Shown here one piece after another: positions 1 to 44,312 of a stretch of DNA of 44,312 nucleotides (position 1 is its first letter; the number at the start of each line of letters is the position of its first letter). Location: positions 1 through 44,312 of the forward strand of contig CANIFU010000019.1 in assembly GCA_947466965.1 (NCBI GenBank). The letters run 5' to 3'. This DNA is from Bacteroidota bacterium (GTDB taxonomy: Bacteria > Bacteroidota > Bacteroidia > 2-12-FULL-35-15). The notes under the pieces were generated by a model. It had not been told where the DNA came from and did no database searches. It worked only from the letters and a program-made list of their open reading frames with translations. The position numbers and the translations under genes were made by a program.

Positions 1-2
1 AA

Positions 3-1088
3 CAATCTCCTTTAGCAGAAAATCCGGTGATTGCGCAGATGATACTAAACAATCACGAGCAGGTAGTTTTTTGTAATGATAATGATACAGGATTAAAAGC
101 GATCATAGCAATACACAACACTATTCTTGGCCCAAGTTTAGGTGGTACTCGAATGTGGGCCTATGCGAACGAAATGGAAGCATTGACAGATGTATTGCGC
201 CTTTCAAGAGGTATGACGTATAAGTCGGCTGTTGCAGGTTTAAATCTTGGTGGTGGAAAAGCAGTGATCATTGGTGATTCCAAAACTCAAAAAAACGAAG
301 CCTTGATGCGTAGATTCGGGAAATTCGTAAATAGCTTATCAGGTAAATATATAACTGCTGAAGATGTTGGTGTAAGTACAAAAGACATGGAATACATTAA
401 GATGGAAACCGATTTTGTTAGCGGATTGCCTGTAAATATGGGTGGCAGCGGAGATCCTTCTCCGGTTACAGCCTATGGTGTTTATCTTTCAATGAAAGCT
501 GCAGCGAAAGAAAAATGGGGAAATGATAGTTTGACTGGTAAAAAAATAGTTGTTCAGGGAATCGGACATGTAGGGGAAAGTTTGGTCATGCACTTGGTGA
601 AAGAAGGAGCAAAGGTGTCTGTTTTTGATATCAATGATGAGCGTTTAAAAACAATTGCGAAAGAGACCGGAGCTGAAGTGATAACTGACGGCACTAAAAT
701 TTACGACATGGACATGGATATTTATGCCCCTTGTGCATTAGGTGCAACCGTAAATACAGATACCTTGAATCGTTTGAAATGTGCGATCATTTGCGGTGCT
801 GCAAACAATCAGCTTGCTGATGAAAATGTGCATGGCAAAATGGTGATTGAGAAAAACATTTTATATGCTCCCGATTTTGTTGTGAATGCTGGAGGAATCA
901 TTAATGTGTATTATGAATTAGAAGGCTATAACCGTGAACGGGCAATGGCGCATGCTGAAAAGATTTATGACACAACCTTGAATATTTTTAAAGTGTCCAA
1001 AGAACAAAATATTCCAAGCTATATGGCTGCAAACCGATTGGCTGAAAAAAGATTGTCTGATATCGCGAAGATTAAAGTTAGTTTTTAA
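3..1088 (+). CDS. Leucine dehydrogenase-like Glu/Leu/Phe/Val dehydrogenase (5' end outside window)
   Basis: NAD-dependent oxidative deamination of a branched-chain amino acid is the likely reaction. Counting from the GTG at 27, the glycine-rich substrate loop with the catalytic lysine region (LNLGGGKAV, about residues 72-80) and the Rossmann nucleotide-binding motif GIGHVG (178-183) are both present, in the family order of an N-terminal dimerisation/substrate domain and a C-terminal NAD domain. The reading frame is open to the left edge (first codon at 3) and family members have an extra N-terminal stretch before HEQVVFC, so the true start probably lies upstream and the GTG at 27 is not it. 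Leucine is favoured over phenylalanine or glutamate by overall resemblance only. Confidence 0.9.
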   Translation, partial: QSPLAENPVIAQMILNNHEQVVFCNDNDTGLKAIIAIHNTILGPSLGGTRMWAYANEMEALTDVLRLSRGMTYKSAVAGLNLGGGKAVIIGDSKTQKNEALMRRFGKFVNSLSGKYITAEDVGVSTKDMEYIKMETDFVSGLPVNMGGSGDPSPVTAYGVYLSMKAAAKEKWGNDSLTGKKIVVQGIGHVGESLVMHLVKEGAKVSVFDINDERLKTIAKETGAEVITDGTKIYDMDMDIYAPCALGATVNTDTLNRLKCAIICGAANNQLADENVHGKMVIEKNILYAPDFVVNAGGIINVYYELEGYNRERAMAHAEKIYDTTLNIFKVSKEQNIPSYMAANRLAEKRLSDIAKIKVSF

Positions 1089-1159
1089 AATATTTTTTCT
1101 GCTATTAATAAATAATGCGCATATAAGTTTATAATAAGTATTGATACGATAAGAGTCAT

Positions 1160-2107
1160 ATGTTAAATAGAAGGTATTTAAGAATTAAGGTGATGCAGGC
1201 ATTGTATGGTTTTTTTCAATCCGATACAAAAGAGTTAGCAAAAAGTGAGCGCGAATTATTTGCCGGTATTGACAAGATTTATGATCTGTTTATTTACCAA
1301 TTGGCTTTTATGATTGAATTAAGACATGTTGCCACTGTTGTGATGGAGGATGCCAAAACAAAACGATTACCGACTGAAGATGATCTGAATCCGAATTTAA
1401 AGTTTATTGAGAATAAATTTATTACTCAATTGGCTGAAAATATTCATATTCAAAGAGAAATAAATAACCGCAGAATTAGTTGGAACAATGAATTTGAATT
1501 AGTAAAAAAAGTGTTTAATGCGATCAAAGCCTCACCTGAATTCATTGAATTCATGAATGTTTCTGATGATTCGTATGCATCGCACCGTACTTTTGCACTT
1601 GAAATGTTTAAGGAAACCATCGCAGATCATGAGTTGTTGAACCATTTGTATGAAGAGAAAAATCTACATTGGGGAGATGATATTTACATCGTAAATCCAA
1701 TGGTAGTTAAAATGATCGAATCATTTAAAGAGGATGCTGCACCTGATTTTTCTTTAATGCCCTTATACAAAGACAAAGAAGAGGATATGCTTTTTGTTAA
1801 AGATCTTTTCCGTGAAACAGCAATGCGGAATGATGAGATTGAAAAAATGATCGGTGATAAAACAAAAAATTGGGAAGTAGAGCGTATAGCAATGATGGAT
1901 GTTTTGCTTATGAAAATGGCGATCACAGAGATTCTTCACTTTTCAAGCATCCCGGTGAAAGTAACCTTAAACGAGTTTATCGAGATCTCAAAAATGTACA
2001 GTACTCCTAAAAGTAAAATATTTATTAACGGAATTCTAGATAAAATTGTTGCTGATTTAAAAGCAGGAAATTTATTGAATAAAATGGGACGTGGATTAAT
2101 GGAATAA
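1160..2107 (+). CDS. nusB: Transcription antitermination factor NusB, long Bacteroidota form
   Basis: NusB binds boxA RNA with NusE (S10) and takes part in rRNA antitermination. The start MLNRRYLRIKVMQALYGFFQ is typical of the family. This protein is 315 aa, about twice the length of the E. coli protein; Bacteroidota versions carry a long insertion, and the classic helical NusB fold is recognisable in roughly the last 110 residues (from about RNDEIEKMIGDKTKNW through LNEFIEISKMYSTPKSKIFINGILD). It opens a same-strand series with a DUF1573 lipoprotein, YajC, a YbbR-like protein and CoaE, an arrangement seen widely in Bacteroidota. Confidence 0.95.
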   Translation: MLNRRYLRIKVMQALYGFFQSDTKELAKSERELFAGIDKIYDLFIYQLAFMIELRHVATVVMEDAKTKRLPTEDDLNPNLKFIENKFITQLAENIHIQREINNRRISWNNEFELVKKVFNAIKASPEFIEFMNVSDDSYASHRTFALEMFKETIADHELLNHLYEEKNLHWGDDIYIVNPMVVKMIESFKEDAAPDFSLMPLYKDKEEDMLFVKDLFRETAMRNDEIEKMIGDKTKNWEVERIAMMDVLLMKMAITEILHFSSIPVKVTLNEFIEISKMYSTPKSKIFINGILDKIVADLKAGNLLNKMGRGLME

Positions 2108-2154
2108 TTTCCACTTTCTGAACTGAAATTGAAAATTTTAATATTTTGAAAAGA

Positions 2155-2625
2155 ATGAAGACAAAATTATTTTTAGCACTTGCTGTTACTTTTTTGATGG
2201 CGGCATGCGGACAAGATCCTAAAAAAGAGAATGGAGCAATTTCTTCTGATGTAATAAATATTCCCTCTACCGCTTCAGGTAAAACAGCTCTTGCTGGTAG
2301 TTCACCTATAATGGAGTTTGAGGATGAAAAACACGATTTCGGGAGAATTACACAAGGGGAAACCGTTTCTTATTCTTTTGTTTTTAAGAACAATGGTGGT
2401 TCCGATTTGGTGATCTCTTCTGCGCAAGGTAGTTGTGGCTGTACGATCCCGAACTATCCGAAAGAAGCAATTAAACCCGGACAAGAAGCAACAGTGGATG
2501 TGAAATTTGAAAGTAGTGGAAAATCCGGATTGGTTCAAAAAACGGTTACACTTGTTACAAATTGTACTCCAAGTACAAAAGTATTAACCATCAGCGCCAC
2601 CGTTGAAGTACCTGATGAGGAATAA
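2155..2625 (+). CDS. DUF1573 lipoprotein
   Basis: Predicted lipoprotein. Starting at the ATG at 2155 (preferred over an in-frame TTG at 2146) gives a short basic n-region, a hydrophobic core and a lipobox LMAAC with Cys18, so the mature protein is lipidated and faces the periplasm or outer membrane. The remainder is a single immunoglobulin-like DUF1573 domain with the characteristic HDFGRI opening, a GSCGCTIP motif and a C-terminal beta-rich half. DUF1573 proteins are common beside nusB and yajC in Bacteroidota; the function is not established. The gap to nusB is under 50 nt, consistent with cotranscription. Confidence 0.88.
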   Translation: MKTKLFLALAVTFLMAACGQDPKKENGAISSDVINIPSTASGKTALAGSSPIMEFEDEKHDFGRITQGETVSYSFVFKNNGGSDLVISSAQGSCGCTIPNYPKEAIKPGQEATVDVKFESSGKSGLVQKTVTLVTNCTPSTKVLTISATVEVPDEE

Positions 2626-2695
2626 TTCTGAAAAAAAATTACACAAATAGTAAATATCGTTCATCATTTATAAATTAATTTAAAAACAAATAATT

Positions 2696-2977
2696 ATGCA
2701 GCAGTTAAGTCAATTCATCCCTTTGGTATTAATCATCGTAGTGTTCTATTTTTTCATGATCCGCCCTCAATTGAAGAAAACAAAAGAGCAAAAGAAATTT
2801 CGTGAGAATATTAAAGTTGGTGACAAAATTGTTACTATTGGTGGTATTCATGGTAAGATTTCCGATGTTCAGGACACCACTTTTATGATTACGGTGGAAG
2901 GTGGAGTGAAATTTAAAATTGAAAAAAATGCTGTATCGATGGATTCTTCATCACTTTTAGGTGCTGAACAAAAATAA
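2696..2977 (+). CDS. yajC: YajC, Sec translocon accessory subunit
   Basis: YajC is a small inner-membrane protein that associates with SecDF and the SecYEG translocon. The 93-aa protein has one N-terminal membrane segment (about residues 6-22, IPLVLIIVVFYFFMIRPQ) ending in the hallmark FMIRPQLKK, followed by a cytoplasmic domain with KVGDKIVTIGGIHGKI. Length and motif match the family. Two stem-loops lie directly after the stop, which suggests transcription ends or is attenuated here before the YbbR-like gene. Confidence 0.95.
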   Translation: MQQLSQFIPLVLIIVVFYFFMIRPQLKKTKEQKKFRENIKVGDKIVTIGGIHGKISDVQDTTFMITVEGGVKFKIEKNAVSMDSSSLLGAEQK

Positions 2978-2996
2978 GCAACATTTGTGTGTTGCT
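2977..2996 (+). terminator. Stem-loop after yajC
   Basis: AGCAACA (2977-2983) and TGTTGCT (2990-2996) form a 7-bp hairpin with a 6-nt loop that begins at the yajC stop codon. It lacks its own U-tract and sits right before a second hairpin with one, so it may be an ancillary or mRNA-stability structure. Confidence 0.45.
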
Positions 2997-3000
2997 GGAG

Positions 3001-3033
3001 CGTTGAGTAAGATAATTGCTCAACGTTTTTTTT
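3001..3033 (+). terminator. Rho-independent terminator after yajC
   Basis: CGTTGAG (3001-3007) pairs with CTCAACG (3019-3025), followed at once by a run of eight T. This is a good intrinsic terminator for the upstream nusB-yajC series. Confidence 0.75.
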
Positions 3034-3119
3034 GCTTTACCAATTACTTTATATCAATGTATTCCCAATCACTAACTAAATAGAATGAATTTAGTAAATT
3101 TGTTATAGAATCAGAATTT

Positions 3120-4109
3120 ATGAAATCCTTTTTTATTAATGTAAATAAATCAAATCCGAAAGAGGCGGCCCACTTTAATAAACGGGCAATCACATTTTTA
3201 TTCTGTTTATTGATATCTGTTTTTATCTGGCTTCTTCTTTCACTTTCAAAAGAATATACTATTTCTGTTATTTTCCCTGTTGAATACATTAACCTTCCTA
3301 ATGATAAACTTATTGCGAACCACCTTCCTGAAACTGTTGATGTTGAAATTAAAGCCACAGGTTTTAGTCTGTTAATATACAAGTTGAAACAGAATCGTGA
3401 TTCAATAACAATTGATATAAAAGACGCCCGTGCAACTGGTATGAAAAACAATTCTTTTATATCGTTTAATGAACGATTAGAAAAAATTACTCGACAATTT
3501 AGCAATGGAACCAAAGTAGTTAACGTGAAACCGGATACTGTTTTTATTAATTATAATAAAAAAATAACAAAAAGGGTTCCGGTAAAAGCAAATATTACGC
3601 TAGCATTTGAAGCGCAATATCAACAAACAGATTCATTACAAATTGAACCTGCATTTATTGATGTATCAGGTACAGCAGAAGATCTTGCTGTAATTTTATA
3701 TGTAACTACGATTCCCTTAAATTTAAAAAAAGTAAATAAAAATATTTCTTTAAAGATTGATCTTAGCAAAGTTTTAGCATACAAAAAAGTTTCATTTTCC
3801 CAAAATAGTGTTCTTGCGAAAGTCAACGTTACTAAATTTACCGAAGCATCATTAGAACTCCCTATTGAAGTTGTTAATCTTCCCAATGGATTAAATTTAA
3901 AAACATTCCCCGATAAGATTTCTGTAAAATATCAGGTAGCATTTGATGATTACGGTAAAATTGTTGCTCCTGATTTTAAAGTAGCAGTAGATTATTCGAA
4001 AATTGAACAGGGAAGTAATAAACTGAAAGTTGTGATATTGAAAGCCCCTGAAAGTGTTCGTTCTGTGAAATTGAGCAACGAAAAGGTTGAATTCATTATT
4101 CGTAAATAA
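3120..4109 (+). CDS. YbbR-like domain protein
   Basis: The 329-aa protein has one N-terminal membrane segment (about residues 23-42, AITFLFCLLISVFIWLLLSL) and then beta-rich extracytoplasmic repeats of the YbbR type, for example EYINLPNDKLI near residue 56 and ELPIEVVNLPNGLNLK in the C-terminal third. In Firmicutes the YbbR protein CdaR regulates a diadenylate cyclase; in Bacteroidota this gene is commonly found between yajC and coaE and its role is not known. The coaE start follows the stop codon directly, so the two are almost certainly translated from one mRNA. Confidence 0.85.
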   Translation: MKSFFINVNKSNPKEAAHFNKRAITFLFCLLISVFIWLLLSLSKEYTISVIFPVEYINLPNDKLIANHLPETVDVEIKATGFSLLIYKLKQNRDSITIDIKDARATGMKNNSFISFNERLEKITRQFSNGTKVVNVKPDTVFINYNKKITKRVPVKANITLAFEAQYQQTDSLQIEPAFIDVSGTAEDLAVILYVTTIPLNLKKVNKNISLKIDLSKVLAYKKVSFSQNSVLAKVNVTKFTEASLELPIEVVNLPNGLNLKTFPDKISVKYQVAFDDYGKIVAPDFKVAVDYSKIEQGSNKLKVVILKAPESVRSVKLSNEKVEFIIRK

Positions 4110-4110
4110 G

Positions 4111-4695
4111 ATGTTGAAAATTGGAATTACGGGCGGTATCGGAAGCGGAAAAACGACTGTTTGCAGATTGTTTGAAATCATGGGTGTTCCGGTATATTAT
4201 TCAGATGAAGTATCAAAAGAACTATTGCGTTCTGATGCTGAGGTGAAAGCATTTGTAATCAATGCATTCGGGGATACTATTATAGATCAGCACGGTGCTG
4301 TTGACCGAAAAAAATTAGCAGCAATTGTATTTAATAATAAATTTGAACTGGATAAATTAAATGCAATTCTGCATCCCGCTGTTGCCCTTCATTTCGTTAA
4401 TTGGCTCACAAAACAAACATCCGATTATATCCTCAAAGAAACAGCCATTTTATTTGAAAGTGGCGCATACAAGAATCTTGATCAAGTAATAGCGGTTGTT
4501 GCTCCATTAGAATTGAAGATCAGCCGATCGATTAAACGGGACGGTGTTTCAAAAGATGCTATTCTGGCGCGTATTCAAAATCAATTGAACGATGAAGAAA
4601 AAATAAAACGTTCCAGTTTTGTCATTTATAATGACGAAGCACAACTTTTAATGCCTCAGGTTTTAATGATTCACCAACAATTGGTGAACAAATAA
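4111..4695 (+). CDS. coaE: Dephospho-CoA kinase
   Basis: Catalyses the last step of coenzyme A synthesis, ATP-dependent phosphorylation of the 3'-OH of dephospho-CoA. The protein starts MLKIGITGGIGSGKT with the P-loop GGIGSGKT at residues 8-15; the YYSDEVSKEL and LHPAV regions and a lid-like basic helix are typical of CoaE. The ATG at 4111 is chosen over an in-frame ATG at 4087, because it puts the P-loop at the usual distance from the N-terminus and lies 1 nt after the stop of the YbbR-like gene. Length 194 aa fits the family. Confidence 0.95.
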   Translation: MLKIGITGGIGSGKTTVCRLFEIMGVPVYYSDEVSKELLRSDAEVKAFVINAFGDTIIDQHGAVDRKKLAAIVFNNKFELDKLNAILHPAVALHFVNWLTKQTSDYILKETAILFESGAYKNLDQVIAVVAPLELKISRSIKRDGVSKDAILARIQNQLNDEEKIKRSSFVIYNDEAQLLMPQVLMIHQQLVNK

Positions 4696-4696
4696 T

Positions 4697-4728
4697 TTTG
4701 CCTATTTCCGATTTCTTTATTATTTTCG
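4697..4728 (+). promoter_or_regulatory. Bacteroidota-type promoter for the DUF4190-like gene
   Basis: TTTG (4697-4700), a 20-nt spacer, then TATTTTCG (4721-4728), one mismatch from the TAnnTTTG -7 box. The spacing is as expected for the Bacteroidota housekeeping sigma factor, and it lies between the coaE stop and the ATG at 4753. Confidence 0.6.
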
Positions 4729-4752
4729 ACGATTATTAAATTAAATTCAATT

Positions 4753-5139
4753 ATGGAAAATCAAGGAAACCCTACTCAGGAAAACGTAAACCAACAATTT
4801 AATCAGCAATTCGTTCAACATACCGGACAACAACAATTACCAAACTCAACCGCTGTTTTGGTACTAGGAATTATTTCAATTGTTGGATGTTTTTGTTATG
4901 GTATCATCGGACTTATTTTAGGAATTATAGCATTGGTATTAGCTGGTAAAGCAAAAAAAATATACGATCAGAATCCCGCAATGTTTTCCGAAGCGTCATT
5001 TAAAAATATGAAAGCAGGTAAAATTTGTGCTATCATTGGATTGTGTCTTTCTGCTTGTTATTTAATATTCTTTATTGTTTACATCGCAATTATCGGATCT
5101 GTTATTGCCGGAATGCCTTGGGATATGATGGGAAGATAA
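4753..5139 (+). CDS. DUF4190-like (CCC-motif type) small membrane protein
   Basis: 128-aa protein: a Gln/Asn-rich soluble N-terminus (residues 1-35), then a tight hydrophobic hairpin (about 36-65, VLVLGIISIVGCFCYGIIGLILGIIALVLA), a basic loop with AKKIYDQNP, and a further membrane region (about 90-122). This resembles Bacteroidota CCC-motif membrane proteins; here the motif reads GCFC. Function unknown. The adjacent DUF2752 gene is a frequent neighbour of this family in Bacteroidota. Confidence 0.75.
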   Translation: MENQGNPTQENVNQQFNQQFVQHTGQQQLPNSTAVLVLGIISIVGCFCYGIIGLILGIIALVLAGKAKKIYDQNPAMFSEASFKNMKAGKICAIIGLCLSACYLIFFIVYIAIIGSVIAGMPWDMMGR

Positions 5140-5155
5140 GATTTTATTTGTTTAT

Positions 5156-5184
5156 AAAAAGTCCCGCAAGTCGGGACTTTTTTA
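5156..5184 (+). terminator. Rho-independent terminator
   Basis: GTCCCG (5161-5166) pairs with CGGGAC (5172-5177) over a 5-nt loop, with a run of A before and seven T after, so it can act in both directions. It separates the DUF4190-like gene from the DUF2752 gene. Confidence 0.85.
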
Positions 5185-5193
5185 TTTCCTTTT

Positions 5194-5490
5194 ATGCAAT
5201 CATTTATACATTGGCTCGAAGATCATTTTATGACTTGCCCTTACAAAGCATTGTCGGGCTTGGATTGCCCTGGATGTGGTATGCAGCGCTCCTTTATCGA
5301 ATTGTTGAAAGGACATATTTTGGAAAGTTTTATTTTATATCCTGCACTCTTGCCAACTATTTTTATACTTTTATATACAGGCTGTCATTTGATTTTTAAG
5401 TTTAAAAATGGCGCAACGGTTATAAAATATTCCTTTATTAGTACCGTTATTATTGTGCTTGTGAGTTTTTTTATTAAAATGATTGTATGA
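5194..5490 (+). CDS. DUF2752 membrane protein
   Basis: 98-aa protein carrying the DUF2752 signature CPGCGMQRS (about residues 25-33, with an earlier CPYKA) followed by two membrane segments (roughly 45-65 and 76-96). The cysteine-rich motif sits before the first membrane helix. Function unknown. Its stop overlaps the start of the metallophosphoesterase gene (ATGA at 5487), indicating translational coupling. Confidence 0.85.
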   Translation: MQSFIHWLEDHFMTCPYKALSGLDCPGCGMQRSFIELLKGHILESFILYPALLPTIFILLYTGCHLIFKFKNGATVIKYSFISTVIIVLVSFFIKMIV

Positions 5491-6539
5491 AATACATTTT
5501 AAAATTAATGTTTGTTTTTTCTTTATCTCCTGCTTTTTCTCAGGATTCATCAACTTACGGTGTTTATCTTATTGGTGATGCAGGCGAAGATACGGTGCCG
5601 GGAAAAGCGTTGTTAATATTAGAACAGGAGTTGAATAACAATCCCCAAAGTAGTACGTTATTCTTGGGTGATAATGTGTATCCATCAGGTTTAATTGCCG
5701 GAGATAAAGAAGCTGTTTTGCATTTAGAATCACAATTAAAAGTGTTGCAAGCGTATAAAGGAAACGTGTTTTTTATTCCGGGCAACCACGATTGGAATTC
5801 ACAAAAACGGAACGGTTTAAAAACACTAAAAACGGAGGAAATTTTCGTTGAAGACTATTTAAAAACAAAAACAACGGTTGCCAATAAAAATACAGGAACC
5901 TTTCTGCCTAAAAATGGATTGCCAGGTCCTGAAACCGTTTTGTTGAATGCGCATTTGCGTTTGATCATTATTGATTCACAGTGGTTTTTGCATGCTTATA
6001 AGAAGAATACTATAGGAACCAAAAAACACACGGAGGACCTTTTTTATATTCGCCTTGATAGTATTTTGAATTATGCAATTCACAATAAAGAACTTGTTAT
6101 TGTTGCAGCACATCACCCATTATATACCAACGGACAACATGCAAAAACAAAGCAGCCATTTCGTTTTTTAGTGAATTATACCCCTTTTCAATTGTTTGGT
6201 TTACTTGGTATCAACAGGTTGTATTCTCAAGATATGGCCCAACCAAAGTATCGTAAAATGCGTAAAAAAATGTTGAAAATTCTAAATAGCTATGAGAACA
6301 TTACTTATGTTTCCGGACACGAACACAATTTACAATGTTTTAAGGAAAAGGGTAATCGCTTTATCGTTAGCGGATCAGGTAGTAAACATTCAAAGTTGTT
6401 AAATAAGAAAAAATTTAATTCGATTTTTCAGGATGATTCAAAAACAGGATTCATTAAAATAAATTATTCGATCGATCGTTATATCTCTACAACGATCTAT
6501 AGAGTAGGAGAACAGGAGAAAGTGTTAGATGCGTATTGA
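5487..6539 (+). CDS. Secreted calcineurin-like metallophosphoesterase
   Basis: 350-aa phosphoesterase with an N-terminal signal peptide (residues 1-19, cleavage after AFS). The dinuclear-metal motifs are all visible in order: GDAGED (30-35), GDNVYPSG (61-68), GNHDW (99-103), HHPLYTNGQH near 209 and GHEHN near 277. It is therefore probably an active extracytoplasmic phosphatase or phosphodiesterase; the substrate cannot be told. The start codon overlaps the DUF2752 stop by 4 nt. Confidence 0.88.
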   Translation: MKYILKLMFVFSLSPAFSQDSSTYGVYLIGDAGEDTVPGKALLILEQELNNNPQSSTLFLGDNVYPSGLIAGDKEAVLHLESQLKVLQAYKGNVFFIPGNHDWNSQKRNGLKTLKTEEIFVEDYLKTKTTVANKNTGTFLPKNGLPGPETVLLNAHLRLIIIDSQWFLHAYKKNTIGTKKHTEDLFYIRLDSILNYAIHNKELVIVAAHHPLYTNGQHAKTKQPFRFLVNYTPFQLFGLLGINRLYSQDMAQPKYRKMRKKMLKILNSYENITYVSGHEHNLQCFKEKGNRFIVSGSGSKHSKLLNKKKFNSIFQDDSKTGFIKINYSIDRYISTTIYRVGEQEKVLDAY

Positions 6540-6575
6540 TTTTTTAAAACGCCATTTGTTTTATCTGAAACCAAA

Positions 6576-7676
6576 TTATTTTCTTTCCGCACAATATTGA
6601 TCAAGCAAGCTACTCGCTTTTTCGTTATTCAATGCATCTGCTTTTTCTAAATCCTTGCATGCTCCTTTTTTATCATGACTCGCATATTTTACAAGTGCAC
6701 GATTCACAAAAGCCGATGAGTAATCAAATTTTAATTTGATAGCCAAATCAAGATCCTCCAAGGCACCGGTGTAATTTTTCATTGCACCTTTTGCTGTACC
6801 GCGATTCATTAAAGCGATTACATTTTTTGGTTCTATTTTTATTGCATCATCAAAATCACGAACCGCACCTGAGTAGTTCGCTAAATTAATTCTACAGGCT
6901 CCCCGCGTAATTAAAGCATCCACATTGTTCGGTTCCATGTCAATGTATTTGCTCAGATCTTTATCCGCATTTTTAAATGCGCCTCCCTGAAAATTTGTTT
7001 TCCCACGGTATAAGAAAGCTTCCATATTTTCTGGATCGAATTCAATCATTTTGTTGAAGTCGTTTAAAGCAAGAACATAATCTTTTACATTATTAAAATA
7101 AATCAGGCCTCGTTTCATATAGGCTTCCTTATAATTAGGCTTCGACTCAATCGCATGGGTAAAATCTTCTAATGCAGCCTGTGTTTTTCTGTTTTTTAAC
7201 TTTAACATGGCACGTTGAAAATACGCTTCGTAATCATCATAGTTTTTATCAATAGCTTTGTTAAAGTCTTTCATGGCCATGGAATCGTTTTTCATTCCTA
7301 GCTGAGCAACTCCTCTTTCACGGAATCCATCGCTTTTTTCACCGTCAAGGTTCAATGCTTTATCGAATGATAGTATCGCATCTTTATAGTCTTTTGTTTT
7401 TGTTAGAACAATGCCCATTTGATAGTTCGCATTGTATGAATTCGGATTCATTTTTAATGCTTTTTTATATTCCTTTATGGCTTCTGAATAAAATCGATTA
7501 CCACCTTTTGTGTCCTTTTTTTTAAGATGAACGATAGCAGAATCACACTTGAAGTTTCCGATTCGTAAAAAGGCATTGCTGGCATCAGCTGTGTCAATAA
7601 TTGTTTCGCTCTCTTGAGAGAAACTGTTTGCTGTAAAAAATAATAGTACTAAAAAGGAGAATAGTTTATTCATCAT
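6576..7676 (-). CDS. Secreted TPR repeat protein
   Basis: Signal peptide (MMNKLFSFLVLLFFTANSFS, cleavage before QES) followed by about eight or nine consecutive 34-residue tetratricopeptide repeats, e.g. NPNSYNANYQMGIVL and PNNVDALITRGACRINLA. Such proteins act as periplasmic or outer-membrane scaffolds; no enzyme domain is present. The ATG at 7676 (or 7673) is preferred to one at 7691, which would add five residues before the signal peptide. Even so, the start overlaps the end of the upstream transporter gene (stop at 7681) or abuts it, so the pair is likely cotranscribed. Confidence 0.85.
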   Translation of the reverse strand: MMNKLFSFLVLLFFTANSFSQESETIIDTADASNAFLRIGNFKCDSAIVHLKKKDTKGGNRFYSEAIKEYKKALKMNPNSYNANYQMGIVLTKTKDYKDAILSFDKALNLDGEKSDGFRERGVAQLGMKNDSMAMKDFNKAIDKNYDDYEAYFQRAMLKLKNRKTQAALEDFTHAIESKPNYKEAYMKRGLIYFNNVKDYVLALNDFNKMIEFDPENMEAFLYRGKTNFQGGAFKNADKDLSKYIDMEPNNVDALITRGACRINLANYSGAVRDFDDAIKIEPKNVIALMNRGTAKGAMKNYTGALEDLDLAIKLKFDYSSAFVNRALVKYASHDKKGACKDLEKADALNNEKASSLLDQYCAERK

Positions 7677-7680
7677 GTTT

Positions 7681-9324
7681 TTATCCGGCATTGTGTTCTT
7701 TAAATATTTGGTTGAGCCACTTAAGCATTAAAAATATTACTGCAGCAGCAGTTATAAGCAGACCGAAATTAAACAGAAAATAGTAGGCTTTATTGTCGTA
7801 TTTATCCCACATGGTCGCTAATATTCCTGAAAGTTTATTGCCAATGGAGGTTGATAAAAACCATCCTCCCATCATAAGCGCTGTTAATCTGGGCGGACTC
7901 ATTTTTGAAACGAGCGACAATCCCATTGGACTTAAAAATAATTCACCTATCGTAATAACGCCATAGGAGGCAATCAGAAACCATGCGCTGTTTTTTTCTA
8001 ATCCATTATTCCCGGAATAAACGGCAGCTACCATTACAAAAGTACTTAATGCACTAATCACAAGTCCCCATGCAATTTTAGAAGGGGTGCTCGGTTCTTT
8101 TTTTATCCTTCTAAGAAAACTAAAGAAAAGCACCACAGCAGGTGTTAGCAAAATTACCCAGCCAGGGTTCACCGATTGATATATGGAGGTGTTTATTAAT
8201 TTCACCGTTTCTCCTTCAGCAGGAATTTGTTCTGGATCAATATTTTTAAAATAAGGATTGTAGTCATAAGTTTTAACAGTATTTCCAGCTTCATCTTTTA
8301 TTTTCCGGAAATGATAATCCGTTTGAGGGAACGTATCCTTCTGGTATTTTATTTCTGAAAGCAATTGCAATTTCCCGGCTCCCCCCTCGATAGATGCTGG
8401 AATCGTTCGATCAGTATATGACTCAGCCCATTTTGTAAGAGCTGTTCCATTTTGTTTGAATACAGCCCAAAAGGCGATTACCACAGCAAAAATAGCAAGC
8501 ATTGCACCAATAGGTCGCTTTTCATCAGCGGAAGCTTTAGCATATAAACTGTAATAAAAATAAATCACCGGCAAACTTCCAAAAATAAAAGCATCTGTTG
8601 AATCACTTCCTAAAATATCCCCAGGAATCATCCATCCTATGATGCCTGCAATAAGAGCCGGTAAGATGGTTAATCCAACTATTTTTGAAAGAGAAGCATC
8701 CTCCGGTTTGGTAGGCTTTAAAATATCAACATGCTTATAATGTTTAACTCCAATCCAAAAGATAATTATTCCAATAAACATCCCAATACCTGCAGCCATA
8801 AACGCATGTCCCCAGCCAAAAAAATTGTAAAGTGCAGCACCAAAAAAGTTGCAGATGAAAGCACCGATATTAATTCCCATATAAAATATATTAAAGCCGG
8901 CATCTTTTTTTAATTTATATTGCTCTTCGTTATATAAGTTTCCGAGAAGCGTAGATATGTTTGGTTTGAAAAAACCATTCCCGAAAATGATAAGGGTTAA
9001 GGCGATATAAAAAACGGTAATGTTATGAACCGCCAGTAAACAATAACCGGTTCCCATCATTAAACCTCCGATTGTAATGGATATTCTATATCCCAATTTT
9101 CTATCGGCTAACAAGCCGCCAAGAAAAGGTGTAAGAAAAACTAATGCGATAAATGTTCCATAAATATCAAACGACTCGGTGAGAGACATGCCGTAACCTC
9201 CATTTTTTTCATCATCCTGAAGGAAGAGCGTGAAAATTCCAATCATTAGATAATAGCCGAAGCGTTCCCACATTTCTGCGAAAAATAAAAATGGTAGTCC
9301 TTTTGGATGTTTTGTTGCCGACAT
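7681..9324 (-). CDS. POT-family proton-dependent peptide transporter
   Basis: 547-aa inner-membrane protein of the POT/PTR2 family, importing di- and tripeptides with protons. Family marks: the N-terminal PKGLPFLFFAEMWERFGYY (ExxERF motif), GGLLADRKLG, NGFFKPNISTLLG and FNIFYMGINIGAFI (PTR2 signature). About 14 hydrophobic segments; a long extracytoplasmic loop lies near residues 300-370, as in Bacteroidota members. Followed directly by the TPR gene. Confidence 0.92.
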   Translation of the reverse strand: MSATKHPKGLPFLFFAEMWERFGYYLMIGIFTLFLQDDEKNGGYGMSLTESFDIYGTFIALVFLTPFLGGLLADRKLGYRISITIGGLMMGTGYCLLAVHNITVFYIALTLIIFGNGFFKPNISTLLGNLYNEEQYKLKKDAGFNIFYMGINIGAFICNFFGAALYNFFGWGHAFMAAGIGMFIGIIIFWIGVKHYKHVDILKPTKPEDASLSKIVGLTILPALIAGIIGWMIPGDILGSDSTDAFIFGSLPVIYFYYSLYAKASADEKRPIGAMLAIFAVVIAFWAVFKQNGTALTKWAESYTDRTIPASIEGGAGKLQLLSEIKYQKDTFPQTDYHFRKIKDEAGNTVKTYDYNPYFKNIDPEQIPAEGETVKLINTSIYQSVNPGWVILLTPAVVLFFSFLRRIKKEPSTPSKIAWGLVISALSTFVMVAAVYSGNNGLEKNSAWFLIASYGVITIGELFLSPMGLSLVSKMSPPRLTALMMGGWFLSTSIGNKLSGILATMWDKYDNKAYYFLFNFGLLITAAAVIFLMLKWLNQIFKEHNAG

Positions 9325-9543
9325 AATTCGTTTTATTTGGTCTTTTCAAATATACTTAAAAAGTGTGATTATTTAAAATTTCATGAAATGAAATGTTCAA
9401 TTATTTCAAGAATATTCAGCGAATAAAGTGAAGGAAAGAATCTAAAATAGCTTACATCTTCCACTATTTATTTGCTAATTTGGCGAGACGTTAAATGAAT
9501 AACTATTTTTATAAAGAAATTATTTTGGAATTGATTTTACGAA

Positions 9544-11808
9544 TTATTTTTTTGAATTTTGATGGTATGCCATTGCAAAGCGTATTTCAGAATATGAATA
9601 CTCATCTCCAAGCGATTGCTTTATTGGCCCAAATAAAGTGGTATCTAGTGTTTTTGAGACGGTGATAATGTTGTTCATTTTTTCTTCGTTCACAAACTTT
9701 TTCACATCAATTAATCCTAAGCCTGCATAGTATGCCAAGTGTCCTTCAATCGTAAGCGTTACCATTTTTCGTTCAATAGCAATGTCTTCTATTGTCATGC
9801 CTCGTTTGTAAAGATCAAAAGTTACTTTTTTAGTATCTATTTTTTCTTTTTTCTCTGTTGTGTCTTTTTTTGATGACTGTTTCTTTTTCTCCTTATTAGG
9901 AATAATAGCGCTTAGCTCTTTTATTCTTTCATTGTTTTGTTCCGTCGTATTGATCTTTTCTTTTGAGAACTCTGAATTTTCGGTAGCTGTTTTTACCATT
10001 GCTTCCGCTTTATTGATCAGTTGAAGTTGTTTAAAAAACAAGGCATCGAGTTCGGTTAATTCTTCCAAATAAGCTTTTACTTTTTTCTCGGAACGTAACA
10101 GTTCCATTTGTTTAAAAATAGTTTTCGAAAACTCTTTCAAAATCGGGGTAAAGTGATTTTTTGCAGCTGCAATGCGAGCTTTTAGTTGTTCCTTGTAATC
10201 AGCTTGTTTGTTTTGAAAGATATAATTTAGTTGATTTAAAAATTTGTCTGATACAACTCTAGCGGCTTCAACTTCTTTTTTTAATTCAAACGCCCAGTTG
10301 AAATGTTTTTGTTTGGATGATTTTAGTTCATCCTTCTGATAGCTTTCAATGTGGCTTTTTAATACATGATCCAAGGTTGCAAAATTAAAACACTGAATGA
10401 TATAATTCTGAAAAAACAAAAACGATTCCGATTCAAAAATTGAAGATAATGCTTCAGCCGATTCTTTTTTGTTTGAATAGTCGGTGATATTTGTATCAAT
10501 GTTCAAGCTGTTTGTAGTGATAGGAGAAGACAGAATTAACCCATTCAGACTAGTTAATCGCGAAAGAGCAACATAAACTTGACCGGGAGCAAAAGCTTGT
10601 CCGATATCAATGATCGCTTTTGAAAAAGTTAATCCCTGACTTTTATGAACGGTGATTGCCCAGGCCAATTTTATAGGATATTGCGTGAATGTTCCGTTTA
10701 TTTTTTCTTCGATTTCATTCGTGGCTTCATTCAGTGCATATTTAATATTTTTCCATTCGTATTTTTCTATGCTTATAGGTTTTGAAGAGTCGTCAAAACT
10801 TACTTCAATTAGTTTGTCGCTGATTGCCGAAATAATCCCAATTTTCCCATTAAAAAAACGTTGACCGCCTGAAGGATCATTTTTTATAAACATGATTTGT
10901 GCACCACTTTTTAATTCCATATTGTCCTCAACAGGATAAGCATATTCATTAAAATCACCCGTTGTTTCTGCTTTAAAGAAAAAAGATTTTCCCGAAAGGC
11001 TTTTTAATGATTCACGATTGAGGTGATCGGCTTTACTATTATGAGTTGTTAAATGGATGTAGTTTTCTTTAATATCGGATTTGAAATCAGGCTTATAATA
11101 AGCGTTTAGCGTATCAATATCATTTTTTGTAACCTGATTACTTCTTAAATTATTCAGAATAGAAATAAACGTATTGTCTGCCTGACGGTAGATTTTATCT
11201 AACTCAATATATAAAGGTTTATTTTCTGTTAGAACCTGTGCATCAAAAAAGAAGGCACTTTTGTAATAGGTTTTCAAAAAGTGCCATTCATCATCTTTTA
11301 CAACAGGAGGAAGTTGTAATAGGTCACCAATAAATAAAACTTGAACACCCCCAAAAGGGAGGTGGTTTTTTCTTCGGATAGATTTTAATATTGTATCAAT
11401 AGCATCTAGCAAGTCTGACCGAAGCATACTCACTTCATCGATGATAAGCAGTTCCAGTTCCTGTAATAATTTTCTTTTGCTTGCATTTATCTGAAAGCCT
11501 TTAAAGAGTGTATTCGGTGTGTTTATTTTTATATTTTCATTGAAAGCGATATTCGCATCGCGCGATGGAATAAATGCACCAAATGGCAATTGGAAAAGTG
11601 AATGAATCGTCACGCCGCCTGCATTGATAGCTGCGATACCAGTAGGAGCAACAATAATCGCATTTTTGTATGTTTGTTTAATGATGTGTTTGAGGAAAGT
11701 TGTTTTTCCTGTGCCTGCTTTTCCTGTTAAAAAAACATTCTTATTGGTATTGTTTATGAATCGGGAAGCGATTGACGCAATTGAATTTTCTGCTGATGTT
11801 TCCGGCAT
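9544..11808 (-). CDS. PIF1-like SF1B helicase with C-terminal helix-turn-helix domain
   Basis: 754-aa helicase. Walker A GKAGTGKT at residues 29-36, Walker B DEVSM at 124-128, GDLLQLPPV, and near residue 385 the SF1 motif AITVHKSQGLTF followed by YVALSRLTSL, all typical of the PIF1/RecD2-like AAA family. After the helicase core comes a long helical region (about 430-630), a lysine-rich stretch, and an HTH_40-type domain (about 655-705: DLYKRGMTIEDIAIERKM and a second helical pair). Expected to unwind DNA ahead of replication or repair. It stands alone on the minus strand, divergent from the J-domain gene. Confidence 0.9.
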   Translation of the reverse strand: MPETSAENSIASIASRFINNTNKNVFLTGKAGTGKTTFLKHIIKQTYKNAIIVAPTGIAAINAGGVTIHSLFQLPFGAFIPSRDANIAFNENIKINTPNTLFKGFQINASKRKLLQELELLIIDEVSMLRSDLLDAIDTILKSIRRKNHLPFGGVQVLFIGDLLQLPPVVKDDEWHFLKTYYKSAFFFDAQVLTENKPLYIELDKIYRQADNTFISILNNLRSNQVTKNDIDTLNAYYKPDFKSDIKENYIHLTTHNSKADHLNRESLKSLSGKSFFFKAETTGDFNEYAYPVEDNMELKSGAQIMFIKNDPSGGQRFFNGKIGIISAISDKLIEVSFDDSSKPISIEKYEWKNIKYALNEATNEIEEKINGTFTQYPIKLAWAITVHKSQGLTFSKAIIDIGQAFAPGQVYVALSRLTSLNGLILSSPITTNSLNIDTNITDYSNKKESAEALSSIFESESFLFFQNYIIQCFNFATLDHVLKSHIESYQKDELKSSKQKHFNWAFELKKEVEAARVVSDKFLNQLNYIFQNKQADYKEQLKARIAAAKNHFTPILKEFSKTIFKQMELLRSEKKVKAYLEELTELDALFFKQLQLINKAEAMVKTATENSEFSKEKINTTEQNNERIKELSAIIPNKEKKKQSSKKDTTEKKEKIDTKKVTFDLYKRGMTIEDIAIERKMVTLTIEGHLAYYAGLGLIDVKKFVNEEKMNNIITVSKTLDTTLFGPIKQSLGDEYSYSEIRFAMAYHQNSKK

Positions 11809-12116
11809 GCAATGGATAATTTAAAAGCGAATTTAAAGATTTTACTTTGGCTAGGCGTTTTAAATCGGATAAATTTTAATATAAATGTCAAACAATAAAA
11901 ATAATTCAAAAGTTTAATTTTTGTCAAATTTAAATTAGGGCAAATACTTCTTTATCTTCGCAACGTTTTACTAATATTCTACGATCGAAAATTGTAACTA
12001 TGTAGTAAACATAAAATGAAATTCATTATAAAGAATAAAAAAGCCTACTTTTGAGCCCGCTGATGAAATATAGATGTTTCATTTTAAAAATAGAGCTCGT
12101 TATAATTAAAAAAATC
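11809..12116. other. Divergent intergenic region between helicase and J-domain gene
   Basis: About 300 nt without a gene between two divergent starts. A perfect -7 box TACTTTTG lies at 12046-12053, 63 nt before the J-domain start at 12117; no clear TTTG -33 box stands at the right distance. Nothing else recognisable. Confidence 0.5.
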
Positions 12117-12569
12117 ATGAAAAAGATCATTGCTTACCGCAAATTGTTAGGTGCATCAAAAACAACAACACTGAAAGAATTAAAGACCATTTATAGAGAC
12201 TTTATGAAAGCGTTTCATCCCGACAAATTGGCTGGCAATGATGAACTGAAATTAGATGCAGAAGAGAAAAGTAAAGCAATCATTGAAGCCTACCACTTTT
12301 TAGTAAGCATCGCACCCGAAACACAAGAATCTTTTCTCGAAGAATATACGGCAACTATATCAACATCCAACATAGCCGATTTTGAATACGATAAACTCAT
12401 CCTCAAAATTATTTTTCTTGATGGGAGTGTTTATGAATATTTTGATGTACCCCGAAATACCTATATTAAATTAGTGAATGCTGATTCGCAAGGACGATTT
12501 GCTAGACGACATATTTACAATTCTTTTTTATACAGAAATGTAACACGTGCTTCCAATCTTGTTGTTTAA
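12117..12569 (+). CDS. J-domain and KTSC-domain protein
   Basis: 150-aa two-domain protein. Residues 1-65 form a J domain with the HPD triad in KAFHPDKL, preceded by a helix with YRKLLGASKTTTLKELKTIYRDFM; this would stimulate an Hsp70 (DnaK). The C-terminal 65 residues form a KTSC domain (FEYDKLILKIIFLDGSVYEYFDVP and a conserved GRFARRHIYNSF). This domain pair is a conserved Bacteroidota protein. The ATG at 12117 fits the family N-terminus (MKKIIAYRKLLG); an in-frame upstream ATG would add 22 unrelated residues. Confidence 0.85.
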   Translation: MKKIIAYRKLLGASKTTTLKELKTIYRDFMKAFHPDKLAGNDELKLDAEEKSKAIIEAYHFLVSIAPETQESFLEEYTATISTSNIADFEYDKLILKIIFLDGSVYEYFDVPRNTYIKLVNADSQGRFARRHIYNSFLYRNVTRASNLVV

Positions 12570-12652
12570 ATGAATAAAATATATTTTTGCTTTTTAGAAA
12601 TTCGAACAACTTTTGAATGAATCAGAATTTAAGTAAAATGAAATTTGTTCCA

Positions 12653-12716
12653 GATATTGCAACAGCAATATCCTTTATTGACAGGCCTCCAGAGGGCCTT
12701 TGACAAATCGTCTGTC
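12653..12716. repeat. Cluster of hairpins downstream of the J-domain gene
   Basis: GATATTGC (12653-12660), loop AACA, GCAATATC (12665-12672): a perfect 8-bp stem with tetraloop. It is followed by GACAG (12680-12684) / CTGTC (12712-12716) enclosing AGGCC (12683-12687) / GGCCT (12695-12699). Sits between convergent genes, so it may terminate transcription from either side or be a small structured repeat; no U-tract is attached. Confidence 0.45.
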
Positions 12717-12764
12717 ACGCAAAATTTCAAAATTAGAACTCCACCTTGCACGTGTGAATAATAA

Positions 12765-13655
12765 TTAGGTGTTTTTACTAATTACACGCTGAATGTATCC
12801 CTTAAATTCTTTTGAGCCTATAACATGTACTTCCTCTAAAAAACCCATTACAAATCGCCCTGGCGCTTTAAAGCTCTGAACGTTTGCCTTGAAATAATAC
12901 TTGCCTGTATCGGGAATTACTTTCATGAATGCCGCACTCATTGGGTACTCTTCTTTAAGGAGTAAGTAAGCTCTCATCGACATTTGCAATTCAATTTCCT
13001 TATTCAAGCTTTTCCCCTGAAAACCAAAAATATCAGGCTTGTAAAATTCATGAAGCGCTTCATGCTTCATCGGTGTTTCTAGCACTTCTATACTACCTAT
13101 TCGCTCGATATTGAAATACTTGTTGAGCTTTGTTTTTATTTCAAAAGCACAAATAGCATTGTAATTATCGGTAAAGCAGATAGGCTCGATCAAACGATCG
13201 GTAACACTCTGACTATTGGCTGAACTATATCCTTTTATTATAAGTTGTCTCTCCTCAATGATTGCCACTGAAATTTGCTCTACAATTTTAGCCAGGTGTG
13301 CTTTGAAAACACTTTCTGCTCCTAATTGAACTTCGCTGGATTGTCGTACTTTTTGCAAAACACTTTGCGCCAATTGATTTTTTTTTCCAGTCGATAAAAT
13401 CAGTTTTTTTAGGTAGTCTACTTCTTGTGGTGTAAATGGAATATGATCAATGGATGTTGAAACGGCTATAAATAGTTTGTTGTTGCTATCTTTCTCAATA
13501 TTGAAGCCAAGGTTCGTTAGCAAATCGAGGTAACGGTATACTGTTCTCTCGGAAGTGTCAAGGAAAGTTTCGATGCTTCTTACCGATTTTGCTGGTCTTG
13601 CCTTCAAATAATTTATTAGCTGAAATAGCCTGTATATTCTATTCTGATTAAACAT
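12765..13655 (-). CDS. WYL-domain transcriptional regulator (HTH + WYL)
   Basis: 296-aa regulator. N-terminal DeoR-like winged helix (about residues 1-60: NRIYRLFQLINYLKARP and a recognition region with SERTVYRYLDLLTNLGFNI), a helical middle, and a WYL-type ligand-sensing domain (about 125-225: a beta barrel including RQLIIKGYSSAN, RLIEPICF, AICAFEIKTKLN), then a C-terminal extension. Start taken at the ATG 13655 since the earlier ATG (13685) would run through an inverted repeat that recurs elsewhere without coding. The paired operator just upstream (13669-13724) suggests autoregulation. Confidence 0.82.
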   Translation of the reverse strand: MFNQNRIYRLFQLINYLKARPAKSVRSIETFLDTSERTVYRYLDLLTNLGFNIEKDSNNKLFIAVSTSIDHIPFTPQEVDYLKKLILSTGKKNQLAQSVLQKVRQSSEVQLGAESVFKAHLAKIVEQISVAIIEERQLIIKGYSSANSQSVTDRLIEPICFTDNYNAICAFEIKTKLNKYFNIERIGSIEVLETPMKHEALHEFYKPDIFGFQGKSLNKEIELQMSMRAYLLLKEEYPMSAAFMKVIPDTGKYYFKANVQSFKAPGRFVMGFLEEVHVIGSKEFKGYIQRVISKNT

Positions 13656-13668
13656 GTTTACAAATATT

Positions 13669-13724
13669 TTGACAAATAAAGTCAAATGAATGAAGCAAAC
13701 CTAATGATTGACCTTATTTGACAA
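13669..13724. promoter_or_regulatory. Paired 17-bp operator candidate, copy A
   Basis: TTGACAAATAAAGTCAA (13669-13685), 22 nt, then TTGACCTTATTTGACAA (13708-13724). The two arms are near reverse complements of each other, and the first is itself a dyad TTGAC-N7-GTCAA. It lies between the divergent WYL-regulator and SHOCT genes. The same arrangement with the same 22-nt spacing recurs at 31521 and 40378. Binding by the WYL regulator is inference. Confidence 0.6.
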
Positions 13725-13766
13725 GTTTATTTATTTCTTTTGTATTGAACCTAAAAATATGTCAGT

Positions 13767-14294
13767 ATGAAAATTAAATTATTGATTGCTCTTTTTTTTA
13801 CAATAGCTATATCGACAGTAGTTGGTCAAGAAATTAAATATGCTGACTTAGCAACAGCACAACGAGGGGAATTTACTTCTTATTTAGGAAGTGATGGAGC
13901 CGTTTATAAAATTGGTGACCGGGTAAAAATTGGAGTTCCTTCCTCAAACAAAACATTTGCTTTCATAACTGAAGGTGATGGTTTTATTATCCCAATTACA
14001 AATTTATATGCATCATCTAGTGGAACTGAAACGGAAATTAAAAAGATTTTTATAATAGGTAACAAACGCGCAGGCTACTCAGTTTCATTTAGAACAAAAG
14101 GATTAACAGGTTTATCTAATTATACAATTCAGTTTGAAAACGCATTGTCTACTGGTGAAGTAAAAGGTTTTGGGTTTTCTAGTGATGATGCTTTGGCACA
14201 ATTAAAAAAGGGCAAAGATAAACTTGACCTTGGATTAATTACTCAAGAAGAGTTTGATAAACTTAAAACAGAATTAACAAAGTATATTAAGTAG
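13767..14294 (+). CDS. Secreted protein with C-terminal SHOCT domain
   Basis: 175 aa; signal peptide 1-20 (cleavage before QEIKYA); a beta-rich middle with FITEGDGFIIPITNLY; and a C-terminal SHOCT motif (DALAQLKKGKDKLDLGLITQ and EEFDKLKTELTKYI, about residues 143-174), a short helical hairpin that usually mediates oligomerisation. Divergent from the WYL regulator across a paired operator, so likely a target of it. The EGDGFII block also occurs in the secreted protein at 17494-17970, suggesting the two are distant relatives. Function unknown. Confidence 0.7.
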   Translation: MKIKLLIALFFTIAISTVVGQEIKYADLATAQRGEFTSYLGSDGAVYKIGDRVKIGVPSSNKTFAFITEGDGFIIPITNLYASSSGTETEIKKIFIIGNKRAGYSVSFRTKGLTGLSNYTIQFENALSTGEVKGFGFSSDDALAQLKKGKDKLDLGLITQEEFDKLKTELTKYIK

Positions 14295-14326
14295 CCAAGT
14301 GAAAATTGTGTATAAACTATTTCTTT

Positions 14327-14472
14327 TAGCTTAAAGTATAATAACGTGTTCTTTCTAATATTTTTGCGCGAGTGGTTTATGTATTTTTAAATGGAGACCA
14401 GCGACCATTAAAAAAACGGGGCGACACCGAAAAGCCTTATGAGTAGGACAACAATAAAATACAAATAGTAAA
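14327..14472 (+). promoter_or_regulatory. Promoter and 5' leader of the 14473 lipoprotein gene
   Basis: A -7 box TATTTTTG lies at about 14359-14366. The untranslated leader then carries AACGGGGC (14415-14422) and GACAACAATAAAA close to the start. A similar leader (AACGGGGC, then GACAATAAAA) precedes the unrelated secreted-protein gene at 29345. Role unknown. Confidence 0.4.
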
Positions 14473-14883
14473 ATGAAAAAAATAACAATTTCTTTTGTTG
14501 CGATTATTATCGCAGTAATTACATTTTCAAGCTGTTCACATCGACTTATTGACTTTACTGTAATAAGTTCTAAGAATGTTTCCTTGAAATTTGACAAGGC
14601 TCAAGGGAAAGCTGTATCAGGTAAGAGTATGGGTTTTCTCGGATTTGGAGCAAGTATTAAAGACGCTATGGACAAAGCTCTACAAAGTGCAGGTCCTGAT
14701 TATGACCTTTTAGTTGATGGAGTAGTTAGAATAAATGACTATTTTTTTGTTTCAGGCTACAAAGTTGAAGGAACTGCAATCAGCACAAGTAAAATCAAAG
14801 CGTCTTTAGGTGTGAAGGGTTTTGAAGACTGGTGCAAAGCAAATAATGTTTTTGACCCGACTACTGCAACCGTTCAAAATTAA
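14473..14883 (+). CDS. Small lipoprotein of unknown function
   Basis: 136 aa; lipoprotein signal with a hydrophobic core and lipobox-like FSSC (Cys at about residue 21), so anchored in the cell envelope. The mature part has a glycine-rich stretch (GKSMGFLGFGASIKDAMDKA) and a repeated beta pattern (DYDLLVDGVVRINDYFFVSGYKVEGTA, given here in outline). Similar orphan lipoproteins are common in Bacteroidota. Followed by a strong terminator, so monocistronic. Confidence 0.7.
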   Translation: MKKITISFVAIIIAVITFSSCSHRLIDFTVISSKNVSLKFDKAQGKAVSGKSMGFLGFGASIKDAMDKALQSAGPDYDLLVDGVVRINDYFFVSGYKVEGTAISTSKIKASLGVKGFEDWCKANNVFDPTTATVQN

Positions 14884-14893
14884 AATTAATTTT

Positions 14894-14921
14894 CCCGCAA
14901 CACTTTGTTGCGGGTTTTTTT
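14894..14921 (+). terminator. Rho-independent terminator after the 14473 gene
   Basis: CCCGCAAC (14894-14901) pairs perfectly with GTTGCGGG (14907-14914) over a 5-nt loop, followed by seven T. Strong intrinsic terminator. Confidence 0.9.
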
Positions 14922-15066
14922 ACTTGACACTTTAAACACTCCGCTCCCTGTATATTATAAATTTTACACATCTCTTTTAATCAGGGAAGATTGACTTTAA
15001 AATCAATCTCTTTTGCAATTATTTCCGATCAAATGGGTTTTCAATCACAGAGCGTTCTAGCTTAAT

Positions 15067-15474
15067 CTAATGTGTAAAGATCAATTCATTTCCTCTTTCT
15101 CTATCCCCATATAAAAAAGCCAATTGCCCAAATTGTGATGCAATTGAATGGGCCGCTTCTAAGTCGATGTTTACAATAAAAAAAGATGCCTCCGACCATT
15201 TTTCATTTTTTGAAATACCGATTCCGGGGTACGTTTCATAGTTAGCCGCGTTGAATTGTGCTAATAATTCACTATTTCGAATTTTGTTTTGAGCGTTTGA
15301 TAAAATAGCTGGAAGAGGATTCCATGCAGTAATAAATGCCCAGGATTCAATTTTTGGAAAATAGTTTAATAATTCAGAGGGGTACTCTCCAATTTTTAAT
15401 GTAATCTCTTTTTTAAGATGAATAATATAGCTGGTTTCTATGAATTCGTTTTTAAGTAGATCTTTTTCTGTCAT
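15067..15474 (-). CDS. DUF3293 domain protein
   Basis: 135-aa cytoplasmic protein matching DUF3293: the block WAFITAWNPLP, then NKIRNSELL, the PGIGI region, W.EASFFIVNIDLEAA and a closing ASQFGQLAFLYG. No catalytic motif is recognised. First gene (most upstream codon 15474) is 30 nt from the stop of the gene at 15505 and all genes from 15067 to 17382 run on the minus strand, which suggests loose clustering. Confidence 0.75.
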   Translation of the reverse strand: MTEKDLLKNEFIETSYIIHLKKEITLKIGEYPSELLNYFPKIESWAFITAWNPLPAILSNAQNKIRNSELLAQFNAANYETYPGIGISKNEKWSEASFFIVNIDLEAAHSIASQFGQLAFLYGDRERGNELIFTH

Positions 15475-15504
15475 ACATTATATCATTAAATTATTTATTT
15501 CAAT

Positions 15505-16071
15505 CTATTTTTTCTGAATTAAATGCCACTCTTTTAATTCTGATAGTCCTCCTTTTTTCTGACAATACGGACAACCCCATTGATTTGTTATTGTAGATAG
15601 CAGCAGGTGGTGATTTCCCTTAAGGCAATTGGCTATCCAATTTGTTGCCTGAGTGCCATCTGGTATAGGATTTAGGTTGATAGCTCGGCAGAAATTAATT
15701 AAGTCATTATTTTTTGCAGCATCTTCAATTAATTTAATCTTTTGTCTGTATGCATCGTTTAGTTCACTTTTAATGGAACTAAAATAGTCCTCTGAAAATA
15801 GCTCGCTTTTTTCGTATATAAATTCTCCTTCTCCAAAAAATAGATTTTTAAAAAAGACTTCTTTTAAGAAATAAGCTAAAATAGCACTAGTTGTATTCAA
15901 ATTTGTATTGTAAGAAATGACAAGTTCGTTTATAGAATGATCTTGTTGGTCCATTTTTAAAATAAATAGTTTATTATTATTTATCTTATAATATAAGTCA
16001 CAAAATCCATATTCCACAAACATCAACTCTTGGTTGTATTTTAGCAGATGTATATATGTTTCCTCTTTCAT
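15505..16071 (-). CDS. Unknown protein with C-terminal CPYC zinc-knuckle-like motif
   Basis: 188 aa from the ATG at 16071 (an alternative ATG at 16083 adds MISA). No family recognised. It has alternating hydrophobic/charged segments without membrane helices and ends with NQWGCPYCQKKGGLSELKEW, a CxxC knuckle of the kind seen in treble-clef domains but with only one cysteine pair. Part of a run of small minus-strand genes; possibly an immunity or effector-type protein, but that is only a guess from the context. Confidence 0.6.
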   Translation of the reverse strand: MKEETYIHLLKYNQELMFVEYGFCDLYYKINNNKLFILKMDQQDHSINELVISYNTNLNTTSAILAYFLKEVFFKNLFFGEGEFIYEKSELFSEDYFSSIKSELNDAYRQKIKLIEDAAKNNDLINFCRAINLNPIPDGTQATNWIANCLKGNHHLLLSTITNQWGCPYCQKKGGLSELKEWHLIQKK

Positions 16072-16105
16072 TGCTGATATCATTTTAATGTATGTAGCAA
16101 AGCTC

Positions 16106-16501
16106 CTAAGGTTTCAAAAGCGTATATGCTTCATATTCCTCAGGGAAATCACTTTGGGAATTAAATCCTGCTGGAAGTTCGTACACTTCGCATCCCAGTA
16201 TAACAAGATTAAGGTAGGCAACATGGAGTAGGGCCACCATACGTTTTTGTTCAAAGAAAACCTCATAGGGGATGTTTTTTGGCCAAAGGTGTGCCCTGTT
16301 TGCAACAAGCAAGGGGATTCTGTATGGTTCGTTTTTTATAAATTCATCCCAGTTGACGACATCAATTTTTTCATGTTCATATTGAGAAGCCGGATAAGGA
16401 ATATCCAGCTTCTTTAATTTTTTATCTTTCAAAATCGGATGGATAGAGAAAATCTCCGTTAATTTCGAATGGACGTATAAGTTATCTTTTTCCTTTGTCA
16501 T
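16106..16501 (-). CDS. Hypothetical protein, 131 aa
   Basis: Soluble protein with no recognised family. Contains VVNWDEFIKNEPYRIPLLVANRA, then hydrophobic VALLHVAYLNLVILGCEVYEL, which looks like a buried helix rather than a membrane segment. Lies 22 nt upstream (in transcription sense) of the gene at 15505 and is probably in the same transcript. Small soluble proteins of this sort in clusters are often immunity proteins, but nothing in the sequence shows it. Confidence 0.6.
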   Translation of the reverse strand: MTKEKDNLYVHSKLTEIFSIHPILKDKKLKKLDIPYPASQYEHEKIDVVNWDEFIKNEPYRIPLLVANRAHLWPKNIPYEVFFEQKRMVALLHVAYLNLVILGCEVYELPAGFNSQSDFPEEYEAYTLLKP

Positions 16502-16570
16502 GAATTATCTACCGTTTATTGAAAAAGCAATATGCGAAGCAGTTGTGACTGTTGTGTATTCAAAATTTTA

Positions 16571-16960
16571 TTAGTTGAAGAATTTTAATCTTATTTTCCT
16601 AATTAACCATTTAAATAGGTTGTTTTTAAACTCTTTTGGTGGCATTCCTAAATAGATACTTGTTGGAAATGCTCCTCTTCCAGCGGAACCTGCTCCGCTG
16701 ATTCTTTCAGCAAAAAGATATTCGTTAAAAAAGTATTTTTTAGGAATTACGTTTTTCGTGAAATCGTACATTGTAAAATTGTAAAATACAGCATCGCCTG
16801 CCACCGCCCAGGTATATCCTTCTGCTGTTCCTACTTCAACAGCTCCTAGATATACTTTGATATTATAACCTCCATTTCCAGTTTTTTCATAAATCAAATA
16901 TTCAGGATCAAATTGCTTGTGTTTGCATTTAAACAAAATATATTTTAGATCTTTTTTCAT
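16571..16960 (-). CDS. Hypothetical protein with glycine-rich centre
   Basis: 129 aa from the ATG at 16960, which overlaps the stop of the preceding gene as ATGA (16957-16960); an upstream in-frame ATG at 17008 is less likely. Features: KKDLKYILFKCKHKQFDPEY, then GNGGYNIKVYLGAVEVGTAEGY, a SGAGSAGRGAFP stretch, and a basic C-terminus (LIRKIRLKFFN). No family recognised. Translational coupling links it to the 17382 gene. Confidence 0.6.
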   Translation of the reverse strand: MKKDLKYILFKCKHKQFDPEYLIYEKTGNGGYNIKVYLGAVEVGTAEGYTWAVAGDAVFYNFTMYDFTKNVIPKKYFFNEYLFAERISGAGSAGRGAFPTSIYLGMPPKEFKNNLFKWLIRKIRLKFFN

Positions 16961-17382
16961 TGTGAATCTGCATTTAGTTGGTTCGTAATTTTCATAACAT
17001 GTTTCCAATTATTAATTAAAATCCCGTCCCATTTATAACCTGAATTAAAGCCATTATTGGAATAAAGTGATCCGTTTAAAGCATCAAAAAAAATACGTTC
17101 TTCTTTATTTATGTACTCATCAATAATATCGAGAGCAATGTTTTCATTTAATTGAATTTTACAAATTTGCCACCATACCTGTTTGATTTTTTGAAGTTCG
17201 TCATTCGCGGAAATTATTTTTCCTATTTCAATAATCTCTTCATTTTTTCTTACGTTAATAGGTAATTTGCAATTTGAGTATATGAATACACTATCTCTTA
17301 TTGGATATTCAAATCCAACAATTTTAGTTGTCAAAATATCCTTTACAGGATTCATCATAATGAATAGTCTTATCGTTTTCAT
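16957..17382 (-). CDS. Hypothetical protein, 141 aa
   Basis: Soluble protein of unknown family starting MKTIRLFIMMNPVKDIL. Contains two tryptophans in IKQVWWQICK, acidic helices (LDIIDEYINKEERIFFDALNG) and a Trp-rich C-terminus (GYKWDGILINNWKHVM). Overlaps the next gene by 4 nt (ATGA), so the two form a coupled pair, reminiscent in size and layout of small effector/immunity or antitoxin pairs; the sequence itself does not identify either. Confidence 0.6.
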   Translation of the reverse strand: MKTIRLFIMMNPVKDILTTKIVGFEYPIRDSVFIYSNCKLPINVRKNEEIIEIGKIISANDELQKIKQVWWQICKIQLNENIALDIIDEYINKEERIFFDALNGSLYSNNGFNSGYKWDGILINNWKHVMKITNQLNADSQ

Positions 17383-17493
17383 TGTATAATTTTTAAAATT
17401 TAATAGTAATTAATTGGAGTCCTATCGGAATTTCGTAAGATGGAATACTACTAGCTTGAAGTACTTATATTATTTCAAACAAAACGTAGGGAT

Positions 17494-17970
17494 TTAAATA
17501 TCTTTTTTTCCGGTTATGACTTCTGTTGTTATGAATTCCCATACCTCGTTTGGGAATTCGATCCGGAATGAAAATATTTTTTCAGCAGTTTCTTCGAAAC
17601 TATTTTCAATATAAATTTTTGTAATAATAGCCGGCTCCGGTGTTTCGACTCCTTTGGTCATTGTATCAACACTGAACGATAGGGTATCTTTCACTTCTAA
17701 AATAGCAACATTTTTTATTTCACCTTTAAAGATAATGCTCTCATAGGTTCCTCTATCAATAGTAATAAAATCTCCAAAGGTATAATGAGCAAGTATGATA
17801 AACCCGTCCCCTTCCGCAAAAAAATCACTTAAATCATTTGTATCCTTGTTTCCAAATTCAATGTTTGTAACATGTTGAATACGATATGCTTTTGATGCAA
17901 TAAATGCGTTGTCTTGTCCAAGCATTGCAATTGTAATCAAGAGCAATGTAAGTGTAATTCCTGTTTTCAT
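17494..17970 (-). CDS. Small secreted protein of unknown function
   Basis: 158 aa; signal peptide 1-18 (MKTGITLTLLLITIAMLG, then QDNAF). Mature part is beta-rich and includes FFAEGDGFIILAHYTFGDFI, whose EGDGFII block is shared with the SHOCT protein at 13767. No catalytic motif seen. A 34-nt gap follows the transglutaminase-like gene, so the two may be cotranscribed. Confidence 0.65.
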   Translation of the reverse strand: MKTGITLTLLLITIAMLGQDNAFIASKAYRIQHVTNIEFGNKDTNDLSDFFAEGDGFIILAHYTFGDFITIDRGTYESIIFKGEIKNVAILEVKDTLSFSVDTMTKGVETPEPAIITKIYIENSFEETAEKIFSFRIEFPNEVWEFITTEVITGKKDI

Positions 17971-18003
17971 TTTAGTTGTATTTAGTGTTTGTTTCGTTTA
18001 CCA

Positions 18004-18822
18004 TTAGTCCTTGTAATTCCCAATAATATCATTCCTTCGTTTTGACTGTTTTTCATTTACAATATGATCGGGATATAAATTATTTTCTTTAACGAGGTAG
18101 TAGAAAGGAGAGTACGTTTTACCCTTCGTTCTTTTTCTTTTAAGATCGTATTTTCCGCTACTGGCCCAAGTAACATCAATATATAACCATTCTCCATTTA
18201 AAAGAACTTTGTTCCATGCATGGTTTGTAGACACATATTTTAGCTTCTTGTACTTTTCGATTTTAGCTTCATCCTTATCTACAAATCCGGTTATCATTTG
18301 ACAATTAATATTTGTATAGGTGCACAATTCATAAAATAAGGTGGCATAGCCCTCACAGATTCCTCTTTTATTTCGCAAAACCTTGGTCGCATAATTGAAA
18401 TAAACTTTCTCCCACTTCTCTGCAATCATTACTTTTGGGGTTCCTTTAGCATAAGAAAAACCTTTAATATTCCTATCTTTTTTTGCTAATTCAACGTAAT
18501 CATAGGCAATGTTCGCGACCATCCAAATAAATATGGCTCGAATTTTATCTGCATCAGTACTAAAGTTCATATTGATATCTTTCGCTAAATCAGGGATGTT
18601 CTTATATTTCTTGGTTATCCCTAGAACATAGCTGTCTACCGCTTTGTAATTGCCATCGAACAGCGTATCCGTCCATGACCAAGCAGCTTCATCTGCTGCA
18701 ATACTTTTTGCTAAACCTGTTGTGTCATTGTCAGCATATACTAAACTGTCAATGTTTATTTCTTGTGCACTTGCCGATTTTAAACCAGCAATCAAGAGAA
18801 CGTAAAAGATTAGTTTTTTCAT
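18004..18822 (-). CDS. Secreted transglutaminase-like (papain-fold) protein
   Basis: 272 aa with signal peptide (1-19, cleavage before QEINID). The transglutaminase core is recognisable by its triad: Cys156 in RGICEGYA, His201 in TNHAWNK and Asp216 in YIDVTWAS, preceded by the RAIFIWMVANIAYDY helix. The order and spacing match bacterial transglutaminase-like proteases. Likely a periplasmic peptidase or protein-modifying enzyme; the substrate is unknown. Confidence 0.85.
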   Translation of the reverse strand: MKKLIFYVLLIAGLKSASAQEINIDSLVYADNDTTGLAKSIAADEAAWSWTDTLFDGNYKAVDSYVLGITKKYKNIPDLAKDINMNFSTDADKIRAIFIWMVANIAYDYVELAKKDRNIKGFSYAKGTPKVMIAEKWEKVYFNYATKVLRNKRGICEGYATLFYELCTYTNINCQMITGFVDKDEAKIEKYKKLKYVSTNHAWNKVLLNGEWLYIDVTWASSGKYDLKRKRTKGKTYSPFYYLVKENNLYPDHIVNEKQSKRRNDIIGNYKD

Positions 18823-18915
18823 GGCTGTTTGTTTTAGTATAACGTTGATAATTAAAATAGATACATAAACAAAAGGAATAAAATCATATGTATTAATTAA
18901 AAAAAATTGGTCTGT

Positions 18916-19050
18916 TTAATGTATTTCCATTATCAAGCAATTAGTATACATATTAACGAAGTCTGCATTATCTATTAAATCAATATCTAATTTGTAGCTA
19001 AGTATTTTTTCTTTAGCACCACTTAGGCTGTTTATAAAATATGCTATCAT
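18916..19050 (-). CDS. Possible 44-aa protein downstream of metK
   Basis: Short open frame starting MIAYFINSLSGAKEKI and ending MEIH, beginning 15 nt after the metK stop. The amphipathic pattern (KILSYKLDIDLIDNADFVNM) looks protein-like but no family is recognised and there is no clear ribosome-binding site. May be translated with metK or be chance. Confidence 0.3.
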   Translation of the reverse strand: MIAYFINSLSGAKEKILSYKLDIDLIDNADFVNMYTNCLIMEIH

Positions 19051-19065
19051 AATTTCATCGTTTTT

Positions 19066-20208
19066 TTAATTTGTAAACGTCAAAAGTTGAATGATTTTAT
19101 TATCTATGACTTCCCAAGGAAATTCAATTCTTCCGAAATGCCCGTACGAAGCTGTTTTCAGATATATAGATTGACGTAGGTTCAACGTTCTTGCAATACC
19201 ATTAGGTGTTAAGTCGAATATTTTACGAATCTTCTCAACAATAACTTCCTCATCTACTTTTCCAGTTTCGTGTGTATTTACATAGATAGAAGTAGGGTCA
19301 ACAACTCCAATCGCATACGAAAGTTGAACGGTACATCTATCAGCTAAGCCGGCAGCTACAATATGCTTTGCGATATATCGTGCCGCATATGCTGCGGAGC
19401 GATCTACTTTGCTGGAATCTTTTCCTGAGAAGGCGCCACCACCATGCGGACAACTTCCACCATAGGTATCCACAATTATTTTTCTTCCTGTGAGGCCAGT
19501 ATCTCCATGCGGACCACCAATTGTAAAACTTCCAGATGGATTTATAAGAAATTCAGGTTTACTATCGCTGATGTATTCGTTAATTACTGGCAATATGATT
19601 TGCTGAATCACTTCTCGTCTGATTGTATCTTGCGTAACATTTGCCTTGTGTTGTGTGGATACAACTACCGTTTCGATCGCAACAGGAATATCGTTTTCGT
19701 ATCTCACTGTAACCTGTGATTTTGCATCTGGTAATAACCATTCCAAGGTTCCGTTTTTACGAAGTTCGCTTTGTCGAACCATTATTTTATGAGCAAGAAG
19801 TATCGGTAGAGGCATCAATTCTTTCGTTTCATTTGTTGCATACCCAAACATTAAGCCTTGGTCGCCAGCACCACCATCAAGCACACTTTTGTTTATTTCC
19901 GGGCTTTGTTGATGGAGTAGATTGATGTATGCCGCTGTGTGGCAATCAAAACCATAATCGGGATGCGTATAGCCGATTTCTCGGATGATTTCTTTTGCAA
20001 TGGCAACAGCATCCACTTTGGCATTGGACGTAATTTCTCCTGCAATAATTAATTGTCCGGTTGTAATGAGGCATTCGCAAGCCACTTTCGAATGCGGATC
20101 AATTTTTAGATAGGCGTCAAGAATGGCATCAGAAATCTGATCAGCCACTTTATCTGGATGTCCTTCTGAAACAGATTCACTTGTAAATAAGAATTTTCTA
20201 TTTTTCAT
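19066..20208 (-). CDS. metK: S-adenosylmethionine synthetase
   Basis: Makes S-adenosylmethionine from methionine and ATP. 380 aa, close to the E. coli length. Signature motifs: [21 protein letters not shown] split around residues 14-34 (SEGHPDK then [11 protein letters not shown]), [12 protein letters not shown] (113-124), and the P-loop-like [19 protein letters not shown] near 255. All expected catalytic residues seem present. It lies 20 nt after a small 104-aa gene, and both are downstream of a structured leader (20599-20961) that is repeated near the right end of the window. metK is normally a core gene, so its presence next to accessory DNA may mark the edge of the island or a second copy. 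Confidence 0.95.
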
Positions 20209-20228
20209 ACGTTTAATTTTTTATAAGA

Positions 20229-20543
20229 TTAAATTGAACTCATTGCTTCCTGATAACTTGGTTCTTTTTTTAAAGTTGCTTCTTTATGAAGTTCTTTATA
20301 ATCATCAATGACTACTTTTCTAAATCGAATATTGAAAAAAGAAGGTTCATTGCATTCGTCATCACTGTTATTCACTATTTCATTTAGGAAAATACTGTTT
20401 TGTAATTCGTGTATTTCCCTCACAGTATAAATTTCATAAAGTTTCGGCCAAGCTACCATGAGGTGAGAACCGTATGCTGTTTTGTCAAATTTGTCATTGA
20501 TGCAAATGATTTTTTCACCAATTTTAAATACGGGATAGTCCAT
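20229..20543 (-). CDS. Small protein of unknown function upstream of metK
   Basis: 104 aa with a compact beta-rich start (FKIGEKIICINDKFDKTAYG and YEIYTVREIHEL) suggestive of an SH3-like barrel, followed by an acidic loop and a helical tail (IDDYKELHKEATLK). Similar small KOW/SH3-like proteins occur in phages and plasmids. Cotranscription with metK is likely (20-nt gap). Downstream of the left copy of the structured leader. Confidence 0.6.
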   Translation of the reverse strand: MDYPVFKIGEKIICINDKFDKTAYGSHLMVAWPKLYEIYTVREIHELQNSIFLNEIVNNSDDECNEPSFFNIRFRKVVIDDYKELHKEATLKKEPSYQEAMSSI

Positions 20544-20598
20544 ACTATTTATTTTTTGTTAACGATTATTTTATAAGTTTTAGTTGTTCAAATCGATA

Positions 20599-20961
20599 CA
20601 TTAAACGATTTGAAAGAAATAATAAACGCACTCAACCATACTCTATTTTTTTATAGCCTTTCATAGCAACTTTTTTATTGTTGCATCCTTAAATAATAGT
20701 GGAACTGAACCTTTTTTTGGCGAAGCGCCCACATTATCTTACCACCGTTGTGTTCTTACTCGGTTGGTACTCATTAAAGAGTTCGGAATGCAGATGAATA
20801 ATTAAAGAACAAAATACTGATCACTCAGATCATAAATTTCAAAAAAAATGAATAGGGGATAAATGAATTGTTTTTGGTTTGATTCCCCTTATCGCTTTAC
20901 CACCGTGGTGTTCACTCGGTTGGTATCCTTTCGGATTCTTGATAATACAGTGTTAAACGTT
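20599..20961 (-). ncRNA. Structured leader candidate, left copy (tandem three-way-junction RNA)
   Basis: About 360 nt, an inverted near-copy (roughly nine in ten bases identical by eye) of 39511-39871. Read on the minus strand it holds two similar domains: P1 TTATC/GATAA, hairpin ATCC-GAAA-GGAT, and a stem ACCAACCG...CGGTGGT with loop AGTGAACACCA; then P1' ATTAT/ATAAT, hairpin ACTC/GAGT and a stem ACCAACCG...CGGTGGT with loop AGTAAGAACACAA. A GGCG-CTT-CGCC hairpin follows. Located 55 nt before the small gene and metK. Not a riboswitch class I recognise. Confidence 0.55.
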
Positions 20962-21075
20962 AATGTTTTTAAAATGTTGCGTTTTATGTAAGAAATATTT
21001 TTATTTTTTTTATTTAAGTTTTTTATGGCTTACGTTCCAATTACTATTTATCGATTTAACCGCTCACCAAACTTC
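20962..21075. other. AT-rich spacer with no recognised feature
   Basis: Very AT-rich sequence between the left leader and the end of the 21076 gene. It should contain the promoter for the leader (minus strand), but no clear TTTG / TAnnTTTG pair is visible. Confidence 0.4.
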
Positions 21076-21768
21076 TTATTTCAACGTTGGTTGAATAATT
21101 TTCATAGCCTTTAAGTGCTCCATTAAATAGGGAGGAGCATCATCCGTACTGATTTCAAAATCCGTTTCATTTTCATATTTTGTTTCTCTTATACTCGCAA
21201 ATACATGAAAACAACGGCTTGAACAGTCCCAAGATGCTGCCCAATCTCCCTCCTCATCAAATAGCGAACCATAATCATCCATGTCCTTGATATCACCTAT
21301 TTCCATAGCCAACATACTCGCGTAAAACATCCTGTAACCCGCTTTTAGTATAGAATCATTTTTTTGTTTTGGCGTCCATGACAATACGCTCCATACTGGG
21401 TAGCTCGGGCCATTCGACCATTCATCCAATTTTGAAAGCATGATTAAAATATACCAGCCTTTTTGACTGTTATCCACATAAAGTCGATTACTTCCCCCGG
21501 TATCAGGCATTCCAACCATCATGTAGGGATGATAAAAATTCCCCCATTTATGAAGTTTACGATCGGTTTCATAATTATAACTTAAATTCCATAAATTAAA
21601 ACCGCAATGGTATACGGGTGCATTGTCAATAATCCGAAAAGGTTCTTCTCTTTCATCCCTAGGCTCGAATCCTGTCCCTACTCTAAATGTTTTACAGCAC
21701 ATGGATTGCGCTACGGCTATTTGCGTCATTCCGCTTGCTCTGTGTTTTTCTTCATTTGTTGTTTTCAT
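21076..21768 (-). CDS. Unknown 230-aa soluble protein
   Basis: No family recognised. The protein is rich in aromatic residues and has a composition of a globular soluble enzyme or structural protein: HCGFNLWNLSYNYETDRKL, GNFYHPYMMVGMPDTGGSN, WSNGPSYPVWSVLSWTP, and an acidic EIGDIKDMDDYGSLFDEEGDW segment followed by WDCSSRCFHVFAS. No signal peptide or membrane segment. Its promoter contains the dyad CTGCAAGGTTGCAG, shared with the retron-neighbouring genes, so it may belong to the same regulon. Confidence 0.6.
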   Translation of the reverse strand: MKTTNEEKHRASGMTQIAVAQSMCCKTFRVGTGFEPRDEREEPFRIIDNAPVYHCGFNLWNLSYNYETDRKLHKWGNFYHPYMMVGMPDTGGSNRLYVDNSQKGWYILIMLSKLDEWSNGPSYPVWSVLSWTPKQKNDSILKAGYRMFYASMLAMEIGDIKDMDDYGSLFDEEGDWAASWDCSSRCFHVFASIRETKYENETDFEISTDDAPPYLMEHLKAMKIIQPTLK

Positions 21769-21828
21769 AAATTCGTGTTTGAGTATATTTTTCGATTTGT
21801 ACTATTTTATTGGTGGTGATTTCTTTTT

Positions 21829-21877
21829 CAAAAGTAGGCGTCAAATTTTTATTCATTCATTTACTGCAACCTTGCAG
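21829..21877 (-). promoter_or_regulatory. Dyad-controlled promoter for the 21768 gene
   Basis: On the minus strand: 14-bp dyad CTGCAAGGTTGCAG (21864-21877), 27 nt, then TACTTTTG (21829-21836), a perfect TAnnTTTG -7 box, about 60 nt from the ATG. The dyad half-sites CTGCAA/TTGCAG are exact. No TTTG -33 box at normal spacing, so an activator at the dyad is plausible. Confidence 0.65.
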
Positions 21878-22081
21878 TCTAATTCTATTTTTATATATCT
21901 TTTTGAATTGACTTTTTGAATAATGCTCAATGCTTGTTACGCTAACGAAGAGTATAAGTATGCAATTCCACTCTTACTTACTTAAGATTACCTTGAAGTC
22001 CTTCTTCCTAAATATCAATAACTTTGGGTTATATTTGCGTGGTACTTTCTTTATATGACAAGCAAAAAATAATACACGTTT
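21878..22081. other. Upstream region of the 22082 gene
   Basis: Together with the dyad promoter this is a divergent intergenic region of about 310 nt. A perfect -7 box TATATTTG at 22030-22037 stands 44 nt before the 22082 start; no -33 TTTG at normal distance. No dyad of the CTGCAAGGTTGCAG type is seen on this side. Confidence 0.45.
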
Positions 22082-24052
22082 ATGATTGATGCAAAAAAAA
22101 CCGTTTTTCTTCCCCTTGACGAACGAGTAACAGAATTATATGTTGGCTATGTTCATGATGGACAACTGATGAAAGATATAGATGAAGTTGACATGTATAC
22201 CGAAATTGTTCATTATGATTCGGATTATTCCTATTCAATCTACCAAAAGGTAATTATTGTTACCATTCTTATTCCATTTCTTTTTTTATTTATTTTAATT
22301 GTACTCCTTGCTTTGCCATTCAAAAAGTTTGATGTTGTTTGCGATTCTCTTGTACGTTATAACGCTATTATTTGGCCGTTCCTGTTCAATAAAAAAAAGA
22401 AAAAACGGATAGAGAAAAAGAGATTAGCGCAATATGAGCATTTTGAAAGAGAAGATGTACCAGAATTCTTAAAGCATTGTAAAGGCCTTCAGGTGCGTGT
22501 TTATCTCTATTCGTATGTTGTCCCTTCGCCTCAAGAACAATTTAAAATAGATGCCTTAATTAATAATAAATTAATTTTTTCCTTTCATCTCATTAATCGA
22601 TTATCGGATTTAAGTTCCTTGTTGAAAGAAGATACTATTTCCCTGCATAATTCCTTGCTTTTAATAAAAAGTCCCGATGAACAAGTGGAGGCCAATTTGC
22701 TCGGTTTTAATACGGAAGATCGATACTTGCGCAATGTAGCACTGTTAAAAAAAAGAAAATTTAAATCGGAAGGCGTTCAAAATGAATTGGAGTGGAATAG
22801 TAGTGATGTAATCATTCATTTTAAAATGAGTATCGACTACTATCTAAGATCAATAAGGAATAAGTATTTACAAAGCAATACAATCGTTTTTATTGATGAT
22901 ACGAGCGATGTTTTTCTAAGTAAGTACTTACAGGATAATCTGGATGCTATCAACGAAAAACTAGAATTAAAAGGATTTAAACTTATACATTTTTATTCGA
23001 ATAGTTTTTCCGAATTGTTCGATTCTGAAGGTGTTTCAGCGTCTCTTCGCTATCGTTTTCCTTTTTTGTATTCGATTCCGGATATAAAATTGGATGCGTT
23101 GATTTCCGATCTTTTTAAATATACCTCAGCTGAACAGTTTTGTAAATTAATTCTCGAGGAACTTCAGCTGCCCCATTTTAAAAGGCCAGCGCTACTGAGG
23201 AGTATTTCAGATGGATATGTTAATACAGCAAATATATTTACGTATAAAACAATTGAATATACCTCAAAGGAGGATCTCGATCGTTTTTTTGATTGGTATA
23301 TCAATCAAGTAAAAATACCGCATGCAAATATCGCATTCAAAATGTCAGATATCCCGTATGAAAATGATACGAATCCGGATATTTCATCTAAAAAAAGACG
23401 CTTTGATATTCAATACAGTTTATCAGGTAAGCCTGAAGAGTACGATGCCGACAATGTTTTCAGAATAGAATCAACAACCCTATCGGAAGAATTGAAATTA
23501 AAAATTGATGAAATTCAAAAACGAGGCAATGTTGGTGTTTTAACAGAAGTATTGCTGTACATGTTAGAAAAATTAAAAGAGGGTAATCCTGATTTATTGA
23601 AAAACATACAGCCACTTCTGGATTCTAAGGAATCGGTAAAAAAGAATGCCCAATTGAGTCACTTGTCGATTGATGAAAACTATAAAATAGTACTTACTGA
23701 TTTTGGGAATATTGAAATAAAAATGCATGCTTTACCGAAGGCTGTATTTATATTGTTTTTGAGATATCCAGATGGAATTCGTTTCAAAGAACTCTATATG
23801 TATAAGAAGGAACTGCATGAAATTTATAACAAACTCACAAATAAATCCGATAAAAACGTAATCGACCGTGCTATTGAGGATTTGGTTGACATGACAAACC
23901 CTTCCATTAATCAGAAATGTGCTCGAATTAGAGAGGCATTTAGAAACTACTTGGATGAGGACATTGCTCGGTTTTACTTCATTTCAGGCGATAATGGTGA
24001 ACCCAAGAAGATTAAATTACCGCGGCATTTGATGACGATCCATTTTAAATAG
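22082..24052 (+). CDS. Membrane protein with C-terminal winged-helix-like domain
   Basis: 656 aa. N-terminal segment, one long hydrophobic region (about residues 57-80, VIIVTILIPFLFLFILIVLL), then a lysine-rich juxtamembrane stretch (KKKKKRIEKKR, about 104-114), a large cytoplasmic domain of unknown fold, and at the C-terminus (about 535-656) a domain with the pattern IEIKMHALPKAVFILFLRYP and KCARIREAFRNYLDE, ending in LPRHLMTIHFK. The same domain forms the whole of the 24379 protein. The pattern (hydrophobic helix-rich, charged RIREAF) resembles a winged-helix regulator of Bacteroidota, which is inference. Could be a membrane-tethered sensor/regulator of the retron-adjacent genes. Confidence 0.65.
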   Translation: MIDAKKTVFLPLDERVTELYVGYVHDGQLMKDIDEVDMYTEIVHYDSDYSYSIYQKVIIVTILIPFLFLFILIVLLALPFKKFDVVCDSLVRYNAIIWPFLFNKKKKKRIEKKRLAQYEHFEREDVPEFLKHCKGLQVRVYLYSYVVPSPQEQFKIDALINNKLIFSFHLINRLSDLSSLLKEDTISLHNSLLLIKSPDEQVEANLLGFNTEDRYLRNVALLKKRKFKSEGVQNELEWNSSDVIIHFKMSIDYYLRSIRNKYLQSNTIVFIDDTSDVFLSKYLQDNLDAINEKLELKGFKLIHFYSNSFSELFDSEGVSASLRYRFPFLYSIPDIKLDALISDLFKYTSAEQFCKLILEELQLPHFKRPALLRSISDGYVNTANIFTYKTIEYTSKEDLDRFFDWYINQVKIPHANIAFKMSDIPYENDTNPDISSKKRRFDIQYSLSGKPEEYDADNVFRIESTTLSEELKLKIDEIQKRGNVGVLTEVLLYMLEKLKEGNPDLLKNIQPLLDSKESVKKNAQLSHLSIDENYKIVLTDFGNIEIKMHALPKAVFILFLRYPDGIRFKELYMYKKELHEIYNKLTNKSDKNVIDRAIEDLVDMTNPSINQKCARIREAFRNYLDEDIARFYFISGDNGEPKKIKLPRHLMTIHFK

Positions 24053-24378
24053 CGGGATGCTAGTGTTCCCTTATTGATAAAATAAACTGCAAGGTTGCAG
24101 AAAAAAAAATCCCGTCTTTTCTTGATTACTTTTGTTTTTTCATCTAGATGTTCATTAATTGGATGTTCTAGAGGATTACAAGCTCCTTTATTTCCTTTTT
24201 TTTAGAAATAGATACAGTATAAATGGTTCAAGGTTGTTAGGAAAACCCTAATTGCAATTAAAACCAGTAAAATCGAATTGTTTTAAATATTTAACGATTG
24301 GAAAGAAGTAGTAAACATTTTATCAATGCATGTAAATAAACATATTTAATATTTTTTCCTTGCTTCAAACAAATTTAT
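24053..24378. other. Intergenic region duplicated downstream
   Basis: 326 nt between the 22082 and 24379 genes. It holds the dyad promoter and a leader. Its later part (about 24207-24285) and the last 15 nt before the ATG (GCTTCAAACAAATT) are clearly homologous to 24967-25045 and 25132-25142, so the spacer itself was duplicated along with the downstream domain. Confidence 0.6.
24087..24134 (+). promoter_or_regulatory. Dyad-controlled promoter for the 24379 gene
   Basis: CTGCAAGGTTGCAG (24087-24100), 26 nt, then TACTTTTG (24127-24134). The dyad centre lies about 33 nt before the -7 box. It is followed by a 240-nt leader before the ATG at 24379. The upstream flank ATTGATAAAA is shared with the copy at 31680. 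Confidence 0.65.
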
Positions 24379-24819
24379 ATGGAACAAAATATACAAAATA
24401 AATGTACCGATGTAGCCATATTGAGCCAGTTGCTGATTGACAAAAACTGTAAAATATTTCTTTCTGATTTTGGGAATATTGAAATTAAAATGCACGCTTT
24501 ACCTAAAACTGTATTTATCCTATTTTTGAGATATCCGGATGGAATTCGTTTCAAAGAACTCTATCTATATAAGAAGGAACTTCTTGAAATCTATAATGTG
24601 GTTAGCAATAAATCCGATAAAAATGAAATTGAGCGCGCCATTAACGATTTAGTTGACTATAAGAACCCCTCTATGAACCAAAAATGTGCAAGGATAAGGG
24701 AGGCCTTCAGAAACTACCTCGATGAGGACACCGCTAAGTTTTATTTTGTTTCAGGCTATAATGGAGGACCAAAGAATATTAAATTGCCCAGGCATTTGAT
24801 TACGATGCATTTTAAATAG
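24379..24819 (+). CDS. Stand-alone winged-helix-like protein, paralogue of the 22082 C-terminus
   Basis: 146 aa: about 30 N-terminal residues, then the same roughly 120-residue domain as the 22082 protein's C-terminus, with about 80 percent identity by eye (IEIKMHALPK, FILFLRYPDGIRFKELY, NQKCARIREAFRNYLDED, LPRHLI). No membrane segment. The first residues MEQNIQNKCTDVAI match the start of the DnaB-like protein (MEQNIKNKFTDLAI), so its leader and N-terminus were duplicated too. Likely a DNA-binding regulator; its own dyad promoter could be an autoregulatory target. Confidence 0.65.
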   Translation: MEQNIQNKCTDVAILSQLLIDKNCKIFLSDFGNIEIKMHALPKTVFILFLRYPDGIRFKELYLYKKELLEIYNVVSNKSDKNEIERAINDLVDYKNPSMNQKCARIREAFRNYLDEDTAKFYFVSGYNGGPKNIKLPRHLITMHFK

Positions 24820-25142
24820 CGGTATCTTTTATTTCTTTATAGATAAATTAGACGAAAAGCTTGCAAAAAAAAAAGAAAATCATCTCATTATTACATTTAT
24901 TTTGAAGGAAGAGCAGTAATAATAGCGCTGTACTATAGCATTATTGAGCGCCTTCATTTATTTTTTTACAATAGATACAGCATAAGCGAGTCAAGTTTTT
25001 TTCGAATATGCTAATTGTAATTAAAACCTTTAAAATACAATAGTTTATAAATTTTAAACTATTGGCTACCAGTCGTAATCATTTTATGAACACACGTAAT
25101 TCAGCACTTTAAATTTCATCTCTTTGCTTCAAACAAATTCAT
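24820..25142. other. Intergenic region, duplicated from 24053-24378
   Basis: 323 nt, second copy of the spacer; contains the degenerate dyad promoter and the conserved ATAGATACAGCATAA and CTAATTGTAATTAAAACC blocks also found at 24207-24285. No gene seen. Confidence 0.55.
24853..24899 (+). promoter_or_regulatory. Degenerate copy of the dyad promoter upstream of the DnaB-like gene
   Basis: CGAAAAGCTTGCAA (24853-24866) keeps the right half TTGCA of the dyad, then 25 nt, then TACATTTA (24892-24899), a weakened -7 box. The position matches that of the promoter before the 24379 gene, from which it was duplicated. Possibly inactive or constitutive. Confidence 0.4.
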
Positions 25143-26282
25143 ATGGAACAAAATATAAAAAATAAATTTACCGATTTAGCCATTCAGATGGAAAAGGACG
25201 TAAAATATGATCAGTATTCAGATCGTGAGATCATAAATAAATGGACGACTCTATTTCTGAACATGAATAATGAATTTAGGGGTGGCATAAAACAACTCAC
25301 ATTGAAGGAGCTTTATGCAGACACCTTAAGTGCTGTAATTAATAAGTCAGAAGGCAATTTATTATTTGATGCTGTTCCATCCGGTTTAGAAGCGCTGGAT
25401 AGAATTATAGGTGGATTTCCTGTTGGTGAATTAACAGTTATCGGTGCTCGTCCTGCAATGGGTAAAACAGCTTTTCTTTTAACCGTGTTGGCAAATTCAA
25501 TTGTAACTAAAAATGATCCGATTGCCTTCTTTTCATTAGAAAATTCATCGCAATCGATTATGCTGCGACTGATGAGCATCTTTTCCCATCAATCGAAGTA
25601 TAAAATTGTAACATCGATAAAGAATGATCTTGAAAAAAAATTATTTATGGACACAACTAAAACGATAGAGGATGCAAATCTAGAGATCGTAGATGATTGT
25701 TTTACAATGGATGACATTATTTCACGTACTCATTTTTTAGTGGAAGACAAGGGTGTAAAACTCATTATCATTGATTACTTGCAATTGATTCAAACAAAAA
25801 GCAAAATGAACCGCGAGCAGGAAATCGCAAAGATTTGCCGCGAATTGAAGGCGATAGCAAGAAAATACAATATAGCTATTTTTGTTAGTTCACAACTCAG
25901 CCGAAGTGTTGAGATGCGCGGTGGAGATCGGAGACCACAGCTCTCTGATTTGAGAGAATCTGGTGCAATAGAACAAGATGCAGATAAAGTTTTATTCCTA
26001 CATCGTCCTGAATATTACAATGTGACGGAAGATGAACAAGGTGATAGTACCATTGGGATTGCAGAATTTATCGTGGCCAAAAATAGAGGAGGAGCGGTGG
26101 ATTCAGCAAAAGTTAGGTTTGTACCACAATGTGGCAATTTTCAAGATTTGGATAGTACTTCCAATTTTCATAATTATGATACATTAGAATCCTTTAAAAA
26201 TATTCGGTCTACTGAATTTTTACCAGACTTTCCGAATAAAAGTGCTGATATTTCTGGGATAGATGACACAAATCCCTTTTAA
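25143..26282 (+). CDS. DnaB-like RecA-fold ATPase/helicase lacking the DnaB N-terminal domain
   Basis: 379 aa. The DnaB C-terminal motor domain spans about residues 75-330: Walker A GARPAMGKTA (101-110), Walker B LIIIDYLQL (207-215), SSQLSR (249-254) and the DnaB signature SDLRESGAIEQDADKV (268-283). The usual N-terminal domain of DnaB, which binds DnaG, is missing; in its place is a short 75-residue segment starting MEQNIKNKFTDLAI that matches the start of the 24379 protein. A replicative DnaB is about 500 aa in this phylum, so this is not the housekeeping enzyme. It ends only 20 nt before the retron RNA and is on the same strand, so it may share its transcript and may act as the retron's partner or effector. 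Alternative: a phage-type helicase. Confidence 0.85.
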   Translation: MEQNIKNKFTDLAIQMEKDVKYDQYSDREIINKWTTLFLNMNNEFRGGIKQLTLKELYADTLSAVINKSEGNLLFDAVPSGLEALDRIIGGFPVGELTVIGARPAMGKTAFLLTVLANSIVTKNDPIAFFSLENSSQSIMLRLMSIFSHQSKYKIVTSIKNDLEKKLFMDTTKTIEDANLEIVDDCFTMDDIISRTHFLVEDKGVKLIIIDYLQLIQTKSKMNREQEIAKICRELKAIARKYNIAIFVSSQLSRSVEMRGGDRRPQLSDLRESGAIEQDADKVLFLHRPEYYNVTEDEQGDSTIGIAEFIVAKNRGGAVDSAKVRFVPQCGNFQDLDSTSNFHNYDTLESFKNIRSTEFLPDFPNKSADISGIDDTNPF

Positions 26283-26302
26283 AATAATTTAAGTAATTAA
26301 CC

Positions 26303-26469
26303 GGAGGGAATCGTTATAAAAAGATTATGAGCGAACTTAACGCTAAATGGTTGTGTTCCGCAACCGATGTCACAATGTGGCTTTAAGGATTCGCCGTAGT
26401 TAAAATTTTCGAAAATAAAAATTTTACCTACGGGCTGTATTATTAGATAATCCATAACGATTCCTCTCC
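26303..26469 (+). ncRNA. Retron msr-msd RNA
   Basis: The ends pair as retron a1/a2: GGAGGGAATCGTTAT (26303-26317) with ATAACGATTCCTCTCC (26454-26469), 15 bp with one bulge. Inside, msr hairpins: AGCG...CGCT (26330-26343) and GGTTG...CAACC (26349-26365), with a candidate branching G at 26331 in AGC. The msd carries a long hairpin: CCGTAG (26394-26399) + TAAAATTTT (26401-26409) with AAAATTTTA (26418-26426) + CTACGG (26428-26433), closed by GGATT/AATCC. It lies 10 nt before the RT gene, the classical layout. Confidence 0.88.
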
Positions 26470-26479
26470 TTTTTTTTAT

Positions 26480-27517
26480 ATGAAAGAACGTACATTTAGT
26501 AAGTATATCATTGATGCTTTTCAATTCAAAGAATTGAAGGGTGCCTATGCTTTGTCTGAATTGTTGAAGATTAACTTTTCCCCTTTCATTCAAGAAATAG
26601 AAAAGGCAAGCTATACCGAATTTACCATTCCAAAAGCAACAGGTGGTAAAAGAACCATTGAAGCGCCCAATCAAAATATTCTTTTTATTCAGAAAAGATT
26701 AAATCATTATTTACAAGCCGTCTATTACACCATAAAACCCGATGCCGTTTATGGTTTTGTACCCAGTGTGTACGATGGCTATTCGCCTAAAACAATTGTC
26801 ACCAATGCTGAAAATCATTTAAATAAAAAGTATTTACTAAACATTGACTTAAAGGACTTTTTCCATTCTATTTCAGCCAACGATGTCCGCAGTATATTTT
26901 TAACAGCACCCTTTAATTTTTCGGAAGATTTATCCACCTGTATTGCATTAATCTGTTGCTGGAAAAAACGCTTGCCAATGGGTGCAGCCACATCTCCGGT
27001 ACTCTCGAATTTATATTGCCTTCCATTAGACAGGCAATTGATTAAATGGGCTAAAAAATACAGTGTGACCTATACACGTTATGCCGATGATCTTACTTTT
27101 TCTTCTGATGTAAAGTTGGATGAGGAGCAGATTTTGGAGGTCAGAAAAATTATTACGGATGCAAATTTTACCATTAATGAACGAAAGTTTCGAATGCAAA
27201 GTAGCTTCAAAAAACAAACGGTAACGGGAATAAAGGTAAATGTAAAAACGAATGTAGATAGACGTTATATTCGAAATATTCGGGCGGCATTGCATGATAT
27301 AAAAAAGAACGGAATAGAAAAAGCATCTTTGAACTATTACAAGCAAAAAAAGATTGACGAACGAATGGTGAAAACGCTATTGTTAAGTATTCGTGGGAAA
27401 GTAAACTTTATTGGTCAGGTGCGAGGAGCGGATGATTTGATTTATCAAAAGTTACAGCGTGATTTGTCAGTTTTTCTCCCCATCTCCAAGAACAAGAATA
27501 AATTGAAAAAAAAATAA
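26480..27517 (+). CDS. Retron reverse transcriptase
   Basis: 345 aa, polymerases of this family reverse-transcribe the msd part of the adjacent RNA to give msDNA joined to RNA by a 2'-5' bond. Retron-specific motifs are present: NAENH at 109-113 (NAxxH) and TVTG at 247-250 (VTG), together with IDLKDFF (122-128), PMGAATSP (166-173) and the YADD active site (201-204). Length and motif spacing are standard, and no toxin or effector domain is fused. The RNA precedes it immediately. Its effector is therefore expected to be a separate gene, with the DnaB-like ATPase upstream or the zinc-ribbon and repeat genes downstream as candidates. Confidence 0.95.
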   Translation: MKERTFSKYIIDAFQFKELKGAYALSELLKINFSPFIQEIEKASYTEFTIPKATGGKRTIEAPNQNILFIQKRLNHYLQAVYYTIKPDAVYGFVPSVYDGYSPKTIVTNAENHLNKKYLLNIDLKDFFHSISANDVRSIFLTAPFNFSEDLSTCIALICCWKKRLPMGAATSPVLSNLYCLPLDRQLIKWAKKYSVTYTRYADDLTFSSDVKLDEEQILEVRKIITDANFTINERKFRMQSSFKKQTVTGIKVNVKTNVDRRYIRNIRAALHDIKKNGIEKASLNYYKQKKIDERMVKTLLLSIRGKVNFIGQVRGADDLIYQKLQRDLSVFLPISKNKNKLKKK

Positions 27518-27545
27518 TAAGTAGATTCGTTTTAGAATATTCATC

Positions 27546-27881
27546 ATGGGATATAAATTGTTTGCAGTGTGTGAAAAATGCAGTTTTGAAAAACAGAACA
27601 TATCATTTGGTGCCAACCGATTCAATTATGAATCTGTTTGTCATGTTCCCTGCCTCGAATCAACTTCAGGTGAATTAACCGTTGCCAATTATTTGGATGT
27701 AGACAATCTAAATGCACATATGAAATTCTATACGCATTCAGATTTGTATCAGACAAAACTGTATGCACTAAAAGACGATTATTTGGAATGGGGTAGATTA
27801 CATTTAAAAATTCATGAAAATAAATGCCCTGCTTGCCATCAGTTTACAATGCAGTTTGTTGTCAAAGGACATTTTGATTAA
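27546..27881 (+). CDS. Small zinc-ribbon-like protein downstream of the retron RT
   Basis: 111 aa. Two CxxC knuckles: CEKC (residues 9-12) and CPAC (94-97), the arrangement of a zinc ribbon with a long insertion between the knuckles (rubredoxin-like pairing). No signal peptide. It starts 28 nt after the RT stop on the same strand. Function unknown; could be an accessory of the retron module or an unrelated passenger. Confidence 0.6.
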   Translation: MGYKLFAVCEKCSFEKQNISFGANRFNYESVCHVPCLESTSGELTVANYLDVDNLNAHMKFYTHSDLYQTKLYALKDDYLEWGRLHLKIHENKCPACHQFTMQFVVKGHFD

Positions 27882-27934
27882 GTGTTTCAGCGCATTTTAA
27901 ATATAATTAGAAAAATTCTTTTTCATAAAGTTAA

Positions 27935-29185
27935 ATGACCAACACCACTCCCAATAAACAGTCATCTGATTTCGAAAAAGCTGAAATCATTGGTTTATTT
28001 CAAAGGCATTCTGCTAAGATGACCTATTGGATCTGTAAGTATTATCCCATACCTGAAAAGCTGTTAAGTAAACACAAAGAAAAATTGATTTGGTCGGCTA
28101 TCTCTAAAAATACGCAGATCCTCTGGACACCTGATTTGGTTGATCAGTATCAGCAGCACTTAAATGTTAGAGGTGCAATGGTCGACAATCCATCTTTCCC
28201 TTGGTCAATCGGTTTTATTGAAAAATATAAAGGAACGTTTGAGCGATTTGATGAACTTTCTAATAATACCGGCTTGCCTTGGTCGGATGCATTTATACAG
28301 CAATATAAATCAAAATGGAATTGGCATTGGTTGGCAGTAAATGCATCCATCAATTGGACGCAAAAGATGATTGTCGATTTTGATCTTTTTGATGAAAATT
28401 TATCTTATGTAAACGGTGAGGGCTTGTGGACGGAGGAGTTTATCATGAAATATAAAGACCGTTTTAATTGGTCGCGCTTGTGTTACAATCCAAATCTCCC
28501 TTGGACAGAAGAATTAATCGAAAAACTAAAATCGACATGGGTTTCATTCGAGAGAAGAACAAGTCAGTATACTGTTTCACCCTGGAAAGGCTTAAGCGAA
28601 AATGTGGGTTTACCCTGGACAAAAAAGTTTATTAAAAAACATCTTCCATTCCCATTGATTAAACCCTATGGTTTATATTGGAAAGAATTAAGCAGGAATG
28701 AATCCTTACCTTGGAAAGACAATCTGCTTGAAGAGTATTCCAATAAATGGGATTGGAAGCAGCTTAGTTGTAACCATGGAGTTGTATTGTCGCTAGAACA
28801 AATTGAATTCTATAAAAATAAAATTGTATGGCAAGGAGATGGTTTTGACTCTATGACGATTGCAATGAATCGTTCACTGCCTTGGTCAGAAGAGCTGATA
28901 GACAGCTATTATCACAAATGGCATTGGTGGGGATTGGCTATGAACAAAGGAATTCCTTGGACAGAGGCCCTCATTGATAAATATTCAGATAAATTGGATA
29001 GTTACCCCTTGTTCAGAAATCCATCAATGCCTTGGTCCTTGAGTTTTTTGTTGAAATATGAAAGGCAATGCTTTGAAGCATTACAAATGGAATTTGACAA
29101 TTCAAGCGAACAATTGTGGCAACAAGTTTTTCAGAGTATAGTGACAGATGAATTGTTGGATGAGATTTTATCTTTAAGAACATAG
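27935..29185 (+). CDS. Repeat protein with LPWS/T-type repeats
   Basis: 416 aa, no signal peptide. About twelve tandem repeats of roughly 30-37 residues with the pattern N-x-x-[LIF]-P-W-[ST]-x-x-[LF]-I-x-x-[YH]-x-x-K-W-x-W-x-x-L-[SA]-x-N; examples: NPSFPWSIGFIEKY, NTGLPWSDAFIQQY, NRSLPWSEELIDSYYHKWHW. Similar repeats are known from uncharacterised proteins in Bacteroidota and other Gram-negatives. Probably a solenoid interaction surface. It follows the zinc-ribbon gene at 53 nt, on the retron strand. Confidence 0.65.
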   Translation: MTNTTPNKQSSDFEKAEIIGLFQRHSAKMTYWICKYYPIPEKLLSKHKEKLIWSAISKNTQILWTPDLVDQYQQHLNVRGAMVDNPSFPWSIGFIEKYKGTFERFDELSNNTGLPWSDAFIQQYKSKWNWHWLAVNASINWTQKMIVDFDLFDENLSYVNGEGLWTEEFIMKYKDRFNWSRLCYNPNLPWTEELIEKLKSTWVSFERRTSQYTVSPWKGLSENVGLPWTKKFIKKHLPFPLIKPYGLYWKELSRNESLPWKDNLLEEYSNKWDWKQLSCNHGVVLSLEQIEFYKNKIVWQGDGFDSMTIAMNRSLPWSEELIDSYYHKWHWWGLAMNKGIPWTEALIDKYSDKLDSYPLFRNPSMPWSLSFLLKYERQCFEALQMEFDNSSEQLWQQVFQSIVTDELLDEILSLRT

Positions 29186-29280
29186 TACTTTTTTTTGAAA
29201 TGGAATTATTTTTGGAATTCGAATATAAAAAGGTTTATTTCAATTGAGACACACACTCAAATATATTAACTAGTTAAAGG

Positions 29281-29344
29281 TATAATTTAACAAACGGGGC
29301 AGCTAAAAACCGGAGAGAGTAAGCAAGACAATAAAACAAATCAA
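29281..29344 (+). promoter_or_regulatory. 5' leader of the 29345 gene
   Basis: AACGGGGC (29293-29300), ACCG, and GACAATAAAA before the ATG; the same blocks in the same order precede the 14473 lipoprotein gene, where the AACGGGGC-to-ATG distance is about 5 nt longer. Could be a shared regulatory or attachment sequence. Confidence 0.35.
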
Positions 29345-29995
29345 ATGAAAAAAATTATAATTCTTATTGCAATTTTATTTGCCTTTACGCCTTATTTAAC
29401 GTATGGACAAAAGACCAAAGAAGGAATTGAATTTAAAAAGAACATTAACAAATTAGTTGCTGCTCAAGAAATAATTTATTATGGTGTTGATTTTTCTAAA
29501 TGTAAAATATCAGATGCTAAATTGATCGGTAAAGCTGCTATAATGAAAGATATTCAAATACCAGAATGGATTTCAATTTTAAATAAAAAGTATGAACTGG
29601 ATTGGATAAAAGGAAAACTAAAAAAAGAAAAGGTTTCAACAGACCTAAATTCAATTCAAATATTATGTAAAGACATTAAAGAATCTGAACTAGTTACTTT
29701 TTCAACTTATAGTTTTCCAATAGACAGTGTTTCTTTATATGTAAATGCATACAAATTACCACAAAAAGGGGGAGTTGGTTTAGTTCTAATAATTGAAAAT
29801 CTTAATAAACTGGAAAGATATATTACCGGTTATTGGACATTTTTTGATATTTCAACAAGAGAAATTTTATACGCAACAAAAATGAAAGGACTTCCAGGTA
29901 GTAAATATGGTTTCGCACAATATTGGAAAGAAGGAATGGTAGAAATGTATGAATATTATTTCAGAGACTATTATAAAAGAGCTATTAAAAAATAA
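29345..29995 (+). CDS. Secreted protein of unknown function, 216 aa
   Basis: Signal peptide MKKIIILIAILFAFTPYLTYG, then QKTKEGIE. Mature part is beta-rich with KCKISDAKLIGKAAIMKD, a VSLYVNAYKLPQKGGVGLVLIIENLN block, and TGYWTFFDISTREILYATKMKG split over about residues 160-185, ending in a basic YYKRAIKK. Similar families of periplasmic Bacteroidota proteins exist but no name can be given. Confidence 0.65.
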   Translation: MKKIIILIAILFAFTPYLTYGQKTKEGIEFKKNINKLVAAQEIIYYGVDFSKCKISDAKLIGKAAIMKDIQIPEWISILNKKYELDWIKGKLKKEKVSTDLNSIQILCKDIKESELVTFSTYSFPIDSVSLYVNAYKLPQKGGVGLVLIIENLNKLERYITGYWTFFDISTREILYATKMKGLPGSKYGFAQYWKEGMVEMYEYYFRDYYKRAIKK

Positions 29996-30183
29996 TTAAA
30001 TTTTGATGTGTTTAAAAATTATAGATAGGGAAAGAAATAACAACTAGGTATTGAAAATGTGAACTTTGTCTTTTCAGCATAAAATAAATATAAGTTGTAT
30101 TTTATTTGATTTACTTTTAAACCAAAAAAAGCTACTATAAAAGGACTTATTATAAATAAAAAAAATTATTTAAAACTTTAAAT

Positions 30184-30428
30184 ATGATAGGCTTTATCGG
30201 AGATATACACGGATATGGAAATGAACTGGAAACTTTACTTCAGAAGTTAGGGTTTACAAAAAAAAGTGAGCATATGCCCATCCGGAGAGAAAAGCAGTAT
30301 TCGTTGGAGAATATATTGATTGCGGTCCTCAAATAAAAGAAACTTTAGAAATTGTTAAAGCAATGGTGGATAGTGAAAATGCCATTGCATTAATGGGTAA
30401 TCATGAATTGTTAATTGTCTTGTGTTTG
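30184..30428 (+). pseudogene. Truncated, frameshifted copy of the PPP phosphatase gene (5' part)
   Basis: Begins ATG ATA GGC TTT ATC GGA like the intact gene at 40580 (MIDFIGDIHG) and is closely similar for about 240 nt. One G is missing near 30268 (GTGAGC instead of GTGGAGC), which breaks the frame, and homology stops just after the NHE motif at about 30420. About 50 nt of upstream sequence are also similar to the upstream of the intact gene, so it is a duplicated and decayed locus. Confidence 0.85.
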
Positions 30429-30647
30429 TTTTGTTTGTGGTAGTTACTTTCCGATAAAATTTTTTAAATTGAGCATTCATGCTAGCTGTAGCTGTCATGA
30501 TACGGAAATTTGCTCCGCACTTTATGGCAGAATCTCTTTGTGGAATTTTGAATACCTATGTTACTAAACCAAAATTCTTGCCTGTTCATAACTTTCAACT
30601 TTGTGCTGTTTAAGTTTTATTATATTCGCTCAAATTTAAGAAGCCAT
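30429..30647. other. Region after the phosphatase remnant with a coding-like minus-strand stretch
   Basis: Read on the minus strand the sequence 30549 down to 30365 is open for about 60 codons, with SAIKCGANFRIMTATASMNA in the middle, but it has no start codon before an upstream stop. It could be the remnant of an insertion that broke the phosphatase copy. No promoter for the gene at 30648 stands out. Confidence 0.3.
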
Positions 30648-31262
30648 ATGAAAAAGCAAACTTTAGTTCTATTTTTTCTTTTCAGTTTTGGATTTTTGTA
30701 CTCTCAAAAGTGCAAAAATCTTGTTGTAGATAAAAAAGATGAATTTACAGGTGAGGTCCTAAAAACTTCAATTTCTTTATTACAAAAAGGTAAGGGGCAT
30801 GAAACTCATTTTGAAATCAGACAAAAGAACGATAAATATTCTATCACTTTTATTGACTTTTATTATGGATTGGCAATGGTAAGTGGATACTTCTATAATG
30901 GAAAAAAAGATGATTTGATGTACGTATTGTTGTCGGATGGAACAGTTATTAAGTTAAGACAGCAAGGTGCTTGCACTAGTAGAAGCGAAGAACCAAGTAT
31001 GGGTGAATCAATGATTCCTGGTTTTGGTAGATATGCTGCATTAGGAAAATCTCAACGGATTATATTTGATCCGGTTTTTGAAATATCGAACAACGACTTG
31101 AATATATTGTCTAATAAGACAATTACAAAAATAAGAGTTATGGCTTCAGGCACTCAAGTAAAGACGAAAAAGCTAATTGATAATATTGAAATTGTTGTTG
31201 ATGAAAAAAATTCATTGCAATTTCTTGAAGATGTGAAATGTTTATTTAATAAGGCAAAATAG
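30648..31262 (+). CDS. Secreted protein of unknown function, 204 aa
   Basis: Start placed at the ATG 30648, which gives a clean signal peptide (MKKQTLVLFFLFSFGFLYS, then QKCKN); a longer in-frame start at 30558 gives 30 implausible extra residues. The mature part has DEFTGEVLKTSISLLQKGKG, several beta strands and a central SEEPSMGESMIPGF. No family recognised. Monocistronic by position, in the run of plus-strand single genes between 29 and 40 kb. Confidence 0.65.
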   Translation: MKKQTLVLFFLFSFGFLYSQKCKNLVVDKKDEFTGEVLKTSISLLQKGKGHETHFEIRQKNDKYSITFIDFYYGLAMVSGYFYNGKKDDLMYVLLSDGTVIKLRQQGACTSRSEEPSMGESMIPGFGRYAALGKSQRIIFDPVFEISNNDLNILSNKTITKIRVMASGTQVKTKKLIDNIEIVVDEKNSLQFLEDVKCLFNKAK

Positions 31263-31520
31263 CCATAGTATTCTAGCCGTCTTTTTTTGATTTTTGATAT
31301 TCTGTAAAGATCTAAAGATTTTTGACTCTCTGCTGGAAATATTACACCTTCAGACCACATAAGATCAATAATAAAGAGAGTTCTGGAGTTTGTCTTAATT
31401 AAATTGATTTACTAGAATTATCATAAAAAGTTGTTCGTTTTATAAAATACTTCTCCCCGCTTATTCCTGTTTTCTGTCGTTTCATTATGAAAATTCTGAT
31501 TAAGCTTGCCGCTAAATATA

Positions 31521-31576
31521 TTGACAAATAAAGTCAATTTAATGAAGTTATCTGAATGATTGACCTTATTAGGCAA
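31521..31576. promoter_or_regulatory. Paired operator candidate, copy B
   Basis: TTGACAAATAAAGTCAA (31521-31537), 22 nt, TTGACCTTATTAGGCAA (31560-31576). The first arm is identical to copy A; the second has two changes. In front of a decayed phosphatase fragment at 31849, while copy C precedes the intact gene, so the block B-plus-fragment is probably a decayed duplicate of copy C-plus-gene. Confidence 0.6.
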
Positions 31577-31679
31577 AAATAAGTACTTGCTTTGGCGAGT
31601 TATTCATTTTTATAAATAATCGATGAGCAAAAAATATTTAATTATCGGTATCTATCATGTTTCTAATTGATAAAAATAG

Positions 31680-31727
31680 CTGCAAGGTTGCAGAAGTTAG
31701 ATACGGTGTATATCTTAATTACTTTTG
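31680..31727 (+). promoter_or_regulatory. Dyad-controlled promoter candidate
   Basis: CTGCAAGGTTGCAG (31680-31693), 26 nt, TACTTTTG (31720-31727): same dyad, spacing and -7 box as at 24087. The next intact gene is at 32030, 300 nt downstream, past the phosphatase fragment. May drive that lipoprotein gene or be a relic. Confidence 0.55.
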
Positions 31728-31848
31728 TTTTCAGAAGAATAGCCGAATTAATTTATGCTTCTAGAATAAAAGTGCGTCCAATTATTATGGTCTTTTTATT
31801 TTAAAATAAAGTCTTCCTTGAAAAATACTAGCACTTAATTATGAAACC

Positions 31849-31941
31849 GATACATTTAGAGCTGTTCACGATGATTGGGCCAAAAATAATATTGAATTCC
31901 TGAGGCAATTAGTGGTTAACTGCAGATTGACTAATTAAATT
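31849..31941 (+). pseudogene. Fragment of the PPP phosphatase gene (central part)
   Basis: Translates as YETDTFRAVHDDWAKNNIEF and onward to a stop, matching YETDSFRAVHACWDNKNIQY of the intact protein (about residues 137-156). Only about 30 codons survive. With the 30184 fragment and the copy-B operator this shows two independent or rearranged decayed copies. Confidence 0.75.
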
Positions 31942-32029
31942 ACCAATCAGTAAAAAAAGGAACTGGTGGTAGTTTCATGTATACTAGGTTTAAAACCTGG
32001 GTAACGAATAGTAAAAAAATAAAACGAAA

Positions 32030-32788
32030 ATGAAAAAAATAGTCATTCCAATTTTTACAATTTTTTTGACATCTTGTGCGCCATTGGTTTATTATCAGGT
32101 GTACAAGACCGTTCCTGAAAACGGAAAAGTTACAGATGACAGCCTTGTCTTTGAAGACAAAAACTGTGAAGTTTCGTACGACCTTTGGGCAGAAGATGGC
32201 GACATGGGTTTTACTATTTACAATAAATCAGAAAACGACTTGACAATTGACCTTACAAAAACATTTTATGTTTTAAATGGTTTCGCAAACGAATACTTCC
32301 AGAATAGAGTGTTTTCAAAGTCAGTGAATAACGCAACTGCTGTTACAAAATATAAATATCCTTATTACTTGAATTATTATAACGTTACAAAAATGGAAGG
32401 TTCTACATACGGAATTTCATATGCCGAAAAATCTGAACTTACAATACCTCCTCAAACATCAATAAGAATTGCAGAATATCATATTACAAGTCTTCTATAT
32501 AATGAATGTAAGTATTCAAGTCATCCGAAAAACAAAAAAATAAAAACATTATCATTTGACAAAACCAATTCACCATTGACTTTTTATAACCTTATAACTT
32601 ATAAGATAAAAGGGGAAATAAATAGAATTGAAAATAAATTTTATGCAAGTGAACTAACAAACTTACCATCTTCAAAAATGTTTGTTTGGGAAGATACAAG
32701 TAGTTGTGGGGAAAAATTATTAGTTCCAGTTGAGGTTTTCAAAAGAGAAACGCCTGACAAATTTTATATTAAATATAGTGTTAAGTAA
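32030..32788 (+). CDS. Lipoprotein of unknown function, 252 aa
   Basis: Lipoprotein signal with lipobox-like LTSC (Cys16), so anchored in the envelope. Mature part starts with a KVTDDSLVFEDKNCEVSYDL block and has beta-rich segments (GDMGFTIYNKSENDLTIDL, YPYYLNYYNVTKMEGS), two cysteines near the end (SSCGEKLLVPVEV). The same family is widespread as a conserved hypothetical lipoprotein in Bacteroidota accessory DNA. No catalytic motif. Confidence 0.7.
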   Translation: MKKIVIPIFTIFLTSCAPLVYYQVYKTVPENGKVTDDSLVFEDKNCEVSYDLWAEDGDMGFTIYNKSENDLTIDLTKTFYVLNGFANEYFQNRVFSKSVNNATAVTKYKYPYYLNYYNVTKMEGSTYGISYAEKSELTIPPQTSIRIAEYHITSLLYNECKYSSHPKNKKIKTLSFDKTNSPLTFYNLITYKIKGEINRIENKFYASELTNLPSSKMFVWEDTSSCGEKLLVPVEVFKRETPDKFYIKYSVK

Positions 32789-32908
32789 CAAAAGGAACTT
32801 AATAAAAAGAACTACTATAATTTCGTTAGGTTAAGCGCAACATGATCTAATGGCGAAATGTTTAGTACTGAAAAGATGACATTTATAAAATTTTTTAGAG
32901 ATGATACA

Positions 32909-33517
32909 ATGAGTAGAAATAGTTTCATTTTTGTAGTATTCCTGCTATTTGCTTTGCCTTCTTATTCCATAGTTATTCCAGACACCATATTGGTTAAATG
33001 TAATACAGGAGCAGGCATCCAAGTTCTTTCGGAAAATGAAAAGGGAGTGATTTTATATATAAATATGGCGAGGTGCTATCCAAAATATTTTTATGATAGC
33101 ATTTTATGCCCATATATTGATTCAGCGAAAACAAACAAAAAGACTAAATTTTATAAAACATTAAAAACAGACTTATATAAGACGAAATCATTAAAACCTT
33201 TAACATTTAATGCTGCAATCTATCCTATTACTAAGGCATTTGCAAAAGATATGGGAAGACACGGAAAAACGGGACATGTTAATAGCAAAAGAGAAACACT
33301 TGCAGATCGACATTCTGGAGTAGCTGTTTGTGGTGAAAATTGTAGTTATGGATTTGACAAACCTTTGGATATCGTTTTTCAATTAATACTTGACGAAGGT
33401 ATTGCTTCATTTGGACATCGAAAAAATATTCTTGATCCTGATTATCGGACAGTAGCGGTTTCAATTCATAAGCATAAAAAATTGGATTGGAATTGTGTAA
33501 TTGACTTTGCTAGATAG
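32909..33517 (+). CDS. Secreted CAP-domain (SCP/PR1-like) protein
   Basis: 202 aa from the ATG at 32909, which gives a signal peptide MSRNSFIFVVFLLFALPSYS; an earlier ATG (32858) adds 17 unrelated residues. The CAP domain is shown by the helix NEKGVILYINMARCYPKYF, the LTFNAAIYPITKAFAKDM block, GRHGKTGHVNS, GVAVCGENCSYG and the closing FGHRKNILDPDYRTVAVSI. His residues of the CAP cavity (GRHGKTGH, FGHRK) are conserved. Role unknown in bacteria. Confidence 0.85.
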   Translation: MSRNSFIFVVFLLFALPSYSIVIPDTILVKCNTGAGIQVLSENEKGVILYINMARCYPKYFYDSILCPYIDSAKTNKKTKFYKTLKTDLYKTKSLKPLTFNAAIYPITKAFAKDMGRHGKTGHVNSKRETLADRHSGVAVCGENCSYGFDKPLDIVFQLILDEGIASFGHRKNILDPDYRTVAVSIHKHKKLDWNCVIDFAR

Positions 33518-33755
33518 ACAATTTTAAACACGCGAACTAAATAACTACATGCTTGACTATTCAGAGAGAATTATTTTTTGCCTGCCCGCTTTAAAAAAGA
33601 TGCAAGCATTCATTTTAGCACATTTGTTTGCTCTCACTAACAAGTGTAAAAGTATCGCAAGTAAAAGAGTTTTAATTTCTTTCCTGCACTAATTCAATTA
33701 GTATCATTATTATTATAGAACACATGAATAAATACAGGATGGATGAATTTATAAA

Positions 33756-34766
33756 ATGAAACAACAAATGAAAATTAAAAGCATAATTTCTATAATAACA
33801 TTTGTTATATTTTCCTTTTTAGCTAGTGGACAGACACCTGAAAATATTAAAAAAGAAAAATACAAAAGGGTCAGCGAAGCCTATGGATATTTAATAGGGC
33901 AAGAATACTTTTTTAAAATAATTAAAGCTGAATTCCCGAGCTTGGAACTAAATATAATCAGAGCTCAACTATTATTTAATTCCACATTTGGTAAATCAAA
34001 AGAAAATTTAAGAATTTATTTATCTGAATTTCTAGGAGAAAATGAATTTAAAGACTACGAGATTGAACTAATAGCTGAATTAAAAAAAATGGTGGCTAGA
34101 CAAAGGGTTACTGAAGAAAATGCTTTAGATTTTATAACTGAAGTAGGAACTCGAGCAAATGGGCAAATTGCTTCACCGGTTTTAGAGACACTGCTGTCAT
34201 TTCAATTTGAAGATAGACCACAAGACGAATTCTTATTAGGGTTTAACAAAATTTATAGAACGAAAGGACATCCAAAATCAAAAAATACGGACTGGCAAAT
34301 AAGGGTTCCTACAAGTTGGAGAGCGGAAGAAACAGACAGACCAAATATTATTCAAAAATTCACTAGCGACTACGGTGACGGTAATCAAACTATAATGATG
34401 ATGGTTAAAGAAATGGATTTGCCAAAAGGTTATAAATTGTCAAAGGAAGATTTGAATGAGTTATTCACAGAAAAAGAAATGAAAGGTTTTATCTCGGACG
34501 GTGGTAAATATATTTCATTTAAAAAAATAATGCTGGAAAACAATATTGGTGGGATGCTTGAGTCTGAGCAAATAGTTGAACGGCTAGATATACAAATCAA
34601 AATGCGTCTACTTAGATTTATATTTATTAGAGATAATAAAATGTATTTTTTACAAGGAGGAATTGCAAGCAGACTAGATTTTGACTTGACCTCAGAGATG
34701 CAAAAATACTTACCGCTTTTTAAGTTGGTAGCGAATACAATTGTTGTTAATGACCAATATAAATAG
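33756..34766 (+). CDS. Secreted protein of unknown function, 336 aa
   Basis: Signal peptide about 1-25 (starting MKQQMKIKS; a start at the second ATG, 33768, is equally good), cleavage before QTPEN. Mature part is helical in the first third (YKRVSEAYGYLIGQEYFFK, NALDFITEVG) and beta-rich in the last two thirds (DWQIRVPTSWRAEE through MMVKEMDLPKGY), ending in a hydrophobic segment. Only 7 nt precede the next small gene, so they are cotranscribed. Confidence 0.65.
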   Translation: MKQQMKIKSIISIITFVIFSFLASGQTPENIKKEKYKRVSEAYGYLIGQEYFFKIIKAEFPSLELNIIRAQLLFNSTFGKSKENLRIYLSEFLGENEFKDYEIELIAELKKMVARQRVTEENALDFITEVGTRANGQIASPVLETLLSFQFEDRPQDEFLLGFNKIYRTKGHPKSKNTDWQIRVPTSWRAEETDRPNIIQKFTSDYGDGNQTIMMMVKEMDLPKGYKLSKEDLNELFTEKEMKGFISDGGKYISFKKIMLENNIGGMLESEQIVERLDIQIKMRLLRFIFIRDNKMYFLQGGIASRLDFDLTSEMQKYLPLFKLVANTIVVNDQYK

Positions 34767-34773
34767 GAAATAA

Positions 34774-34923
34774 TTGAAAGCTAACAAAAAACTATTTCAA
34801 GTAGGAATAATTGTTTTGACATTTATAATTATGGCAGTACTTATATTGGGCGTAAGGACAGGTAAGCTATTAAATCATAAGGACGCTCAAAAACAAATAA
34901 TGGATTCCTTTAGTACAAAATAA
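34774..34923 (+). CDS. Small single-pass membrane protein, 49 aa
   Basis: TTG start at 34774, 7 nt after the preceding stop. Reads MKANKKLFQVGIIVLTFIIM and goes on to a hydrophobic segment (residues 8-26) and a basic tail RTGKLLNHKDAQKQ ending SFSTK. Short N-terminal basic part then a membrane helix. No family recognised; supported by the coupling and by composition only. Confidence 0.45.
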   Translation: MKANKKLFQVGIIVLTFIIMAVLILGVRTGKLLNHKDAQKQIMDSFSTK

Positions 34924-34971
34924 TGTTTGAATATGAAATCCTAAAAACCGAATAAAAAGTAATTATAAAAC

Positions 34972-35793
34972 ATGGAACTCGATCAAATTAAAAATACTGA
35001 CCACGATACACTTTGGAAAACAGCAAGATGGGGTGTATTCCTTTTTTGCTTTATGCATCTTGTTTTTGAATTACTCTGTGGCAATTTTAAAACCGCGGTT
35101 TGGCCGGTGGTATTTAATTTTTGGATTTCGGCTTGGTACATCAAGCGACAAATAAAGAAAGGCAAAGAGATGGACAATTTAGTAGTCATGGGACTGGCTG
35201 TGTCGGGTGTAGTTTTTCTTATTCGTTTGGTTTTTTCGGCAGTACTTTATTTAATAGTTTCACAAGCCAATAGTGGGAAAGCTGAACTAGTAAATAATAT
35301 AAATGCTAGCAACCTTGTTTTTGAAAAAAAATCTATTTCGCCTGCATTTAGCTTATTCGTTCCTAAATTTTATGGTTTAACTAAAATTGATGCTGATCTT
35401 GACAGTAATTTATTTATAACTACGTATAATCAATTTTGTGTTTACGGGTTTGAGGATAAAAACTCGGAATTCAAAGAATTTTTGTATGATTTTGAATTCA
35501 AAAGTGCTGAACAAAATAAAAATGCAGACAGCGTAATGATGGATGTTTCTGATATTTTGTCCAAGGCGATGGGCTTACAAAAAACGAATCAAAAATTTTC
35601 TAAAATCAAAAATTTAAAAGCATTTGAGGGGTTTTATAAATCTAAAGCTGAAGAAATAAGGTTTTTGTTCAGAGCAGAACAAAGGGGTCGTTATTTAGGA
35701 ATACTCTGCACGGTTGCTCCTGCTCAATATTACAGCATGCAGGATTCTATAATAAAAGAGGTATTATTTTTATATCCGTATGATAAAAATTAA
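34972..35793 (+). CDS. Membrane protein of unknown function, 273 aa
   Basis: Three hydrophobic segments in the N-terminal 100 residues (about 20-37, 43-55, 72-95), then a soluble domain of about 180 residues with EKKSISPAFSLFVPKFYGLTKIDAD and FCVYGFEDKNSEFKEFLYDF. No known fold recognised. The gene is in the plus-strand series of single genes and is preceded by a small membrane protein. Confidence 0.6.
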   Translation: MELDQIKNTDHDTLWKTARWGVFLFCFMHLVFELLCGNFKTAVWPVVFNFWISAWYIKRQIKKGKEMDNLVVMGLAVSGVVFLIRLVFSAVLYLIVSQANSGKAELVNNINASNLVFEKKSISPAFSLFVPKFYGLTKIDADLDSNLFITTYNQFCVYGFEDKNSEFKEFLYDFEFKSAEQNKNADSVMMDVSDILSKAMGLQKTNQKFSKIKNLKAFEGFYKSKAEEIRFLFRAEQRGRYLGILCTVAPAQYYSMQDSIIKEVLFLYPYDKN

Positions 35794-36035
35794 AAGAAGA
35801 AATAAAATTGAAATATGTTTCGAGACTGAGGTTCTTGCTGATATACATTTACTTGGAATATTAATATAAAAAATTTATAAGCGCTTGTAAGTGTAGGTAA
35901 AAGTAATATAGTGGAAATATTAAATAGTATACATCATAAGATATTTATATTCAAATTGAAGTACTTTTTTTACTCATTATTTAAATTATTGTTAAATAAA
36001 TAATTAATTAATCCCAAATTTTAATAATCAGACTT

Positions 36036-36410
36036 ATGTGGAAATGCACTAAATGCTTAATAGAAAACGAAGAGGCTAAAGAGTTTTGTATTAATTGTAA
36101 ACTTATTAAACCTCTTAAAACCCCATTAATTGTTATAATAGCAAATTGTATTTGTTCATTGAATGTCGGCTATTTGATAATTTGGGGACTAATGTCTGAT
36201 AATATAAACGATTTGTTTTGGATCGGTGTAATAGTTTATGGATTTAGTTTAATTGGTTTATGGCAAATGAAAAAATGGGGACTGTATACATTTTTTGCCT
36301 TTATTGCCTTTGTAATATTTACCCCAGATGGTAGTAATTTACAGTTAAGTTTTGTAGGTGCTTTTTTTGGTATTGTAGTTTATATATCAAATATTCTTTT
36401 CTATGAATAA
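36036..36410 (+). CDS. Membrane protein with RanBP2-type zinc finger
   Basis: 124 aa. N-terminal zinc knuckle W-x-C-x2-C-x10-C-x2-C: MWKCTKCLIENEEAKEFCIN with Cys at 4, 7, 18, 21. Then four hydrophobic segments starting near residues 30, 55, 82 and 102. Small zinc-finger plus membrane proteins are frequent in Bacteroidota. A 22-nt piece of this gene (GGACTAATGTCTGATAATATAA, about 36185-36206) recurs at 37742. Confidence 0.7.
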   Translation: MWKCTKCLIENEEAKEFCINCKLIKPLKTPLIVIIANCICSLNVGYLIIWGLMSDNINDLFWIGVIVYGFSLIGLWQMKKWGLYTFFAFIAFVIFTPDGSNLQLSFVGAFFGIVVYISNILFYE

Positions 36411-36485
36411 TTATTAAACAGGTTGAAAGCAAAATCAATAATAAATTATTTTAAAAATAAATACAATCATTAAAATAACATTACA

Positions 36486-36986
36486 ATGGGTTTTTTAATA
36501 AATTTTGCTTTTATTGCAATAGTCATTATTTTGCTCAATAGTTATAGAAATAAAAGAAATGCTTTTGAAATAAAAAATATTTTATCTGGTAAAACTACTT
36601 CTGTCAAAATAGTTGAAGATGTTAATTTATTTCATTCAAAAAAAAAAATTCCTGATACGACTTTATTTTATACTATTAATAATGTAGAGCAGCTGCTATT
36701 TTCGCTTATTGGAACAAACATAAAAAAAGAAAAGTATAAATTGTCTTTTATTAAAATATTAAACGACCATACTATCTTACTTATTATTGAAGCATCAATT
36801 AATGACTTCGTTCCTGGCGAAATTAGTTTTTCTAACTTCCATTATCAAAGACCAGAGCTTTATAAGTACATTATTAGATTAGATGAAAATAATAGGGAAA
36901 TCCTTTTATACTCAGATGACTATGTAGATCTCCAAATGAAATTAAATAAAAACGAAGTAGCAAAATATTTAATGGAACTCTTTTGA
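36486..36986 (+). CDS. Hypothetical protein with N-terminal membrane segment, 166 aa
   Basis: Starts MGFLINFAFIAIVIILLNSY (membrane helix, residues 3-20) followed by a soluble part with SVKIVEDVNLFHSKKKIPDT and alternating beta strands; ends in a helix MKLNKNEVAKYLMELF. Unknown family. AT-rich. Confidence 0.6.
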   Translation: MGFLINFAFIAIVIILLNSYRNKRNAFEIKNILSGKTTSVKIVEDVNLFHSKKKIPDTTLFYTINNVEQLLFSLIGTNIKKEKYKLSFIKILNDHTILLIIEASINDFVPGEISFSNFHYQRPELYKYIIRLDENNREILLYSDDYVDLQMKLNKNEVAKYLMELF

Positions 36987-37135
36987 TAGATAAAGTGTTT
37001 TGATTATTTTTTTTTTAACATGTGTGTTATGATTTCTGTAAATTTCTTCCACTTTGATTAGTAGGATAGTTTTTCTGTCCGAAATCAAAAATTATATTTA
37101 CTAAAAATGTTTCGCTTTAATTAAAATTTTAAAAT

Positions 37136-37492
37136 ATGAATGAATTTACGGTTGCCCAAGATTCATTGCCTTTTGATTTTTTTGAAGAAATAGGATTTTC
37201 TTTTGAGGAATTAGCAATTCAGTGTATCAATGCGAAATTTATTACGGTTTCACATTCCGAATGTGAGATTATTTATGAAAATAATTTTGATGTAATATCC
37301 GATAAAATTTACGAATTGAAAGACTCGGACGCCATTAATGATAACTGCATAGGTGAAGAAGAAGTTGATGAAAGTTCGGGTACTTGGGGTTATTTTCATT
37401 ACAGAGTAGATGATATCGAAAAGACTAGAATGAAATTAGAAGAGGAGGCTAAAGAATTACTTGAGGAACTTGTCAATGATTTAGAAGTTTAA
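37136..37492 (+). CDS. Hypothetical acidic protein, 118 aa
   Basis: Soluble, acidic, with many glutamates; EEIGFSFEELAIQCINAKFI near the start and a C-terminal helix KTRMKLEEEAKELLEELVND. No cysteine-rich motif or signal peptide. Not recognised. Confidence 0.6.
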   Translation: MNEFTVAQDSLPFDFFEEIGFSFEELAIQCINAKFITVSHSECEIIYENNFDVISDKIYELKDSDAINDNCIGEEEVDESSGTWGYFHYRVDDIEKTRMKLEEEAKELLEELVNDLEV

Positions 37493-37787
37493 AATAAAGT
37501 TATAGAAACTGAAAAATCGGACTTATATTTCTTAATCAGCGTTTAGGTCTCCATTGTTAGCAAAACTTTTATTAGACATAAGTACTGGTATGTAACCTTA
37601 GGAAAAGAACTCAATTATTTTTTGCCACTTGAGGTCAATCGTTTGGAAAGCTTAAATAATATGATTTTATTTGTCAGTATAATGATTTGCTATAGCCAAA
37701 GGGCTGACAACAGTGGCAGAAATTTAAAATAAAATTTGAGAGGACTAATGTCTGATAATATAACTAACTACTAATGTAGTCTATAGA
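37493..37787. other. Intergenic stretch with a gene fragment
   Basis: 295 nt without a gene. Contains the 22-nt GGACTAATGTCTGATAATATAA at about 37742-37763, identical to the inside of the 36036 gene: a relic of a duplicated copy. Nothing else recognised. Confidence 0.5.
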
Positions 37788-38036
37788 ATGAAATTCGGAT
37801 TCCGCATACCATCACTCAGCAAACGAATTGCAGCTCGCACTTCGGTAAAGCGTATTATTCGTCATAATTTAGGTTTTAAAGCACCTAAAGGTATGGGCTG
37901 GATAACAGACCCTAAAAAGGCGATGTATAATAAGGTCTATAACAAAACAAGCAGAGGCTGCTTAGTCAGTGTTGTTTTTTTATTAAGCATACCAACGGCT
38001 TTGACTTATGTGGTATGGAAAATATGTATCGGATGA
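37788..38036 (+). CDS. Small conserved basic protein of phage-associated type
   Basis: 82 aa: MKFGFRIPSLSKRIAARTSV, then a HNLGFKAPKGMGWITDPKKA MYNKVYNKTS block that matches a widespread small protein family seen in prophages and accessory DNA of many bacteria, then a C-terminal membrane segment (58-78). Overlaps the next gene by ATGA, so the pair is translationally coupled. Confidence 0.65.
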   Translation: MKFGFRIPSLSKRIAARTSVKRIIRHNLGFKAPKGMGWITDPKKAMYNKVYNKTSRGCLVSVVFLLSIPTALTYVVWKICIG

Positions 38037-38272
38037 AGCAGTATAGCATTTTAATAGCCCTCGTTTTCATTTTGCTGGCCTCCTTTGGTGATATTAATGA
38101 TTCAGACAGAGGCAAAAAGCCAGTTTACGTTAAACCTTCTATTGATTACAAAGTTCGTTATCATAAAGGTCATGTGCGCATGCCTGCTAGTTCTAAAAAG
38201 AACGCTTTTAAAAGTCAAAGTCGTTCTAGGTATTATTACCAAACTAGTGGGAAATACAGGCCTAAAAAATAA
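38033..38272 (+). CDS. Small secreted or membrane-anchored basic protein
   Basis: 79 aa from the ATG at 38033, overlapping the upstream stop as ATGA; an earlier in-frame start at 38015 is inside the upstream gene. MKQYSILIALVFILLASFGD is a signal-anchor, followed by a basic, Ser/Tyr-rich tail (VKPSIDYKVRYHKGHVRMPA, SRSRYYYQTSGKYRPKK). Unknown function. Confidence 0.55.
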   Translation: MKQYSILIALVFILLASFGDINDSDRGKKPVYVKPSIDYKVRYHKGHVRMPASSKKNAFKSQSRSRYYYQTSGKYRPKK

Positions 38273-38310
38273 GTAGAGATTTTAACTTAAATAGATAAAG
38301 TATAAGTATT

Positions 38311-38610
38311 ATGGCAAACAATAGTTCACAACACATCTTAAACACTTCTTCTAACTTATTAGGATTTTGCCTTGTTGTATTGACGTCATTGAAAGTAACT
38401 AAAATTAACGAAACAACATACATTGATGAGCTTACAGGAATAGCATGTGTTGTTTTAGTTACATGTAGTTTCTTGTCTTTTCTTTCCCTTCGTTCATCAA
38501 ATCAGAAACGAATAGATCGATTTGAAAGAGTCGCCGACAATTTTTTTATAGTAGGTTTAGTTTTTGTTTTCCTTATTACATTTATGATTGCATTTTCAGT
38601 TATTTTTTAA
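38311..38610 (+). CDS. Small membrane protein, 99 aa
   Basis: Three hydrophobic segments (about 16-28, 40-60, 76-98). The middle loop contains LRSSNQKRIDRFERVADNFF. Similar small membrane proteins of unknown function are frequent in Gram-negative bacteria. Begins 38 nt after the preceding gene. Confidence 0.6.
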   Translation: MANNSSQHILNTSSNLLGFCLVVLTSLKVTKINETTYIDELTGIACVVLVTCSFLSFLSLRSSNQKRIDRFERVADNFFIVGLVFVFLITFMIAFSVIF

Positions 38611-38630
38611 ATTAATATATACATCTACAA

Positions 38631-39263
38631 ATGAAACAGCTTATACTTACTTTTATATTGTTGGTTTATATTAATTCTGTAAACGCTCAGGATTTTAAAG
38701 ATTTTATAGTTACTGAAACAAATGATTCCATTCAATGTACAATTACGCTTTTAAATGAAAGCAACTTCTTTTATGACCACAAACTAAAGAAAGATGTTGT
38801 TAATGATATCATTCCTGTGAACAAAGTTAAATTTTACACTTATGGAGGAGTTATGGGTAATTTGAAAAAAGAAATTGTAAAAGAATCACCGTCGAAAAAA
38901 TCAGAAAGCTTAACCTCGGAATCATCTAGTGGAATCAACTTAAATTTAAGAAAAGCATCAAATCTTCTATCTGTTGGTGGAGGTTCAATTATACTGGGTG
39001 GAATTGTATCGATCATCCAATCAACAGCGAAAGTCCCGTCATTTTCTGATTATAATGATATTCAACAGTATAATGACGCAATTGAAGGATATAACCATAC
39101 TCAAAAAGTAATGAAAATCACAAGTGCAAGTTTTTTTTCATTTGCTGGTTTATTTATAATGGCTGGTGTTAGTAATCTATATAGAACTACAAAAAAAGAA
39201 AATAAAGTTGCCCGTATAATGCCTTCATCTGATGGTTTGAGTTTAGTCTTCAATATTAAATAA
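38631..39263 (+). CDS. Secreted protein with membrane segments, 210 aa
   Basis: Signal peptide MKQLILTFILLVYINSVNA, then QDFKDFIVTETNDSIQCTI. The middle has a serine-rich stretch (SESLTSESSSGIN), then two hydrophobic segments (about 109-125 and 165-181) around a DYNDIQQYNDAIEGYNHTQK loop. Ends with a beta-like MPSSDGLSLVFNIK. No family recognised. Confidence 0.6.
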   Translation: MKQLILTFILLVYINSVNAQDFKDFIVTETNDSIQCTITLLNESNFFYDHKLKKDVVNDIIPVNKVKFYTYGGVMGNLKKEIVKESPSKKSESLTSESSSGINLNLRKASNLLSVGGGSIILGGIVSIIQSTAKVPSFSDYNDIQQYNDAIEGYNHTQKVMKITSASFFSFAGLFIMAGVSNLYRTTKKENKVARIMPSSDGLSLVFNIK

Positions 39264-39510
39264 CAGTTGCTCTAAAGAATAGCTGTTATGAAGTCAATTT
39301 TTTATTAAAATGTTTTTTGGTTTAATAGCGGCCCTTCGGGTAAAGTAATTATTCAGGTGCAGTTAGAAAGGGCTTGTATGCAAAACAGCGCAGAGAAATC
39401 AAGACTTGTAAAATTACTCCTTATAATAGTCGTGTTGCTCCCATGAAATCTAATCTTTCACAAATAATTTTTTAAAATAGTATTATCCATACAATATTAA
39501 TTATTTTTAT
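39264..39510. other. Intergenic region before the right structured leader
   Basis: Begins with TAACAG/CTGTTA (about 39261-39289), a weak hairpin that may terminate the preceding gene. The rest is AT-rich; a hairpin GCCCTTCGGGT is at about 39330. The promoter for the leader must be in here, but no clear TTTG / TAnnTTTG pair is seen. Confidence 0.4.
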
Positions 39511-39871
39511 ACGTTAAACGTCATATTATCAAGAATCCGAAAAGGATACCAACCGAGTGAACACCACGGTGGTAAAGCGATAAGGGGAATCAAACCAAAA
39601 ACAGTTCATTTATCCCCTATTCATTTTTTTTGAAATACATGATCTGAATGATCAGTATTTTGTTCTTTAATTATTCATCTGCATTCCGAACTCTTCAATG
39701 AGTACCAATCGAGTTTGAACACAACGGTGGTAAGACAATGTGGGCGCTTCGCCAAAAAAGGTTCAGTCCCAATGTTATTTAAGGGTGCAATAAAAAAATG
39801 TTGCAATGAAAGGCTATAAGAAAATAGAGTATGGTTGAGTGCATTTATTATTTCTACTAAATTGTTTAATG
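39511..39871 (+). ncRNA. Structured leader candidate, right copy (tandem three-way-junction RNA)
   Basis: Near-identical inverted copy of 20599-20961. First domain: P1 TTATC (39526-39530) / GATAA (39579-39583); hairpin ATCC (39535-39538) / GGAT (39544-39547); stem ACCA-CCG (39548-39555) / CGG-TGGT (39567-39573). Second: hairpin ACTC (39690-39693) / GAGT (39700-39703); stem ACCA-TCG (39704-39711) / CGG-TGGT (39725-39731). The change CCG to TCG keeps pairing as a U-G wobble, supporting RNA structure. 61 nt before a small gene. Confidence 0.55.
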
Positions 39872-39932
39872 ATTCAATTTGGCTAGTTATTATTATGAAA
39901 TAATAAATATTTTAAACTTAAATTATATTAAA

Positions 39933-40187
39933 ATGAAAAAAGAAAATCAAATGGCAGTTCGTTTCAGAACCCAGTTAGCTGAACTAAGTAAGGAAGAACT
40001 GTTAGAAATATTTAATAAAGAAGTGGGAGGTCGAGGATGGACTTCAGCGCGTGCTTTTTTCTTGGTAGAACTTGGAAATGCTTTTAGAAAATTAGAGGTC
40101 GATATTTCAGAGGTTACGAATTATAGTGGAGGGTTTAGTCTGAATAGGAAAGCTATATTGAAAGCAAACAAGCTGGTTGTGATTTAA
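39933..40187 (+). CDS. Small protein of unknown function downstream of the right leader
   Basis: 84 aa from the ATG at 39933 (an in-frame ATG at 39879 adds 18 residues of low-complexity leader). Helical: MAVRFRTQLAELSKEELLEI, then FNKEVGGRGWTSARAFFLVE, then LGNAFRKLEVDISEVTNYSG. The pattern is that of a small helical DNA- or protein-binding protein, not recognised. The gene stands in the same place relative to its leader as the 20229 gene does to the left copy, but the two proteins are not similar. Confidence 0.55.
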   Translation: MKKENQMAVRFRTQLAELSKEELLEIFNKEVGGRGWTSARAFFLVELGNAFRKLEVDISEVTNYSGGFSLNRKAILKANKLVVI

Positions 40188-40579
40188 ATGTATTTGAAAT
40201 CAAAAGAGATATGTAAAGGAGGATCGGGAAGCGTATTTAATTTGTAATAATGGGGATTGTTTGAATTTAATCAAGTAATCTGATTAATTATTGAAAATAT
40301 CGCCAAGTGAGACCTTATTTAATCGAAAAAAATGAATTTAGTTTTAGAAATTTTAATTTAATGCGTTTATAAATATTTTTACAAGTAAGCTCAATTATGT
40401 GAAGTTATTCAAATGATTGACCTTATTTGACAAAAACAATGAGTTACTTTGAATAATTTTATATTAAAGGTTTTTATGAAGAGGAAGAAACTTATTAGCT
40501 AAAATGAACAAAAAGGAATAAAGCACAGCACCTGAAAAAGTGCTTATTCCATACAAAAAATTTATTTTGAACCTGAAAT
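40188..40579. other. Intergenic region with the copy-C operator
   Basis: 392 nt without a gene; AT-rich. The only recognisable element is the paired operator at 40378-40433; a stem around AAGTGCTTATTCC is too weak to call. About 50 nt before the phosphatase start resemble the upstream of the decayed copy at 30184. Confidence 0.5.
40378..40433. promoter_or_regulatory. Paired operator candidate, copy C
   Basis: TTTACAAGTAAGCTCAA (40378-40394), 22 nt, TTGACCTTATTTGACAA (40417-40433). The second arm is identical to that of copy A; the first has four changes. Sits 147 nt before the phosphatase gene. Confidence 0.55.
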
Positions 40580-41491
40580 ATGATAGACTTTATAGGAGAT
40601 ATACACGGATATGCAAATGAACTGGAAGCTTTACTTCAGAAGTTAGGGTATGCCAAAAAAAGTGGAGCATATGCCCATCCGGAGAGAAAAGTAGTATTCG
40701 TTGGAGATTATATTGACCGTGGTCCTCAAATAAAAGAAACTTTAGAAATTGTTAAAGCAATGGTGGATACTGAAAATGCCATTGCATTAATGGGCAATCA
40801 TGAATACAACGCCTTGTGTTTTCATTATCAAGAAACAGAAGGAGGCCATCTTCGGAAACATGAAATAAAAAATATTATTCAACATTACGAAACACTCAAG
40901 CAGTTTCAGAACAAACAAAAAGAATACGAATCCTATTTAGAATGGTTTAAATCCTTGCCTTTGTATTATGAAACGGATAGTTTTAGAGCGGTTCATGCCT
41001 GTTGGGATAATAAGAATATCCAGTACCTGAGAGACAATTTAATCAATGACCGATTAACGGACGATCTTATTTATCAATCTGTTAAAATAGGTACCCCTTT
41101 AAATAGGGCAATTGACCAAACTTTAAAAGGAAAAGAGATGAAAATGCCTTCAGGAAATTTCTTTACAGATAAGGATGGTACAAAAAGAGAAGATATCAGA
41201 ATAAAGTGGTGGGAAAATCCTGCACAGATGACGTATAAATCAATTAGTATAGAACCCATTGATCATTTGCCAGAACAAGCAATTGTAATTTCGGAACTTA
41301 AATCGCTGGATTATTATCCTAAAGATGATAAAAAAGTTTTTTTCGGACACTATTGGTTAAAAGGGGAGCCTTCTCTTTACAAAGAAAATATTTGTTGCCT
41401 AGACTATAGCGTTGCTAAAAATGGCAAGCTTGTGGCTTACAGACTGGATGAGGAAAATAGGTTGGACAATGCTAAATTTGTATATGTTTAA
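40580..41491 (+). CDS. PPP-family metallophosphatase (Ser/Thr phosphatase or ApaH-like)
   Basis: 303 aa. Catalytic motifs of the PPP family: GDIHG (6-10), GDYIDRGP (42-49), GNHE (72-75), and later HACWD near 145 and FGHYW near 255 as the metal-binding histidines. This fits symmetric diadenosine-tetraphosphate hydrolases or protein phosphatases; the substrate cannot be decided. No signal peptide, so cytoplasmic. Two decayed copies lie at 30184 and 31849. Confidence 0.88.
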   Translation: MIDFIGDIHGYANELEALLQKLGYAKKSGAYAHPERKVVFVGDYIDRGPQIKETLEIVKAMVDTENAIALMGNHEYNALCFHYQETEGGHLRKHEIKNIIQHYETLKQFQNKQKEYESYLEWFKSLPLYYETDSFRAVHACWDNKNIQYLRDNLINDRLTDDLIYQSVKIGTPLNRAIDQTLKGKEMKMPSGNFFTDKDGTKREDIRIKWWENPAQMTYKSISIEPIDHLPEQAIVISELKSLDYYPKDDKKVFFGHYWLKGEPSLYKENICCLDYSVAKNGKLVAYRLDEENRLDNAKFVYV

Positions 41492-41568
41492 AGCATAGCT
41501 GTAGACCATAACATTTTTACGTTTTAATTTTCTATCTTTAGTTTACGAATCAATTTTATATATGATTG

Positions 41569-41780
41569 TAACCCCTCCTAAAAATCGGACTGTATAAAAA
41601 CAGACAAAAAAGTCATAATTTTATATAGCCATGAAAAAACAAAAACACAGTGAATCGCAAATAGTAAATGCGATCAAAGAACATAATGCTGGAAAATCAG
41701 CAATGGACATTTGTTTAGAACTAGGGGTTCACAAGGCAACCTTTAATCCTTTTAACTCAAAAAATCACAAAGGTTCTTGA
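41569..41780 (+). mobile_element. IS3-family remnant: left end and transposase orfA 5' part
   Basis: The ATG at 41631 opens a frame MKKQKHSESQIVNAIKEHNA, then GKSAMDICLELGVHKATF, the helix-turn-helix start of IS3-family OrfA; the reading then runs into unrelated codons and stops at 41780. A terminal-repeat-like TGTAACCCCTCCTAAAAATC (about 41566-41585) lies before it. The rest of the element and the integrase (orfB) are missing, so it is inert. Confidence 0.8.
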
Positions 41781-42078
41781 AAGCAAATTTTTGTTATTGC
41801 CTTGGTTTAAAATCAAAGTGTTTTGACAAATCTTCATTCATTATATACAATAAACTATTTTAAAATTCGCAATATTAAAAAGTTTAATATCGAGTAAACT
41901 GACTGTTAGTGTTTCTGCAACATAACTTATAAAAATAGAACAACTTCCTCTATTAGTATAAAAAACGTAGTATAAAATGACATATCTTTCAATTCTTTAT
42001 TTTATTATTGATAAAGTAAATTATTAAATAGATGACTATTAAAAATTGGATGCTTTGGATGTTAAAATTAAACTGAAA
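41781..42078. other. Intergenic stretch before the NUDIX gene
   Basis: About 300 nt, AT-rich, with no recognised element apart from the tail of the IS remnant. The NUDIX promoter should be in its last 100 nt, but no clear box is seen. Confidence 0.4.
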
Positions 42079-42468
42079 ATGATAGAAGTTACTTGCGCCA
42101 TTATAGAAGATAATAATAAAGTTTTAGTCACTCAAAGAAGTGAAAAGATGGTCTTGCCTTTAAAGTGGGAATTTCCAGGAGGTAAAATAGAAAAAGGCGA
42201 AACTGCTGAAGCTTGTATGATCAGAGAAATTCGAGAGGAATTACATATAAATATCAAAATCACGAAGCAACTTAATACTAATACGCATCAATACTCAGAA
42301 ACAAAGACCATAAAACTTATCCCTTTTATTTGTGAGTTAATAAGTGGTGAAATAAAATTAACGGAGCACGCAAGTTTTCTTTGGTTAAGTAAAAATGAAT
42401 TAGTTACCTTAGATTGGGCCGAAGCAGATATTCCAATTTTAAATGAGTATTTAAAAATTATAGAATGA
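42079..42468 (+). CDS. NUDIX hydrolase (MutT-like (deoxy)nucleoside triphosphate pyrophosphohydrolase)
   Basis: 129 aa from the ATG at 42079 (MIEVTCAIIEDNNKVLVTQR); an upstream in-frame TTG at 42046 is less likely. Nudix box at residues 35-57: GKIEKGE, TAEACMI, REIREELHI, which fits G-x5-E-x7-REUxEExxU with His in place of the last Gly. MutT-like enzymes remove 8-oxo-dGTP or other nucleotides. The stop overlaps the start of the helicase gene by ATGA, so the two are translationally coupled and probably act together. Confidence 0.88.
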   Translation: MIEVTCAIIEDNNKVLVTQRSEKMVLPLKWEFPGGKIEKGETAEACMIREIREELHINIKITKQLNTNTHQYSETKTIKLIPFICELISGEIKLTEHASFLWLSKNELVTLDWAEADIPILNEYLKIIE

Positions 42469-44312
42469 TTGAAGGTGTATACGAACAATTAATTAATCAA
42501 TTAATTTCTGATGAAATTGAAAGTCTTCCTCATGATCAATATTATATAGAGTCCGTCCCTCTTAAACGAAAAGATGCTGCACTATTCCTTGCCCAATACT
42601 TTTCTAAAATACTACAAACGACACTAGGCTTATTAAAAGAAGACAAGGATTCTGCTGCTAATCAAATTGAGTTAGCAAATAAATTAATTCAACTTTTATC
42701 ATCCGAAATTAAAAACCAAGGAATAGAAGAAAATCTATTACTTTCTGAAGGCAAAATCCTAAAAGCAGTATTTTCAAAAATAAACTCACCTTATGCCGAT
42801 TTAGAAAAGCATGTCGCTTCTTTATTGCCTTCGACTGGACTTAGGCAATCTGAATTATTTACGGGAAACAAAAGCGGAGTTTCTTTGGAAAGTGAAATAC
42901 GAAAGGAAATTGAATCGGCTGATGAAATACAATGGATAGTTTCCTTTATTAGATTTTCGGGTTTACGAATATTTTTACAAGCGTTACAGGAGTTTGCGAA
43001 AAAAGGTAATAAAATTAAAATTATTACAACCACCTACATGGGTGCTACAGAGCCTAAAGCCATTGAGGAATTAGCTAAATTAACCAACGCAGAAATAAAA
43101 ATATCCTATAATACAAAACAAGAACGTGTTCATGCAAAAGCATATTTATTCTTGAGAAATACGAACTTTAATACCGGTTACATAGGTTCTTCTAACATGT
43201 CAAGAACTGCTTTAACGAGTGGACTTGAATGGAACATAAAAATTACCTCCCAAGAAATTCCCCATGTAATCGATAAGTTTCAAAAAACGTTTGATACCTA
43301 TTGGAATGATTCAGAGTTTGAATTATATGATATAAGCTTACATAAAGATAAACTTCGGAATGCTATTGCTGAAGAAAAGTATACTAAATCCGAAAATGAT
43401 TTCTCGAACTTTTTTGATATTAAACCACACGATTTTCAAAAAGAAATATTGGAGCGTTTATTGTCTGAAAGAGTAAAAGGGAATTTTAGAAATTTAGTCA
43501 TTGCGGCAACAGGAACTGGCAAAACCGTAATTTCAGCCTTTGACTTCAAGCAGTTTTATGCTCAAAATCCGAATGCTAAATTTCTTTTTGTGGCGCACCG
43601 TGAGGAGATATTAAAGCAAGCGATTCATACTTATCGTCATATTTTAAAGGATCAAAACTTTGGATCATTGTGGTTCAGTGGTCGCGAACCCGCAAACCAC
43701 AATCATGTTTTTGCATCGGTACAAACAATCGCAAATAGGCTTAGTCAGTTGAATCTAAAAGCTGATTTTTATGACTATATCATTATTGATGAAGTGCATC
43801 ACATTTCTGCAAAAAGCTATAGACCGATACTCAGTTATTTTATTCCTAAAATATTACTTGGTTTAACTGCCACTCCTGAACGAATGGATGGCGAAGATAT
43901 TTTGTTAGACTTTGGCAATAGTATTTCAGCTGAAATCAGATTACCGGAAGCAATGAATCGAAATTTATTGTGTCCATTTCATTATTTTGGAATTTCGGAT
44001 TCAATTGATTTATCAAATGTAAGTTGGCGCAAAGGAAGATATGATGTTACCGAATTAGAAAAGATTTATTCAGAGGATGATAGACGCGTCATTGACATAA
44101 TACATAACTGCGAAAGATATCTTTCTAATTTAAATGAGGTTTGTGCTATAGGTTTTTGTGTTTCAAAAAAGCACGCGCAATTTATGACGAAAAAGTTTGT
44201 TGAAAAGGGCTTAAAGGCAGCTGATCTAACAAGTGATAATTCTAACGATCGGGTTTCCTTATTAAATAAACTTAGAACAAAAGAAATCAATTACCTATTT
44301 GTTGTAGATATG
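42465..44312 (+). CDS. PLD-nuclease/SF2 DEAD-DEAH helicase fusion, partial at the right edge
   Basis: At least 616 aa, no stop before the edge. N-terminal helical region (about 1-120), a phospholipase-D-type nuclease domain (about 120-300) with ERVHAKAYLFL near residue 222 (the HxK motif) and YIGSSNMSRTAL shortly after, then an SF2 helicase core with GTGKT near 349-353 and DEVHH near 442-446, and LGLTATPERMDG. The layout matches bacterial helicases that end in a DUF3427 domain, which would be beyond the window. Coupled to the NUDIX gene. Likely a DNA-processing or anti-phage protein. Confidence 0.85.
   Translation, partial: MIEGVYEQLINQLISDEIESLPHDQYYIESVPLKRKDAALFLAQYFSKILQTTLGLLKEDKDSAANQIELANKLIQLLSSEIKNQGIEENLLLSEGKILKAVFSKINSPYADLEKHVASLLPSTGLRQSELFTGNKSGVSLESEIRKEIESADEIQWIVSFIRFSGLRIFLQALQEFAKKGNKIKIITTTYMGATEPKAIEELAKLTNAEIKISYNTKQERVHAKAYLFLRNTNFNTGYIGSSNMSRTALTSGLEWNIKITSQEIPHVIDKFQKTFDTYWNDSEFELYDISLHKDKLRNAIAEEKYTKSENDFSNFFDIKPHDFQKEILERLLSERVKGNFRNLVIAATGTGKTVISAFDFKQFYAQNPNAKFLFVAHREEILKQAIHTYRHILKDQNFGSLWFSGREPANHNHVFASVQTIANRLSQLNLKADFYDYIIIDEVHHISAKSYRPILSYFIPKILLGLTATPERMDGEDILLDFGNSISAEIRLPEAMNRNLLCPFHYFGISDSIDLSNVSWRKGRYDVTELEKIYSEDDRRVIDIIHNCERYLSNLNEVCAIGFCVSKKHAQFMTKKFVEKGLKAADLTSDNSNDRVSLLNKLRTKEINYLFVVDM

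Follow-up and report, generated by a model that had tools for sequence, protein, structure and literature searches.

What is the repeated, structured RNA that lies in front of a small gene and metK in this Bacteroidota genome, and which genes might it control? The window, i.e. the whole stretch of 44,312 nucleotides analyzed here, shows the motif CCAACCGAGT...CACGGTGG twice in a row on the minus strand within 20961-20599, with the second motif strand reading ...CAACGGTGG in aptamer 2. A sequence-only reading had described it as a tandem riboswitch-like leader with a further copy at 39511, an arrangement that holds, the second tandem lying on the plus strand; it had also found the motif unlike any familiar SAM riboswitch core. 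This last point is contradicted by Rfam, whose SAM-I/IV model RF01725 is the best-scoring model of its clan at all four sites, each of them above the gathering score (cut-off) of 41.1 bits. A new aptamer class is thereby ruled out, and the motifs of both leaders belong to the known SAM-I/IV riboswitch family. The four aptamers, which are also the only RF01725 matches in the 3.1-Mb genome, are the following:

20860-20950, minus strand: SAM-I/IV aptamer 1 of the left tandem (RF01725, 48.5 bits; model R1, 80.3 bits)
20703-20796, minus strand: SAM-I/IV aptamer 2 of the left tandem (RF01725, 53.7 bits; model R1, 89.5 bits)
39521-39612, plus strand: SAM-I/IV aptamer 1 of the right tandem (RF01725, 47.1 bits)
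39676-39769, plus strand: SAM-I/IV aptamer 2 of the right tandem, with U at core position C47 (RF01725, 42.8 bits)

The fold comprises P1, P2 and P3 plus an external P4 located outside P1, so that the three-way junction proposed earlier is present, although not as a bare junction. The L3 loop and the 3' tail are complementary in all four aptamers (GUGAA/UUCAU, GAAC/GUUC), and a pseudoknot between them is likely; a family-wide automated test with crude loop extraction gave p=0.06. P2 has no internal loop and consists of 4-5 bp closed by a loop of 4-6 nt, unlike the long P2 with internal loop and kink-turn that is the hallmark of SAM-I. Minimum free energy folding by itself is uninformative for the leader (z about -1.2 to -1.4). 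Structural conservation, as suggested from the sequence, is instead evident from covariation among 20 related aptamers of the phylum, where the 23 pairs of the Rfam structure are paired in 91% of cells and 71 cells show double changes, a count matched by none of 500 shuffles. Sliding the partner strand by 1-3 columns lowers the pairing to 27-50%.

Concerning the ligand, a published list (PMC6890682) gives the SAM-I nucleotides that lie no more than 5 A from SAM, and of these A6, U7, G11, A12, C44, A45, A46, U57, G58 and A87 are kept in the four aptamers. There are two exceptions: both second aptamers have U in place of C8, as do other family members, and the right one of them also has U in place of C47. 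The latter corresponds to the U-G wobble noticed before in the right copy, which is real (CCAACC to CCAATC). A SAM-related ligand, as proposed from the position before metK, is by far the best guess. An improbable alternative is that one of the two aptamers, the second being the likelier, now recognizes a related compound such as S-adenosylhomocysteine or a different SAM derivative, the tandem thus reading two signals. Aptamer 2 does show CCGA instead of AAGA at J1/2, together with the C47 change of the right copy, but J1/2 varies in other SAM-I/IV RNAs, the SAM-contact positions are kept, and in the left copy aptamer 2 outscores aptamer 1.

The left and right leaders, 18.6 kb apart, form an inverted duplicate made up of a 219-nt stretch with 96% identity and an 88-nt stretch with 88%. 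Of 395 genomes from the class 33 contain RF01725, as do 34 of 395 from the phylum, and when the loci of its matches were searched with the model built here, same-strand pairs less than 250 nt apart appeared only in the window (twice), G006 and G071, each of these leaders conserving two complete aptamers of one class; as these searches covered samples of the class and of the phylum, with a restricted set of candidates scored in each genome, weak second aptamers elsewhere may be missed. Some genomes carry SAM-I/IV riboswitches 450-1400 nt apart, mostly one before each gene, and at locus L112 (2773-3963) three of them, about 450-550 nt apart, each precede a small gene. The table of a 2022 review on tandem riboswitches (PMC9481103) lists SAM-I and SAM-II doubles, with SAM-I/IV only beside SAM-II, and no prior account of a homotypic SAM-I/IV tandem, or of an accessory metK such as that described below, was found in the open-access papers searched. 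Judged from that one table and these papers, the homotypic head-to-tail SAM-I/IV pair, with its three related modules, looks new. G006, G071 and the two further leader-carrying genomes, G136 and G226, are metagenome-assembled.

Three genes lie downstream of the two leaders:

20229-20543, minus strand: gene A, 104 aa, without a Pfam or NCBIfam match
19066-20208, minus strand: accessory metK, a complete methionine adenosyltransferase of 380 aa (TIGR01034, 565 bits, cut-off 309)
39933-40187, plus strand: gene B, 84 aa, led by the right tandem, with a homologue of 74% identity in G006

The leader-associated metK is a second, accessory copy beside a housekeeping metK in every leader-carrying genome. 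The other metK of the window genome (G000) is found on contig C1, and all five leader genomes have two metK genes, as do G013 and G084. The leader-associated copies of the five form one clade (support 0.99), and between the window and G071, which belong to different families, they are 81% identical, compared with 75% for the housekeeping copies. Four of 395 class genomes contain close members of gene A, always together with SAM-I/IV and metK, and there are distant phage relatives without the riboswitch. A viral origin of the leader was considered and rejected, as it has no match in viral contigs and RF01725 is missing from the phage relatives of gene A.

Gene B, present in G000 and G006 only among 36 genomes of the genus, had been taken for an unrelated gene, which the sister genome rules out: G006 shows the same tandem, gene A and metK, and there gene B follows metK after 0.6 kb, within one series of minus-strand genes. 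The window has it 19 kb from metK, behind the right tandem, and the synteny of G006 therefore indicates a split cluster with one tandem leader for each part. This context weighs heavily against the motif being a mobile repeat or some structured RNA other than a riboswitch, which we regard as very improbable; an inverted duplicate 19 kb apart would suit a mobile repeat, but the Rfam matches, the gene association and the confinement of the four genomic matches to the two leaders do not. The two outcomes that had been named in advance as speaking against a riboswitch, lack of any gene association and lack of covariation in the stems, were both looked for, and the motif proves to be gene-associated and its stems covary.

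A DUF3293 protein is encoded at 15067-15474 (minus strand), a DUF3293 homologue lies near the accessory metK of G084, and similar proteins are found in G136, G226 and G013, on which grounds the DUF3293 protein may be part of the metK cluster. No PADLOC match to a known defence system was obtained for MetK, gene A, gene B, the transglutaminase-like protein or DUF3293. Locus L110 (4192-8001) has a SAM-I/IV riboswitch followed by a MoxR-type ATPase, a metallopeptidase/VWA-like gene and a divergent MetK-like protein (S-AdoMet_synt_N, E 5e-12); G347 (L109) has a similar set in which metK is a shortened, truncated gene. At L117 (455-3339) the riboswitch precedes an ORF of 165 aa, an HTH regulator and ORFs resembling DNA methyltransferases.

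As to the wider surroundings, a DUF805 RNA (RF03081, 81 bits) at 14386-14453 (plus strand) ends 20 nt before an ORF of 136 aa (14473-14883) with a lipoprotein-like N-terminus, and in L108 (1180-1215) a DUF805b RNA is located just upstream of another such ORF. A reverse transcriptase of the retron/defence-RT type at 26480-27517 (plus strand), whose best PADLOC match is RT-Protease_XI (E 6e-99, covering the RT part of the model only), adjoins a DnaB-like helicase ORF (25143-26282). Partial duplicates of gene segments, at 23648-24714 and at 30159-30408 versus 40555-40805, include a C-terminal piece at 80% identity and a stretch in common with the start of a metallophosphatase gene (40580) at 89-93%, which suggests a rearranging island. 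A 102-nt repeat is present in three copies, 72-75% identical, at 13641-13742, 31493-31594 and 40350-40451.

The segment 20961-20599, originally given as the leader, does hold both motifs, but the leader extends to about 20589 and includes, after aptamer 2, a hairpin, an ORF of 10 codons and a second hairpin. The ORF is found in both copies:

20632-20664, minus strand: left leader ORF, 10 codons, MKGYKKIEYG followed by TGA, conserved in six leaders of five genomes
39806-39838, plus strand: right leader ORF, 10 codons, MKGYKKIEYG followed by TGA, with one synonymous difference from the left

Its ATG is located 0-2 nt past the hairpin that follows aptamer 2. The peptide is MKGYKKIEYG in both window copies, MKGYKKIDYG in G006 and MKFFKKIDYG in G071, with the more distant MIHYYNFHYG in G136 and MKHYFNFHYG in G226, where a single aptamer precedes the ORF. 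The closest pairs differ solely at third codon positions, the more distant ones at all positions; as this pattern of substitutions is not clean, the evidence for coding is that the length, the start and stop codons and the terminal Tyr-Gly do not vary. A pattern built from the start, end and flank of the ORF gave four matches in a 257-Gb genome collection, all just 3' of a SAM-I/IV aptamer and all in genomes from which the pattern had been designed; by a rough estimate a few chance matches were possible in 257 Gb, and none appeared. In viral contigs it gave no match. A conserved leader ORF after the second aptamer, found so far only beside SAM-I/IV aptamers, looks new.

Translation of this short ORF, conserved over three lineages, is what we infer from the sequences. 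The contrary, unlikely but deserving the most weight among the alternatives, is that the 10 codons are untranslated, either conserved as RNA or left over from a gene that formerly began at this site, and that regulation is confined to transcription or to the downstream gene. The ORF is indeed very short, its window version folds as RNA too, and each downstream gene has a start of its own, about 75 nt or more beyond it. Retention of the same length, the in-frame ATG and TGA and the final Tyr-Gly in three lineages argues for a peptide, as do the third-position changes of the closest pairs and the location of the ORF at the site of the regulated start codon in other SAM-I/IV leaders.

How ligand binding could be transmitted to these genes was analyzed through the pairings that compete with the aptamers, defined by the following elements:

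20841-20898, minus strand: alternative hairpin A of aptamer 1, P1 3' strand plus P4 5' strand (20898-20883) pairing with 20863-20841, ending in U8
20804-20832, minus strand: hairpin B, UGAUC-UGAGU-GAUCA (20832-20818), followed by a U-rich tract (20817-20804)
20693-20737, minus strand: alternative helix 2, AUAAUGUGG (20737-20729) pairing with CCACUAUUAU (20702-20693)
20666-20688, minus strand: anti-P1 strand GGAUGCAAC (20688-20680) and hairpin GCAAC-GUUGC (20684-20666)
39787-39804, plus strand: hairpin GCAAU-GUUGC before the right leader ORF
20589-20612, minus strand: hairpin CAAAUCG/CGAUUUG between the leader ORF and the first gene

The key element is the anti-P1 strand GGAUGCAAC, which pairs with the P1 5' sequence UGCAUU and overlaps the left arm of the GCAAC-GUUGC hairpin, directly before the leader ORF. 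Alternative helix 2 is also present in G006 and G071, and the hairpin that follows the ORF reads AAATTG/CAATTT in the right copy, a compensatory change. Bacteroidota mostly make no use of a Shine-Dalgarno site.

Strand pairing was evaluated over 45 non-redundant SAM-I/IV loci of the phylum, comparing the cognate downstream sequence with those of other loci, in exploratory tests that were designed after viewing examples and that include several loci which had prompted the idea. The P1 5' strand pairs with its own next 90 nt at -9.96 kcal/mol versus -6.61 kcal/mol for swapped sequences (45 loci, p=5e-5; control region p=0.9), and the P1 3' strand gives p=0.001 over its next 50 nt (45 loci; control p=0.39). 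For the anti-P1 strand plus 14 nt against the start-codon region the values are -8.7 versus -5.56 (n=33, p=5e-5). In forced-state folds of six leaders, imposing P1 brings the probability of the pre-ORF hairpin to at least 0.98, against at most 0.12 when the anti-P1 pairing is imposed. The latter, ligand-free fold is more stable by 0.3 to 11 kcal/mol in the six leaders, these energies containing neither ligand nor pseudoknot terms. Around the leader AUG, four of the six are predicted to become more accessible when P1 is absent; the exceptions are the left window copy and G071. The start of the leader ORF is predicted to be sequestered in the ligand-bound fold, where the hairpin before it forms together with P1.

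Computation shows that the anti-P1 strand has two mutually exclusive partners, the P1 5' strand and the strand close to the start, a pattern that fits an OFF switch at the level of translation. The computed pairings further suggest that this choice of the downstream anti-P1 strand between P1 5' and the start-codon region is a family-wide platform, which looks new. As modelled, the platform of module 2 is strongly supported, and that of module 1, for which hairpins A and B are the evidence, is less clear; the alternative pairing of the aptamer 1 P1 5' strand is weak in the window and in G006.

Hairpin A excludes P1 and P4, has the same pairing in G006 and carries compensatory changes in G071; it may be a terminator or simply belong to the ligand-free fold. 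Because it ends in U8 and competes directly with P1, it would, as a terminator, make aptamer 1 an ON switch. The two aptamers would then be opposed, aptamer 1 terminating without ligand and aptamer 2 being OFF, with expression at intermediate SAM only. We consider this option rather unlikely. It agrees with a GC-rich hairpin followed by UUCAUUUUUUUU, with the compensatory change in G071 and with the use of the P1 3' strand; however, similar pairings of that strand are common in single SAM-I/IV leaders, including those of ordinary metK genes, the U run in such leaders matches the A-rich J3/4, and an ON switch on metK is unexpected. Hairpin B is a possible terminator of the ligand-bound state. 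All of its five pairs are kept, as AGAUC/GAUCU in G006 and AAGGA/UCCUU in G071, yet it is short, its tail is only U-rich, and scans of the left leader for sigma-70-type promoters and simple terminators found nothing, leaving hairpin B unflagged.

Taken as a whole, the data favour a model in which the homotypic SAM-I/IV tandems together control the accessory SAM-synthetase cluster as a SAM-OFF system, which we consider probable. Binding of SAM to aptamer 2 would close P1 and free the anti-P1 strand, and the GCAAC-GUUGC hairpin would then form against the AUG of the leader ORF. With the ORF untranslated, expression of gene A and metK, or of gene B behind the right tandem, would fall, by lost coupling or polarity. 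Aptamer 1 would probably add a transcriptional stop at hairpin B, in a bi-mechanism arrangement, this being the least certain step. At low SAM the accessory metK and its partner genes would be expressed. A broader picture, possible but distinctly more tentative, is that of an accessory SAM-synthetase module that is mobile or undergoes rapid rearrangement and has its own SAM gauge, where the tandem stops transcription and then blocks the conserved 10-residue leader peptide, and where unlinked pieces (metK, small proteins) obey one SAM switch, as a dedicated response to SAM depletion and not a housekeeping function.

These results remove a false lead, that of a new aptamer class, and add a homotypic SAM-I/IV tandem with a predicted riboswitch-controlled leader peptide. 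They also provide a testable general rule, namely that SAM-I/IV riboswitches of Bacteroidota may shut genes off through an anti-P1 strand common to the aptamer and the start-codon region, and point to a recurrent second metK with small partner genes under predicted SAM control.

With the SAM-I/IV riboswitches as originally described (RF01725; Weinberg 2010, PMC2864571) the present leaders share the aptamer structure, the binding core, a P2 without internal loop and the association with SAM and methionine genes, and differ from them in having two aptamers head to tail, a leader ORF after the second, and a metK that is accessory rather than housekeeping. The same-ligand two-sensor leaders of the 2022 review (PMC9481103) are alike in their predicted transcriptional and then translational control, whereas here both aptamers are of one class, SAM-I/IV. 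The tandem SAM-I riboswitches (164 doubles in PMC9481103) offer the same homotypic doubling of a SAM sensor, but SAM-I has the P2 internal loop and kink-turn and another periphery. Finally, the M. tuberculosis ppe2 B12 riboswitch (PMC11260477) controls a short translated uORF on which the downstream gene depends. A short upstream ORF of this kind, with riboswitch control and translation predicted in the present case, is common to both systems, while ligand and class are different and the ORF described here, of 10 codons, is separated from the gene by about 75 nt or more.
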